Shown here piece by piece: positions 1-46,998 of a stretch of DNA of 46,998 nucleotides (position 1 is the stretch's first letter; every line of letters begins with the position of its first letter). The position numbers and the translations under genes are program-made. The DNA comes from an uncultured Erysipelotrichaceae bacterium (GTDB taxonomy: Bacteria; Bacillota_I; Bacilli_A; RFN20; CAG-826), in contig CADCEE010000016.1 in assembly GCA_902800355.1 (NCBI GenBank), forward strand, positions 1-46,998, in the 5' to 3' direction. The notes under the pieces were generated by a model. It worked only from the letters and a program-made list of their open reading frames with translations. It made no database searches and was not told where the DNA came from.

Positions 1-37
1 CTCCGATGATGCAAATTCTTTCTTTAGTATTTGCCAT
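1..37 (-). CDS. Start of a leftward gene, possibly a Rossmann-fold enzyme (partial)
   Basis: Only the first 12 codons lie in the window, reading M-A-N-T-K-E-R-I-C-I-I-G. The pattern of a charged start, then I-C-I-I-G, resembles the first beta strand and glycine turn of NAD(P)- or FAD-binding Rossmann proteins, but too little is visible to name it. The start is supported by AAGGAG about 7 nt upstream on the minus strand and by an extended -10 box (TG-T-TATAAT) at 69-74, which would give a leader of about 25 nt. Confidence 0.55.
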   Translation of the reverse strand, partial: MANTKERICIIG

Positions 38-68
38 CTTTATTCTCCTTGAATAAGTTTATACCTAA

Positions 69-77
69 ATTATAACA
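69..77 (-). promoter_or_regulatory. Extended -10 promoter for the leftward gene at 1-37
   Basis: On the minus strand the sequence TGTTATAAT gives a perfect TATAAT (69-74) with the TG of an extended -10. No convincing -35 is visible 17 nt upstream, as is common for extended -10 promoters. The predicted start of transcription is near 62, leaving room for the Shine-Dalgarno of the partial gene. Confidence 0.5.
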
Positions 78-108
78 CCTATTTTTTAAAATAGATTAAA
101 ATGTTTGT

Positions 109-507
109 ATGAATTCAAAATTAAGAAAGATTAATGTTGCTTTATTAGTTGCAGGTATATCCGCACTTATTTTTTATTTTATAGGGATGATATTTGGTTT
201 AGCTAAATTAATAATTCCCTTTGTCATTATTTTTGTTTGCATTGGTCTAGCTTTTTCGATTCCTTTTGCGATTTTATTAATTATAAAAAATAAAGGTGAT
301 CAAGCTATTAAAATTAAAAAAGAGTTGGCTAAAGAAAAAGAAACTAAGTCAATTGATTCAAATGGTTATTTTGATAAAGTCAAAAAAGAGAACGCAAAAT
401 ATCAAGATCCAGAAGATGAAGTCGTGGACTATGTTAACGGCGAAAAAGATTTTGATGAATTAAGCGTTGACGCTCAAATTGAATATTTTGAAGAGTGGGA
501 TGAATAA
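109..507 (+). CDS. Small two-helix membrane protein of unknown function
   Basis: A 132-residue protein I do not recognise. It has two closely spaced hydrophobic helices (about residues 11-31 and 34-59), a basic linker rich in Lys, and a strongly acidic C-terminal tail that ends in Trp-Asp-Glu and probably lies in the cytoplasm. No catalytic motif is visible. There is no Shine-Dalgarno before the ATG; a -10-like TAAAAT at 97-102 would start transcription at about the ATG, so it may be leaderless. It is 3 nt upstream of the Nudix gene and very likely co-transcribed with it. Confidence 0.7.
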   Translation: MNSKLRKINVALLVAGISALIFYFIGMIFGLAKLIIPFVIIFVCIGLAFSIPFAILLIIKNKGDQAIKIKKELAKEKETKSIDSNGYFDKVKKENAKYQDPEDEVVDYVNGEKDFDELSVDAQIEYFEEWDE

Positions 508-510
508 AAT

Positions 511-1071
511 ATGAAATTAATAGATTTAAAGCAAATCCATAAAGGCAAATTCCTATCATATTATGTCGCCTCTTATTTAAATAAAGATAATAAGATTAAA
601 GAATATGAGTTTATTTCTAGAGATCCTAATTTAACTATAAATAGTTTTGGTAAAAATGTCCCTGCAGGAGTGGGCTTAGTGCCGTTTAACAAAGATAAAA
701 CTAAGATTTTGTTACAGTCCGAATTTAGACTTGCCACTAATCACTATATTTATAACTTCCCTGCTGGATTAATTGATAAAGGTGAAACTGCAGAAGAAGC
801 AGCTAAAAGAGAATTAAAAGAAGAAACTGGATTAGATTTAATTTCTATAGAAGCAGTGTTACCACCAAGCTATGCTTCTCCTGGAACTAGTGATGAAGAG
901 ATGAAAATCGTTATTTGTCTAGTAGACGGGGAGATTCATGAATCTTGTTTTGTGGATGAAGAAATTCAAGCAAAGTGGCTCACTAAAGAAGAAGTTAAAA
1001 AGCTCCTAGAAGAAGGTGCCTATATGTCTGTTAGAACCCAGATGTTATTATATATGTGGGTCAACGAGTAA
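511..1071 (+). CDS. Nudix hydrolase, ADP-ribose pyrophosphatase-like
   Basis: The 186-residue protein carries a complete Nudix box at residues 86-108 (G86, E92, R100-E101, E104-E105, G107), the metal-binding signature of hydrolases that cleave nucleoside diphosphates linked to another moiety. Length, the N-terminal beta domain that precedes the Nudix fold, and a proline-rich stretch after the box (PPSYASPGTSDE) resemble the NudF/ADP-ribose pyrophosphatase group. It would act in the cytosol on ADP-ribose or similar metabolites; the exact substrate cannot be read from sequence. It follows the membrane protein by 3 nt and probably relies on translational coupling. Confidence 0.85.
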   Translation: MKLIDLKQIHKGKFLSYYVASYLNKDNKIKEYEFISRDPNLTINSFGKNVPAGVGLVPFNKDKTKILLQSEFRLATNHYIYNFPAGLIDKGETAEEAAKRELKEETGLDLISIEAVLPPSYASPGTSDEEMKIVICLVDGEIHESCFVDEEIQAKWLTKEEVKKLLEEGAYMSVRTQMLLYMWVNE

Positions 1072-1192
1072 AATGGACAAAATATCAATTTGTAAAGAAA
1101 ATTAACAAATATTTCTTAAGAGTATATAAAATCTTAACATAGTTAAAATTAAATAATTAATATAATGTAAAGTTTAGTTGACAAATATTTTG

Positions 1193-1221
1193 TTGACATT
1201 CTTTTTCTATAACCTTAGATT
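1193..1221 (+). promoter_or_regulatory. glnA promoter with tandem TTGACA hexamers
   Basis: A perfect -35 TTGACA at 1193-1198 is followed after 17 nt by TAGATT (1216-1221) as -10, predicting a transcript start near 1228 and a leader of about 21 nt carrying the GGGGGA Shine-Dalgarno. A second identical TTGACA lies 15 bp upstream (1178-1183) with no matching -10, so it may be an operator element or chance. The rest of the 1072-1248 gap is AT-rich and shows nothing else clear. Confidence 0.6.
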
Positions 1222-1248
1222 ATTTCCATGTTTGTTGGGGGAAAGTAT

Positions 1249-2583
1249 ATGAACAAGGAAACTATTAAATCATTAATTAAGGAAAAGAAGATTTCCTATA
1301 TTAGATTACAGTTCACCGATATGCTCGGGAACATTAAAGCGGTGGAAATTCCAGTTAGTAAAATTGATGATGCCTTAAACAATAAAATCATGTTTGATGG
1401 TTCTTCAATTGAAGGGTTTGTAAGAATTAAAGAAGCAGATATGTATCTACATCCAGATATTGATACTTTTTTAGTTTTACCATTTGAAGATGAAAAAGTT
1501 GGTGGAGTGGCGAGATTTATTTGTGATGTATATATGCCAGACGGCAAGCCTTTCGTGGGTGATCCTCGATATATCTTAAAAAAGCAAATTGAAAAGATGA
1601 ATAAAATGGGTATCGAACAAATGTTCGTCGGCTTTGAACCTGAATTCTATTTATTTAAATTAAATCCAGATGGTTCTACCTCTACTAGATTTAGCGATAA
1701 AGCTTCTTATTTTGATTTATCTCCATTTGATGGAGGAGAAAATATTAGAAGAGAAATCTCTTTAATGCTTGAAGAGATGGGATTTAATGTTCAAACTTCT
1801 CATCACGAAGTTGGTCCAGGACAAAATGAAATCACTTTTAAATATGCGGACGTTATAGAAGCTTGTGATAAAGTCCAAACTTTTAAACAAGTTGTAAAAG
1901 TGGTGGCTAGAAAAAACGGCTACTTAGCTTCCTTTATGCCTAAACCTTTAAATAAACAAGCCGGTAACGGGATGCACACGAACTGTTCTTTATATAATAA
2001 AGACGTAGGTGATTTATTCTATGGTCCAAAAGAGAATATGGAATTATCTATGATGTGTAAAAAGTGGATTACAGGGATATTAACTCACGCAAGAGAACTA
2101 AGTTTATTAACTAACCCAATTGTGAACTCATATAAACGCTTAGTTAGTGGCTATGAGGCTCCTATATATGCTTGTTGGAGTGATGCAAATAGAAGTTCAC
2201 TTATTAGAATTCCTGCTATTAGAGGCTTATCAACTAGAACCGAATTAAGAAATGTTGAGCCAACCGCGAATCCATATTTAGCATTAGCTGGTATATTAGC
2301 GTGCGGATTAAAAGGAATTAAAGAAATTAAAGATAAAGATATAATTGCTCCTGTTAGTGACAACTTATTCTCATTAAGTGAAGATGAAATTAAATCTAGA
2401 AAGATTAAGTGTCTTCCGGAAACTCTTCATGAGGCGATTGAAGAATTCAAAAATAGTGAAATCTTAAAAGAAACATTAGGTGAACATATATTTTATAAAT
2501 ATATTGAAGCCAAAGAAAAAGAGTGGAAAGAATATCACACCACTGTTAGTGAATTTGAAATTGAAAAATATTTGGAGAGATAA
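1249..2583 (+). CDS. glnA: Type I glutamine synthetase (GSI-alpha-like)
   Basis: Makes glutamine from glutamate, ammonia and ATP as a cytosolic dodecamer. The 444-residue sequence aligns along its whole length with Bacillus GlnA. It shows the beta-grasp N-terminus (YIRLQFTDMLG), the MFDGSSIEGF loop with the following V-R-I that holds the feedback-related Arg of the GSI-alpha group, the EPEFYLF metal site, the SHHEVGPGQ motif, the ATP-site segment KPLNKQAGNGMH, and the NRSSLIRIPA region. The adenylylation segment of GSI-beta is absent. An upstream in-frame ATG at 1228 coincides with the predicted transcript start, so I chose the ATG at 1249, which has GGGGGAAA at proper spacing. glmS follows after 2 nt, so glutamine producer and consumer share an operon. 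Confidence 0.96.
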   Translation: MNKETIKSLIKEKKISYIRLQFTDMLGNIKAVEIPVSKIDDALNNKIMFDGSSIEGFVRIKEADMYLHPDIDTFLVLPFEDEKVGGVARFICDVYMPDGKPFVGDPRYILKKQIEKMNKMGIEQMFVGFEPEFYLFKLNPDGSTSTRFSDKASYFDLSPFDGGENIRREISLMLEEMGFNVQTSHHEVGPGQNEITFKYADVIEACDKVQTFKQVVKVVARKNGYLASFMPKPLNKQAGNGMHTNCSLYNKDVGDLFYGPKENMELSMMCKKWITGILTHARELSLLTNPIVNSYKRLVSGYEAPIYACWSDANRSSLIRIPAIRGLSTRTELRNVEPTANPYLALAGILACGLKGIKEIKDKDIIAPVSDNLFSLSEDEIKSRKIKCLPETLHEAIEEFKNSEILKETLGEHIFYKYIEAKEKEWKEYHTTVSEFEIEKYLER

Positions 2584-2585
2584 CC

Positions 2586-4364
2586 ATGTGCGGAATAGTG
2601 GGAGTAATCGGATTAGATAATCCTCGAGAATACGTTTTAAACGGCTTAAAGACTTTAGATTATCGAGGATATGATTCAGCAGGACTTGCTTATTTAAATA
2701 AAAACGAAATCATTATTCATAAAGATGTTGGTAGTGTAGAACATTTAATGTCTATCACCCCGAAAAGTATTGTCGCTAATTTAATGATTGGTCATACTCG
2801 TTGGGCAACACATGGAGTCCCTAATAAAGAAAATACCCATCCTCATATCTCTTTTCATAAGACTATTTGTCTAGTCCATAATGGAGTGATTGAAAACTAT
2901 CGAGAAATCAAAGATTTTCTCATAGAAAAAGGTTATGAATTTTATGGACAAACCGATTCTGAGATTGTTGCGAATCTAATTGATTATCATTATCAAACTC
3001 GCGATATCTTAACTTCGATAAAAGAAGTGATGAAAGTTTTAAAAGGAAACTACGCGATCACATTTTTTGCTTATGATGATGAATCTAGTTTATATGTTAT
3101 GAAAAAGGGTTCTCCTTTAGTGATTGGAGAAGGAGATAATTTTAATCTAGTAGCATCTGACGCTTCTCCAATGATTAAGTTCACTAATTCTTTTATAGAA
3201 TTAAATGACTTTGAATTCGGGAAAGTCAGTAAAGACAAAGTCGAAATCTATAATCTAGATGGCGATAAAGTTAAAAAAGAAGAAATCCATAAAGATGTGG
3301 AATCTATTTCTCATGATTTAAAAGGCTATCCACATTATATGCTTAAAGAAATAGAAGAGATCGAAACTTCAGTTAATAAGATTATCGATACTTACTATAA
3401 AGATGATAAGTTCCTCTTTGACCCTAATCTTATTAAAGCTTTAAATGAGAGTGACCATATTATGTTTATCGCTTGTGGAACTTCTTATCACTCTTCTTTA
3501 GTGGGAGGAAGATATTTTGAATATGTTGATAAATCAACAAGTAAATATATCGCCTCTGAATGGGCCTTTCATCCAACCTTCCCAGGAAATAAGCCATTTA
3601 TTATATTAATTTCTCAATCTGGAGAGACCGCTGATTTAATCCATTGCTTGCAAATTATTAAAAAGCATAATTTAAATTCATTAGTCATTACTAATACGGG
3701 TGGATCAACCTTAGATAGAAACTGTAATTATTCGCTTTTGTTACACGCTGGAATTGAAGTTTCAGTTGCCTCTACTAAAGCCTATGTTGCTCAAGTAACA
3801 ATGTTAGCCTTATTATCATGCGCTTTAAAAAATGACACCAAAGTAGTTAATGATTTAAGAAATGCTGTAAAAATCTTTAACGTTATCAAAGATAACTATA
3901 AACCAAAAATAATTGCTCTAGCAGACGAATTAAAAGACAAAACTAATATCTTCTATCTAGGAAGAGGGTTCGACTATTTCCTCTCCTTAGAAGCCTCTTT
4001 GAAGCTCAAAGAAGTGAGTTATATCCATTCTGAAGCTGTTCCAGGAGGAGAACTTAAGCATGGTCCAATTGCCTTGATTGAAAAAGACACCCCTGTGATT
4101 GTCTTTATTACCGACCCAGAAACCGCTAGTGGAATGAGAGGTAATATTGAAGAAGTTAAAGCTCGTGGAGCCAAAGTCTATGTTATCTCTATTAATAAGC
4201 TATCTAAAGAAGAAGACACCATCGTGGTGCCTAATTATGCATATTATTTAAGTAGTGTCGCTATTTCTGCAGTGGCATTTTATCTAGCTTATTATGTTTC
4301 TTTAGCTAAAGGCTTAAATGTTGATAAACCAAGAAACCTCGCTAAAAGCGTGACTGTAGAATAA
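2586..4364 (+). CDS. glmS: Glutamine-fructose-6-phosphate aminotransferase
   Basis: Converts fructose-6-phosphate and glutamine to glucosamine-6-phosphate, the entry step to UDP-GlcNAc and peptidoglycan. The 592-residue protein begins MCGIVGVIG, leaving Cys1 as the glutaminase nucleophile after Met removal. GHTRWATHG follows in the N-terminal amidotransferase domain, then two SIS sugar-isomerase domains (ACGTSYHSS; SQSGETADL; HSEAVPGGELKHGP) and the C-terminal NLAKSVTVE tail. It sits 2 nt after glnA with GGAG as Shine-Dalgarno, so there is no space for a glmS ribozyme. Its stop directly abuts the stop of the convergent hydrolase gene, and no terminator fits between them. Confidence 0.97.
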   Translation: MCGIVGVIGLDNPREYVLNGLKTLDYRGYDSAGLAYLNKNEIIIHKDVGSVEHLMSITPKSIVANLMIGHTRWATHGVPNKENTHPHISFHKTICLVHNGVIENYREIKDFLIEKGYEFYGQTDSEIVANLIDYHYQTRDILTSIKEVMKVLKGNYAITFFAYDDESSLYVMKKGSPLVIGEGDNFNLVASDASPMIKFTNSFIELNDFEFGKVSKDKVEIYNLDGDKVKKEEIHKDVESISHDLKGYPHYMLKEIEEIETSVNKIIDTYYKDDKFLFDPNLIKALNESDHIMFIACGTSYHSSLVGGRYFEYVDKSTSKYIASEWAFHPTFPGNKPFIILISQSGETADLIHCLQIIKKHNLNSLVITNTGGSTLDRNCNYSLLLHAGIEVSVASTKAYVAQVTMLALLSCALKNDTKVVNDLRNAVKIFNVIKDNYKPKIIALADELKDKTNIFYLGRGFDYFLSLEASLKLKEVSYIHSEAVPGGELKHGPIALIEKDTPVIVFITDPETASGMRGNIEEVKARGAKVYVISINKLSKEEDTIVVPNYAYYLSSVAISAVAFYLAYYVSLAKGLNVDKPRNLAKSVTVE

Positions 4365-5288
4365 CTATTCTAAAAATTCATCGACCACTCGTTTATATCT
4401 TTCGGTGTCGGTCATAAAAGAGACGCCATGGTCTGTTTTAGGGAAGAGTTCATAACGAACTTTTTCTTTGTTATCTAAATAGATTTGATAAGAGAATTTG
4501 TGATTAATAACGTGATCATCATCTCCGTGGATTATAAGCGCTTTAGCTTTACTATTTTTAAGAGCTTTAGAAGCGTTATCTTTAGTTAAAGAAGCATGAG
4601 ATATTAATAATGAACTTAGTTTAGTTAATGGCCAAATTAGCCAAACCTTTAATTTGAGTTTTCTCATAAATGAGACTAGGACCTCACTAGATGTGTTATA
4701 TGGACAATCACATATTAATTTCACTGGTTCATTGATATATTGAGAGGCGAATAATATTGACGCTGCCCCCATAGAAATACCCGCTAAAATGATTTCTTTA
4801 TCTTCTCCTAGTTCTTTTTTAGCAAAGCTAATCCAGGATAAAACATCTTTCTTTTCTTTATAACCGAAGGTAATAGAGTGACCTTTAGATTCTCCATGTC
4901 CTCTTTCATCAATAAGTAAGACGTTATAGCCTTTTTTAATCATATACATTCCAAAACCGGAAAAATCTCTTCTAGCGGTTCCTCTATAGCCGTGAAACAA
5001 TATAACTACTCGTTTACTAGAAGGATTTCTATATAATCTGGAATGTAATTTTTTATGATCATAACTAGTAGTGTACACATGTTCACAAGGAACATTACAA
5101 ATATCGCTAATTAGCTTATTTATGATATCGGTCAAACCTAGAAATTGTGTAGATTCCGTGAGTTGAAAATCATTATCTTGCCCTTTTTTAGGAGTGTAGA
5201 AAATAATGTTATGAATAAAGAAAATTGCAAATAAAAATAGAAGTAAAATTAACCCTAAAACACCTAGACTAATCCATAATGCGATCAT
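4365..5288 (-). CDS. Membrane-anchored alpha/beta hydrolase
   Basis: The 307-residue protein has an N-terminal transmembrane anchor (about residues 4-26) followed by an alpha/beta-hydrolase domain. The nucleophile elbow is G-I-S172-M-G, the oxyanion region is F-H-G-Y-R-G (about 98-103), the likely acid is in the D256-D-D258 cluster and the likely catalytic His is H287 in T-D-H-G. It resembles uncharacterised serine hydrolases and peptidases of Bacillota; the substrate is unknown. Transcribed alone and leftward. A good promoter (TTGATT, 17 nt, GATAAT) lies so close that transcription would begin at the ATG, and no Shine-Dalgarno is present, so the mRNA is probably leaderless. Confidence 0.85.
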   Translation of the reverse strand: MIALWISLGVLGLILLLFLFAIFFIHNIIFYTPKKGQDNDFQLTESTQFLGLTDIINKLISDICNVPCEHVYTTSYDHKKLHSRLYRNPSSKRVVILFHGYRGTARRDFSGFGMYMIKKGYNVLLIDERGHGESKGHSITFGYKEKKDVLSWISFAKKELGEDKEIILAGISMGAASILFASQYINEPVKLICDCPYNTSSEVLVSFMRKLKLKVWLIWPLTKLSSLLISHASLTKDNASKALKNSKAKALIIHGDDDHVINHKFSYQIYLDNKEKVRYELFPKTDHGVSFMTDTERYKRVVDEFLE

Positions 5289-5294
5289 ACATTT

Positions 5295-5323
5295 ATTATC
5301 TAAAAATGTAGTTATATAATCAA
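5295..5323 (-). promoter_or_regulatory. Promoter of the alpha/beta hydrolase gene (leaderless layout)
   Basis: Read on the minus strand: TTGATT (5318-5323), 17-nt spacer, GATAAT (5295-5300). The expected start, about 7 nt downstream, falls at 5288, the A of the ATG. It is divergent from the glyA promoter. Confidence 0.6.
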
Positions 5324-5340
5324 CAAAATAAATTTATTTA

Positions 5341-5370
5341 TTGTTTATCTATTATTCACCTCTCTATAAT
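5341..5370 (+). promoter_or_regulatory. glyA promoter
   Basis: TTGTTT (5341-5346), 18-nt spacer and a perfect TATAAT (5365-5370). The predicted start near 5377 leaves a leader of about 16 nt that contains the Shine-Dalgarno AAAGGTGA. It lies back-to-back with the hydrolase promoter in a gap of 104 nt. Confidence 0.6.
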
Positions 5371-5392
5371 ATTTGCTAAAAGGTGAAAGACT

Positions 5393-6601
5393 ATGGAAGA
5401 TATTATTAGATTAATTGAATTAGAAAAAGATAGACAAAATAACGGAATTGAACTCATCGCTAGTGAGAATTATTGCTCAAAAGAAGTAAGAAAAATGGCG
5501 GGATCAATTCTTACTAATAAATACGCGGAAGGCTATCCAGGAAGACGCTATTATGGTGGCTGCGAATTCGTTGATGAAATTGAACGCATCGCTATTAAAG
5601 AGGCTTGTGAATTATTTGAATGTAAATTTGCTAATGTGCAACCTCATAGCGGTAGCCAAGCTAATGCTGCAGCCTATAGAGCCTTAATGCCTAGTGGGGG
5701 CAAAGTCTTATCTTTAGTTCTTAATGATGGGGGTCATTTAACACACGGCTCTCCTGTTTCTTTTTCTAGTAACTTTTATACCTTTGTTCATTATCCGTTA
5801 GATAAAAATGGAAGAATGGATTATGAAACATTAAAAGAGATTGCTCTAAAAGAGCATCCAGATGTTATTTTATCTGGCTTTAGTGCTTTCCCTTATGAAA
5901 TTGATTTTAAAAAGATCAGAGAAATATGTGATGAAGTTGGTTGTCTTATGATGGTGGATATGGCCCATATTGCAGGACTTGTCGCTGCTAAAAAACATAT
6001 GTCTCCTGTTCCTTATGCTGATATTGTAACTTCTACTACTCATAAAACCTTAAGAGGTCCTAGAGGCGGATTAATTTTAACTAATAGTAGTGAACTCATT
6101 AAAAAGATTAATTCTGCGGTTTTCCCATTTTATCAAGGCGGACCTTTAGAGCATATTATCGCCGCTAAAGCGGTGTGCTTTAAAGAAGCCAAGAAACCAG
6201 AATTTAGAAAATACGTGGAATCCTTAATGGAAAACACTAAGGTTTGTTCTCAAACACTTAAAGAACTAGGAGCGTTAGCCACTGATACAGAGAATCATTT
6301 ATTTTTACTTAATACTTTAGATTCCTTTGGAATTACAGGTTTAGAAGCCCAAAAGAAACTTGAAAGTATTGGAGTAACTACAAACAAGAATATGATTCCA
6401 GGAGATAAATTATCTCCAAAAGAAACATCAGGCTTAAGAATTGGTTTTGCCGCAGTTACTACTAGAGGCTGCTCAAGTAGTGATGCTAAAGAAATCGCTA
6501 CCCTAATTTATAACTACTTAAGTGGTAGAATTAGCGAAGAAGAAGCAAAAAAGGTAGTTAAAAAACTAACTTCTAGTTGGAAAGATATCGAGGAAATTTA
6601 A
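5393..6601 (+). CDS. glyA: Serine hydroxymethyltransferase
   Basis: PLP enzyme interconverting serine plus tetrahydrofolate with glycine plus 5,10-methylene-tetrahydrofolate; main source of one-carbon units. The 402-residue length is typical. Visible family motifs are ELIASENYCS near the N-terminus, YAEGYPGRRYYGGCE, the LxHGSPVxFS segment, the DMAHIAGL PLP-phenol contact region, and the PLP lysine K218 in T-T-H-K-T-L-R-G-P-R-G-G. The start is fixed by AAAGGTGA upstream. It is followed after 2 nt by a four-helix membrane protein, forming a two-gene unit closed by the terminator at 7129. Confidence 0.97.
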   Translation: MEDIIRLIELEKDRQNNGIELIASENYCSKEVRKMAGSILTNKYAEGYPGRRYYGGCEFVDEIERIAIKEACELFECKFANVQPHSGSQANAAAYRALMPSGGKVLSLVLNDGGHLTHGSPVSFSSNFYTFVHYPLDKNGRMDYETLKEIALKEHPDVILSGFSAFPYEIDFKKIREICDEVGCLMMVDMAHIAGLVAAKKHMSPVPYADIVTSTTHKTLRGPRGGLILTNSSELIKKINSAVFPFYQGGPLEHIIAAKAVCFKEAKKPEFRKYVESLMENTKVCSQTLKELGALATDTENHLFLLNTLDSFGITGLEAQKKLESIGVTTNKNMIPGDKLSPKETSGLRIGFAAVTTRGCSSSDAKEIATLIYNYLSGRISEEEAKKVVKKLTSSWKDIEEI

Positions 6602-6603
6602 AT

Positions 6604-7107
6604 ATGCCAGATAAAGAGAAATTATTAAAAAAATATAAATTTATATTCTTTTTAGAATATCTTGCTATATTCGCTATATTAGCTTTAGTAGGATTTTTAA
6701 GAGCATTCAATATCATGGAATATAGCGAAACTCGTTTACTTGTTTATAACATCATTACTTTAATTGGTGTGGCGTATATTATCTTTGATTTATATTGGAA
6801 TCTTAGACCCGCTAAAAGAAAGGATTTCTCTTTAGTGGATAAGTTACCTCCATTAGTGATTGCTACGTTTTTATTAGTGTTTGATATTTTAGTCTTATCT
6901 AAATCAGTTACTAATCCTAACTTCATTAAATATTCAGTATGTGGAGTTTTATTTACCGTAGCAGCGTATTCTTTATTCCTAGGATTTTATCACTACAAGA
7001 AACCTCAAAAAATGTTATATGAGGCTGTTGAAGAAGCCTATCAAGAACAGCTAAAAGAAATCGAGGAAGAGAACAAAAAGAAAGAAGAAGATAAACCTCA
7101 AGAATAG
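6604..7107 (+). CDS. Four-helix membrane protein of unknown function
   Basis: A 167-residue protein not recognised as any named family. It has four hydrophobic helices (about residues 10-33, 43-65, 80-102 and 109-130) and a highly charged Lys/Glu C-terminal tail that is likely cytoplasmic and helical. I chose the ATG at 6604 because GAGGAAA precedes it at good spacing; a longer in-frame reading would overlap glyA. Co-transcription with glyA is likely, but no functional link is visible. Confidence 0.75.
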   Translation: MPDKEKLLKKYKFIFFLEYLAIFAILALVGFLRAFNIMEYSETRLLVYNIITLIGVAYIIFDLYWNLRPAKRKDFSLVDKLPPLVIATFLLVFDILVLSKSVTNPNFIKYSVCGVLFTVAAYSLFLGFYHYKKPQKMLYEAVEEAYQEQLKEIEEENKKKEEDKPQE

Positions 7108-7128
7108 GTAAAAACTTCATGTAAATAG

Positions 7129-7152
7129 GGCAATCAAGCGATTGCCTTTTTT
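7129..7152 (+). terminator. Intrinsic terminator after the glyA unit
   Basis: Stem GGCAATC (7129-7135) with GATTGCC (7140-7146), a 4-nt loop, then TTTTTT. Confidence 0.9.
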
Positions 7153-7163
7153 ATTAATTAAAT

Positions 7164-7225
7164 ATCAAGATAATACAAAAATAGCATCAAGATTAATTTA
7201 AAAAATATTTAGATAGAATCAAGAT
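7164..7225 (+). repeat. Three direct repeats ATCAAGAT upstream of the HTH-glmM promoter
   Basis: ATCAAGAT occurs at 7164-7171, 7186-7193 and 7218-7225. The starts are 22 and 32 bp apart, close to two and three turns of DNA, so the copies face about the same side of the helix. Copies two and three share a longer core: ATAG, then C or A, then ATCAAGATT, then AATTTAAA, with one T inserted in copy three. They end 34 bp before the likely -35 at 7260. Inference: operator sites, perhaps for the HTH domain of the next gene. Confidence 0.55.
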
Positions 7226-7259
7226 TTAATTTAAATTTTTATCTATATGTAAACAAAAC

Positions 7260-7287
7260 TTAACAAAAAAATATTTTGCTATATTAT
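7260..7287 (+). promoter_or_regulatory. Likely promoter and short hairpin leader of the HTH-glmM operon
   Basis: TTAACA (7260-7265), 16-nt spacer and TATTAT (7282-7287) predict a start near 7294 and a leader of about 48 nt. The leader holds a small hairpin, GCAAC-TTCT-GTTGC-like, around 7313-7328, just before the Shine-Dalgarno GAGGA. No known riboswitch is recognised in it. Confidence 0.45.
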
Positions 7288-7342
7288 ATGAAAGTGCTAA
7301 TATTTTTCCGTTCGCAACTTCTGGTTGCACGAGGATTTGAAT

Positions 7343-8980
7343 ATGACATTAGCTGAAAAAATTACACACTTAAGAATTGTCAATAATATCTCCCAAGAAC
7401 AATTAGCGGATCAACTTGGTGTGACCCGTCAATCGGTCTCTAAATGGGAAAGTGGTGAATCCATGCCACAAATTGATAAAGTCTTAGAATTATGTGAATT
7501 ATTTAAGATTACCGCTGACGAATTAATTAATGATTCCATCGTTATTCATCGCGGTAAAAAACTCCCTGTGAGCATTGGTGAAGATATTAAAACTAAATAT
7601 TTCGGTACCGATGGCTTTAGAGGAGAAGTAAACAAAACCTTAACTGCCGACCACGCTTATAAGATCGGTAGATTTTTAGGTTGGTTCTATGGAAACCCAA
7701 AATTTAACTCTCAAAAACCTGGTTATAGACCAAAAGTCGTTATTGGAAAAGACACCAGAAGAAGTAGTTATATGTTAGAGTACGCTGTTGCTGCTGGTCT
7801 TGCCGCTAGCGGAGCTGATGTATCTTTACTCCATGTTACGACTACTCCAAGCGTATCTTACATAGTAAGACAAGATTGCTTTGATTGTGGCGTGATGATT
7901 ACCGCTAGCCATAACCCATTTTATGATAACGGTATTAAAGTGATTAACGCTAATGGCGAAAAGCTTGAAGATGCAGTTGCATTCTTAGCGGAAGCCTATA
8001 TCGATGGCGATTTAAAGAAACTTGAAGTTGAAGGTGATGATCTCCCATTTGCCGAAAGAGGAAATATTGGTTCAATTACCGATTATAGCTCTGGAAGAAA
8101 TAGATATATTGCTTATTTAATTTCTTTAGCAAAACATTCTATGAAGTCTCTTAAGATTGGCTTAGATGCCGCTAATGGAGCAAGCTGGATGATTGCAAAA
8201 AGTGTTTTTGATGCTTTAGGAGCCCAAACTTTTGTTATTAATAACAATCCTGATGGATTAAACATTAATTTAGATGCTGGTAGCACTCATATTGAGAAGT
8301 TCTGTAAATATGTTAAAGACAATGATTTAGATTTAGGCTTTGCATTTGACGGAGATGCCGATAGATGTATCGCTGTTGATGAAAACGGTAAAGAAGTGGA
8401 TGGAGATAAGATTATGTATCTCTTATCTTGTAAATTAAAAGAAGAAGGTTCTTTAGAAAAAGACACATTAGTCACCACAATTATGTCTAATAGTGGTCTT
8501 ACTAAAGCTCTTAAAGCCATTGGAGTGAAAAACGTCCAAACCAAAGTTGGAGATAGATTCGTCTTTGAAAGAATGCAATCTGATGGTTATTCATTAGGTG
8601 GAGAACAATCTGGTCACGTCATTATTAAAAAATACGCAACTACTGGTGATGGTGTTTTAACTGCAATCATGGTTACTGAACAAGTTCTTGAGAAGAAAGA
8701 AAAACTTTCTAAACTAGTCGCTCCAGTTAAATTGCTCCCACAAATCACAAGAAACGTAAGAGTCACTAACAAAGCCGCAGTCGTAGCAGATGAAGAAGTT
8801 CAAGCCAAATTTAACGAAGTTAATAAAGAAATCGGTGATGATGGTAGAGCCTTATTAAGACAATCTGGTACTGAACCAGTTGTAAGAATCATGATTGAAC
8901 TTGATTCTAAAGAAAAATGTGAAGAATATATCTCTCGTATCTATAACGTCATTAAGAAAAGAGGATATGTTTGTGAATAA
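7343..8980 (+). CDS. glmM: Phosphoglucosamine mutase with an N-terminal XRE-type DNA-binding domain
   Basis: A single 545-residue frame. Residues 1-62 are a Cro/C1 (XRE) helix-turn-helix: SQEQLADQLGVTRQSVSKWE is the HTH, with the usual P-x-x-x-x-V-L-x-L-C-x-x-F-x-x-x-x-D-E-L tail. From about residue 83 it is a full phosphohexomutase: FGTDGFRGE start, phosphoserine loop I-T-A-S189-H-N-P, metal site D336-G-D338-A-D340-R, sugar loop GGEQSGH and the phosphate-binding RQSGTEP. It should convert glucosamine-6-phosphate to glucosamine-1-phosphate. There is no stop, frameshift or good internal start between the domains, so the fusion looks genuine. GAGGA precedes the ATG at 7343. The fusion could let the enzyme sense flux and regulate transcription; this is inference. 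An acyltransferase overlaps its 3' end. Confidence 0.9.
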   Translation: MTLAEKITHLRIVNNISQEQLADQLGVTRQSVSKWESGESMPQIDKVLELCELFKITADELINDSIVIHRGKKLPVSIGEDIKTKYFGTDGFRGEVNKTLTADHAYKIGRFLGWFYGNPKFNSQKPGYRPKVVIGKDTRRSSYMLEYAVAAGLAASGADVSLLHVTTTPSVSYIVRQDCFDCGVMITASHNPFYDNGIKVINANGEKLEDAVAFLAEAYIDGDLKKLEVEGDDLPFAERGNIGSITDYSSGRNRYIAYLISLAKHSMKSLKIGLDAANGASWMIAKSVFDALGAQTFVINNNPDGLNINLDAGSTHIEKFCKYVKDNDLDLGFAFDGDADRCIAVDENGKEVDGDKIMYLLSCKLKEEGSLEKDTLVTTIMSNSGLTKALKAIGVKNVQTKVGDRFVFERMQSDGYSLGGEQSGHVIIKKYATTGDGVLTAIMVTEQVLEKKEKLSKLVAPVKLLPQITRNVRVTNKAAVVADEEVQAKFNEVNKEIGDDGRALLRQSGTEPVVRIMIELDSKEKCEEYISRIYNVIKKRGYVCE

Positions 8981-9644
8981 GTTAAATATTAAAACAAAGG
9001 AATTATTCTCTACTGAAGTTCCTTATTTAAAGGAAGTATTTGATCAATCCACTTATCCTTGGGAAATTCTTCCTCAAATTAAAGAAATAGTCGCTAAAGT
9101 GATTGCTAGTGGATTAGAAGGATATCATGAATTAGAACCAGGTATCTTAGTTGCCGAAAATGTAAAAATTGCCAAAACTGCGACTATTGAAGCTCCTGCA
9201 ATTATTGGAAAAGACACCGAACTTAGACCAGGCGCATATTTAAGAGGAAACGTTATTGTTGGAGAAAAATGTGTTGTAGGTAACTCTTCGGAGTTAAAAA
9301 ACTGTATTCTACTTAATCACGTTCAAGTTCCTCATTATAATTATGTTGGCGATTCCATCTTAGGGGATTACGCTCATATGGGTGCAGGAAGTATTCTTTC
9401 TAATTTAAAAAGTGGTGGTAAGAATATTGTCGTCCATGGTGATAAAGAATATGAAACTGGCTTAAGAAAAATTGGTGGTTTCTTAGGTGAACATGCCGAT
9501 ATCGGATGTGGATCAGTATTAAACCCTGGCACCATCATTGGTAAAAACACTCAAGTATATCCACTTAGTATGCTTAGGGGTTGTTTTCCGGAAAACAGTA
9601 TTGTAAAATCACAAACTGTTGTCGTTGATAAAATCGAACAATAA
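8973..9644 (+). CDS. Left-handed beta-helix acyltransferase, like the C-terminal half of GlmU
   Basis: About 223 residues. After a short helical N-terminus the protein is a run of hexapeptide repeats (for example KTATIE-APAIIG-KDTELR, GNVIVG-EKCVVG) ending in a stretch like the GlmU acetyltransferase active site (NYVGDSILGDYAHMGAGSIL), then more repeats. The N-terminal uridylyltransferase domain of bifunctional GlmU is absent. With glmM upstream and nagB downstream, it probably acetylates glucosamine-1-phosphate or a related amino sugar; this role is inferred from context. I chose GTG at 8973 (AGAGGA 7 nt upstream), which overlaps glmM by 8 nt; the ATG at 8967 is too close to that Shine-Dalgarno. 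Confidence 0.82.
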   Translation: MNKLNIKTKELFSTEVPYLKEVFDQSTYPWEILPQIKEIVAKVIASGLEGYHELEPGILVAENVKIAKTATIEAPAIIGKDTELRPGAYLRGNVIVGEKCVVGNSSELKNCILLNHVQVPHYNYVGDSILGDYAHMGAGSILSNLKSGGKNIVVHGDKEYETGLRKIGGFLGEHADIGCGSVLNPGTIIGKNTQVYPLSMLRGCFPENSIVKSQTVVVDKIEQ

Positions 9645-9665
9645 GTATAAGGAGATTTAATAAAG

Positions 9666-10388
9666 ATGAAAGTTATTGTTGGTAGTGAAGAGAAAATCAG
9701 TGAATTAATCGCTGAAGAATTCATTAAACAAGTAAACGCTAAACCAAATTCCGTTTTAGGCTTAGCTACTGGTACCTCACCTTTAGGTGTTTATGCCAAT
9801 TTAGTCAAAGCATGTAAAGAAGGTAGAGTCTCATTTAAAGACGTTGCCACCTTCAATTTAGATGAATATATCGGTTTAGAAGGTACACACAATCAATCTT
9901 ATCGTTATTTCATGAATGTCAATTTATTTGATCATATCGATATCGATAAGAGTAAGACCCATGTTTTAAAGGGTGTTGGTGATTATTTAGCCTATGCTAA
10001 GCAATACGATGATGAAATCGCTTCCTTTGGGGGAATCGACTTACAAATCTTAGGTATTGGTAGTGATGGACATATCGCTTTTAATGAACCAGGTACATCC
10101 TTTGATTCATTAACTCACGTTGCCGAACTTGCAGAAAGCACAATCGTTGATAATTCTAGATTATTTAATGATATTTCTGAAGTTCCTACTAAAGCAGTGA
10201 CTATGGGTTTAAAGAGCATTATGAACGCTAGAAAAATTGTCTTGATTGCGACAGGAATTAATAAGGCAAAAGCCATTAAGAATTTATTAAAAGGCGATAA
10301 GACCGAAGAAGTTCCTTGCTCCATCTTACAAGATCACCCAGATTGTACAATCTACGTTGATAAAGATGCCTATAGCCTAGTTAAATAA
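9666..10388 (+). CDS. nagB: Glucosamine-6-phosphate deaminase
   Basis: Deaminates and isomerises glucosamine-6-phosphate to fructose-6-phosphate and ammonia, the reverse direction to GlmS. The 240-residue length is that of the short NagB form, which lacks the allosteric C-terminal tail of the E. coli enzyme. Motifs are LGLATGTSPLGVY (phosphate binding), FNLDEYIGL with the catalytic Asp region, and GIGSDGHIAFNEP with the catalytic His. A strong Shine-Dalgarno (TAAGGAGA) precedes the ATG. Last gene of the glmM operon, closed by a terminator at 10407. Its pairing with a biosynthetic glmM operon is unusual, because nagB is normally grouped with nagA. Confidence 0.95.
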   Translation: MKVIVGSEEKISELIAEEFIKQVNAKPNSVLGLATGTSPLGVYANLVKACKEGRVSFKDVATFNLDEYIGLEGTHNQSYRYFMNVNLFDHIDIDKSKTHVLKGVGDYLAYAKQYDDEIASFGGIDLQILGIGSDGHIAFNEPGTSFDSLTHVAELAESTIVDNSRLFNDISEVPTKAVTMGLKSIMNARKIVLIATGINKAKAIKNLLKGDKTEEVPCSILQDHPDCTIYVDKDAYSLVK

Positions 10389-10406
10389 TTTACTTAGCTA
10401 TATAAT

Positions 10407-10432
10407 AACGTCCTTAAAGGACGTTTTTATTT
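10407..10432 (+). terminator. Intrinsic terminator after nagB
   Basis: Perfect stem AACGTCC / GGACGTT around a TTAAA loop (10407-10425), followed by a T-rich tail. Confidence 0.9.
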
Positions 10433-10482
10433 TGCATTAATGAAAAAGAATAAAAATTCTTTATAAAAAATTTTTGTTTCTA

Positions 10483-10488
10483 TACAAT
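10483..10488 (+). promoter_or_regulatory. -10 box of the phosphatase-dagK-plsC operon (leaderless layout)
   Basis: TACAAT at 10483-10488 ends 7 nt before the ATG at 10496, placing the predicted transcript start at the start codon. The -35 is weak (TTTATA at about 10460). No Shine-Dalgarno is present. Confidence 0.45.
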
Positions 10489-10495
10489 AGTAGCA

Positions 10496-11278
10496 ATGAA
10501 AAAGAAGATTAAGGGATTGTCTTTATTAGACGATCTTGGAAATATAAAGTCAGTTGATAATAAAAAGATTAGAAAAGGTGTCTTATACCGTTCTAGTCAT
10601 TTTGCTCATCTTGAAGACGGGGATGAAGATAGACTTTTAAAATATTATAATCTTCATCACGTAGTGGATTTTAGAACTGAAGAAGAAATCACCAAGATGG
10701 CTGAACTCACTAATAGCAAGATTAACCGTTATTGGTATCCTTTATTAGAATCTCATGAAAATAGAATGATCACTAAAGAAAATAGAATGGGAATTCTTAA
10801 AGAAATGGCCGCTCAACCTGGTGGAGCAAAGCAGTGTATGGCCGACTATTATTGTTTGCTCATCACTTCTAAAAAAGCTCAAACTGCATATAAGAATTTC
10901 TTCGATACTTTATTAAAAATAAATCCTAATGAAGGATTAGCCTTCCACTGTACACAAGGAAAAGACCGTACAGGAGTGGCATTAATGCTCCTTTTAAGCG
11001 TTTTAGGCGTGAAAAAAGAAAGAATCATAAAGAAATACATGCAGTACAATAAAATCAAATTCCATTTCCGTTTTTGGGCGTTTGTGGGTATGACCTTATT
11101 TATCTCTCCTAGACTTGCTCGACACTTAGATAAAATCTTAGGAGCGAGAAAGGAATATATAAACGCTGCATATCAAACAATTGAAAAGGAATATCAAAAT
11201 ATTGATAATTATATTAGTAATGTGATCGGTTTATCCGATGATAATATCAAACAGTTAAGACTAAAATATTTATATTAA
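10496..11278 (+). CDS. Tyrosine/dual-specificity-type protein phosphatase
   Basis: The 260-residue protein has the Cys-based phosphatase loop H-C152-T-Q-G-K-D-R158-T-G and the upstream G-V-L-Y-R-S-S-H and V-D-F-R-T-E-E-E segments typical of bacterial tyrosine phosphatases of the Y_phosphatase3/IphP type. Members of this group dephosphorylate phosphotyrosine proteins or phosphoinositide-like substrates; the substrate here is unknown. It heads an operon with two lipid genes, which makes a lipid phosphate or a membrane-linked target plausible but unproven. The start lacks a Shine-Dalgarno and appears leaderless. Confidence 0.87.
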   Translation: MKKKIKGLSLLDDLGNIKSVDNKKIRKGVLYRSSHFAHLEDGDEDRLLKYYNLHHVVDFRTEEEITKMAELTNSKINRYWYPLLESHENRMITKENRMGILKEMAAQPGGAKQCMADYYCLLITSKKAQTAYKNFFDTLLKINPNEGLAFHCTQGKDRTGVALMLLLSVLGVKKERIIKKYMQYNKIKFHFRFWAFVGMTLFISPRLARHLDKILGARKEYINAAYQTIEKEYQNIDNYISNVIGLSDDNIKQLRLKYLY

Positions 11279-11289
11279 GGAGAATTTAA

Positions 11290-12264
11290 ATGAAACATTT
11301 AATCGTTCTTAACAGCAAAGCTGGACAAGAAAAAGACACTGAAGCTTTTAAAAAACAAATTGAAGAAGCTTTTAAAGGACTAGATTTTGAAATTTATGTA
11401 ACTGAAGGTCCTAGAGCAGTTATTTCATTTTTAAAGGAATATTTTAAAAAGAACACTAAGGATACCGTTAGAGTCTACGCTTGTGGAGGAGATGGAACCG
11501 TTCACGAAGTGGCTAACGCATTAGTAGGAATTAAGAATGCCGAACTAGCAGTTTATGCTGTTGGTACTGGTAATGACTTTGTTAAATCATATGCTAAAAG
11601 CAAAGAATATGATGAAATCATTGCTTATAAAGCTGGAGAAAATCGTTTTAAAGATTTTAAAGCCCTTATTGAAGGAAAGGCTGAAGAAATTGATTTGTCT
11701 AAACTCACTAGCCCAAGCTTAAAAGAAGCAATGTATTCTATAAACGTTATTAACTTTGGTTTTGACGCGATTGTGGGTGCTATGGGCAATTATTATAAAG
11801 AACATGGCTATCCTGAAAAAGCGAAAGCTAAAGGTATGACTCCATATGACTACGCTCTTAAAAATGATGCCATGAAACATGGTAGATTTAATGACATCAC
11901 TGTTTATGCTGATGGAGAAAGATTAAACGAAAAGAAAATGTTACTTGCGACCTTAGCCCAAGGAAGATTTGTTGGTGGTACATTCTTATGTGCTCCAAAA
12001 AGTGATAATAAAGACGGATTAATTGATGTCTGTGTTATTAAAACTATGACCTTAATTGGCTTAGGATTATTTATTGGCCCATATACAAAAGGCAAACATT
12101 TAAATAAACCTAAAAAGAAGATCGTCTATAGACAAGCTAAGAAAATTACATTTGAATCTCCAAATGAAATTGATGTCTGCGTTGACGGAGAGATGATTAA
12201 AGGCACGACTTTTGAAGTGGAAGTCTGTCCAAAAGCCATTAAATTTGTTGTCCCAAATAATTAA
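11290..12264 (+). CDS. Diacylglycerol kinase-family lipid kinase
   Basis: The 324-residue protein belongs to the soluble DagK/YegS family: LNSKAGQ at the N-terminus, the nucleotide-binding G-G-D-G-T motif at residues 66-70 followed by HEVANAL, G-T-G-N-D-F, and the C-terminal beta-sandwich ending in D-G-E-M-I-K. The family phosphorylates diacylglycerol or related lipids at the membrane; specificity cannot be read. A strong AAGGAGA Shine-Dalgarno is present. It lies between the phosphatase and plsC, so phosphatidic acid made here could enter the same pool as the PlsC product. Confidence 0.88.
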   Translation: MKHLIVLNSKAGQEKDTEAFKKQIEEAFKGLDFEIYVTEGPRAVISFLKEYFKKNTKDTVRVYACGGDGTVHEVANALVGIKNAELAVYAVGTGNDFVKSYAKSKEYDEIIAYKAGENRFKDFKALIEGKAEEIDLSKLTSPSLKEAMYSINVINFGFDAIVGAMGNYYKEHGYPEKAKAKGMTPYDYALKNDAMKHGRFNDITVYADGERLNEKKMLLATLAQGRFVGGTFLCAPKSDNKDGLIDVCVIKTMTLIGLGLFIGPYTKGKHLNKPKKKIVYRQAKKITFESPNEIDVCVDGEMIKGTTFEVEVCPKAIKFVVPNN

Positions 12265-12269
12265 TTGAA

Positions 12270-13115
12270 ATGTTAGTAGAAACGTTAGTTATATCTTTAG
12301 ATATAGCATTTACAGTATTAATATCTTTATTTTGTATCCCGAAAGGACACGGATATCTTTATTGGTCCCCATTTTTACTTTTAATCGCAGGTTATATAGC
12401 TGGACTTGTCTTTGTGTGGATGACAATGTCTTGTGTCTGTCAAATATATTCCAAAAAGAAAACATACACTAAACCATCTAAAGTTGCTAATTTCTTATTA
12501 AGACACTGCGTTGGTTATGTTAATAATCACGCTGGAGTAAGATTAAAAGTCATTCAAAATGAACCATGGCCAAAAGAAAGATTCTTACTTGTATGTAATC
12601 ACTTATCTAGATTTGACCCGATGATTGTCATTCATCGATATGGAAAACTAGGAATGGCATTTATCACTAAACCTTCGAACTTCAAAATTCCTATTGGCGC
12701 TCATTTCATGAAAGCGGGCTGCTATATGGCAATTGATAGAGAAGATAAGCTTAAATCTCTAGAAGTAATGAAAGAAGCTTCTAGATTAATTGAAGAAGAT
12801 CTTGCTTCAGTTGGTGTTTATCCAGAAGGAACTAGAAGAGAAGTGGAAGACCATGTAGGTGAATTCCATGAAGGAGTGTTCTCTATCGCAATGAAGACTA
12901 ACGCACCAATAGTGGTAACCTCAATATTAGGTAGTCAAAACATCGCTAAAAACTTCCCTTGGAAACGTACCAAAGTGAGATTTGAAATTATTAAAGTTAT
13001 CTATCCTAGCGAATATCAAGGCAAGACATTAAAGGCTATTAGTGATTACGCTAGACAGTTAATGAAAGAATCAATTGAAAAGGAGATGCTATATGAAAGG
13101 TACCCCAAATCCTAG
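12270..13115 (+). CDS. plsC: 1-acyl-glycerol-3-phosphate acyltransferase, 3' end altered by an IS insertion
   Basis: Two N-terminal membrane segments (about residues 5-23 and 32-55) precede the acyltransferase domain with the NH111-LSRF-D116 (HX4D) motif and YPE186-G-T-R189. It should acylate lysophosphatidic acid to phosphatidic acid. The reading frame runs into the insertion sequence at 13094. Removing the IS and one copy of the ATA duplication restores ATG-CTA-TAG, so the native protein ended after 274 residues. The present one gains seven residues (Y-E-R-Y-P-K-S) and uses a TAG supplied by the IS end. Function is probably unaffected because the catalytic domain is complete. It starts 5 nt after the kinase gene without a clear Shine-Dalgarno. 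Confidence 0.9.
   Translation: MLVETLVISLDIAFTVLISLFCIPKGHGYLYWSPFLLLIAGYIAGLVFVWMTMSCVCQIYSKKKTYTKPSKVANFLLRHCVGYVNNHAGVRLKVIQNEPWPKERFLLVCNHLSRFDPMIVIHRYGKLGMAFITKPSNFKIPIGAHFMKAGCYMAIDREDKLKSLEVMKEASRLIEEDLASVGVYPEGTRREVEDHVGEFHEGVFSIAMKTNAPIVVTSILGSQNIAKNFPWKRTKVRFEIIKVIYPSEYQGKTLKAISDYARQLMKESIEKEMLYERYPKS
13091..13093. repeat. Target site duplication ATA, left copy
   Basis: ATA directly outside the left IS end; it matches ATA at 14576-14578. A 3-bp duplication is usual for IS3-family insertions. Confidence 0.75.
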
Positions 13116-13121
13116 ACATTA
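13094..13121 (+). repeat. Left terminal inverted repeat of the IS
   Basis: Begins TGAAAGGTACCCC and includes TCCTAGACA; it pairs with the right end at 14548-14575. The TAG within CCTAGACA now ends plsC. Confidence 0.82.
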
Positions 13122-13138
13122 GGAAAGGGGTACTTTTT
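13100..13138 (+). terminator. Hairpin at the IS left end: terminator-like, sequesters the orfA Shine-Dalgarno
   Basis: GTACCCC (13100-13106) pairs with GGGGTAC (13127-13133), and inside it CCTA (13111-13114) pairs with TAGG (13120-13123). Five Ts follow. This is an intrinsic-terminator shape that would stop transcripts entering from plsC. Its 3' arm also contains the AAAGGGG that is the only Shine-Dalgarno candidate for orfA at 13141, so read-through mRNA would hide it. Confidence 0.65.
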
Positions 13139-13140
13139 CT

Positions 13141-13671
13141 ATGAAATATTCATGGGAATTCAAACTTGAGTGCGTCGACAAGTATAAAAACGGACAACAT
13201 ATCGATACACCTTCTGGTTGTAAGTCCAGAAGAAGTTTTCTAAATCACGTTTACGAGTGGGTAAAAAACTATGATGATTTGGGTGTTGAAGGATTAAAAC
13301 ATTCTTCTACAAGCAAAGATTGGACGTCTGAAAAACGATTTGAATTAGTTGCGAAAGTTCTTGCGGGCAATTCTATTACTTACGTGGCTAAAAATGCCCA
13401 TATTAATAGCGGCCAGCTTTATCAATGGGTAAGAAAGTATAACGAAAGAGGTATGGATGGTTTACAATGTAAAAAAGGTAGACCAACTAAACAATTCGTT
13501 ATGAAAAAGAAAACTAAGAAAACTAAGTTATCCGTTTCTGAGCAAGAAGAATTAAAACTTCTTAGAGAAAGAAATGAATATTTAGAAATGGAGAATGAGT
13601 ACTTAAAAAAACTCGATGCCTTGGTCTCAAAGAGGGAAGCCGCGGAAGCCAGGGCGAAAAAACAAAAGTAA
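13141..13671 (+). CDS. IS3-family transposase OrfA (DNA-binding subunit)
   Basis: The 176-residue protein has two helix-turn-helix units (about residues 1-55 and 60-115), a basic segment (KKKTKKTK) and a C-terminal heptad-like coiled coil (EELKLLRERNEYLEMENEYLKKL) used for multimerisation in this family. The double HTH and length fit the IS150 group. It binds the element ends. The frame stops at TAA 13669 just after an A-rich stretch (13657-13668), where a -1 shift would join it to orfB. Confidence 0.92.
   Translation: MKYSWEFKLECVDKYKNGQHIDTPSGCKSRRSFLNHVYEWVKNYDDLGVEGLKHSSTSKDWTSEKRFELVAKVLAGNSITYVAKNAHINSGQLYQWVRKYNERGMDGLQCKKGRPTKQFVMKKKTKKTKLSVSEQEELKLLRERNEYLEMENEYLKKLDALVSKREAAEARAKKQK
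13657..13668 (+). other. Probable -1 ribosomal frameshift site joining orfA to orfB
   Basis: Zero-frame codons are GCG AAA AAA CAA AAG TAA; orfB continues in the -1 frame through the same stretch without a stop. The string A6-C-A4-G just before the stop offers slippage either on AAA-AAA or on A-AAG with TAA in the A site. It is not the exact zero-frame A-AAA-AAG heptamer of IS150. Confidence 0.55.
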
Positions 13672-13724
13672 TTAGTGAGTTATTATCCATTCATAAGAGA
13701 TGGAAACTTTCCAAATTACTTAAA

Positions 13725-14525
13725 GTGGCTTCTCTTCCTAGAGCAACATATTATTTTGAGCTTAATAAGTCTGATAAAGATATTAAAAACAAAGAAATAA
13801 TGGAACTGATCCAGAATATTTTCTATGAAAACAAACAGAGGTATGGCTTTAAAAGAATAACAGCGGAACTCCGTAATCGCGGTTATTTAATCAATCATAA
13901 GAAAGTTCTAAGATTAATGACTAAACTTGGCTTAAGAGCGGTTAAAAAGAAACAAAAGTATCATTCTTATATCGGTGAAGTTGGTCATATAGCAGATAAT
14001 CTTATCAATAGAAACTTCATAGCGAACAAGCCAAACGAGAAATGGACAACAGATGTATCTCAATTCAACTGTTTGTTTGGTAAATGTTATCTATCTCCGA
14101 TTATTGACATGGGAATGGGAGATGTTGTTGCATGGGATTTATCATTATCTCCAAATCTAGAACAAACCAAGCGAATGTTAGATGAAGCTTTTATAAGATA
14201 TCCTGATCTAAAAGGCCTTATAATTCATAGTGATATGGGTTGGCAGTACCAACATAACTATTATCAACAAAGACTTAAAGAGAAGGGGATTATTCAATCA
14301 ATGTCTAGAAAAGGAAACTGTATTGATAACTGCATAATGGAATCTTTCTTTGGAGTGATGAAAAACGAAATGTTTTATGGTCATGAATCAGAATTTAAAA
14401 CGTTTGACCAATTCAAAAGAGCGGTTGCTGAATACATCGATTATTACAACAATCAAAGAATTAAGAGTAAAACAAAATGGATGCCTCCTTCTAAGTTTAG
14501 GGAAGCATCCATGTTAGCCTTATGA
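13725..14525 (+). CDS. IS3-family transposase OrfB (DDE catalytic domain)
   Basis: The reading frame is open from about 13660, and the functional product is expected to be an OrfAB fusion made by -1 frameshifting. The coordinates given start at the first in-frame start codon, a GTG. In this 266-residue numbering the retroviral-integrase-type triad is D110 (W-T-T-D), D170 (H-S-D) and E206 (M-E-S-F-F), with 35 residues between the second Asp and the Glu as in IS3-family enzymes. The upstream HTH_21-like segment (YGFKRITAELRNRGY) is present. No truncation is seen. Confidence 0.92.
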   Translation: MASLPRATYYFELNKSDKDIKNKEIMELIQNIFYENKQRYGFKRITAELRNRGYLINHKKVLRLMTKLGLRAVKKKQKYHSYIGEVGHIADNLINRNFIANKPNEKWTTDVSQFNCLFGKCYLSPIIDMGMGDVVAWDLSLSPNLEQTKRMLDEAFIRYPDLKGLIIHSDMGWQYQHNYYQQRLKEKGIIQSMSRKGNCIDNCIMESFFGVMKNEMFYGHESEFKTFDQFKRAVAEYIDYYNNQRIKSKTKWMPPSKFREASMLAL

Positions 14526-14547
14526 TATAATCCAGTTAACAAACAAT

Positions 14548-14575
14548 TAGTGTCTAGGAAACTGGGTACCCATCA
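14548..14575 (-). repeat. Right terminal inverted repeat of the IS
   Basis: Read inward from 14575 on the minus strand it begins TGATGGGTACCC and contains TCCTAGACA, matching the left end at 21 of 28 positions. Confidence 0.82.
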
Positions 14576-14578
14576 ATA
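14576..14578. repeat. Target site duplication ATA, right copy
   Basis: Matches the left copy at 13091-13093. Removing the IS and one copy rebuilds a hairpin with arms AAGGAGATGC and GCATCCCCTT around a TATA loop. Confidence 0.75.
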
Positions 14579-14610
14579 GCATCCCCTTTTTTGTTGAGTT
14601 ATTAAAGTTA

Positions 14611-15420
14611 TTATTTGATATCTCTATGTGTGAAGAGGAATGCTCCTCCAGCAAAGAATATTCCTGCCCAATAGATTGGAGTTAATATACCAGCAATAAT
14701 CATTTGAGTTGTTTGATAATAAATTTCTGCAGTAGGGACTCCAAGTTTATTTAAGAAACCCAATAAAGATGCGGAGTTTGAGTAAAATCCAATCATATAT
14801 AATGGGTTAATCCACATTTGGATTGTTGCAGGATTAAATGACGAATCTTTTGCGGTAGCTAAAGTGATAATTAAAGGAATCATTCCTAAAACCACTAAAG
14901 TAACAACAGCAATAGAGATTGATCCACCGATATTTCTCATTAATGTTCCAAAGAAAACAGATAATGAAGTTATGAAGATATAGGTTGCAAAGAAATATGC
15001 AATATAACAGCCTACAAATCTTCCGGTAAGATCCATATCGCCATGAAATCCGCCAATGGCGCTACTAATACCAACAAGTAGACCTAAAAAGGTGATCATC
15101 AAAGTGAATGTAAATACTAAACCTGTTAAGAATAAACATGTATAGATTTTAAATTTTGAATGCCCGGCAATAATCTTATTTCTAATAGTACCAAATGTAA
15201 ATTCACTTACAGTGAAAACCACTAAGTTAATTGGAACAGTCAAACCGAAATTCGAACTTGGACTAGATCCGGATAGGAACATGCCTTCTCCATGTATATT
15301 GCTAATTCCGACGTTAATACCAATTAATAATGCAACTAAACCTAGACCAACAATCATAGTGATTCTAAAGGTCCAGTCTTTAAATAATTTGAATAATGAG
15401 GCGCGAATAATATTAAACAT
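14611..15420 (-). CDS. ABC-2-type transporter permease
   Basis: About 269 residues with six hydrophobic segments and an amphipathic N-terminal stretch, as in ABC-2 exporter permeases. It should form the membrane channel for the ATPase encoded just upstream. I chose the ATG at 15420 because GGAGG lies 8 nt upstream at ideal spacing; the GTG at 15429 overlaps that Shine-Dalgarno. The start overlaps the ATPase stop by 8 nt, so the two are translationally coupled. Substrate is unknown; related pairs export peptides, antibiotics or sodium. Its 3' side has lost its half of the shared terminator to the IS. Confidence 0.87.
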   Translation of the reverse strand: MFNIIRASLFKLFKDWTFRITMIVGLGLVALLIGINVGISNIHGEGMFLSGSSPSSNFGLTVPINLVVFTVSEFTFGTIRNKIIAGHSKFKIYTCLFLTGLVFTFTLMITFLGLLVGISSAIGGFHGDMDLTGRFVGCYIAYFFATYIFITSLSVFFGTLMRNIGGSISIAVVTLVVLGMIPLIITLATAKDSSFNPATIQMWINPLYMIGFYSNSASLLGFLNKLGVPTAEIYYQTTQMIIAGILTPIYWAGIFFAGGAFLFTHRDIK

Positions 15421-16330
15421 TTTTCTCACCTCCGATTAAGCTAAGATAATAGTCTTCAACATTCATTTCTGAAGTTTTGACATCACTAATTTCTATCTTA
15501 TTCTTTTCTAAAGCTTTAAGAAGTTCTAGAGGTTTGACATCATCATAAATTCTCACTGAATTTGGATAAGTTTTAATATTTTTATAGCCAAGAGCTATAA
15601 GCTCTTTTTCTAATTTAGCAGGTTCTGCATATCTTAAATCAGTGTATTTTTGACATTCTAAAGCAAGGTCAGTAGCAGAAATCTCTTTTAAGAGTTTGCC
15701 GTGACTTATAAAGCCATAATGTGTAGCAACTTTTTCAAGTTCAGAAAGGATATGGCTTGAAATAATAAAACTGATGCCTTTCTTATTTAAATCAATGATC
15801 AAGTTTCTTAATTCCGCAACACCTGAAGGATCTAGGCCGTTCATTGGTTCATCTAGAAGCATTAAAGTTGGGTTATTAAGAAGTAAAACTGCAATACCAA
15901 GTCTTTGTCTCATACCTAATGAGAAATGTTTGGCAGCTTTTTTTCCAGTATTTTCTAAGCCCACATTTTTAAGAGCTTCAGGGATTACATCTTTATAATT
16001 AGTAATTCCATAATATAAACATGCGTATTTCAGATTGTCATAAGCACTTAGTGATGGTACTAAAGATGGTGCTTCAACAATTGCCGAAACATGATGTCTT
16101 ATTTCACGGATTTTTCGGTCTTTGGAATCCACTCCAAATAGGGCGTATTGACCGCTAGTAGGGATAGCTAAGCCCATTAATAAACGCATAATAGTGGTTT
16201 TACCACTTCCGTTTTCTCCAACGAACCCATAAACTGAGCCTTGAGGAACGTGCATATCAACGTTATTAACTGCGAGTTTATCCCCGTATTTTTTACTTAA
16301 CCCCTGAGTTTGAATAACATAATTTTCCAT
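15413..16330 (-). CDS. ABC transporter ATP-binding protein (BcrA/NatA type)
   Basis: The 305-residue ATPase has Walker A G-E-N-G-S-G-K-T-T (residues 38-46), the signature F-S-L-G-M-R-Q-R-L (about 136-144), Walker B ending L-L-D159-E160-P, the D-loop and the switch His in S-S-H. A C-terminal extension of about 90 residues follows the ATPase core, as in bacitracin- and lantibiotic-immunity exporters. It pairs with the overlapping permease gene. A promoter with TTAACA, 17 nt and TAATAT ends 8 nt before the ATG, with at most a weak AGG in between, so a leaderless or near-leaderless mRNA is likely. Confidence 0.93.
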   Translation of the reverse strand: MENYVIQTQGLSKKYGDKLAVNNVDMHVPQGSVYGFVGENGSGKTTIMRLLMGLAIPTSGQYALFGVDSKDRKIREIRHHVSAIVEAPSLVPSLSAYDNLKYACLYYGITNYKDVIPEALKNVGLENTGKKAAKHFSLGMRQRLGIAVLLLNNPTLMLLDEPMNGLDPSGVAELRNLIIDLNKKGISFIISSHILSELEKVATHYGFISHGKLLKEISATDLALECQKYTDLRYAEPAKLEKELIALGYKNIKTYPNSVRIYDDVKPLELLKALEKNKIEISDVKTSEMNVEDYYLSLIGGEKNV

Positions 16331-16338
16331 ACCTGTAT

Positions 16339-16367
16339 ATATTACGCTTACTTTCTTAATCTGTTAA
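16339..16367 (-). promoter_or_regulatory. ABC transporter promoter (leaderless layout)
   Basis: On the minus strand: TTAACA (16362-16367), 17-nt spacer, TAATAT (16339-16344). The expected transcript start is at 16330-16332, at or next to the ATG. Confidence 0.65.
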
Positions 16368-16415
16368 TATTTTTAAAAAAATATAGAACAATCCAAAAAA
16401 ATCTCATTTTCTTTC

Positions 16416-16444
16416 TTGCACGAATATGCGCGCACGAATATAAT
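16416..16444 (+). promoter_or_regulatory. Promoter of the 16468 gene containing a 10-bp direct repeat
   Basis: TTGCAC (16416-16421), 17-nt spacer and perfect TATAAT (16439-16444). The sequence GCACGAATAT occurs at 16418-16427 and again at 16432-16441, so the copies touch the -35 and the -10, with TGCGCGCA between them. A regulator binding here would cover the promoter; this is inference. GAGGT serves as Shine-Dalgarno. Confidence 0.6.
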
Positions 16445-16467
16445 AAGGCTAGAATTGAGGTATAGAT

Positions 16468-17682
16468 ATGAAAAAAGAGAAAAACTCCTTTTCGAAAGTG
16501 TCGAAAGCTGCTCTTATATGCTTAGTTATTTTACTTTTAGTTGCAGGATGGACAAATATTTACATTTGGATGTCTCCAACTCTTAAGCAATTAGGTTACC
16601 CAGGAACATTAAGCATGCTTTTTGATTACTCCAAATACGCAGATGGCGCCCATGGTGCTAGATTTACGGGTCAAATTTTGAGCAATGTAATCGCCTATTT
16701 CTTTATGCTTATGGCAGTTTTGTTATTCATCTTATCGCTCGTTTTAATCAAACACGACAAAGGCATCAAAGCAAAATGTGCAATTCTCGGTTTAGCGGTT
16801 TTAGTACCAGCAACATTAGGCTTAACTGGCGGCATCGTTAATTTCATCGGTGAAGGTATCGGCACATTATTAAAAATAGGTGGTAGTTCTATTGCTGCTT
16901 TATTAGCGTTAGTCATCTTAACATTCGTCTTAGACGTTGTTTACCTAGTATTAGCCACTATTTGCTTAGCAAAAGGTATCAAAACTGCTGTTAAAGTTAA
17001 TAGAGGCAAACTTCCAGCTGAAGAAGAGGAAGATGAATGTTGCTATGGCGCTCATAAAGAAACCCCTGAAGAAAAAGCTGAAAGAGAAGAAAGAGAAGCT
17101 GCTCAAAGAGTTACTTTACTCGAAGATATTCGTAAGATTGTCAAAGAAGAATTAGAGAAACTTGACAGAGTGGTAATCGCTAAATCTGTTCCAGTAATGG
17201 AAGAAGCTAAACCGGCTCCAGTAGTGGAAGAAGCAGAAGAAAAGAAAAAGTCTGCTCCTAGAATTCCATTTGCGGAAAAAATGGTAAAAGCCGATAAGGA
17301 ATTACAAGATAAATATAACGAAATTAAGAATGAAATTCTTAGTTACGGCATTAATTCCCGTGTTTCTATCGCTTGTGATACATTTAGATTACATCGTAAA
17401 CCTTATGTTAAAATCACCATTGTTGGTAAAACATTAAAAGTTTACTTTGCCTTAAGACCAAGAGATTTTGCTGATTCACCAATCCCAGTGATAGATGCAT
17501 CTGACAAAGTCGCTTACGAAGAAGTTCCAGCATTATTAAAAGTCAAATCCAACTTATCAGTTAAACGTGCAAAAGAATTAGTTAGACTCGCCATGGAAGC
17601 TGATGGTGTGGAAAAGAAAAATGTTCCAGAAGAACATAATTGGATTAGAGACTTAAGAGCGGACTTAAGAAGTAAGAAATAG
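16468..17682 (+). CDS. Membrane protein with a conserved cytoplasmic domain of unknown function
   Basis: A 404-residue protein. The N-terminal half has four hydrophobic segments (about residues 10-31, 72-95, 103-122 and 139-170). Then comes an acidic linker with ECCYG, a coiled-coil segment and an Ala/Pro/Glu-rich spacer. The last 140 residues form a globular alpha/beta domain (KLRADKE-type start, RVSIACDTFRLHRKPYVKITIVGKTLKVYFAL, then LLKVKSNLSVKRAKELVRLAME) that I know only as a recurrent unnamed domain in Bacillota. No enzymatic motif is visible. Single-gene unit ended by a strong terminator. Confidence 0.75.
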   Translation: MKKEKNSFSKVSKAALICLVILLLVAGWTNIYIWMSPTLKQLGYPGTLSMLFDYSKYADGAHGARFTGQILSNVIAYFFMLMAVLLFILSLVLIKHDKGIKAKCAILGLAVLVPATLGLTGGIVNFIGEGIGTLLKIGGSSIAALLALVILTFVLDVVYLVLATICLAKGIKTAVKVNRGKLPAEEEEDECCYGAHKETPEEKAEREEREAAQRVTLLEDIRKIVKEELEKLDRVVIAKSVPVMEEAKPAPVVEEAEEKKKSAPRIPFAEKMVKADKELQDKYNEIKNEILSYGINSRVSIACDTFRLHRKPYVKITIVGKTLKVYFALRPRDFADSPIPVIDASDKVAYEEVPALLKVKSNLSVKRAKELVRLAMEADGVEKKNVPEEHNWIRDLRADLRSKK

Positions 17683-17697
17683 TCTTCTATAAAGTTT

Positions 17698-17724
17698 AAA
17701 GGAGTTCAATTGAACTCCTTTTTT
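17698..17724 (+). terminator. Intrinsic terminator between convergent genes
   Basis: Perfect palindrome AAAGGAGTTC / GAACTCCTTT around AATT (17698-17721) followed by Ts. It also serves the end of leftward yggS at 17726. Confidence 0.92.
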
Positions 17725-17725
17725 A

Positions 17726-18358
17726 TTATTCTTTGAATAATATTCTTCCTAGTCTGATATGGGTTGCCCCTTCTTTAATGGCGTACTCATAATCTTCTGA
17801 CATACCCATTGATAAATAAGGGATTTTAATATTTAATGATTTTTCAATTTTATTTCTTAATTCTACTAACTTAGCGAATTGATTTTCCTTATCATCACTT
17901 ACTTTAATAGTCATCATCATTAAACCAACAAGATTGATTTTCTTATATTTAAGTAAAGATTTTATAAAGTCCTCGAGTTCATAATAAGGAACACCGTTTT
18001 TAGACTCTTCTAAATTAATTGATACTTCTACGAAAGTGTTAAGAGGAGTAGTGCGATATTTTTCAATTTCATCTGCGAGTTTAAGCGAATCTAGAGAATG
18101 TAGATAATCAATTCTATTGATTACTTCTTTAGCTTTATTTCTTTGTAAGTGGCCAATAAAATGCCAAGAGATATCTAAATCTTTTAATGCTTCATATTTA
18201 TCTAAAAAAGCATCAACACGGTTTTCACCAAAATTACATATTCCATTATTAAAAAGTATTTTCATCTCATTAGCGTCAACATATTTTGTGGCCGCAACTA
18301 AAGTGATATTACTAGGAATAGACTTAATAAAATCTTTAATATCTTCTCTTACTTTCAT
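17726..18358 (-). CDS. PLP homeostasis protein of the YggS/PROSC family
   Basis: The 210-residue TIM-barrel protein binds pyridoxal phosphate without known catalysis and helps control vitamin B6 pools. The PLP lysine is K25 in V-A-A-T-K-Y-V; also present are NFGENRVDAFLDK, WHFIGHLQRNKAK and the C-terminal S-M-G-M-S-E-D-Y-E-Y-A-I-K-E-G-A-T-H-I-R-L-G phosphate-binding region. It is monocistronic and leftward. The extended -10 promoter ends 8 nt before the ATG and no Shine-Dalgarno is present, so it is probably leaderless. Confidence 0.93.
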   Translation of the reverse strand: MKVREDIKDFIKSIPSNITLVAATKYVDANEMKILFNNGICNFGENRVDAFLDKYEALKDLDISWHFIGHLQRNKAKEVINRIDYLHSLDSLKLADEIEKYRTTPLNTFVEVSINLEESKNGVPYYELEDFIKSLLKYKKINLVGLMMMTIKVSDDKENQFAKLVELRNKIEKSLNIKIPYLSMGMSEDYEYAIKEGATHIRLGRILFKE

Positions 18359-18366
18359 AGAAACTC

Positions 18367-18394
18367 ATTGTATCACTATAAACAATTAAAGCAA
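18367..18394 (-). promoter_or_regulatory. yggS promoter, extended -10 (leaderless layout)
   Basis: On the minus strand TTGCTT (18389-18394), 16-nt spacer, TG-A-TACAAT with TACAAT at 18367-18372. The transcript would start at or within 2 nt of the ATG at 18358. It is back-to-back with the promoter of the 18430 gene. Confidence 0.6.
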
Positions 18395-18400
18395 TTTTGG

Positions 18401-18429
18401 TTGCCTATTTCCCTATTCTATTTAATAAT
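18401..18429 (+). promoter_or_regulatory. Promoter of the LemA operon (leaderless layout)
   Basis: TTGCCT (18401-18406), 17-nt spacer, AATAAT (18424-18429). The predicted start is at 18436, which is the second of two adjacent ATG codons; an alternative -10, TTTAAT at 18421, would start at about 18433. There is no Shine-Dalgarno. Confidence 0.5.
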
Positions 18430-20217
18430 ATGAATATGGAAAATTTTACTAGAGACGAAACTACATTCGATGATTCCGATTTATTGGAACCCCTTTCATT
18501 TTACAAAACCAAATTAAAAGATGCCTTCCACGAGAACGGGGAAGAGTATTTCAAAAAACTTACTGAAAGAGCGCAAACAGACGTTGAAGGCAATAAGGAG
18601 GCCTGCAAAAAGTATTACGCTGAACAAGCTAAGATTTCTTCTTTAAATAAAGATTTAGGAAAAAAGAGAGCTGGAAAAGGATGGACAATTTTTGGGATGA
18701 TAATGATGCTAATCATTGCTATTGCAATGGTTGTTCTATATTTTGTCATTACTGGATTCCCACTTATTGTGTCAATTCTTGTACCTATCCTAATGGTAGG
18801 TGGTTTTATTGGTTTAATCTTCGTGGTTAAGAGTATAAACAAAGTAATTAAGGGATTGAACGAAGTTATTGCCAAACATAATAAGACCGCTAACGAATAT
18901 AAAGCGCAAGCCGAAAAGACTATGGCTTCACTAAATGCTTTATTCGAATCAAATATGGCAGTCCCACTTATGAGTAAAACAACTCCAGTAGTGGATCTCG
19001 ATAAGGAATTCGATCCTGAAAAGTATTCTTATTTGCATGATAAATACGGCTATGAAACAACTGCATCTATAGATGAATCTGTTTTATTTGTCCAATCTGG
19101 TAACATTTTAGGTAACCCATTCATCATTGAAAAAACTTATAATCAACGCATGCGTGATCATACCTATACGGGTACATTAACAATTACTTGGACTGAAAGA
19201 GTTAGTGATGGTAAGGGTGGATATCGTACAGTGGTGAGAACCCAAGTTTTAACCGCTCACGTGACCGCACCAGAGCCAACCTATTATAATAGAACCACTT
19301 TAGTTTATGGTAATGGCGCTGCTCCAAACTTGTCATTCTCTAGAAGCCCAACAGGACACGGAAATGATGATGATAAGAAATTAGAGAAGTACGTTAGAGA
19401 TTTTGATAAAGATCTCGATAAGAAGGTGGAAAAAGACCTTAAAAATGGTGGAAAAGGTTTCACTAGATTACACAATGAGCAATTTGAAGCATTATTTAAT
19501 GCTTTGGATAGAAATAATGAAACAGAATTCCGTTTACTTTTCACCCCACTCGCTCAAAAGAATATGGTCAATTTAATCAGAGACCAAGAGCATGTCGGTT
19601 ATGGGGATGACTTTAGTTTTAGAAAGTGCAAGCAATTGAACTATATTCATGCAGGCCACTTAGAAGGTAGCGAATATCTAGATTGCGGGCCACAAAAATT
19701 AAGACACTTTGATTATGAAGAATGCCATAGAAATTTCATTAATTATTGCGATCGTTATTGCAAAGAAATTTATTTCGCTTTAGCACCTTTAGTGGCCATT
19801 CCTTTATATCAACAACATAAGACCAGAGAATATATCTATGATGGTAAATTTGGTCACAACGTGACCACTGCGGAAGCAGAAGCTGCTGCTAATAACCATG
19901 ACTGGAAGCTCTTTAAACATCCTGCAACCAGAAGTTTAGGCGTTATCTTAAAGAGCAGATTCGCTAAGGTTAACGATACAGTTGATGAATGTATTATTAC
20001 CGCTCATTCATTCCAAGGAATTGATCGAGTTACATATGTCTCAGTTTATGGTGGTGATGGTAGATACCATCAAGTACCAGTTCACTGGATTGAATATAAT
20101 CGTATTAAAAAAGATAACACAAATTATGGCAATTATAAAGAATTATTGTCTCGCTATCAGATTTCAGATACTGTATTATTTAAGAAAGGGTTATTTTCTT
20201 TCGTTAAGAAAGATTAA
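18430..20217 (+). CDS. Large two-helix membrane protein upstream of a LemA-like gene
   Basis: About 595 residues, not recognised as a named family. A charged, helical N-terminal region precedes two close transmembrane helices (about residues 85-107 and 111-133) and a long soluble part. That part includes a beta-rich segment with TYTGTLTITWTERV, a Lys/Asp-rich linker (about 310-335) and a C-terminal globular region with several Cys and His residues. Operon position with LemA suggests a membrane-associated complex. A relation to DUF3137-type partners is possible but not established. The start may be ATG 18430 or 18436; the latter fits a leaderless transcript. Confidence 0.7.
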   Translation: MNMENFTRDETTFDDSDLLEPLSFYKTKLKDAFHENGEEYFKKLTERAQTDVEGNKEACKKYYAEQAKISSLNKDLGKKRAGKGWTIFGMIMMLIIAIAMVVLYFVITGFPLIVSILVPILMVGGFIGLIFVVKSINKVIKGLNEVIAKHNKTANEYKAQAEKTMASLNALFESNMAVPLMSKTTPVVDLDKEFDPEKYSYLHDKYGYETTASIDESVLFVQSGNILGNPFIIEKTYNQRMRDHTYTGTLTITWTERVSDGKGGYRTVVRTQVLTAHVTAPEPTYYNRTTLVYGNGAAPNLSFSRSPTGHGNDDDKKLEKYVRDFDKDLDKKVEKDLKNGGKGFTRLHNEQFEALFNALDRNNETEFRLLFTPLAQKNMVNLIRDQEHVGYGDDFSFRKCKQLNYIHAGHLEGSEYLDCGPQKLRHFDYEECHRNFINYCDRYCKEIYFALAPLVAIPLYQQHKTREYIYDGKFGHNVTTAEAEAAANNHDWKLFKHPATRSLGVILKSRFAKVNDTVDECIITAHSFQGIDRVTYVSVYGGDGRYHQVPVHWIEYNRIKKDNTNYGNYKELLSRYQISDTVLFKKGLFSFVKKD

Positions 20218-20247
20218 TAATAAAACATTATAGGAGGAAAAAATATA

Positions 20248-20910
20248 ATGGCTAATGAATTAGACGAAATGACTGGTCCAGTTAATAAAGAAGGCCGCGA
20301 CGTCAATGTCATTGAAAAACAATTAAAAGTGGAAATGACCACAGGACTCAAAGTTCTTAATGTCATGGTGTGGATTCCGTTGGCAATCTTCTTATTTATT
20401 CCACCTCTCGTGTGGTTATATAAGAAAGCCAAAGCTAAAGAACACTTCCAAAAGTTACAACAAAAGATTCAACACGATGCTTCTCAAATTGATAACTTCT
20501 TAGAACAAAGAGTGATGATTCTTCAAAACGTTGCCCGTTTATTAGACAAGGCAATTGATTTAGATAAATCAACATTCACCGAAATTGCTAAATTAAGAAG
20601 TTCTGGTAACTTAAACGGCACCGCTGAAGGCATTGAAAGCATTAATAAAGCAATTAATGTCTCCTTAGAAGCTTATCCAGACCTTAGAGCACACGGAGAA
20701 ATCGCTGACGCTATGCAACAAAACTCTTATTTACAAAGAGAAATTACTGCTGCTAGAGAAGTCTATAATGACTCTGTTGCTCAATGGAACAGAGACATCC
20801 AAACTTGGGGTGCTAAAAAGTATATTGCTGCACGTGATGGCTATACCACCAGAATTCCATTTACAACATCAAGTGAAATTAAACAAGCCGCTCGTGGCGT
20901 ATTCTTCTAA
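20248..20910 (+). CDS. LemA family protein
   Basis: The 220-residue protein has a polar N-terminus of about 30 residues, a transmembrane helix (about 33-55) and a long all-helical domain (KLQQKIQHDASQIDNFLEQRV... then LEAYPDLRAHGEIADAMQQNSYLQREITAAREVYNDSVAQWN), which is the LemA pattern including the N-L-Q/A-R-E-Y-N-like end. LemA proteins are membrane-anchored with an unknown, possibly stress- or envelope-related role. A strong AGGAGGAAA Shine-Dalgarno is present. The N-terminal soluble tail before the helix is longer than usual. Confidence 0.88.
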   Translation: MANELDEMTGPVNKEGRDVNVIEKQLKVEMTTGLKVLNVMVWIPLAIFLFIPPLVWLYKKAKAKEHFQKLQQKIQHDASQIDNFLEQRVMILQNVARLLDKAIDLDKSTFTEIAKLRSSGNLNGTAEGIESINKAINVSLEAYPDLRAHGEIADAMQQNSYLQREITAAREVYNDSVAQWNRDIQTWGAKKYIAARDGYTTRIPFTTSSEIKQAARGVFF

Positions 20911-20912
20911 TA

Positions 20913-21035
20913 ATGAAATATAGATGCAAAGTCTGTGGTCAAATTATTGAAGTTGAAGAAGGTGACAGCTGCCCAATTTGTGGAGCTTCTCCTGATCGCT
21001 TAGAACCACTTGAAGAAAAAGAAGAAGACAAATAA
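20913..21035 (+). CDS. 40-residue rubredoxin-like zinc/iron protein
   Basis: A short gene reading M-K-Y-R-C-K-V-C-G..., with a second knuckle C-P-I-C-G-A-S-P-D and an acidic tail. The two CxxCG pairs are 11 residues apart and are followed by the S-P-D-x-L-E-P-L typical of the rubredoxin-like domain at the C-terminus of rubrerythrins, here as a stand-alone protein. It would bind one Fe or Zn through four Cys. It begins 2 nt after the LemA stop (TAATAATG) with no Shine-Dalgarno, so translation must be coupled to LemA. The terminator follows directly. Confidence 0.85.
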   Translation: MKYRCKVCGQIIEVEEGDSCPICGASPDRLEPLEEKEEDK

Positions 21036-21042
21036 TAAAACT

Positions 21043-21067
21043 GGAGCAAATTATTTGCTCCTTTTTT
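21043..21067 (+). terminator. Intrinsic terminator after the LemA operon
   Basis: GGAGCAAA / TTTGCTCC stem (21043-21061) with a short loop and T6 tail. Confidence 0.93.
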
Positions 21068-21076
21068 ATATTTATA

Positions 21077-21082
21077 TATAAT
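21077..21082 (+). promoter_or_regulatory. -10 box of rarA (leaderless layout)
   Basis: Perfect TATAAT ends 7 nt before the ATG at 21090; the -35 is weak (TTGCTC at 21055, inside the preceding terminator). No Shine-Dalgarno is present, so the transcript should start at the ATG. Confidence 0.55.
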
Positions 21083-21089
21083 ATTAACT

Positions 21090-22322
21090 ATGAGCGTTCC
21101 ATTTGCCGAACAATTTAGACCAGAGAAAATAGAAGATATGGTGGGTCAGCCTCACTTATTTTCTAAGAACTCTATTTTTTATAAAACTATTAGTAAGAAT
21201 CATATCCCTAATATGATATTTTACGGCCCTCCTGGAGTGGGGAAAACGACGGTCGCTAATATTATTGCTAAAAACACAGAAATGCTTCTCTGTAAGCTTA
21301 ACGGCACAACTGCATCTTTAGATGATGTAAAAAAAGTTATTGATGATTCTAAAAGTGTGTTTGCCTCTAAAGGAGTCCTTTTATATTTAGATGAGATTCA
21401 ATATTTTAATAAAAAGCAACAACAGTCCTTATTAGAATATGTTGAAAAAGGATTAATAACTTTAATTGCCTCTACAACAGAAAATCCATATTTCTATATT
21501 TATCCAGCTTTATTATCAAGATGTACGGTTTTTGAATTTAAATTAATCTCTAAAGATGAAATTAAAAAAGGATTAGAAAGAATCGTTAATCTTAAAAAGA
21601 TTAAAATAGAAGACGAGGCCCTAGATAGATTAGCTTTAGCCTCTAATGGGGATGTTAGAAAAGCGATTAATAATTTAGAAGTTATTTATCTCGCAACTGG
21701 AAATAAAACCATCAAATTAAAAGATGTCGATGAAATAGTGGATAAGGCTCACATTGTTTATGACAAAAGTGAAGATAAACATTTTGATCATTTAAGTGCT
21801 TTGATGAAATCTCTTAGAGGAAGCGACCCTGATGCGGCTATTTTCTATTTAGTTAAGATGCTTGAGGCCGGAGATTTACAAGCTGTTTGTCGAAGAATTT
21901 TATGTTCCGTAAATGAAGATGTGGGACTTGCTTATCCTGGCTTAATTCCAATAGTGAAATCATGTGTTGATATTGCCCTACAAATTGGTATGCCTGAAGC
22001 TAAATTACCTTTAAGTAACGCAGTGGTTTTAATCGCTACTGCTCCAAAAAGTAATTCTGCTTATATGGCCTACGCTAAAGCGGTTTCTGATATTCAAATG
22101 GGGAAAGGAAGTACAGTTCCTAGAGAATTACAAAACACTCATTTTGATGGAGAAGATCAACTTAATAAAGGACAAAACTATAAATATCCTCATGACTATA
22201 AAAATCATTACGTCAAACAACAATATCTTCCTGATGATGTGAAAGACGCCCATTATTATATTTACGGCAACAATAAATTTGAGCAAGCTCTAAAAGAGTA
22301 CTGGGATAAAATTAAGAAATAA
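21090..22322 (+). CDS. rarA: Replication-associated recombination protein A (RarA/MgsA)
   Basis: The 410-residue AAA+ ATPase of the clamp-loader clade acts at stalled replication forks. It shows an FRPEKIEDMVGQ start, Walker A G-P-P-G-V-G-K-T (46-53), Walker B L-Y-L-D-E-I (about 98-103), sensor 1 in A-S-T-T-E-N-P, the S-R-C arginine finger and the C-terminal tetramerisation region with GDLQAVCRRIL and a YKYPHDY motif. Full length for the family. It is followed after 1 nt by a helical-repeat protein in the same transcript. Confidence 0.93.
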   Translation: MSVPFAEQFRPEKIEDMVGQPHLFSKNSIFYKTISKNHIPNMIFYGPPGVGKTTVANIIAKNTEMLLCKLNGTTASLDDVKKVIDDSKSVFASKGVLLYLDEIQYFNKKQQQSLLEYVEKGLITLIASTTENPYFYIYPALLSRCTVFEFKLISKDEIKKGLERIVNLKKIKIEDEALDRLALASNGDVRKAINNLEVIYLATGNKTIKLKDVDEIVDKAHIVYDKSEDKHFDHLSALMKSLRGSDPDAAIFYLVKMLEAGDLQAVCRRILCSVNEDVGLAYPGLIPIVKSCVDIALQIGMPEAKLPLSNAVVLIATAPKSNSAYMAYAKAVSDIQMGKGSTVPRELQNTHFDGEDQLNKGQNYKYPHDYKNHYVKQQYLPDDVKDAHYYIYGNNKFEQALKEYWDKIKK

Positions 22323-22323
22323 T

Positions 22324-23229
22324 ATGGATAGTTTAAAAAGTCTATTAGACAACAAACAATATGATTTAGTAATTAAATTAACCGAGACTAGCACAACTAG
22401 TAACGATTTATTTTATCGTATCTCCGCCTTTATCTTTTTAGGCAAATATGAAGAAGCTTTATATGTGATTCAAGATCATCAAGAAGTTTTAGAGTCTAAT
22501 TTAGTAGCGTTAATTAACGCACATATCAACTTGTTATGCGTTCTTGGTAGATTTGAACAAGCCTACACAGTTTTAGATTACTACGCTAACCTACCATATC
22601 AATCTCAAGTAGTAGAAGAAATCTTAAGAAAAATGCCTAAGGTTATTGAGGCTGAAGAAAAGAAACAAAATACATTTAAGTTTTATTCTGATGAAGAGTT
22701 AGAAGAAATGCTTAAATCTGAAAGGTTTGAAGATGTTTTATTAGCTTTAGATATCATTAAAAACCGTGATGTATTAGCCTTCTTGCCGTTTTTAAAAGAA
22801 TTACTTGTTTCTTCAAATAAAGAAGTTATTAAAAGCTATATCTTAATGATGCTTGTGAAGAAGGAAGTTGATCGTGACTTAACTATTTCAAAAGAAGGAC
22901 AATTAATCAACGTTAATCCAAAGAAATTAAACCCACCATTCCAAGGAGAAGTCTTTGATAAAGTTGTTAAAGGGTTTGACCGCGAATATAAAGATTCAAC
23001 ATTAAGTCAAATTGCCACGCAATTATTCTCTCAATATTCGATCTATATTTATCCTGATGAATATAAATATTCGGTTAATGAATATCTCGCTGTATTCTAT
23101 TTATTAGCGAAAGATTATGCTTCTAGTGGAAATGAAGATTTATCACTTTTAAGTTTTGCTAACGAATTAGATTTAGAAAAGATTAAGCAAATTAAAGCTG
23201 AAATCGAGAAGATGCTCGAAGAGTTCTAA
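22324..23229 (+). CDS. Alpha-helical repeat (TPR-like) protein of unknown function
   Basis: The 301-residue protein is almost wholly helical. Its N-terminal third resembles TPR-like hairpins (FYRISAFIFLGKYEEALYVI and INLLCVLGRFEQAYTVLDYY), followed by a charged linker and a second helical domain. No signal peptide or membrane helix is seen. The shape suggests protein-protein interaction. It may be a relative of DUF3196-type proteins of Bacillota, which I cannot confirm. It is coupled to rarA (1-nt gap) and ends before a terminator. Confidence 0.7.
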   Translation: MDSLKSLLDNKQYDLVIKLTETSTTSNDLFYRISAFIFLGKYEEALYVIQDHQEVLESNLVALINAHINLLCVLGRFEQAYTVLDYYANLPYQSQVVEEILRKMPKVIEAEEKKQNTFKFYSDEELEEMLKSERFEDVLLALDIIKNRDVLAFLPFLKELLVSSNKEVIKSYILMMLVKKEVDRDLTISKEGQLINVNPKKLNPPFQGEVFDKVVKGFDREYKDSTLSQIATQLFSQYSIYIYPDEYKYSVNEYLAVFYLLAKDYASSGNEDLSLLSFANELDLEKIKQIKAEIEKMLEEF

Positions 23230-23254
23230 TTTATTTATAAATTAGTAAATAAAG

Positions 23255-23276
23255 AATCCCTATTAAGGGATTTTTT
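23255..23276 (+). terminator. Intrinsic terminator after the rarA unit
   Basis: AATCCC / GGGATT stem (23255-23272) with TATTAA loop and T-rich tail. Confidence 0.88.
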
Positions 23277-23290
23277 AATATGTGTTTCAA

Positions 23291-23319
23291 TTGCCTTAAA
23301 TTATTAATTAATTTATAAT
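23291..23319 (+). promoter_or_regulatory. tig promoter
   Basis: TTGCCT (23291-23296), 17-nt spacer, perfect TATAAT (23314-23319). Predicted start about 23326, giving a leader of about 28 nt with AAAGGAGA. Confidence 0.65.
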
Positions 23320-23353
23320 TTATCACGCATGTAAATTTAAAGGAGAAATTCTC

Positions 23354-24625
23354 ATGGAAAGAAAAGTAACAAAAGTTAAACCATGTCACGTGGAAGTTCA
23401 CGTTGTCGTGGATGAAAAAAGTTGGAAAGACGCTCAAGAAGCCTCTACCAAGAAATTATGTAAAGAAGTCCAAGTTGATGGCTTTAGAAAAGGCAATGTC
23501 CCAGAAGCAATCGCTAAAAGACACATTAATCAAGGCAAAATGCTTGATGAAGCAATTAATTCTTTATTACCAAGTATCTATAAAGAGATTATGGAAGAAG
23601 AAAAGATTGAACCATTTGCTCAACCTCATGTTGATGTCACCAAGATCAGCGACACTAATTTAGAAGTTAAATTTGTGATCGTTACCGCTCCTGAAGTGGC
23701 TTTAGGTGAATATAAAGGCTTAAAGATTGGCAAAAAAGAAGTCAAAGTTAGCGCTAAAGAAGTCGATGAAGAAATCGAAAAATTATTAAAAGATAATGCT
23801 TCCTTAGTCTTAAAAGAAGGTGCAGCGGAACTCGGAGATACATTAGTCTTTGATTTTGCTGGATCAGTTGATGGCAAAGCCTTTGATGGAGGCACTGCTC
23901 AAAACTATTCCTTAGAATTAGGTAGTCACCAATTCATTCCAGGATTTGAAGAACAATTAGTTGGTCTTAAAGCTGGCGAACATAAAGATGTTAATGTCAC
24001 CTTCCCAGAACAATATACTCCAGAATTAGCGGGTAAAGCAGCAGTCTTTGCTTGTGATGTTCACGAAGTGAAAGCAAAGAAATTACCAGAATTAAGTGAT
24101 GAATTCGTTAAAGAACTCAATAGAGGTGTAGAAACCGTTGAAGCTTTAAAAGAATCCGTTAAAAAGGATATCACCGCTAAAAAAGAACAAGATTCAAAAA
24201 GAGAATTCTTAGAAAAACTCTATGAAAAAATCGCTAGTGGTTCTAAAGTCGAAATCCCAGAAGAAATGATCAAAGAACAAGCTGCGAATATGAAAAAAGA
24301 TATGGAACAAAGAATGGCCCAATCTGGCTTAACTTTAGAACAATATCTCCAATTCACTGGACAAAAGCCAGAAGATTTCGAAGCTCAACTTGATAAAGAT
24401 GCTAAAAAAGACATTACTAACTATTTCTTATTAGAAGAAGTTGGTAAGAAAGAAAAAATAGAATTAACTGATGCTGATGTGGAATTTGAATATGCCAAAT
24501 TAGCAGAACAATATAGCATGAAACTTGAAGATGTGAAGAAAGCATTAGAAAAACAAAATGTTCAATTCCGTCACAACTTAAAAATGACAAGAATTGAAGA
24601 ATTCTTAATCAAAGAAAACGCTTAA
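23354..24625 (+). CDS. tig: Trigger factor, ribosome-associated chaperone
   Basis: The 423-residue protein has the three usual parts. First, an N-terminal ribosome-docking domain with the signature G-F-R-K-G-N-V-P. Second, an FKBP-type prolyl isomerase domain at about 150-240 (GDTLVFDFAGSVDGKAFDGG, then FIPGFEEQLVGLKAGE). Third, a long helical C-terminal chaperone domain. It binds the exit tunnel and folds nascent chains. AAAGGAGA supports the start. Lon follows 31 nt downstream, so chaperone and protease are probably co-transcribed, as in many bacteria where tig, clp and lon genes cluster. Confidence 0.97.
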   Translation: MERKVTKVKPCHVEVHVVVDEKSWKDAQEASTKKLCKEVQVDGFRKGNVPEAIAKRHINQGKMLDEAINSLLPSIYKEIMEEEKIEPFAQPHVDVTKISDTNLEVKFVIVTAPEVALGEYKGLKIGKKEVKVSAKEVDEEIEKLLKDNASLVLKEGAAELGDTLVFDFAGSVDGKAFDGGTAQNYSLELGSHQFIPGFEEQLVGLKAGEHKDVNVTFPEQYTPELAGKAAVFACDVHEVKAKKLPELSDEFVKELNRGVETVEALKESVKKDITAKKEQDSKREFLEKLYEKIASGSKVEIPEEMIKEQAANMKKDMEQRMAQSGLTLEQYLQFTGQKPEDFEAQLDKDAKKDITNYFLLEEVGKKEKIELTDADVEFEYAKLAEQYSMKLEDVKKALEKQNVQFRHNLKMTRIEEFLIKENA

Positions 24626-24656
24626 TTTAAATTTTATTTAAAAGGAGGACTTACAT

Positions 24657-26984
24657 ATGGCAAATAGCCCATCCTCATTAACTCTCCCTTTATTAATCAC
24701 AAAGGGAATGATTCTTTATCCAAAAAATCAAAAACTCATTGATGCTGGAAGAGACTTTTCCATCAACTCAATTAGAGTTAGTAAAGATAAAGCAGACTCA
24801 TTAATCTTAATCTCTTCTCAAAGAGAAATTGATACTGAAAACCCAACTAGTGAAGATGTATTCCCTATTGGTGTTTTAGCTCGTATTATCTCTGTCTCTG
24901 AAAGAGAAAAACGCTTAAGAGCAAGAGTAGAAGTTATTGACCGTGTCTCATTAAGTAATATTGAATTAGATCACGACGATAACTGTTATATTGCTAAAGC
25001 AACAATGCTTGATCCTATTCAAATTGATGAGAAAAGTAGTGAAACTATTGTTAACTCTATCAATCATGAATTAGAGAAATATCCTAGTGTAATCTCTAAG
25101 CTTCCAAAGAACATCGTTACTCTTTGTAGCGATAAATATTCCGCTTTGGAAGTGTGCTACGCTTTAGCGGGATTCTTTGATGGACCGATTGAGATTAAAC
25201 AAAAGATGTTGGAAACAAACGACATAGTCGTTTTAGCAGAAAATATCTTAGCCTTTATCTCTGGAGAAAACACCAAAGAACAAATTGAAAGAAATATTTC
25301 TGATACTGTAAGAGAATCTACAGAAAAATCTCAAAAAGAATATTTCTTAAGAGAAAAACTCAAGGCTATTAAAAAAGAATTAGGAGAAGATACTTCTAGT
25401 AGCAATTCTCCAGATAAGATTTTAGAAAAGCTTGATAAATATCCTTATCCAGAAAATATTAAGGCTAAAGTAAAAGCAGAAATTAAAAAATACGAAATGA
25501 TGCCTCAAGGATCTTTAGAAGCTGCACTCATTTTGTCATATTTAGACATTTTAATGTCTATCCCATGGTGGCAAAAGACTGAAGATGATGAAGATTTAAA
25601 ACATGTTGAAGATATTTTAAACGAAGATCATTATGGCTTAGAGAATCCGAAAAAGAGAATCATTGAATATCTCGCTGTTAAGAAATTAACAGGTAATTTA
25701 AAGAGCCCTATTTTATGTTTCTTTGGCCCACCAGGAACAGGTAAAACTTCCTTAGGCAAAAGTATTGCGCGTGCGCTAGGTAGAAAATTTGTTAAATGTT
25801 CCTTAGGCGGCATATCTGATGAAGCAGAAATTAGAGGACATAGAAGAACCTATGTTGGTTCTATGCCAGGAAGAATTATTCAAGGCATGAGAAAAGCAGG
25901 AGTGGCTAATCCAGTATTTTTACTCGACGAAGTCGATAAACTCGCTTCTAGCTATAAAGGAGACCCTGCAAGTGCTCTTTTAGAGGTCTTAGATCCAGAG
26001 CAAAACTTCATGTTTAACGATAATTATGTGGAAGAACCATATGATTTAAGTGATGTTTTATTCATTTGCACCGCAAACTATTTAGAAAACATCCCTGGAC
26101 CACTTAGAGATAGACTTGAATTAATTCAACTTTCTAGTTATACCGAAATTGAAAAGAAACACATTGCTTTTGAACATTTAATCAAGAAGCAAGTTGCTCT
26201 TAACGGTTTAAAACCAGAAAATGTTACTTTCACCGATGAAGCAATTAGCTACATCTTACATTACTACACCCGTGAAGCTGGTGTTCGTGATTTAGAAAGA
26301 AAGATTGCATCTTGCTTAAGAAAAGTAGCAGTTCAAATTGTCAAAGACCCAAGTATTACTCATATCGATATTGATGAAAAGAAGGTTAGAGAATATTTAG
26401 GCGTTGAAGTATTTGACTACTCTAAAAAAGAAAAAGAAAAACAAGTTGGTGTCATTACCGGACTTGCTTATACAGAATATGGAGGAGATATCCTTCCTAT
26501 TGAAGTTACTTATTTTAAAGGTAAAGGCGGACTAGTTTTAACCGGCAAACTTGGTGACGTCATGAAGGAAAGTGCGACTATCGCTCTTGACTATGTCAAG
26601 GCTAATGCCGTTAAGTACAATATTGATCCTCAATTATTCATTGATAATGATATTCATATCCATGTTCCAGAAGGAGCGGTTCCTAAAGATGGACCATCTG
26701 CTGGAGTGGCGATGACTTTAGCAATTATTTCCGCTTTAAGTAAATCACCAGTTTCTCCAGATATTGCTTTAACTGGTGAAGTTACTTTAAGAGGCAACGC
26801 TTTACCTATTGGTGGGTTAAGAGAAAAATCTTTGGCTGCTTTAAGAAGTGGAATTAAAACCATTATCGTTCCTAAAGAAAATAAAAAGGATGTTGATGAA
26901 CTTCCAAGCGAAGTTAAAGAGTCACTCAAGATCTTATATATGAAAGATGTTGATGACGCTCATAAAGTAGTGTTTAAGGAATAA
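24657..26984 (+). CDS. lon: ATP-dependent protease Lon
   Basis: The 775-residue LonA-type protease has an N-terminal substrate domain, a coiled coil before the AAA+ module, Walker A G-P-P-G-T-G-K-T, Walker B V-F-L-L-D-E-V-D-K, and the Ser-Lys dyad S681 (K-D-G-P-S-A-G-V) and K724 (G-L-R-E-K-S). It degrades misfolded and regulatory proteins in the cytosol. An AAAGGAGGA Shine-Dalgarno precedes the ATG. The downstream engB start is 1 nt after the stop, matching the lon-engB (lonA-ysxC) pairing of Bacillus. Confidence 0.97.
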   Translation: MANSPSSLTLPLLITKGMILYPKNQKLIDAGRDFSINSIRVSKDKADSLILISSQREIDTENPTSEDVFPIGVLARIISVSEREKRLRARVEVIDRVSLSNIELDHDDNCYIAKATMLDPIQIDEKSSETIVNSINHELEKYPSVISKLPKNIVTLCSDKYSALEVCYALAGFFDGPIEIKQKMLETNDIVVLAENILAFISGENTKEQIERNISDTVRESTEKSQKEYFLREKLKAIKKELGEDTSSSNSPDKILEKLDKYPYPENIKAKVKAEIKKYEMMPQGSLEAALILSYLDILMSIPWWQKTEDDEDLKHVEDILNEDHYGLENPKKRIIEYLAVKKLTGNLKSPILCFFGPPGTGKTSLGKSIARALGRKFVKCSLGGISDEAEIRGHRRTYVGSMPGRIIQGMRKAGVANPVFLLDEVDKLASSYKGDPASALLEVLDPEQNFMFNDNYVEEPYDLSDVLFICTANYLENIPGPLRDRLELIQLSSYTEIEKKHIAFEHLIKKQVALNGLKPENVTFTDEAISYILHYYTREAGVRDLERKIASCLRKVAVQIVKDPSITHIDIDEKKVREYLGVEVFDYSKKEKEKQVGVITGLAYTEYGGDILPIEVTYFKGKGGLVLTGKLGDVMKESATIALDYVKANAVKYNIDPQLFIDNDIHIHVPEGAVPKDGPSAGVAMTLAIISALSKSPVSPDIALTGEVTLRGNALPIGGLREKSLAALRSGIKTIIVPKENKKDVDELPSEVKESLKILYMKDVDDAHKVVFKE

Positions 26985-26985
26985 G

Positions 26986-27558
26986 ATGATTAATTTCTCA
27001 AATACCAGCTTTGTAAAAAGCGCACCAAATTTAGCTAATGCACCTCAAGGAGGATTTCCAGAGGTGCTTTTAGTCGGTCGCTCCAATGTTGGTAAATCAT
27101 CTTTAATCAATGCTTTATGTAATAAAAAGGCTTTAGCCTATACATCTTCTAAACCAGGACATACCCGTTTACTTAATTACTATAACGTCGATGATAAACT
27201 CTATTTAGTGGACGCTCCTGGATACGGCTTTGCTAAAGGCGGATTTGATTTAGATAAGTTATTTGGAGAAATGATGGAAGATTATTTCTCTAAAGCTAGT
27301 CGAATTAAACGTGTTTTAGTGTTACTTGATTCTCGTAGAGAATTAAATGAAGATGATGTTGAAATTATTAACTTCTTAGTAAAGAAGAATATCAATTACA
27401 CCTTAGTGTTTACTAAAGTTGATAAAATCAATCAATCTGAAAAATATCATTTAATTAAATCCTTAAAAGAGATGGGAGTGGATGAAAAAGAAATTATCTT
27501 CACTTCAATCTTAAAGCCAAGAACTTTAGAACCGGTGAGAAGTGTTCTTAGTAAATAA
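26986..27558 (+). CDS. engB: Ribosome-biogenesis GTPase YsxC/EngB
   Basis: The 190-residue small GTPase needed for 50S assembly has G1 G-R-S-N-V-G-K-S-S (31-39), G2 with K-P-G-H-T, G3 D-A-P-G-Y-G and G4 T-K-V-D. Its start is 1 nt after the lon stop and has no strong Shine-Dalgarno, so coupling is likely. It ends just before the valS T-box region. Confidence 0.95.
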   Translation: MINFSNTSFVKSAPNLANAPQGGFPEVLLVGRSNVGKSSLINALCNKKALAYTSSKPGHTRLLNYYNVDDKLYLVDAPGYGFAKGGFDLDKLFGEMMEDYFSKASRIKRVLVLLDSRRELNEDDVEIINFLVKKNINYTLVFTKVDKINQSEKYHLIKSLKEMGVDEKEIIFTSILKPRTLEPVRSVLSK

Positions 27559-27585
27559 ATATAGATTATATATAAAAGATTAATA

Positions 27586-27591
27586 TATAAT
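27586..27591 (+). promoter_or_regulatory. Probable -10 box of the valS T-box transcript
   Basis: Perfect TATAAT directly before the T-box leader; the -35 is poor (TAGATT at 27562 with an 18-nt spacer). Confidence 0.45.
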
Positions 27592-27597
27592 ATGTTC

Positions 27598-27797
27598 GTT
27601 CGATGAATTAGAGGAGTAATTAAGACCTCTTCTTATAGAGAGCTAGGGACGGTGGAAGCCTAGTAGAAGAACTTAATGAAGGTCGCTAAGGAGAACTGAT
27701 TCTAATAATTTAGAAAATGAAGTGCCGATAACAAGTTTATCGGAACTAAGGTGGTACCACGTGAAATGCGTCCTTAGAATAAGGACGTTTTATTTTT
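27598..27797 (+). ncRNA. T-box leader sensing tRNA-Val
   Basis: A classic T-box riboswitch that ties valS expression to uncharged tRNA-Val. The conserved T-box AAGGTGGTACCACG is at 27748-27761; its bulge TGGT would pair with the tRNA end ACCA, fitting the A73 of tRNA-Val. The distal Stem I motif is CTAGG...GGTG-GAAG-CCTAG around 27650. The specifier reads GTC (Val) at 27682-27684 in the context GAAG-GTC-GC. The antiterminator pairs CTAAGG (27746-27751) with CCTTAG (27772-27777), competing with the terminator. Confidence 0.93.
27769..27797 (+). terminator. Regulated terminator of the valS T-box
   Basis: CGTCCTT / AAGGACG stem (27769-27787) around AGAAT, then a T-rich run. Its 5' arm is the segment taken up by the antiterminator when uncharged tRNA binds. 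Confidence 0.92.
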
Positions 27798-27808
27798 AGG
27801 AGGTAATT

Positions 27809-30394
27809 ATGTTAGAAAAAAGATATTCCCCAATCGATGTAGAAAAAGGCAAATATGAAACCTGGAAAGAAAAAGGTTATTTTACTGCTGGAGATAAATC
27901 TAAAAATCCATTCTCCATGGTTATACCTCCTCCAAATGTTACTGGTAAATTACATTTAGGTCACGCTTGGAATACCACAATTCAAGATATCATTGCTCGA
28001 TATAAAAAGATGCAAGGCTATGATGTTTTATGGCTTCCAGGAATGGATCATGCTGGCATTGCTACTCAAGCTAAAGTAATGGCTAAACTTGTCTCTATGG
28101 GAATTGATGTTACTAAGATTTCTAGAGAAGAATTCTTAAAATACGCTTGGGCGTGGAAAAATGAATACGCCGAAAACATTCATAACCAATGGGCAAAGAT
28201 GGGGTTGATGCTCGACTATAGTCGAGAAAGATTCACTTTAGATGAAGGACTTAATCTCGCTGTTAGAAAAGTTTTCGTTGATTTATATAATAAAGGACTA
28301 ATTTATCAAGGAGAAAGAATTATCTCCTGGGATCCAGTCCAACAAACGGCTTTAAGTAATATTGAAGTCATTCACCAAGATGATGAAGGCTATATGTATT
28401 ATTTCAAATATCATGTCGTGGGTAGTGATGATTATTTAGAAGTAGCGACTACTAGACCAGAAACAATGTTTGGTGATACTTGTGTTTGTGTTAATCCAAA
28501 CGATGAAAGATATTTAAAATATCATCACTCTAAAGTTATTAATCCTGCTAATGAAGAAATTATTCCAATTATTCCAGATGAATATGTCGATATCGCCTTT
28601 GGTACAGGAGCGATGAAATGTACTCCAGCTCATGACCCAAATGACTTTAATATTGGAAAGAAATACGGCTTAGATATGCCAACCATCTTTAATAAAGATG
28701 CTTCTATGAATGAAAAATGCGGAAAATACGTCGGCATGGACCGCTTTGAATGTCGAGAAGCCCTTTTAAAAGATATTGAAAGTCGTGGGGACTTTATTAA
28801 AAAAGAAAAGATTGTTCACGCGGTAGGTCACTCTCAAAGAAATAACTGCGTTGTCGAACCAATGTTATCTAAACAGTGGTTTGTAAAAATGAAGCCACTA
28901 GCAGAAGAAGCCATTAAAAACCAACAAGGTAAAGATCAAGTTAACTTTGTCCCTCAAAGATTTGAAAATACATTCTTACAGTGGATGAATAATATTGAAG
29001 ATTGGTGTATTTCTCGTCAATTATGGTGGGGTCATAGAATTCCTGCTTATTACCATAAGGTAACTGGTGAGGTGATAGTGAGTGAAAATCCACCAAAAGA
29101 TATCGAAAATTATGTTCAAGATAATGATGTCTTAGATACATGGTTTTCTAGTGGGTTATGGCCATTTTCAACCTTGGGTTGGCCAGATAAAACCGAAGAC
29201 TTAGAAAGATATTTCCCAACAAGCTGTCTAGTAACCGCCTACGACATTATTTTCTTCTGGGTTAGTAGAATGATCTTCCAAAGTTTAAATATCACTGAAA
29301 GAAAGCCTTTTAGCGATGTTGTTATTCATGGCTTAGTCCGCGATGAATTAGGAAGAAAAATGTCTAAGAGTTTAGGCAACGGAGTGGACCCAATTGATGT
29401 CATCGATAAATATGGCGTGGACGCTTTAAGATATTTCTTAACCACAAACTCTACTCCAGGACAAGATATGAGATATATCGAGGAAAAAGTATCTTCTGGA
29501 GCGAACTATTTAAATAAGATTTGGAACTCTGCTAGATATGTTTTAAGTGTAGTTCCTGAAGGATTTAAAGAAGTAAAATTATCTAAAGATAATTTATCCG
29601 TTTTAGATAAGTGGCTATTAACTAGACTTAATATCACTATTAAAAATGTCACAAGCAACATGGAAAAATATGATTTTAATGCCGCTAGTAGTCATCTATA
29701 TAACTTTGTTTATGATGATTTCTGTTCTCAATATTTAGAGATGAGCAAAGTGAAGTTATATGGAGATGATGCTTCTAAAAATGTGACAGTTACTGTCTTA
29801 TTAAAAGCGCTTAGAACTATTATCTTATTAATTTATCCATATACTCCATTTATCGCTGAAGAATTATATCTAAATCTTCCAACTCACTTAGAAAGTGTAA
29901 TGTTAGAGTCATATCCAAAAGTGGAAAAAGAATTCATCTTTAAAGATGGGTTAGAAGAAATTGAATTATTATTTGAGATGATTAGAGATGTGAGAAACTA
30001 TAAAATCACTAATCAATTAGCGCCAAACGCTAAACTTGGATTAACTATTTCTTTAAAGATTAATGTAAGTGAAGACTTTAAGACTTTACTTAATAGATTC
30101 ACATTCTCAGAATTTGAAATTAAAGATGATTTAAGTTCGATTAGTGGAGAATTGTTCTCCTATAACTATGGATCAATGGTTATTAGCTCAGGTGTATCTA
30201 AAGAAGAAGCCAAGGAAAAATTAGAAAAAGAAATCGCCTTTGAAAAGAGCGAAATCAAGCGTTCTGAAGGTATGCTAAATAATCCAAACTTCTTAGCTAA
30301 GGCTCCTAAAGAGAAAGTGGAAATAGAGAAAGGTAAATTGAAACTCCATCAAGATAATCTCAAGGACTTAGAAGAAAAACTGAAAAAACTTTAA
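27809..30394 (+). CDS. valS: Valyl-tRNA synthetase
   Basis: The 861-residue class Ia synthetase charges tRNA-Val. It has the HIGH motif as H-L-G-H in P-P-P-N-V-T-G-K-L-H-L-G-H, a CP1 editing domain (TTRPETMFGDT, then AHDPNDF), WFSSGLWPFSTLGWP, KMSKS as G-R-K-M-S-K-S-L-G-N-G, an anticodon-binding helical domain, and the C-terminal coiled coil that contacts tRNA. An AGGAGG Shine-Dalgarno follows the T-box terminator. In Bacillus folC follows valS; here a terminator follows. Confidence 0.98.
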   Translation: MLEKRYSPIDVEKGKYETWKEKGYFTAGDKSKNPFSMVIPPPNVTGKLHLGHAWNTTIQDIIARYKKMQGYDVLWLPGMDHAGIATQAKVMAKLVSMGIDVTKISREEFLKYAWAWKNEYAENIHNQWAKMGLMLDYSRERFTLDEGLNLAVRKVFVDLYNKGLIYQGERIISWDPVQQTALSNIEVIHQDDEGYMYYFKYHVVGSDDYLEVATTRPETMFGDTCVCVNPNDERYLKYHHSKVINPANEEIIPIIPDEYVDIAFGTGAMKCTPAHDPNDFNIGKKYGLDMPTIFNKDASMNEKCGKYVGMDRFECREALLKDIESRGDFIKKEKIVHAVGHSQRNNCVVEPMLSKQWFVKMKPLAEEAIKNQQGKDQVNFVPQRFENTFLQWMNNIEDWCISRQLWWGHRIPAYYHKVTGEVIVSENPPKDIENYVQDNDVLDTWFSSGLWPFSTLGWPDKTEDLERYFPTSCLVTAYDIIFFWVSRMIFQSLNITERKPFSDVVIHGLVRDELGRKMSKSLGNGVDPIDVIDKYGVDALRYFLTTNSTPGQDMRYIEEKVSSGANYLNKIWNSARYVLSVVPEGFKEVKLSKDNLSVLDKWLLTRLNITIKNVTSNMEKYDFNAASSHLYNFVYDDFCSQYLEMSKVKLYGDDASKNVTVTVLLKALRTIILLIYPYTPFIAEELYLNLPTHLESVMLESYPKVEKEFIFKDGLEEIELLFEMIRDVRNYKITNQLAPNAKLGLTISLKINVSEDFKTLLNRFTFSEFEIKDDLSSISGELFSYNYGSMVISSGVSKEEAKEKLEKEIAFEKSEIKRSEGMLNNPNFLAKAPKEKVEIEKGKLKLHQDNLKDLEEKLKKL

Positions 30395-30400
30395 TTGATT

Positions 30401-30428
30401 AGACCTGCAAAGCAGGTCTTTTATTTTG
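30401..30428 (+). terminator. Intrinsic terminator after valS
   Basis: Perfect AGACCTGC / GCAGGTCT stem around AAA... (30401-30418), followed by TTTATTTT. Confidence 0.93.
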
Positions 30429-30444
30429 CTAATCAACTTTTTAA

Positions 30445-30486
30445 ATTTTTTTCACAAATTTTCGATTTTTTTCACTCTGTTATATA
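30445..30486 (+). promoter_or_regulatory. Promoter region of the peptide-radC unit with two 11-bp direct repeats
   Basis: ATTTTTTTCAC occurs perfectly at 30445-30455 and 30465-30475, exactly 20 bp apart (about two helical turns). Just downstream is an extended -10, TG-T-TATATA (TATATA at 30481-30486). No good -35 is present, so the repeats may bind an activator; this is inference. Predicted start is 30490-30493. Confidence 0.45.
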
Positions 30487-30552
30487 TGAGAGGGGTAGTT
30501 AATATCCTCAGCTAAAATCATTTTCGTAACAAGTCCTTCGCTACCCCTCTCA
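30487..30552 (+). repeat. Long inverted repeat (12-bp perfect arms) abutting the Shine-Dalgarno of the peptide gene
   Basis: TGAGAGGGGTAG (30487-30498) and CTACCCCTCTCA (30541-30552) are perfect complements separated by 42 nt. The 3' arm ends on the A that begins AGGAGG (30552-30557). As RNA it would form a very stable stem next to the ribosome site; as DNA it could be a bipartite operator. I tested it by eye against T-box, purine, preQ1, THF, fluoride and ribosomal-protein leader signatures and none fit. Confidence 0.7.
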
Positions 30553-30564
30553 GGAGGTTTATTT

Positions 30565-30747
30565 ATGAAATACGAATTATTAACCGATTCTGAAATGGAA
30601 CAACAAGTTAGCGGTGAAGCTTTAACTTTAACCGCAGTGATGGCGGTCTTAGCAACTGCAATAATTGCCGTTATCGTTTATAAATTGTTTTTATCTGATA
30701 AAGGTAATGCTTCTGTTCCTGGTGGATGGAAGTTTAGTTGGAATTAA
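30565..30747 (+). CDS. 60-residue peptide with a bacteriocin-like leader and one membrane helix
   Basis: Sequence features: M-K-Y-E-L-L-T-D-S-E-M-E-Q-Q-V-S-G-E, which resembles the L-T/S-x-x-E-L/M...V-x-G-G leaders of double-glycine bacteriocins and peptide pheromones but ends G-E rather than G-G. Then come a hydrophobic helix (about residues 20-45) and a C-terminus with P-G-G-W-K-F-S-W-N. It has a perfect AGGAGG 7 nt before the ATG, so it is well translated. Its stop overlaps the radC start (TAATG). No peptidase-type ABC transporter is nearby. It could be a secreted peptide, a small membrane regulator, or a cryptic toxin; function unknown. Confidence 0.75.
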   Translation: MKYELLTDSEMEQQVSGEALTLTAVMAVLATAIIAVIVYKLFLSDKGNASVPGGWKFSWN

Positions 30748-31436
30748 TGGCGAAATTAAAAACATTACCTAAACTAGATCGGCCAAGAGAAAAAGCACTT
30801 CGATACGGTATTTCTTCTTTAAGTGATTCTGAGCTATTAGCGATTCTTTTAAATAGTGGTTATAAAGGAAATAATATCTTAGAAATATCAACTTCTTTAT
30901 TAAGCAAATATGGGGGAATAGTAGGTTTACTTAATATCCCCATTATGGAATTAAAAAAGAACAAAGGAATTAAAGATGTTGGTGCTTTAAAAATTGCCTT
31001 GATTGGGGAATTTTATAAGCGGATCGTCGAGAAGTTTAACATCTCTGATAATGAGATAATTGATGACGAATATTTATATAATAAATATAAGTCTGTGTTT
31101 TATCTAGCCACACAAGAGCATTTAATGCTTGTAATTTTAAACAAGAGAAAAAGGATAATTTATGAAACAAACATATATAAAGGGCAGAGCGATTCCATAC
31201 AAATTGATTTTAAAGATATCTACAAAGAATTGGCGAAATATGATGGTAAAAATTTTTATCTCATCCACAATCATCCAAGTGGAGATTGTTCCCCAAGCGA
31301 AGATGATATCCAAACAACATTAGAATTACTTAGTCAATGCCGCAGAATGAAAGTTAAGATGTTAGATCACATTATTATCGGAGATGAAAGTTATTATTCA
31401 TTTAAAAAAATGAAAAAAATAACGATTTATAGTTGA
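30747..31436 (+). CDS. radC: RadC family JAB/MPN-domain protein
   Basis: The 229-residue protein has an N-terminal helix-hairpin-helix-like part (RPREKALRYGISSLSDSELLAILL) and a C-terminal JAMM metalloprotease-like domain with H-N-H-P-S-G-D and the E-D-D stretch that complete the metal site. RadC is widely called DNA repair protein, but its true role is unsettled. I chose the ATG at 30747, one nucleotide inside the stop of the peptide gene (TAATG coupling). It ends in TGA, showing TGA is a stop in this organism. In Bacillus it lies between maf and mreB; both neighbours are missing here. Confidence 0.94.
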   Translation: MAKLKTLPKLDRPREKALRYGISSLSDSELLAILLNSGYKGNNILEISTSLLSKYGGIVGLLNIPIMELKKNKGIKDVGALKIALIGEFYKRIVEKFNISDNEIIDDEYLYNKYKSVFYLATQEHLMLVILNKRKRIIYETNIYKGQSDSIQIDFKDIYKELAKYDGKNFYLIHNHPSGDCSPSEDDIQTTLELLSQCRRMKVKMLDHIIIGDESYYSFKKMKKITIYS

Positions 31437-31462
31437 ACTAGGTTTATAACTTATGTTATAGT
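31433..31462 (+). promoter_or_regulatory. rplU promoter with extended -10
   Basis: TTGAAC (31433-31438), 18-nt spacer, TG-T-TATAGT with TATAGT at 31457-31462. Predicted start about 31469. Confidence 0.6.
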
Positions 31463-31468
31463 TACTAA

Positions 31469-31560
31469 CGTTGTCGCCTCACTAGCTACAACCGCATAGA
31501 AAAGGTTTATAAAACCTTAGGGTTACCTTCATAGCGAGTCCTTAGTGAAATTTAATAAAA
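31469..31560 (+). ncRNA. Ribosomal protein L21 (rplU) leader RNA
   Basis: The gap before rplU is structured in the manner of the Bacillota L21 leader. TCACTA (31479-31484) can pair with TAGTGA (31543-31548) to close a long-range stem that encloses a hairpin AAGGTTT / AAACCTT (about 31503-31518) and GGTTACC. Such leaders are thought to bind a ribosomal protein for feedback control. Assignment is by position and pairing pattern. Confidence 0.65.
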
Positions 31561-31571
31561 GGAGGGACATT

Positions 31572-31880
31572 ATGTACGCAATTATCGAAACTGGTGGAAA
31601 ACAAGTTCGTGTAGAAGTCGGCGCTAGAATCTTCGTTGAGAAGTTAGACGCTGAAGTCGGTTCAACTGTCACTTTAGACAAAGTTCTCCTCGTTTGTGAC
31701 AAAAAAGCAAAAGTCGGAACCCCATATGTCGAAGGTGCTAAAGTTGTCGCCAAAGTCGAGAAACAAGGTAAATCCAAGAAAATCCGTGTTTTCACCTATA
31801 AGAATAAGGCTAACGAAAGACGTACTTTAGGTCATCGTCAGCCTTACACATGCTTAGTCATTGAATCAATCAATGCTTAA
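31572..31880 (+). CDS. rplU: 50S ribosomal protein L21
   Basis: A 102-residue protein with the L21 start [11 protein letters not shown], the VxVEK...GxxVxLDKVLLV body and C-terminal [22 protein letters not shown] chose the ATG at 31572, which has AAAAGGAGG just upstream. First gene of rplU-prp-rpmA, followed by obg, the usual Bacillota order. Confidence 0.97.
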
Positions 31881-31888
31881 TTGTAACT

Positions 31889-32197
31889 ATGATTAAAATA
31901 GTTATCAAACGAGACGAATCTTCTCAAAAGATAACTTCTATTGAGGTTAAAGGACATTCTGGAAAGGATGTTAAAGGAAAAGATCTAGTGTGCGCTGCTA
32001 TAAGCGCGATAATGACCGGAGGAATGAATGCTCTATCCGATAAGGAATATGACTTCAAACTCGAAAGTGGTCATGCATATATCAAACACTTAGATATTCC
32101 AAGCGATTATGATGCAGTTGTTCTTAGAACAATTGAAACACAATTCAAAACCGTAGAAGAAAGTGAAAAAGATTTCGTCCGAGTCGAAAATTTATAA
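31889..32197 (+). CDS. prp: Ribosomal-processing cysteine protease Prp
   Basis: The 102-residue protease removes the N-terminal extension of L27 in Bacillota. Family signature: G-H23-S-G-K-D...G-K-D32-L-V-C35-A-A-I-S, with H23 and C35 as catalytic pair. It always lies between rplU and rpmA, as here. Its substrate gene rpmA is 18 nt downstream and does carry the extension, which confirms a functional pair. Confidence 0.96.
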   Translation: MIKIVIKRDESSQKITSIEVKGHSGKDVKGKDLVCAAISAIMTGGMNALSDKEYDFKLESGHAYIKHLDIPSDYDAVVLRTIETQFKTVEESEKDFVRVENL

Positions 32198-32215
32198 GAA
32201 AGGATGAATCACATT

Positions 32216-32500
32216 ATGATGTTTAAATTAGATTTACAACTCTTTGCTTCTAAAAAGGGTGTTGGTTCCACTAAAAACGGCCGTGATTCCGCTGGTCGTA
32301 GGTTAGGTGCTAAAGTCGCTGATGGACAATGGTGCCATGCCGGTAGCATTATCTACCGTCAAAGAGGTACAAGAATTTATCCAGGCGAAAATACCAAAAA
32401 GGGTAAGGATGATACAATCTTTGCTTTAGTAAGCGGAGTTGTTAAATACGAACGCTTAGGTAAAGATCGTAAGCAAGTCAGAGTTGTTGCTGACAAATAA
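32216..32500 (+). CDS. rpmA: 50S ribosomal protein L27 with Prp-cleavable N-terminal extension
   Basis: About 94 residues. The N-terminus [11 protein letters not shown] precedes the mature start [14 protein letters not shown]; the motif L-Q-L-F-A is the Prp cleavage site known from Staphylococcus aureus (L-Q-F-F-A). The mature N-terminal arm reaches the peptidyl-transferase centre. Start could be 32216 or 32219; an ATG at 32204 overlaps the AAAGGA Shine-Dalgarno and is less likely. Confidence 0.96.
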
Positions 32501-32520
32501 GCAAAATTAAAATGCATATT

Positions 32521-32546
32521 AGACCACATTAAATTGTGGTCTTTTA
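32521..32546 (+). terminator. Intrinsic terminator after rpmA
   Basis: AGACCACA / TGTGGTCT stem (32521-32542) around TTAAAT with T-rich tail. Confidence 0.93.
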
Positions 32547-32574
32547 TTATTTTTTATAGTAACATATTTTATAT

Positions 32575-33850
32575 ATGTTTATCGATCGAGCTGTTATTGA
32601 AGTTAGAAGTGGCAAAGGTGGCGACGGAGCCATCGCTTTTAGACGCGAGAAATATGTGCCTAAAGGTGGACCTGCTGGAGGAAATGGAGGAAGAGGCGCT
32701 TCCATCATTTTAAAGGCTAACAGCAAGATCAATACTTTATTTAATTTTCGTCACTCCAAATGCTTTATTGGAGAAGATGGTGAAAAAGGTGGAATTAAAA
32801 ACCAATATGGCAAAAATAGTGAAGATGTCATTATTGAAGTCCCAGTTGGTACGATGGTCTTTGAAGAAAAAGAACATAAGTTCCTTGGCGACCTTTCTCA
32901 AGACGGCTTAACTTTAAAAGTCGCTAAAGGGGGGAGAGGCGGAAGAGGTAATACTTGTTTTAAAAGCTCCACTAATAGAGTTCCTCGTATTGCCGAAAAC
33001 GGCGAACCTGGAATCTAAAAGATTAATTCTTGAATTAAAATTACTTGCTGATGTTGGTTTAGTTGGATTCCCAAGTGTTGGTAAATCCACTTTATTATCT
33101 GTTGTGAGTAGTGCGAAACCTGAAATCGCCGATTACCCATTTACCACAATTATTCCTAATTTAGGGGTAGTAAGAGTTAAAGACGGACGTAGCTTTGTTT
33201 TAGCGGACCTTCCAGGAATTATTGAAGGTGCCCATCAAGGTAAAGGTTTAGGCTTACAATTTTTAAGACATATTGAAAGATGTAGAATTATCGTTCATGT
33301 CATAGACATGTCTGAATCCGGAAGAGACCCGGTTAGTGATTATAAGATTATTCAAAAAGAGCTAAAAGAATACGGCTTTGGTTTAGACAAAAGACCAGTG
33401 ATAGTTGTAGCCTCTAAAATGGATGAAGAAGGGGCAATAGATAGACTTAAGGAATTTGAAAAGAAGACCAAAGTTAAATGTTTACCAATTTCTGCTTTAA
33501 CTGAAGAAGGAGTGGAAGAATTACTCTATCGCTGCGCTGATTTACTTGATAAGACTCCAGCCTTCCCATTATTTGATAAAGATGAAGAGGAACTTGAAAA
33601 CAAAGTCTATACACTTCCAGAAGAAGAAAAAGAATTTGAAATCAAACATCCTACAAATAACACATGGGTTATTACCGGAGATAAAATTATTAAATTTTAT
33701 AGGATGACTAATATCTCCACAGATGATGGAATGATGAAGTTATTAACTAGATTAAGAAAACTCAAAGTTGATGATAAATTAGAAGAATTAGGAGCAAAAG
33801 ATGGCGATCTCGTCTATTTAGACGATTTTACATTTGAATATTTTAGATAA
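32575..33850 (+). pseudogene. obg: Obg/CgtA GTPase, reading frame interrupted near 33011
   Basis: Obg is an essential ribosome-assembly and stress GTPase. The frame from 32575 encodes the glycine-rich Obg fold (147 residues) and stops at TAA 33016. The rest (G domain with G-F-P-S-V-G-K-S-T, D-L-P-G-I-I-E-G-A, and the OCT domain to 33850) continues one frame over. Family sequences read N-G-E-P-G then ten residues to the L-E-L-K; here that length is kept only if GGA and GAA, now sharing bases 33011-33012, are separated, so two nucleotides (GA) appear lost. This is a sequencing/assembly error, a real lesion, or less likely recoding. The start has no Shine-Dalgarno. Confidence 0.88.
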
Positions 33851-33852
33851 AT

Positions 33853-34590
33853 ATGAAACTAGAAGAATATTTAAAAGTCATTGAGAAGTTTGTTAGTGAT
33901 TATCTTAAGGATAGTCATATGAAGCATTATGTTTTAGGTCTTTCTGGCGGAGTTGATTCTTCTTTATGCGCTGCTATTTTAAAAGCCGCAGTTGGTAAAG
34001 AAAACTTTACTTGCATTAATATGCCAATAGATTCTAATCCAGCTGATCAAATTGACGCTGCTCAACTTGCTAAAGACTTGGATTTAAATTATCTAGTCAT
34101 CGATGGCAGTGAATCATTTCATAAAACTGTCGAAGAATTTAAAAAGCAAGGCATTGAACTAGATAGATCCACATTATCTAACTTAAAAGTTAGAATTAGA
34201 ATGACAATTCTATACGCCTACGCTCAAAAGATGTCAGGCTTAGTTGTGGGAACTGACAATATGGACGAAAGATATACCGGTTACTTCACTAAATATGGTG
34301 ATGGTGCAGCTGATATATTACCAATTGTTCATCTCACTAAAGGTGAAGTGGTTAAAGCTTGTAAATTATATGGAATTAGAGATTATCTAGCAGAAAGAGT
34401 TCCAACCGCTGGATTATTTGAAGGACAAACTGATGAAACAGAAATGGGCGTGAAATACGCTGATTTAGATAAATATTTATTGAACGAAAAAATTGATGAA
34501 AAGAGTGTTGAAAGAATCGAACACTTACATCGAATTAGTGAACATAAAAGATTACCTATACCGACTCCAAAGGAGTTTATTAGAGACTAA
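33853..34590 (+). CDS. nadE: NH3-dependent NAD synthetase
   Basis: The 245-residue ATP-pyrophosphatase-type enzyme makes NAD from deamido-NAD, ATP and ammonia. It has the PP-loop S-G-G-V-D-S-S (31-37), the G-T-D-N-M-D-E-R-Y-T-G-Y-F-T-K-Y-G-D-G segment and K-G-E-V. It lacks the glutaminase domain, so it needs free ammonia. The start is 2 nt after obg. Its stop overlaps a tiny membrane-peptide ORF (TAATG). Confidence 0.95.
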   Translation: MKLEEYLKVIEKFVSDYLKDSHMKHYVLGLSGGVDSSLCAAILKAAVGKENFTCINMPIDSNPADQIDAAQLAKDLDLNYLVIDGSESFHKTVEEFKKQGIELDRSTLSNLKVRIRMTILYAYAQKMSGLVVGTDNMDERYTGYFTKYGDGAADILPIVHLTKGEVVKACKLYGIRDYLAERVPTAGLFEGQTDETEMGVKYADLDKYLLNEKIDEKSVERIEHLHRISEHKRLPIPTPKEFIRD

Positions 34591-34679
34591 TGAAAAAGGT
34601 AGATTTGGTCTTTTTAAGCGGAGTAATTGCATCAGTTATTGCTTTAGCAATAATGTTACTTTTTATACTTATCAATTAA
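34590..34679 (+). CDS. 29-residue single-helix membrane peptide
   Basis: M-K-K-V-D-L-V-F-L then a continuous hydrophobic helix to the C-terminal I-N. The ATG overlaps the nadE stop (TAATG), and the stop is followed at once by AAGGAGG of ruvA. The tight fit on both sides and the lysine-plus-helix pattern argue for a real small protein, but the length makes chance possible. No family recognised. Confidence 0.5.
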   Translation: MKKVDLVFLSGVIASVIALAIMLLFILIN

Positions 34680-34691
34680 GGAGGTAAAACT

Positions 34692-35243
34692 ATGATTTAT
34701 TTCTTAAGAGGTGAAATCCATCAAGTGGACGCTGATAGCGTAGTTATCGACGTTAATGATGTCGGCTATCAAGTATTGGTGTCTCATGCTAATAACTACG
34801 AAGTTGGTCAAAAAGTACTTCTATATACTTATAACGTAGTTAGAGAAGATGAGAATTATCTAATCGGTTTTTCTGATATTGAAGAAAGAAACGTTTTCCT
34901 CTCCTTAATCAAAGTTAAAGGCTTAGGACCGAAAACAGTAATCGGGGCCTTAAGTGCAACTACCCCACAAGATGTGATTAACGCCATTAGTTCCAATAAC
35001 GTTGCTTTCTTAAAGAAATTACCAGGTTTAGGAGCAAAGGCTGCTGGACAAATCATCTTAGATTTAAAAGGTGAACTAACTGGCTCTAAAGGTAATCCAA
35101 AACAATATGAAGAAGTATATGATGCATTAAAGACGTTAGGCTTTAAAGGAGCGGCCATTGACCGTGTCTTAGCCACAATTAATGAACCAAATGCTAGTAC
35201 TGAAGAAATTTTAAGAATTGCTTTAAGCAGGTTAAGAAAATAA
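34692..35243 (+). CDS. ruvA: Holliday junction branch-migration protein RuvA
   Basis: The 183-residue protein has the OB-fold domain ([20 protein letters not shown]), two helix-hairpin-helix motifs ([30 protein letters not shown]) and the C-terminal UBA-like domain that contacts RuvB. It binds four-way junctions. Strong Shine-Dalgarno TAAGGAGG. ruvB starts 1 nt after the stop. Confidence 0.96.
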
Positions 35244-35244
35244 T

Positions 35245-36246
35245 ATGAGTAGATTATTAGATGCTAAACCGAATCAAGAAGAATCACTAGATACTTCTTT
35301 AAGACCCGTTACTTTAAAAGAGTATGTTGGTCAATCAGACCTCAAGGAAAACCTTAAGGTTTTTATCGGTGCTGCTTTACATAGAAATGAGCCACTTGAT
35401 CATGTTTTATTATATGGCCCACCAGGCTTAGGTAAGACCACACTCGCCCATGTTATCGCCCATGAAATGAAGACTAATATCAAAGTGGTGACTGGTACTA
35501 CAATTGAAAAAACTGGCGATCTAGCCGCTATATTATCGGAATTAGAGCCAGGAGATGTTTTATTTATCGATGAAATTCATCGCTTACCTAGAGTGGTTGA
35601 AGAATCTTTATATTCCGCGATGGAAGACTTTAGATTCGACATTATTATTAACAAAGACACTGCTAGTAAATCTTTAAGCATTAATCTGCCTCCATTTACT
35701 TTAATTGGAGCGACTACTAGAGCTGGTGATTTATCTGCTCCTTTAAGAGCAAGATTTGGCATAGTGGAGAAACTTAATTTCTACTCTGTTGATGAAATCA
35801 AAGATATCGTTAAGCGCACTGCACGTGTGTTAAATACCGAGATTGATAAAGAAGCGGAATTAGAGATTGCCAAAAGAAGTCGTGGCACCCCTAGAATTGC
35901 CAATCGTTTATTTAAACGTGTTAGAGACTTTGCCAACTATCAACATAAAGATGTGATATCACATTATGACGCGATTAATGCTTTAAATGCATTAAAAGTT
36001 GATTCAATTGGCTTAGATGATGTTGATATACGTTACTTAAATACTTTAATTGATAGATTCAGAGGTGGACCAGTAGGGTTAGAAACTCTTGCTAACGCCA
36101 TCGGAGAAGAAATCATGAATCTAGAAGATGTATATGAACCATATTTATTACAAATCGGATTTATTGATCGTACCCCTAGAGGTAGGGTGGCTAGCGATAA
36201 AGCATATAAACACTTAAAAATTACTCATCAAGAATCACTTTTGTGA
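35245..36246 (+). CDS. ruvB: Holliday junction branch-migration ATPase RuvB
   Basis: The 333-residue AAA+ motor has Walker [10 protein letters not shown] (58-66), Walker B F-I-D-E-I-H, sensor 1 G-A-T-T-R-A-G, and the winged-helix C-terminus with [10 protein letters not shown]. It stops with TGA. In Bacillus queA and tgt follow; here secDF comes next after 113 nt. Confidence 0.97.
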
Positions 36247-36257
36247 TTACGTATATA

Positions 36258-36326
36258 GCGCGTACGCAATAAATAATTGAATAATGTGAGTAAATGATGT
36301 ATTTTATTCACTAGGCGCGTTTGCGC
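36258..36326 (+). promoter_or_regulatory. secDF upstream region with GC-rich palindromic elements and a hairpin over the -10
   Basis: In an AT-rich gap two GC-rich boxes stand out: GCGCGTACGC (36258-36267) and GCGCGTTTGCGC (36315-36326). Between them GTGAGTAAA (36286-36294) pairs with TTTATTCAC (36303-36311), one G-T wobble, overlapping a likely promoter TTGAAT (36277-36282), 17 nt, TATTTT (36300-36305). The layout suggests an operator-controlled promoter; no regulator is identified. Confidence 0.45.
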
Positions 36327-36359
36327 AAGACTGTTGAAATTAACTGGAGGTATCTAGAT

Positions 36360-39062
36360 ATGAGAAGATTATGGGCATACATTATTGTAGTCTTCGCTGC
36401 TGTTGTTGCAGTTATTGCCTCTTTCCCTGGAGTTGTTAAAGGTTTAGCAAAAGACGGTGAATTTGAAACTCGTCGTGTATTCACTTTCCAACTTACTGAA
36501 AGAGATAATGAACTCGACCCAGACGTTACACCAAAAGAACTTACTGATAACAGCGCTAAAGATGTTGCTGATATCATGAAGGCAAGATTAGAAACATATA
36601 ATGTTTCTTCTTATGATTTAAAAACTGTCGGTAACGACATGATTACTGTTTCTTTTGCTGCAGAAAGCGATAGTAAATATCAACAAATCATTACCTATTT
36701 AGGTTTTAGTGGTTCATTTGCTTTAGTTAATAAAAACAACAATTTAGTCGAAGGAAAAGAATTCCTTAATGGTGCAGCCTACACCAAATCATACGCAGTT
36801 AACGAATACCCAACAGTCATTATTCCAGTTAAAACAGACGCCACCTCCTATACCGAATTAATTGAAGGATGTGTTTCTAAGCCAGAAGAAGAAACTGAAG
36901 GTGAAGGCGATGATGCTACCACTAAAGAAATCGGTAGAATCTATGTTTTATATAACTGGCAAAAAGGTGAAACCTACGATATTTTAACCGAAACTAATCA
37001 ATTAAGCGCCAAAACATTATTAACAATCAACTTCGAATTAGACGAAGAGAAAACCGGCTTATATTACGATAGTAACAAGAACTCATTCTCTCAAGTTTGT
37101 GGCTTCCGTGATGCTAATGGAAACGGCTATGCTGATCCAAGCGAAGTGCGTGAAGCTTATGCTCAAGCCGATTATTATGTGAATTTATTCTCTGCTTCTG
37201 CTTATGATTACGAAGTAAAATGTATTAAAGGACTTGCAGATGGCACTAAAGAATATTTAGTTGCTAAGACCGAACAAGTCACTAATCCAGATACTGGAAG
37301 ATTAGTATGGAACCGTACTTTAACAGCGGTTGTTGCTTTAACTATTATTGTCTCCTTATTACTCGTATTCTTCTATAAAGCAGGTGCTGCTAGCGTTATT
37401 GCTACAGCTCTTGTCTCAACTTTTATCACATTATTAATAATGGTGAGAACTGGTCTAGCATATAACTCCTTAGGAGTTGTGGGACTTGTAGTCGTGGCTT
37501 TATTATCAATTGTCAGCGGTATCATCTACTTAAATAAACTCAAAGAAGATTCCTATAAAGGCCACACTTTAAAGAAAGCTAACGCTGAAGCAAGTAAGAA
37601 AAGTTTATTACCAATTATTGATATCCACGTTGTCGGATTAATTATCGGTGTTATGCTTTATGCATTAGGTGGCACCCCTCTTAGAACTATCTCTGCTGTA
37701 TTAGCAATTGGTAGCATTATCTCTGGCTTATTCAGTGTTTTTGGCTTAAAAGGTTTAATGTGGTTAATCACTAACGCCACAGTTATGAATGGTCGCTACG
37801 ATTTACTTGGCATTAATAAAGAAAATGTCCCAGATCATATGGCAGAAGAAAAACAAACATATTATGGTCCATACGCTGATAAAGAATTCTCAAAGAATAA
37901 AAAACCGGTTGGATTTGCCGCTATTGGAGTATTTGTCCTTTCTTTAGCGGGTGTTATTACCTTTGCAAGTCTTAGAGGTGGGAACTTATTTAAACAACCT
38001 CAATCTCAATCATTAGGTAATGAAATCTACGTGCAAAATAGAATTTTAGTCACTAACGATGAGACTTCTCCATTAACTGATGCTACTTTAGATACCATCT
38101 TAGATGACATCTTAATTGCCGAGAAGAGTAACGTCGAAATCGATGAGGCTAAAGAAGAAACTTATGTCACATTAAAAGAATGCGTTAGCGATAAGATTTT
38201 ATTCACAACTTCTGAAACCCTTGTTGAAGAGAGTTTAACTCATAACTATGTAAATACATATTTCCGTTTGACTTTGTCAAAACAATTATCTGGAGAAGAA
38301 GTGGCTCGCGTTAGAGGCGAAACTTCTACCACATTAAATGAAGTTTTAAGTGAATACTTTGATGCAACTGCAACATTTACTACTTCTGTTAGTAACAAGA
38401 TGCAATTAAAAACAGTTAGCACTGTTATTAATCCTGCATCTCCAAAATGGGATAAAGTCATTTTAGGAACTTATATTGCGGTATTAATTGTCACCGTCTA
38501 TTTAATGCTTAGATATCGTTTAAGTCGTGGTTTATCCTCGCTTATTTTCCCAGTTGTTAGTAGCTTAATTACCATCGGTATTATGCTTTTACTCAACTTA
38601 TTCTTAAATATGTCTGCCTCAGTTATTATTGCCGCTCCAATTGTCTGTCTATTTAGCTATTTATATCTCATTCAATTCTATAATCGTGAAAGAGAATTAT
38701 TACTTGAAGATAAAGTTAAAGATAATTCTAAGGAACATCGTGCTGAAGTTGCTAAACGTGCTTTAGGTATGGCATATGCCCCAATTCTAGTAACTGCGGT
38801 TATTGGAATTTACTGCTTAATTAACTTCTTTGGCTTCGCTCCATCAGTGATGTCTATTGCTTATGCTGCTATGTTTATTGGCGCACTTATCGCTTTAGGT
38901 TTATCACAAGTTCTTGTGGTGCCAGTTTGTAATTGGTTATTTAACTTATTCTCTAAAGTGAAAATTAACACCAAACCAAGAGAAAGCAAAAAGAACAAAA
39001 ATAAACCAGTTAAGAAATCCGCAGAACCTGAAGAAGCGATCTTTATTGGTATTAACGATTAA
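36360..39062 (+). CDS. secDF: Fused preprotein translocase subunit SecDF
   Basis: The 900-residue protein joins SecD-like and SecF-like halves, each with an N-terminal helix, a large extracytoplasmic domain and a bundle of membrane helices (about 12 in total). It uses proton motive force to aid protein export. The order ruvAB-secDF-recJ agrees with Bacillus. It is longer than Bacillus SecDF, mainly in a loop of about 90 residues with extra hydrophobic segments between the halves. The SecD glycine motif G-L-D-L-x-G-G is not evident, so the sequence is divergent. CTGGAGG sets the start at 36360. The C-terminus is Lys-rich. Confidence 0.85.
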   Translation: MRRLWAYIIVVFAAVVAVIASFPGVVKGLAKDGEFETRRVFTFQLTERDNELDPDVTPKELTDNSAKDVADIMKARLETYNVSSYDLKTVGNDMITVSFAAESDSKYQQIITYLGFSGSFALVNKNNNLVEGKEFLNGAAYTKSYAVNEYPTVIIPVKTDATSYTELIEGCVSKPEEETEGEGDDATTKEIGRIYVLYNWQKGETYDILTETNQLSAKTLLTINFELDEEKTGLYYDSNKNSFSQVCGFRDANGNGYADPSEVREAYAQADYYVNLFSASAYDYEVKCIKGLADGTKEYLVAKTEQVTNPDTGRLVWNRTLTAVVALTIIVSLLLVFFYKAGAASVIATALVSTFITLLIMVRTGLAYNSLGVVGLVVVALLSIVSGIIYLNKLKEDSYKGHTLKKANAEASKKSLLPIIDIHVVGLIIGVMLYALGGTPLRTISAVLAIGSIISGLFSVFGLKGLMWLITNATVMNGRYDLLGINKENVPDHMAEEKQTYYGPYADKEFSKNKKPVGFAAIGVFVLSLAGVITFASLRGGNLFKQPQSQSLGNEIYVQNRILVTNDETSPLTDATLDTILDDILIAEKSNVEIDEAKEETYVTLKECVSDKILFTTSETLVEESLTHNYVNTYFRLTLSKQLSGEEVARVRGETSTTLNEVLSEYFDATATFTTSVSNKMQLKTVSTVINPASPKWDKVILGTYIAVLIVTVYLMLRYRLSRGLSSLIFPVVSSLITIGIMLLLNLFLNMSASVIIAAPIVCLFSYLYLIQFYNRERELLLEDKVKDNSKEHRAEVAKRALGMAYAPILVTAVIGIYCLINFFGFAPSVMSIAYAAMFIGALIALGLSQVLVVPVCNWLFNLFSKVKINTKPRESKKNKNKPVKKSAEPEEAIFIGIND

Positions 39063-39070
39063 TTTAAATT

Positions 39071-39094
39071 GCTACACTTATGTGTAGCTTTTTT
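39071..39094 (+). terminator. Intrinsic terminator after secDF
   Basis: GCTACAC / GTGTAGC stem around TTAT, then T6. recJ begins only 8 nt later, so recJ either reads through or has its own weak promoter. Confidence 0.9.
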
Positions 39095-39101
39095 AACTTA
39101 T

Positions 39102-40658
39102 ATGAATAAATCCTTATTAGAACGACTTTTAGACTATTATCAGATTAGTTATGAGGATTATCTTAAAATCACTAAGAATACCTCGTTACTATCTTTTAGT
39201 GATGGTCATCAATTTAACGATATTGATAAGGCTGTTAATTTAGTTAAAGAAGTAATCGCTAATAAAGGAAAAATCGTGATTTACGGTGATTATGATGCAG
39301 ATGGAATCATGGGAACATCAATCTTAGTGAAGATGTTTCAATATCTTGATGTCGTAGTCGATTATTATATTCCTAATCGCTATATAGACGGGTATGGGCT
39401 TAATATGATTCACGCTCAAGAATATATCGATGCTAAATATGATTTAGTGATTACTGTAGATAACGGAATTACCGCTTTTGAACCTATTGATTTACTTCGT
39501 AAAAATGGAATTAAGGTTTTGATATTAGATCATCATCAAACTCAAGATACAGTCCCTAACGCTGATGCGGTATGTCACCCAATATATTCCAAATTTGGGG
39601 AAGTGAGTTCTAGTGGCGCTTTTACCGCTTTTATGTTCTCAATCTCTTTATTAGGTCGAGTTGATAAATATTTATCGATATTAGCTTCTATTTCTTTAAT
39701 TAGCGATATGATGCCTTTATTAGAATATAACCGTAATTTATTAAGAAGTGTTTTTGACGTTTATAGACACGGTGAATTTTTAGCGGTTGATTTATTAGGA
39801 GATAAAGAAGAATTTAACGAACAATTGATTGGAATGAAAATTGCTCCAAGAATCAATGCAATTGGTCGATTATGTGAAGATACTTCTATTAATGAAATTG
39901 TGAAATATTTTGTTACTGATGACAAAGATTTCATTTTGTCCTACTTTTCTCATATTTTAGAGATGAATGACGCTAGAAAAAGTCTATCAAAAGAAGAAAT
40001 TGATGAAAGCAAAATATCTCCCGAAGATAAAGCGATAGTGTTATTGGGAGATTATAAAGAAGGAATCATTGGTCTTGTTGCCAACTCCATTATGAATAAA
40101 TATCATTTACCAACAGTGATTTTCACAAAAACTTTAGATGGAAGTCTTAAAGGAAGCGCCAGAGCCCCTGAAGGATTTGGTATTGTAGAAGCCTTTAATG
40201 AATTAAGTGATATTTTATTAACTAGCGGTGGTCACGCTATGGCGGGAGGCTGCTCCATTTTAAAAAAAGATTATATAGAATTTGTACGTAGATTTAAAGA
40301 AATTGCTAAGAAGAAACCTTTTATAAAGGTTGAACATAAAACTATTGATATTGGAATGAGTGAACTGATTTTAGAAAACTACGAATTAATTCATTCCTTT
40401 TCCCCGTTTGGAGAATCTTGGCCAGCTCCATTATTTAAATTGTCTCGTATTAAAGTAAGTTCATTAACTTATTCTAGAGATCATAATCACATTATTACTA
40501 GTTTAGGTAATAGATTAAAGATTGTTTATTTTAATTATCCAAAAGAGGATTTAGAGTCCTCTAGTTTTGTGGATTTTATCGGCCAAATTAACAAAAAAGA
40601 ATATAAAGGCTTTGTCTATTTAGAATTCTTAGTTAAAGAGATGAATCCGAGTAGATAA
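39102..40658 (+). CDS. recJ: Single-stranded-DNA exonuclease RecJ (DHH/DHHA1)
   Basis: The 518-residue protein has the DHH-family motifs D63-Y-D65-A-D67-G and D143-H-H145, an S-S-G-A motif III region, and the DHHA1 domain with G-S-A-R-A-P and G-G-H-A-M-A-G-G. It digests 5' ends of single-stranded DNA in repair. It is shorter than Bacillus RecJ (about 786), lacking C-terminal extensions. I chose ATG 39102; no Shine-Dalgarno is present and a longer reading would run through the terminator hairpin. Placed between secDF and rel as in Bacillus, without apt. Confidence 0.9.
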   Translation: MNKSLLERLLDYYQISYEDYLKITKNTSLLSFSDGHQFNDIDKAVNLVKEVIANKGKIVIYGDYDADGIMGTSILVKMFQYLDVVVDYYIPNRYIDGYGLNMIHAQEYIDAKYDLVITVDNGITAFEPIDLLRKNGIKVLILDHHQTQDTVPNADAVCHPIYSKFGEVSSSGAFTAFMFSISLLGRVDKYLSILASISLISDMMPLLEYNRNLLRSVFDVYRHGEFLAVDLLGDKEEFNEQLIGMKIAPRINAIGRLCEDTSINEIVKYFVTDDKDFILSYFSHILEMNDARKSLSKEEIDESKISPEDKAIVLLGDYKEGIIGLVANSIMNKYHLPTVIFTKTLDGSLKGSARAPEGFGIVEAFNELSDILLTSGGHAMAGGCSILKKDYIEFVRRFKEIAKKKPFIKVEHKTIDIGMSELILENYELIHSFSPFGESWPAPLFKLSRIKVSSLTYSRDHNHIITSLGNRLKIVYFNYPKEDLESSSFVDFIGQINKKEYKGFVYLEFLVKEMNPSR

Positions 40659-40706
40659 TATTTAAACTACATATTCTCTACTTTATTTTATAAAACATAT
40701 ATAAAT

Positions 40707-40733
40707 GAATCGCCTGAAACGATTCTATTTTTT
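40707..40733 (+). terminator. Probable intrinsic terminator after recJ
   Basis: GAATCG / CGATTC stem (40707-40725) with a 7-nt loop, followed by a run of seven Ts. Confidence 0.75.
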
Positions 40734-40776
40734 TATTAAGTAATTTTTATTACTTTATTAAAGCAATAAATAAGAC

Positions 40777-40782
40777 TAAAAT
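40777..40782 (+). promoter_or_regulatory. -10 box of rel-hisS-aspS (leaderless layout)
   Basis: TAAAAT ends 7 nt before the ATG at 40790; the -35 is weak (TTTATT near 40754). No Shine-Dalgarno is present. Confidence 0.4.
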
Positions 40783-40789
40783 AATTTAC

Positions 40790-43003
40790 ATGAATAAAAA
40801 TAGCACAAGCAAAATCAATGGTGGATATCCTCTACATACCTTTGAGCAACTAGAGGAAAAATATAAAGAGTACATCACGGAAACTAGTGACCTTGAGAAA
40901 ATTAAGGACGCTTATTTATTTGTTTGTGAAAAGCATAAAGGCCAATTTCGAAAAAGTGGTGAACCATATTATCATCACCTTTTAGAAGTGGCTTATATCT
41001 TAGCCTCTTTAAGAACAGGACCAGCAACTATTATTTCTGGTTTATTACACGATGTTGTCGAAGACACTGATGTGACAATCGATGAAATTGAAAAACGCTG
41101 GGGTGAAGAAGTCGCTAAAATTGTTGATGCTTTAACCAAAATCCAAAGATTAAAACTTTCTAAAATTGAAAGTGAAGATTTTGAGGCGGAAGACCACCGT
41201 AAAATCTTTATCGGCATGGCCAAGGACATTCGTGTCATTATCATTAAACTCGCTGATAGATTGCATAATATGCGTACCTTGGATTCTTTGAATCCAGATA
41301 GACAAATTGCCTTATCTAAAGAGACAAGCCAAGTTTTTGTTCCTATTGCTCACCGCTTAGGTTTAGATAATATCAAATGTGAACTTGCTGATCTTTGCTT
41401 AAAATATCTAGAACCAGAAAGATATAAAGAAATCGTCTCTTTACTTGCTCAAAAAGAGAAAAAGTTAAGAAGATCTTTAGATGTCTTCCAAAAGAAACTT
41501 GCGGATATTATTTTTGAACACAATATTCCCTTTGAAATATTCTCGAGAGTGAAATCTATTTCCTCAATTTATGACAAGATATATAAAAAGGGTCATCAAT
41601 TTGATGAAATTTACGATATTCTCGCTTTAAGAATCATTTGTGAAACAGAAATTCAATGTTATGAGATTTTAGGTTTAATTCACCAAACTTATAAACCAGT
41701 GCCAGGCAGATTTAAAGACTATATCGCTATGCCTAAACCAAATATGTATCAATCGTTACATACCACAGTGATTTCTGGTGATGGCAATTTCTATGAAGTT
41801 CAAATCAGAACTAAAGAAATGGATGAAGTTGCTGAAAGTGGTGTTGCTGCTCACTGGGCTTATAAAGAGAAATCTGGATATAATCCAAAAGAAGAACAAA
41901 AAGAAATTGAAAATAAACTTCACTGGTTTAGAGACTTTGTCTCTATTAGTAATGAGGAACAAGCTGACGCTAGCGAATATATGGACACATTAACGCATGA
42001 TATTTTCGATGCCAACGTCTATGTATTTACGCCTAATGGCAAAGTTATTGAATTGATGCAAGGATCAACGCCTGTTGATTTTGCCTATCGTATCCATACC
42101 AAAGTTGGTGATAGCTGTGTTGGAGCGATTGTTAACGAAGTTATGGTTCCACTTAATACCATTTTAAAAACTGGTGATAAAGTGGAGATTAAAACTAGCA
42201 AATCTTCTCCAGGACCAAATGAAGGCTGGTTAGAATTTGTTAAAACAGGATTAGCGAGAAGCCAAATTAAAAAATTCTTAGCGAAGAAAAACGCTGAATT
42301 ATTAAAAGAAGAGAAGATTGCCAAAGGCAAACAATCCGCGATTGATGCTTTTAAAGACCGCGGAGTAGAAGAAGCGGAAATGATGGAACTACTTTCTAGC
42401 GAAAAAGTTCTCAAAGAATTTGAAGTAGAAAGTGTTGATGACTTATTTATCGGAATTTCTAATAGAAAGCCAGTTCCTAGTGCTATCATTAACTTCTTAG
42501 ATATTAAAAAACCAGTTACTTTACCAACAGGTAGAGCGAGAAATAGAACCGGAGAATCAATTCCAGTATATTGCCGTGGAGCGGATAATATCGCTATTTC
42601 CTTAGCAAACTGCTGTACTCCAATTCCAGGAGATAATATTGTTGGTTATGTTACCAAAGGTAAAGGTATTGCGGTGCATAGATCAAATTGTCCAAATATC
42701 GCTAATGAGACTCAAAGGCTTATTGATGTTTATTGGAAAGAAGATATCGAATACGCAACCTATCCAGTTGATGTATCCATCGAAGCTAATGATAGAGCAA
42801 ACTTATTAGTTGATATTATGAACACAATGAGTAGTGCAAAGGTTGTTATTAGTAGCATTCACGCTCAAATTCAAAGACATAACACATCACTAGTGACAGT
42901 AACGATGACAATCTATGTCAGTGATGCGAAAAGATTAAATGATATATTTAATATTATATTAAATATTAGAGGCGTCTATGACGTCAAACGAATAATTCAT
43001 TAA
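40790..43003 (+). CDS. rel: Bifunctional (p)ppGpp synthetase/hydrolase (Rel/RSH)
   Basis: A 737-residue long RSH enzyme. The hydrolase domain keeps the HD motif H87-D88-V-V-E91-D92 and R-L-H-N-M-R-T-L; the synthetase domain has R-x-K-S-I-S-S-I-Y-D-K and the G-loop F-K-D-Y-I-A-M-P-K-P-N-M-Y-Q-S-L-H. TGS (FTPNGKVIELMQGSTPVDFAYRIH), a zinc-finger-like C-C segment (NCCTPIPGD) and a C-terminal ACT domain complete it. Both activities look intact. In Bacillus apt precedes and dtd follows; both are missing. hisS and aspS follow closely. Confidence 0.97.
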   Translation: MNKNSTSKINGGYPLHTFEQLEEKYKEYITETSDLEKIKDAYLFVCEKHKGQFRKSGEPYYHHLLEVAYILASLRTGPATIISGLLHDVVEDTDVTIDEIEKRWGEEVAKIVDALTKIQRLKLSKIESEDFEAEDHRKIFIGMAKDIRVIIIKLADRLHNMRTLDSLNPDRQIALSKETSQVFVPIAHRLGLDNIKCELADLCLKYLEPERYKEIVSLLAQKEKKLRRSLDVFQKKLADIIFEHNIPFEIFSRVKSISSIYDKIYKKGHQFDEIYDILALRIICETEIQCYEILGLIHQTYKPVPGRFKDYIAMPKPNMYQSLHTTVISGDGNFYEVQIRTKEMDEVAESGVAAHWAYKEKSGYNPKEEQKEIENKLHWFRDFVSISNEEQADASEYMDTLTHDIFDANVYVFTPNGKVIELMQGSTPVDFAYRIHTKVGDSCVGAIVNEVMVPLNTILKTGDKVEIKTSKSSPGPNEGWLEFVKTGLARSQIKKFLAKKNAELLKEEKIAKGKQSAIDAFKDRGVEEAEMMELLSSEKVLKEFEVESVDDLFIGISNRKPVPSAIINFLDIKKPVTLPTGRARNRTGESIPVYCRGADNIAISLANCCTPIPGDNIVGYVTKGKGIAVHRSNCPNIANETQRLIDVYWKEDIEYATYPVDVSIEANDRANLLVDIMNTMSSAKVVISSIHAQIQRHNTSLVTVTMTIYVSDAKRLNDIFNIILNIRGVYDVKRIIH

Positions 43004-43023
43004 GGAGGACGGTTGAAAGCTTA

Positions 43024-44247
43024 ATGAAATCAATCGCTGAGATATATGCCTATAAAGGTGTAAGACCTCCGGTTCTAGAATATAATTCAGTATTCGTAAG
43101 AGGAGTTGGAGAATCTAGCGATGTTGTTAGAAAAGAAATGTATACATTTGCTGATAAAGGTGGACGTGATTTAACTCTTCGTCCAGAATTTACCGCAGGT
43201 ATCATGCGTTTAGCAATTCAAAATAAGCTTTACGCTACTAATGAACTCCCATTAAAACTTTATTATCTTGGACCAGTCTTTCGATATGAAAGACCTCAAT
43301 TAGGTAGATATCGTCAATTCAACCAATTTGGTGTCGAATCTATTGGACATAATTCTCCAATGAATGACGTTGAAGTCATTGTTTTAGCTTATACCATCCT
43401 CTCATCCTTAGGATTAGAGAATGTGAAAATCAAAATCAACACCTTAGGTGATGAAGCAAGTAGAAATGCATATAGAACTGCTTTAAAAGAATATTTTGCT
43501 AAATATATCGACAATATGTGTGTTGATTGTAAGAGCAGATTTGAATTAAATCCTTTAAGGATTTTAGACTGTAAAGTTCCTGAAGATCGTCCAATTATTG
43601 ATGGGGCTCCTAAAATTGGCGCATATCTTTCTAAAGAAAGTAAAGAAAGATTTGATGCCGTATTAGAAGCTTTAGAAAGTTTACAAATTCCTTATGAAAT
43701 CGATCAAGGCTTAGTAAGAGGCTTAGATTATTATTCAGAAACAGTCTTTGAGTTCCACTATAAGAGCGCAAAAGGTAATGATTATGGCGCTATTGGAGCA
43801 GGAGGACATTATGGTAGCTTAATGAAAGAATTAGGCGGACCAAATTTACCAGGAGTAGGTTTCTCTTTCGGAATTGAAAGAGTGGTTTCTGTATTAAGCG
43901 ACAATGAATTATTAAATGATGTTGCTTATGAATTAGATGCTTATATTATGCCATTAGATAAATCTTTAGATTTATATGCTCAAGAAGTGGCTGTTATTTT
44001 AAGAAATAGTGGCGGTTATAAAGTTGATGTCTGCTTTGACAACGTCAAACTTGGCAATATGTTCAAACGCGCAACGAATAAGCACGCAAAATACGCGGTT
44101 ATCATCGGCGAAGATGAAGCTAAAGCAGAATCAGTAGTCTTAAAAGATTTAGCTAGCCAAGAACAACAAACTGTAAAAATTGAAAATTTAGTTGATAAAC
44201 TAGATGAATTATATGAATCGTCATATCCTGAGGAGGAAGATAAGTAA
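43024..44247 (+). CDS. hisS: Histidyl-tRNA synthetase, apparently shortened at the N-terminus
   Basis: The 407-residue class II enzyme has motif 1 region R-G-V-G-E...K-E-M-Y-T-F, motif 2 L-Y-Y-L-G-P-V-F-R-Y-E-R-P, the histidine loops (GLVRGLDYYSETVFE; GAGGHYG) and motif 3 G-V-G-F-S-F-G-I-E-R. Compared with E. coli HisRS the first ATG (43024) aligns to about residue 29, so the conserved R-G-x-x-D-x-x-P start is lost. Upstream, TTG-AAA-GCT-TAA (43013) reads L-K-A, which looks like the usual HisRS start (LKAPRGT). The GGAGG lies 4 nt before that TTG but 15 nt before the ATG. A deletion of roughly 20-25 codons is likely, real or by assembly. Confidence 0.9.
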   Translation: MKSIAEIYAYKGVRPPVLEYNSVFVRGVGESSDVVRKEMYTFADKGGRDLTLRPEFTAGIMRLAIQNKLYATNELPLKLYYLGPVFRYERPQLGRYRQFNQFGVESIGHNSPMNDVEVIVLAYTILSSLGLENVKIKINTLGDEASRNAYRTALKEYFAKYIDNMCVDCKSRFELNPLRILDCKVPEDRPIIDGAPKIGAYLSKESKERFDAVLEALESLQIPYEIDQGLVRGLDYYSETVFEFHYKSAKGNDYGAIGAGGHYGSLMKELGGPNLPGVGFSFGIERVVSVLSDNELLNDVAYELDAYIMPLDKSLDLYAQEVAVILRNSGGYKVDVCFDNVKLGNMFKRATNKHAKYAVIIGEDEAKAESVVLKDLASQEQQTVKIENLVDKLDELYESSYPEEEDK

Positions 44248-45980
44248 TGAAAAGAACTTGTTTTAATACCGAATTAAGTGAAAAGAACGTCGGCCAAGAA
44301 GTTACCCTTGTAGGCTGGGTTTCTAAAAGAAGAAACCTTGGTTCTTTGCTTTTTATCGATTTAAGAGATCGTAGCGGAATTATCCAAATAACCGTTAATG
44401 AAGGAGTGGAAGTTCCTGATATTCGTAATGAATATATCATCTCTGTTACTGGCAAAGTTTCTCTAAAAGAGAAACCAAACCCAAATTTAAAGACTGGTAA
44501 AATTGAAGTTATCGCTTCTAAAGTAGAAGTCATTAACACTGCCAAAACCACACCTTTAATCATCGCTGATGAAACCGATGCTTTAGAAGATACAAGACTA
44601 AAATACCGTTATCTCGACTTGCGTCGTCCAGTAATGCAGTCCTATTTAGATATTCGTCACCAAATAAAATTAGCGGTTCATGAATATTTATCTAAAGAAC
44701 ACTTCATAGAAGTGGAAACTCCAATTCTTACCTTATCTACACCTGAAGGCGCTCGTGATTATTTAGTGCCTAGCCGTGTACATCACGGGAAGTTTTATGC
44801 TCTTCCTCAATCACCACAAATCTTTAAGCAATTATTAATGATTGGTGGAGTGGAACGCTATTATCAAATAGCGAGATGCTTTAGAGATGAAGACTTAAGA
44901 GCAGATAGACAACCAGATTTCACCCAAATTGATATTGAAACTAGTTTCCTTGATCAAGATCAATTCCTCACCATGATGGAAGGTTTAATTAAAGAAATCT
45001 TTAAGAAAACTGTTAACTATGATGTGAAATTACCATTAAGAAGACTTCCTTATAAGGAGGCTATGGATAATTATGGTAGTGATAAACCTGATACCAGATT
45101 TGATATTAAACTCCAAGACGTTAAAGAAGTATTCGCTAATAGCGAATTTGGTGGTTTTAAAGATGTTGAAGCCATTAAAGCTATTGTCGTTAATGGCGTT
45201 GCCTCATTAACTTCTAGAAAAGTTATTGATGAATTAACTTTGGAAGCTAAAAAGTTCGGTTTAGGCGGTTTAAGCGTGATTAAAGTGGAGAATGAGGAAT
45301 TAACCGGTTCATTTGTAAAATTCCTTTCAGAAGCTGAAAAGAGCGCCTTAAAAGCAAAATTAGGTTTTGTTAATGATGACATCATTATCATCGCCGCTGG
45401 CAAATATAATCGTGTCTGCCCATTATTAGGCGCATTAAGACTTAAATATGCTAAACAATTAGGTTTAATCAAACCTAATACATATGATTTATTATGGGTA
45501 GTGGACTTCCCGCTTTTTGAAAGAGATGTAGAAAATGGTGCTATCACCTCTACTCACCACCCATTCACTAGACCTAGAGATGAAGATCTTAAATATCTTG
45601 ATAGTGACCCTACTAAGATTCTAAGCTATGCTTACGATATCGTTATTAATGGTTATGAAGCTGGTGGTGGATCTTTAAGAATCTATGATCAAGAAGTTCA
45701 AAAGAAGATTTTCTCAGTTCTTGGATTATCCGATGAAGATATTAAAAGGAAATTCGGCTTCTTCGTGGATGCGTTCCAATATGGAACGCCACCTCATGCT
45801 GGCATGGCCTTTGGTTTAGATAGATTAACCATGATTTTAGGTGGCACTGATAACATCAGAGATGTCATTGCCTTCCCTAAGAATCTTGCAGCGGTCTGTC
45901 CAATGTCTATGGCCCCAAATGTGGTTGATGAAGCGCAGTTAAAAGAGCTAGGAATCGCGGTTACGGATTTCGAGAAATAG
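44247..45980 (+). CDS. aspS: Aspartyl-tRNA synthetase
   Basis: A 577-residue bacterial-type class IIb synthetase: OB-fold anticodon domain (GWVSKRRNLGSLLFIDLRDRSG), motif 1 E-V-E-T-P, motif 2 Y-Q-I-A-R-C-F-R-D-E-D-L-R-A-D-R-Q-P, a GAD insertion domain and motif 3 G-M-A-F-G-L-D-R-L. The ATG overlaps the hisS stop (TAATG) and GAGGAGG precedes it. hisS-aspS pairing is typical of Bacillota. Confidence 0.97.
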   Translation: MKRTCFNTELSEKNVGQEVTLVGWVSKRRNLGSLLFIDLRDRSGIIQITVNEGVEVPDIRNEYIISVTGKVSLKEKPNPNLKTGKIEVIASKVEVINTAKTTPLIIADETDALEDTRLKYRYLDLRRPVMQSYLDIRHQIKLAVHEYLSKEHFIEVETPILTLSTPEGARDYLVPSRVHHGKFYALPQSPQIFKQLLMIGGVERYYQIARCFRDEDLRADRQPDFTQIDIETSFLDQDQFLTMMEGLIKEIFKKTVNYDVKLPLRRLPYKEAMDNYGSDKPDTRFDIKLQDVKEVFANSEFGGFKDVEAIKAIVVNGVASLTSRKVIDELTLEAKKFGLGGLSVIKVENEELTGSFVKFLSEAEKSALKAKLGFVNDDIIIIAAGKYNRVCPLLGALRLKYAKQLGLIKPNTYDLLWVVDFPLFERDVENGAITSTHHPFTRPRDEDLKYLDSDPTKILSYAYDIVINGYEAGGGSLRIYDQEVQKKIFSVLGLSDEDIKRKFGFFVDAFQYGTPPHAGMAFGLDRLTMILGGTDNIRDVIAFPKNLAAVCPMSMAPNVVDEAQLKELGIAVTDFEK

Positions 45981-45985
45981 ATAAA

Positions 45986-46002
45986 TATATACAAAGTATA
46001 TA
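45986..46002. repeat. Perfect 17-nt inverted repeat in the aspS-tkt gap
   Basis: TATATAC-AAA-GTATATA, a 7-bp stem with no T tail, so not a standard terminator. It could be an operator for tkt or a 3' hairpin of aspS mRNA. The rest of the gap (to 46054) shows no clear promoter. Confidence 0.4.
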
Positions 46003-46054
46003 CAACTACTAATTTATTACTAATTAAAAACTATTCATAAATAAGGAGAAAAAT

Positions 46055-46998
46055 ATGAAAGAAATTGACAAATTATCAGTAGCGACAATCAGAAGTTTGT
46101 GCATTGATATGATTAACAAGGCTAATTCTGGTCACCCAGGTATGGCCTTAGGTAGTGCCCCTATAATGTATACATTATTTAGCAAACATTTAGTGGCAGA
46201 CCCAAAAGATCCTGAATGGATTAACCGTGACCGCTTTGTTTTATCAGCAGGACACGCTTCTAGTTTGCTTTACACAATGCTCCACTTAAGTGGATATGAA
46301 CTAAGTTTAGATGATTTAAAGCAATTTAGACAAATCGGTTCATTAACTCCAGGACATCCAGAATATCACTGGACCAAAGGAGTAGATGCCACTAGTGGTC
46401 CTTTAGGACAGGGTATTGCTCAAGCTGTTGGTATGGCTTTAGCGGAAGCCTCTATTGCCGCTAATTATAATGAAGGTAAAAAAATTATGAACCATTACAC
46501 ATATTGTTTATGTGGTGATGGTTGTTTACAAGAAGGTTTATCTCAAGAAGCCATCTCTTTTGCCGGACACCAAAAACTCAATAAATTAATTTTATTCTAT
46601 GACGCCAATCAAGTTACACTTGATGGTGCTTTAGATCTTTCATTCTCTGAAAGTGTGAAAAATAGATTCTTAGCCAGTGAATGGGAAGTTTTAGAAGTCA
46701 AAGACGGTAATGATGTTGATGCTATTGATGAAGCAATTAAAAAAGCTAAAACCTCCAAAGATAAACCAGTGATGATTATGGTTCATACTGTTATTGGCTA
46801 TGGAAGTGCTAAACAAGGAACTTCTAAAGTGCACGGCTCACCTTTAGGTGTGGAAGATGGAAAACATGCTAAAGTTGAAGTTTATGGCTTTGATCATGAA
46901 GACTTCTACGTTCCTGAAGAAGTAAGAAAACATTTTAAAGAAACATTTGGCGCTCGCGGAACAGAGGCTCACGAAAAATATAAAGAAGAATTCAAAGC
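46055..46998 (+). CDS. tkt: Transketolase, N-terminal part (runs off the window)
   Basis: The visible 314 residues hold the thiamine-diphosphate binding domain: ANSGHPGMALG, LSAGHASSLLYTMLHLSGY, TPGHPEYH, TSGPLGQG, and the TPP motif C-G-D-G-C-L-Q-E-G...D-A-N. It transfers two-carbon units in the pentose phosphate pathway, linking glycolysis to ribose-5-phosphate. The frame is open to the last base. ATAAGGAGA supports the start. Confidence 0.96.
   Translation, partial: MKEIDKLSVATIRSLCIDMINKANSGHPGMALGSAPIMYTLFSKHLVADPKDPEWINRDRFVLSAGHASSLLYTMLHLSGYELSLDDLKQFRQIGSLTPGHPEYHWTKGVDATSGPLGQGIAQAVGMALAEASIAANYNEGKKIMNHYTYCLCGDGCLQEGLSQEAISFAGHQKLNKLILFYDANQVTLDGALDLSFSESVKNRFLASEWEVLEVKDGNDVDAIDEAIKKAKTSKDKPVMIMVHTVIGYGSAKQGTSKVHGSPLGVEDGKHAKVEVYGFDHEDFYVPEEVRKHFKETFGARGTEAHEKYKEEFK

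Follow-up and report, generated by a model that had tools for sequence, protein, structure and literature searches.

A predicted small membrane peptide encoded before radC is conserved across an order of small-genome Bacilli and may be processed by a C39 peptidase

The DNA considered here (the window) is a stretch of 46,998 nucleotides from an uncultured Erysipelotrichaceae bacterium (contig CADCEE010000016.1) whose genome measures 1.14 Mb. On its forward strand a gene for a 60-residue peptide (30565-30747, +) begins with ATG behind a conserved Shine-Dalgarno sequence, AGGAGG (30552-30557, +), and runs into radC (30747-31436, +). Open reading frame, family comparison, selection and structure model all speak for the peptide gene. 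Its stop codon (30745-30747) and the radC ATG at 30747 share one base in the TAATG overlap that a preliminary description of this DNA had reported. The downstream product is a RadC/UPF0758 protein, with a UPF0758_N domain followed by a RadC/JAB domain in which the JAMM motif, HNHPSGDCSPSEDD, is intact. A terminator-like hairpin after valS (30401-30419, +) separates that gene from the pair, so that peptide and radC look like a transcription unit of their own. A T-box leader lies upstream of valS (27594-27778, +; 114 bits against Rfam) and an L21 leader between radC and rplU (31480-31552, +). Elsewhere in the window, an HTH_3 domain (residues 20-67) is in frame with a complete phosphoglucomutase/phosphomannomutase (7325-8980, +), which is either a fusion of an uncommon type or the result of a miscalled TTG start, and two open reading frames (22324-23229, +, 301 aa; 109-507, +, 132 aa) have no Pfam match at 0.001.

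The peptide gene was originally described as encoding a membrane helix, and one transmembrane helix is indeed predicted. In the structure model (mean pLDDT 83.5) a short helix at residues 8-12 precedes the transmembrane helix at 17-43 and a C-terminal beta hairpin (47-59, paired as 47-51/55-59) with a PGG turn. The conserved parts are the transmembrane helix and the tail, which carries the motif GxxxxPGGxxFxW. Residues 1-17 resemble a leader, numbered backwards so that L6 is -12, E10 is -8, M11 is -7 and G17 is -1; on average the leader has a charge of -1.2 and the tail of +2.8. The model has no significant fold match in the PDB; neither Pfam nor NCBIfam has a family that the peptide matches above cut-off, and PHROGs gives no match that convinces. 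An origin in mobile elements was considered and rejected, as the window peptide has no plasmid match and a class-level relative no phage match.

How widely is such a small gene kept? The peptide is present in 18/19 genomes of the genus, in 184/196 of the family (34/35 genera) and, by profile search, in 228/245 of the order, a figure that becomes 148/150 among genomes at least 90% complete. It has a single copy in the window genome and in most others; some show a second match, usually weak. Comparison of the window copy with close species gives a dN/dS of 0.02-0.04, a mark of strong purifying selection. The peptide has a median identity of 59% to the window copy, against 40% for RadC, and it is better conserved than RadC in 69 of 70 loci. 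This conservation is far from chance. Those near relatives that bear public names come from rumen and gut and are filed under Bacillales, Erysipelotrichaceae or Bacilli. By these comparisons the gene encodes a predicted small membrane peptide belonging to the core genome of its order, whose members are host-associated Bacilli with small genomes.

The DNA in front of the peptide gene had been read as elaborate regulation, a view that holds for a leader stem and fails for the repeats farthest upstream. Two exact 11-bp copies of ATTTTTTTCAC, 20 bp apart with starts at 30445 and 30465 (30445-30475, +), are present as described and occur exactly twice in the window, but 4/100 shuffles of the window give as much and relatives do not conserve them. 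A role as operator was rejected on the latter ground; they are probably T-rich promoter-upstream sequence. The extended -10-like TG-T-TATATA (30478-30486, +) is likewise present, though unlisted in a consensus promoter scan; an AT-rich -10 recurs at the same place in the genus, but the TG is not conserved. Directly after it comes the 5' arm of the stem, TGAGAGGGGTAG (30487-30498, +), a position that probably places the arm at the mRNA 5' end. The 3' arm, CTACCCCTCTCA (30541-30552, +), abuts the Shine-Dalgarno sequence, its last base being the first A of that element. The 12-bp inverted repeat is perfect (-22.1 kcal/mol, z -2.5), and its recurrence in the genus shows it to be more than chance.

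An equivalent stem is found in 16/18 loci of the genus, directly after the -10 and mostly flush with the Shine-Dalgarno sequence, around loops of 39-94 nt; the scan missed one locus whose stem lies further from that sequence (L016), and another has only 6 pairs (L017). The arms vary among species, yet 8/8 outer positions pair in 15/15 aligned species, with compensatory changes at pair positions 2 and 4-8, so the covariation anticipated for 30487-30552 is there. Arms swapped between species pair at 79%, and 0/10,000 shuffles reach the observed value, a comparison somewhat biased by anchors chosen for pairing. Other genera carry a shorter inverted repeat at the Shine-Dalgarno sequence, ACCTCC...GGAGGT, which spans the likely -10, may act either as DNA or as RNA, and occurs in 20/51 peptide loci, against 5/45 for rplU, 0/35 for prp, 0/22 for rpmA and 0/35 for radC. 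Compared with Rfam, the leader matches no known RNA element. Stems at the 5' terminus beside the Shine-Dalgarno sequence are known from stabilised Gram-positive mRNAs, and in this genus the probable role of the stem is to stabilise the mRNA while leaving the Shine-Dalgarno sequence exposed. The hexamer CATATC recurs in the variable loops (L003, L004, L007, L010, L012 and L018), which in AT-rich DNA may be chance.

Conservation beside radC and purifying selection both run counter to the outcomes that the preliminary description had named as refuting it. In 70 family loci, picked by peptide match, radC directly follows the peptide gene, and nearly all whose contig reaches far enough also have valS before the pair and rplU after it; most loci from other families of the order have the same arrangement. 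Outside the order, radC is preceded in seven class members by a related peptide at a distance of 23-450 bp, and in an eighth, located by inspecting the DNA upstream of radC, another gene stands between the two (G359). These comparisons indicate an association that is old and not strict. Of the 196 family genomes, 153 have RadC (PF04002) and 184 have the peptide; all 153 RadC-positive genomes carry the peptide and none has RadC alone. About 31 genomes have the peptide without radC, a few of them owing to contig ends (G101, for example), and among 116 good family genomes the counts are 114 for the peptide and 92 for RadC. Two nearly or fully complete genomes (G035, 100%; G043, 98%) keep the peptide with no RadC match at all. 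Since some 31 genomes, one of them 100% complete, retain the peptide without radC, RadC appears dispensable for its role. In RadC-free genomes rplU comes after the peptide instead.

The proposal of a peptide/RadC system thus keeps its conserved adjacency and selection, and loses ground where RadC is the rarer and less conserved partner and the peptide stays intact without it. A functional link between the two would rest on adjacency and nested distribution. PGG is kept in 37/37 RadC-positive peptides and, among 18 from RadC-negative genomes, in 15 (FxW in 17); the three losses all fall in one genus, and PGG was not taken as a mark of RadC binding. A link of RadC loss to competence was also rejected: the ComEC model matches 124/196 genomes, often with marginal scores, including several RadC-free ones. 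A search of the open-access literature found nothing on a radC-linked peptide.

The leader was first described as bacteriocin-like, which is borne out by the family more fully than by the window copy. The motif recognised in ComA substrates is Leu(-12)-X3-Glu(-8)-Leu(-7), before GG (PMC6363468), and L6, E10 and M11 of the window peptide match it. In the family, L or M stands at -12 in 51/51 peptides, E at -8 in 48/51, L or M at -7 in 41/51 and G at -1 in 51/51. Position -2 is more varied (V18, P11, S7, G7, A5, T3); the window peptide has SG at -2/-1 where a double-glycine leader has GG, GA or GS, whereas relatives from other families, within the order and in the class, have canonical GG. Double-glycine leaders are hydrophobic at -4, -7 and -12 (PMC10885120), whereas the window peptide has Q14 at -4, a position that is mixed in the family and often polar; LahT is unable to process charged residues there (PMC6363468). 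In distant members, leader models for class II bacteriocins, ComC and BlpC match weakly. Two class members (G377 and G442) encode before radC a leaderless peptide of 41 aa whose start corresponds to that of the predicted mature part and is closely preceded by an in-frame stop, and neither genome has a C39 match; a counter-example, G518, has a GG leader and no C39 match. Around its Shine-Dalgarno sequence the leaderless gene of G442 has GGTCCTC...GAGGACC (L111, near 2720-2750), an inverted repeat of the type seen in the order.

Is there a peptidase that could act on such a leader? A C39 domain (PF03412) is present in 181/196 family genomes, and a profile built from the order's own protein recovers seven more, partly or fully (several as fragments at contig ends), which brings the count to about 188/196. 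The protein, typically 370-430 aa long, opens with the C39 domain and has hydrophobic segments that look membrane-like. Ten sequences, 14-38% identical to the first, all retain Q6, C12, H87 and D103, and from these catalytic residues we infer that the C39 peptidase of the window genome is active. Its profile aligns to PCAT1 over peptidase and transmembrane domain and stops before the ATPase; Pfam ABC_membrane gives no match, nor does ABC_tran, and the reading frame closes after some 405 aa. Among NCBIfam models the Mbov_0121 peptidase-ABC family comes nearest. In 13/14 loci inspected the gene lies upstream of ybeY, followed by cdd, era and recO where visible (L233 differs); it is not adjacent to the peptide gene. 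The window genome (G000) has two PF03412 proteins, one a complete PCAT of 722 aa. Three good-quality but fragmented assemblies (G023, G045, G078) contain the peptide with no C39 found. The gene that follows C39 in G035 (L226:4304-5515) resembles, on visual inspection, an ATP-binding domain in decay together with transmembrane helices, for which Pfam gives nothing firm, and the ybeY-linked C39 of G196 (L236:3026-3538) is a bare peptidase domain of 170 aa with no membrane part.

The strongest of these facts are that the peptide is conserved throughout the order, that it has the leader motif, that a C39 protein is just as widespread and that the stem covaries. The best explanation is a model to which we give a probability of about 0.42. 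The peptide would descend from double-glycine-leader peptides; a C39 protein would remove residues 1-17, cutting after the invariant Gly17; and the mature peptide of about 43 residues, a helix followed by a C-terminal beta hairpin, would remain in the membrane, where it would do a housekeeping job in the envelope or in signalling. RadC, presumably made from the same transcript, may add to that job and would not be required. The link between C39 and peptide draws on the motif match, the shared distribution and one leaderless, C39-free genus. The shared distribution is weakly informative because both genes are nearly universal, and the leaderless case counts as one event because it concerns one genus. 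Against trimming, the family usually has V, P or S at -2 and frequently a polar residue at -4. Topology is where the model is under most strain: with a positive tail and a negative leader, the positive-inside rule favours a cytoplasmic C-terminus, which speaks against simple N-in insertion and is opposite to what cytoplasmic C39 cleavage implies. In the window genome the full PCAT could be the processor instead. That the peptide is a resident substrate of the ATPase-less C39 membrane peptidase of the order, with processing that inserts its product and does not secrete it, is a narrower and more doubtful proposition. As a putative processing partner, the C39 membrane peptidase encoded elsewhere is nonetheless better supported than RadC.

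Could RadC and the peptide form one unit after all? With the peptide N-out/C-in, the hairpin would anchor RadC to the membrane, or be bound or cut by the JAMM centre. The positive tail predicts just this orientation, the JAMM motif is intact, RadC never occurs in the family without the peptide, and the two are adjacent in other families, outside the order and even in the leaderless form; PGG is invariant only where RadC is present. Yet the peptide persists and stays conserved in the RadC-free genomes, it is far more conserved than RadC, its PGG losses are confined to one genus, and in G359 another gene separates the pair, so that this arrangement seems an improbable one, if a serious competitor. 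Somewhat less probable still is that the peptide is never cut and serves as a small membrane subunit or regulator of another complex, its leader likeness a relic and C39 serving something else. The loss of Gly at -2 and of a hydrophobic -4 in most of the family, the concentration of conservation in transmembrane helix and tail, the leaderless relatives and the lack of a fold match all agree with that; but L-12, E-8 and G-1 are near-invariant, which a relic would lose, and C39 retains its active site across nearly the whole family.

A secreted bacteriocin or pheromone with a double-glycine leader would account for the leader likeness, the weak model matches of distant members and the full PCAT of the window genome. 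It is hard to reconcile with one copy in nearly every member of the order, with a core that is almost invariant and not diversifying, with neighbours (valS, radC, rplU) among which the loci inspected show no gene for immunity, for a receptor or for export, or with the missing plasmid and phage matches, and we think it quite unlikely. The idea that translation of the peptide gene, and not its product, controls radC fits the TAATG coupling and the elaborate 5' leader; strong selection at the amino-acid level and the persistence of the peptide without radC nearly refute it.

The C39-trimmed membrane peptide can be placed beside ComC, class II bacteriocins and LahA, the substrates of C39 and PCAT proteins, with which it shares L-12, E-8, L/M-7, G-1 and a short precursor; its distant relatives have the canonical GG, and nearly all the genomes a C39 peptidase. 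It differs from double-glycine peptides as a core gene of its order with a near-invariant mature part resembling a resident membrane helix, a -2 that in the family is usually not Gly, and an unlinked peptidase gene. The order's C39 protein has the Q/C/H/D residues of PCAT1 and of the Mbov_0121 peptidase-ABC transporters of mycoplasmas, and a region that aligns to the transmembrane domain of PCAT1, but it has no ATP-binding domain, and its relative in G196 consists of the C39 domain only. JCVI-syn3A 0401, an orphan C39 transporter, has a description similar to that of the Mbov_0121 family. For the C39 protein 0401 of the minimal cell and those of other mycoplasmas, no candidate double-glycine peptides were found (PMC6609329). 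RadC/UPF0758 has a JAMM fold and an unsettled function said to appear unrelated to DNA repair (PMC11981726); here radC comes behind a conserved peptide gene that has the same orientation and shares one base with it.

The peptide is among the better-conserved genes of a gut and rumen order, yet is covered by no Pfam or NCBIfam model at cut-off, and RadC, whose role is unsettled, gains a concrete genetic neighbour for study. If the C39 reading is true, orphan C39 peptidases in mycoplasmas and their relatives, 0401 of the minimal cell among them, would gain a candidate class of substrates, and a leader-peptidase system would be seen to serve a housekeeping membrane peptide and not secretion.
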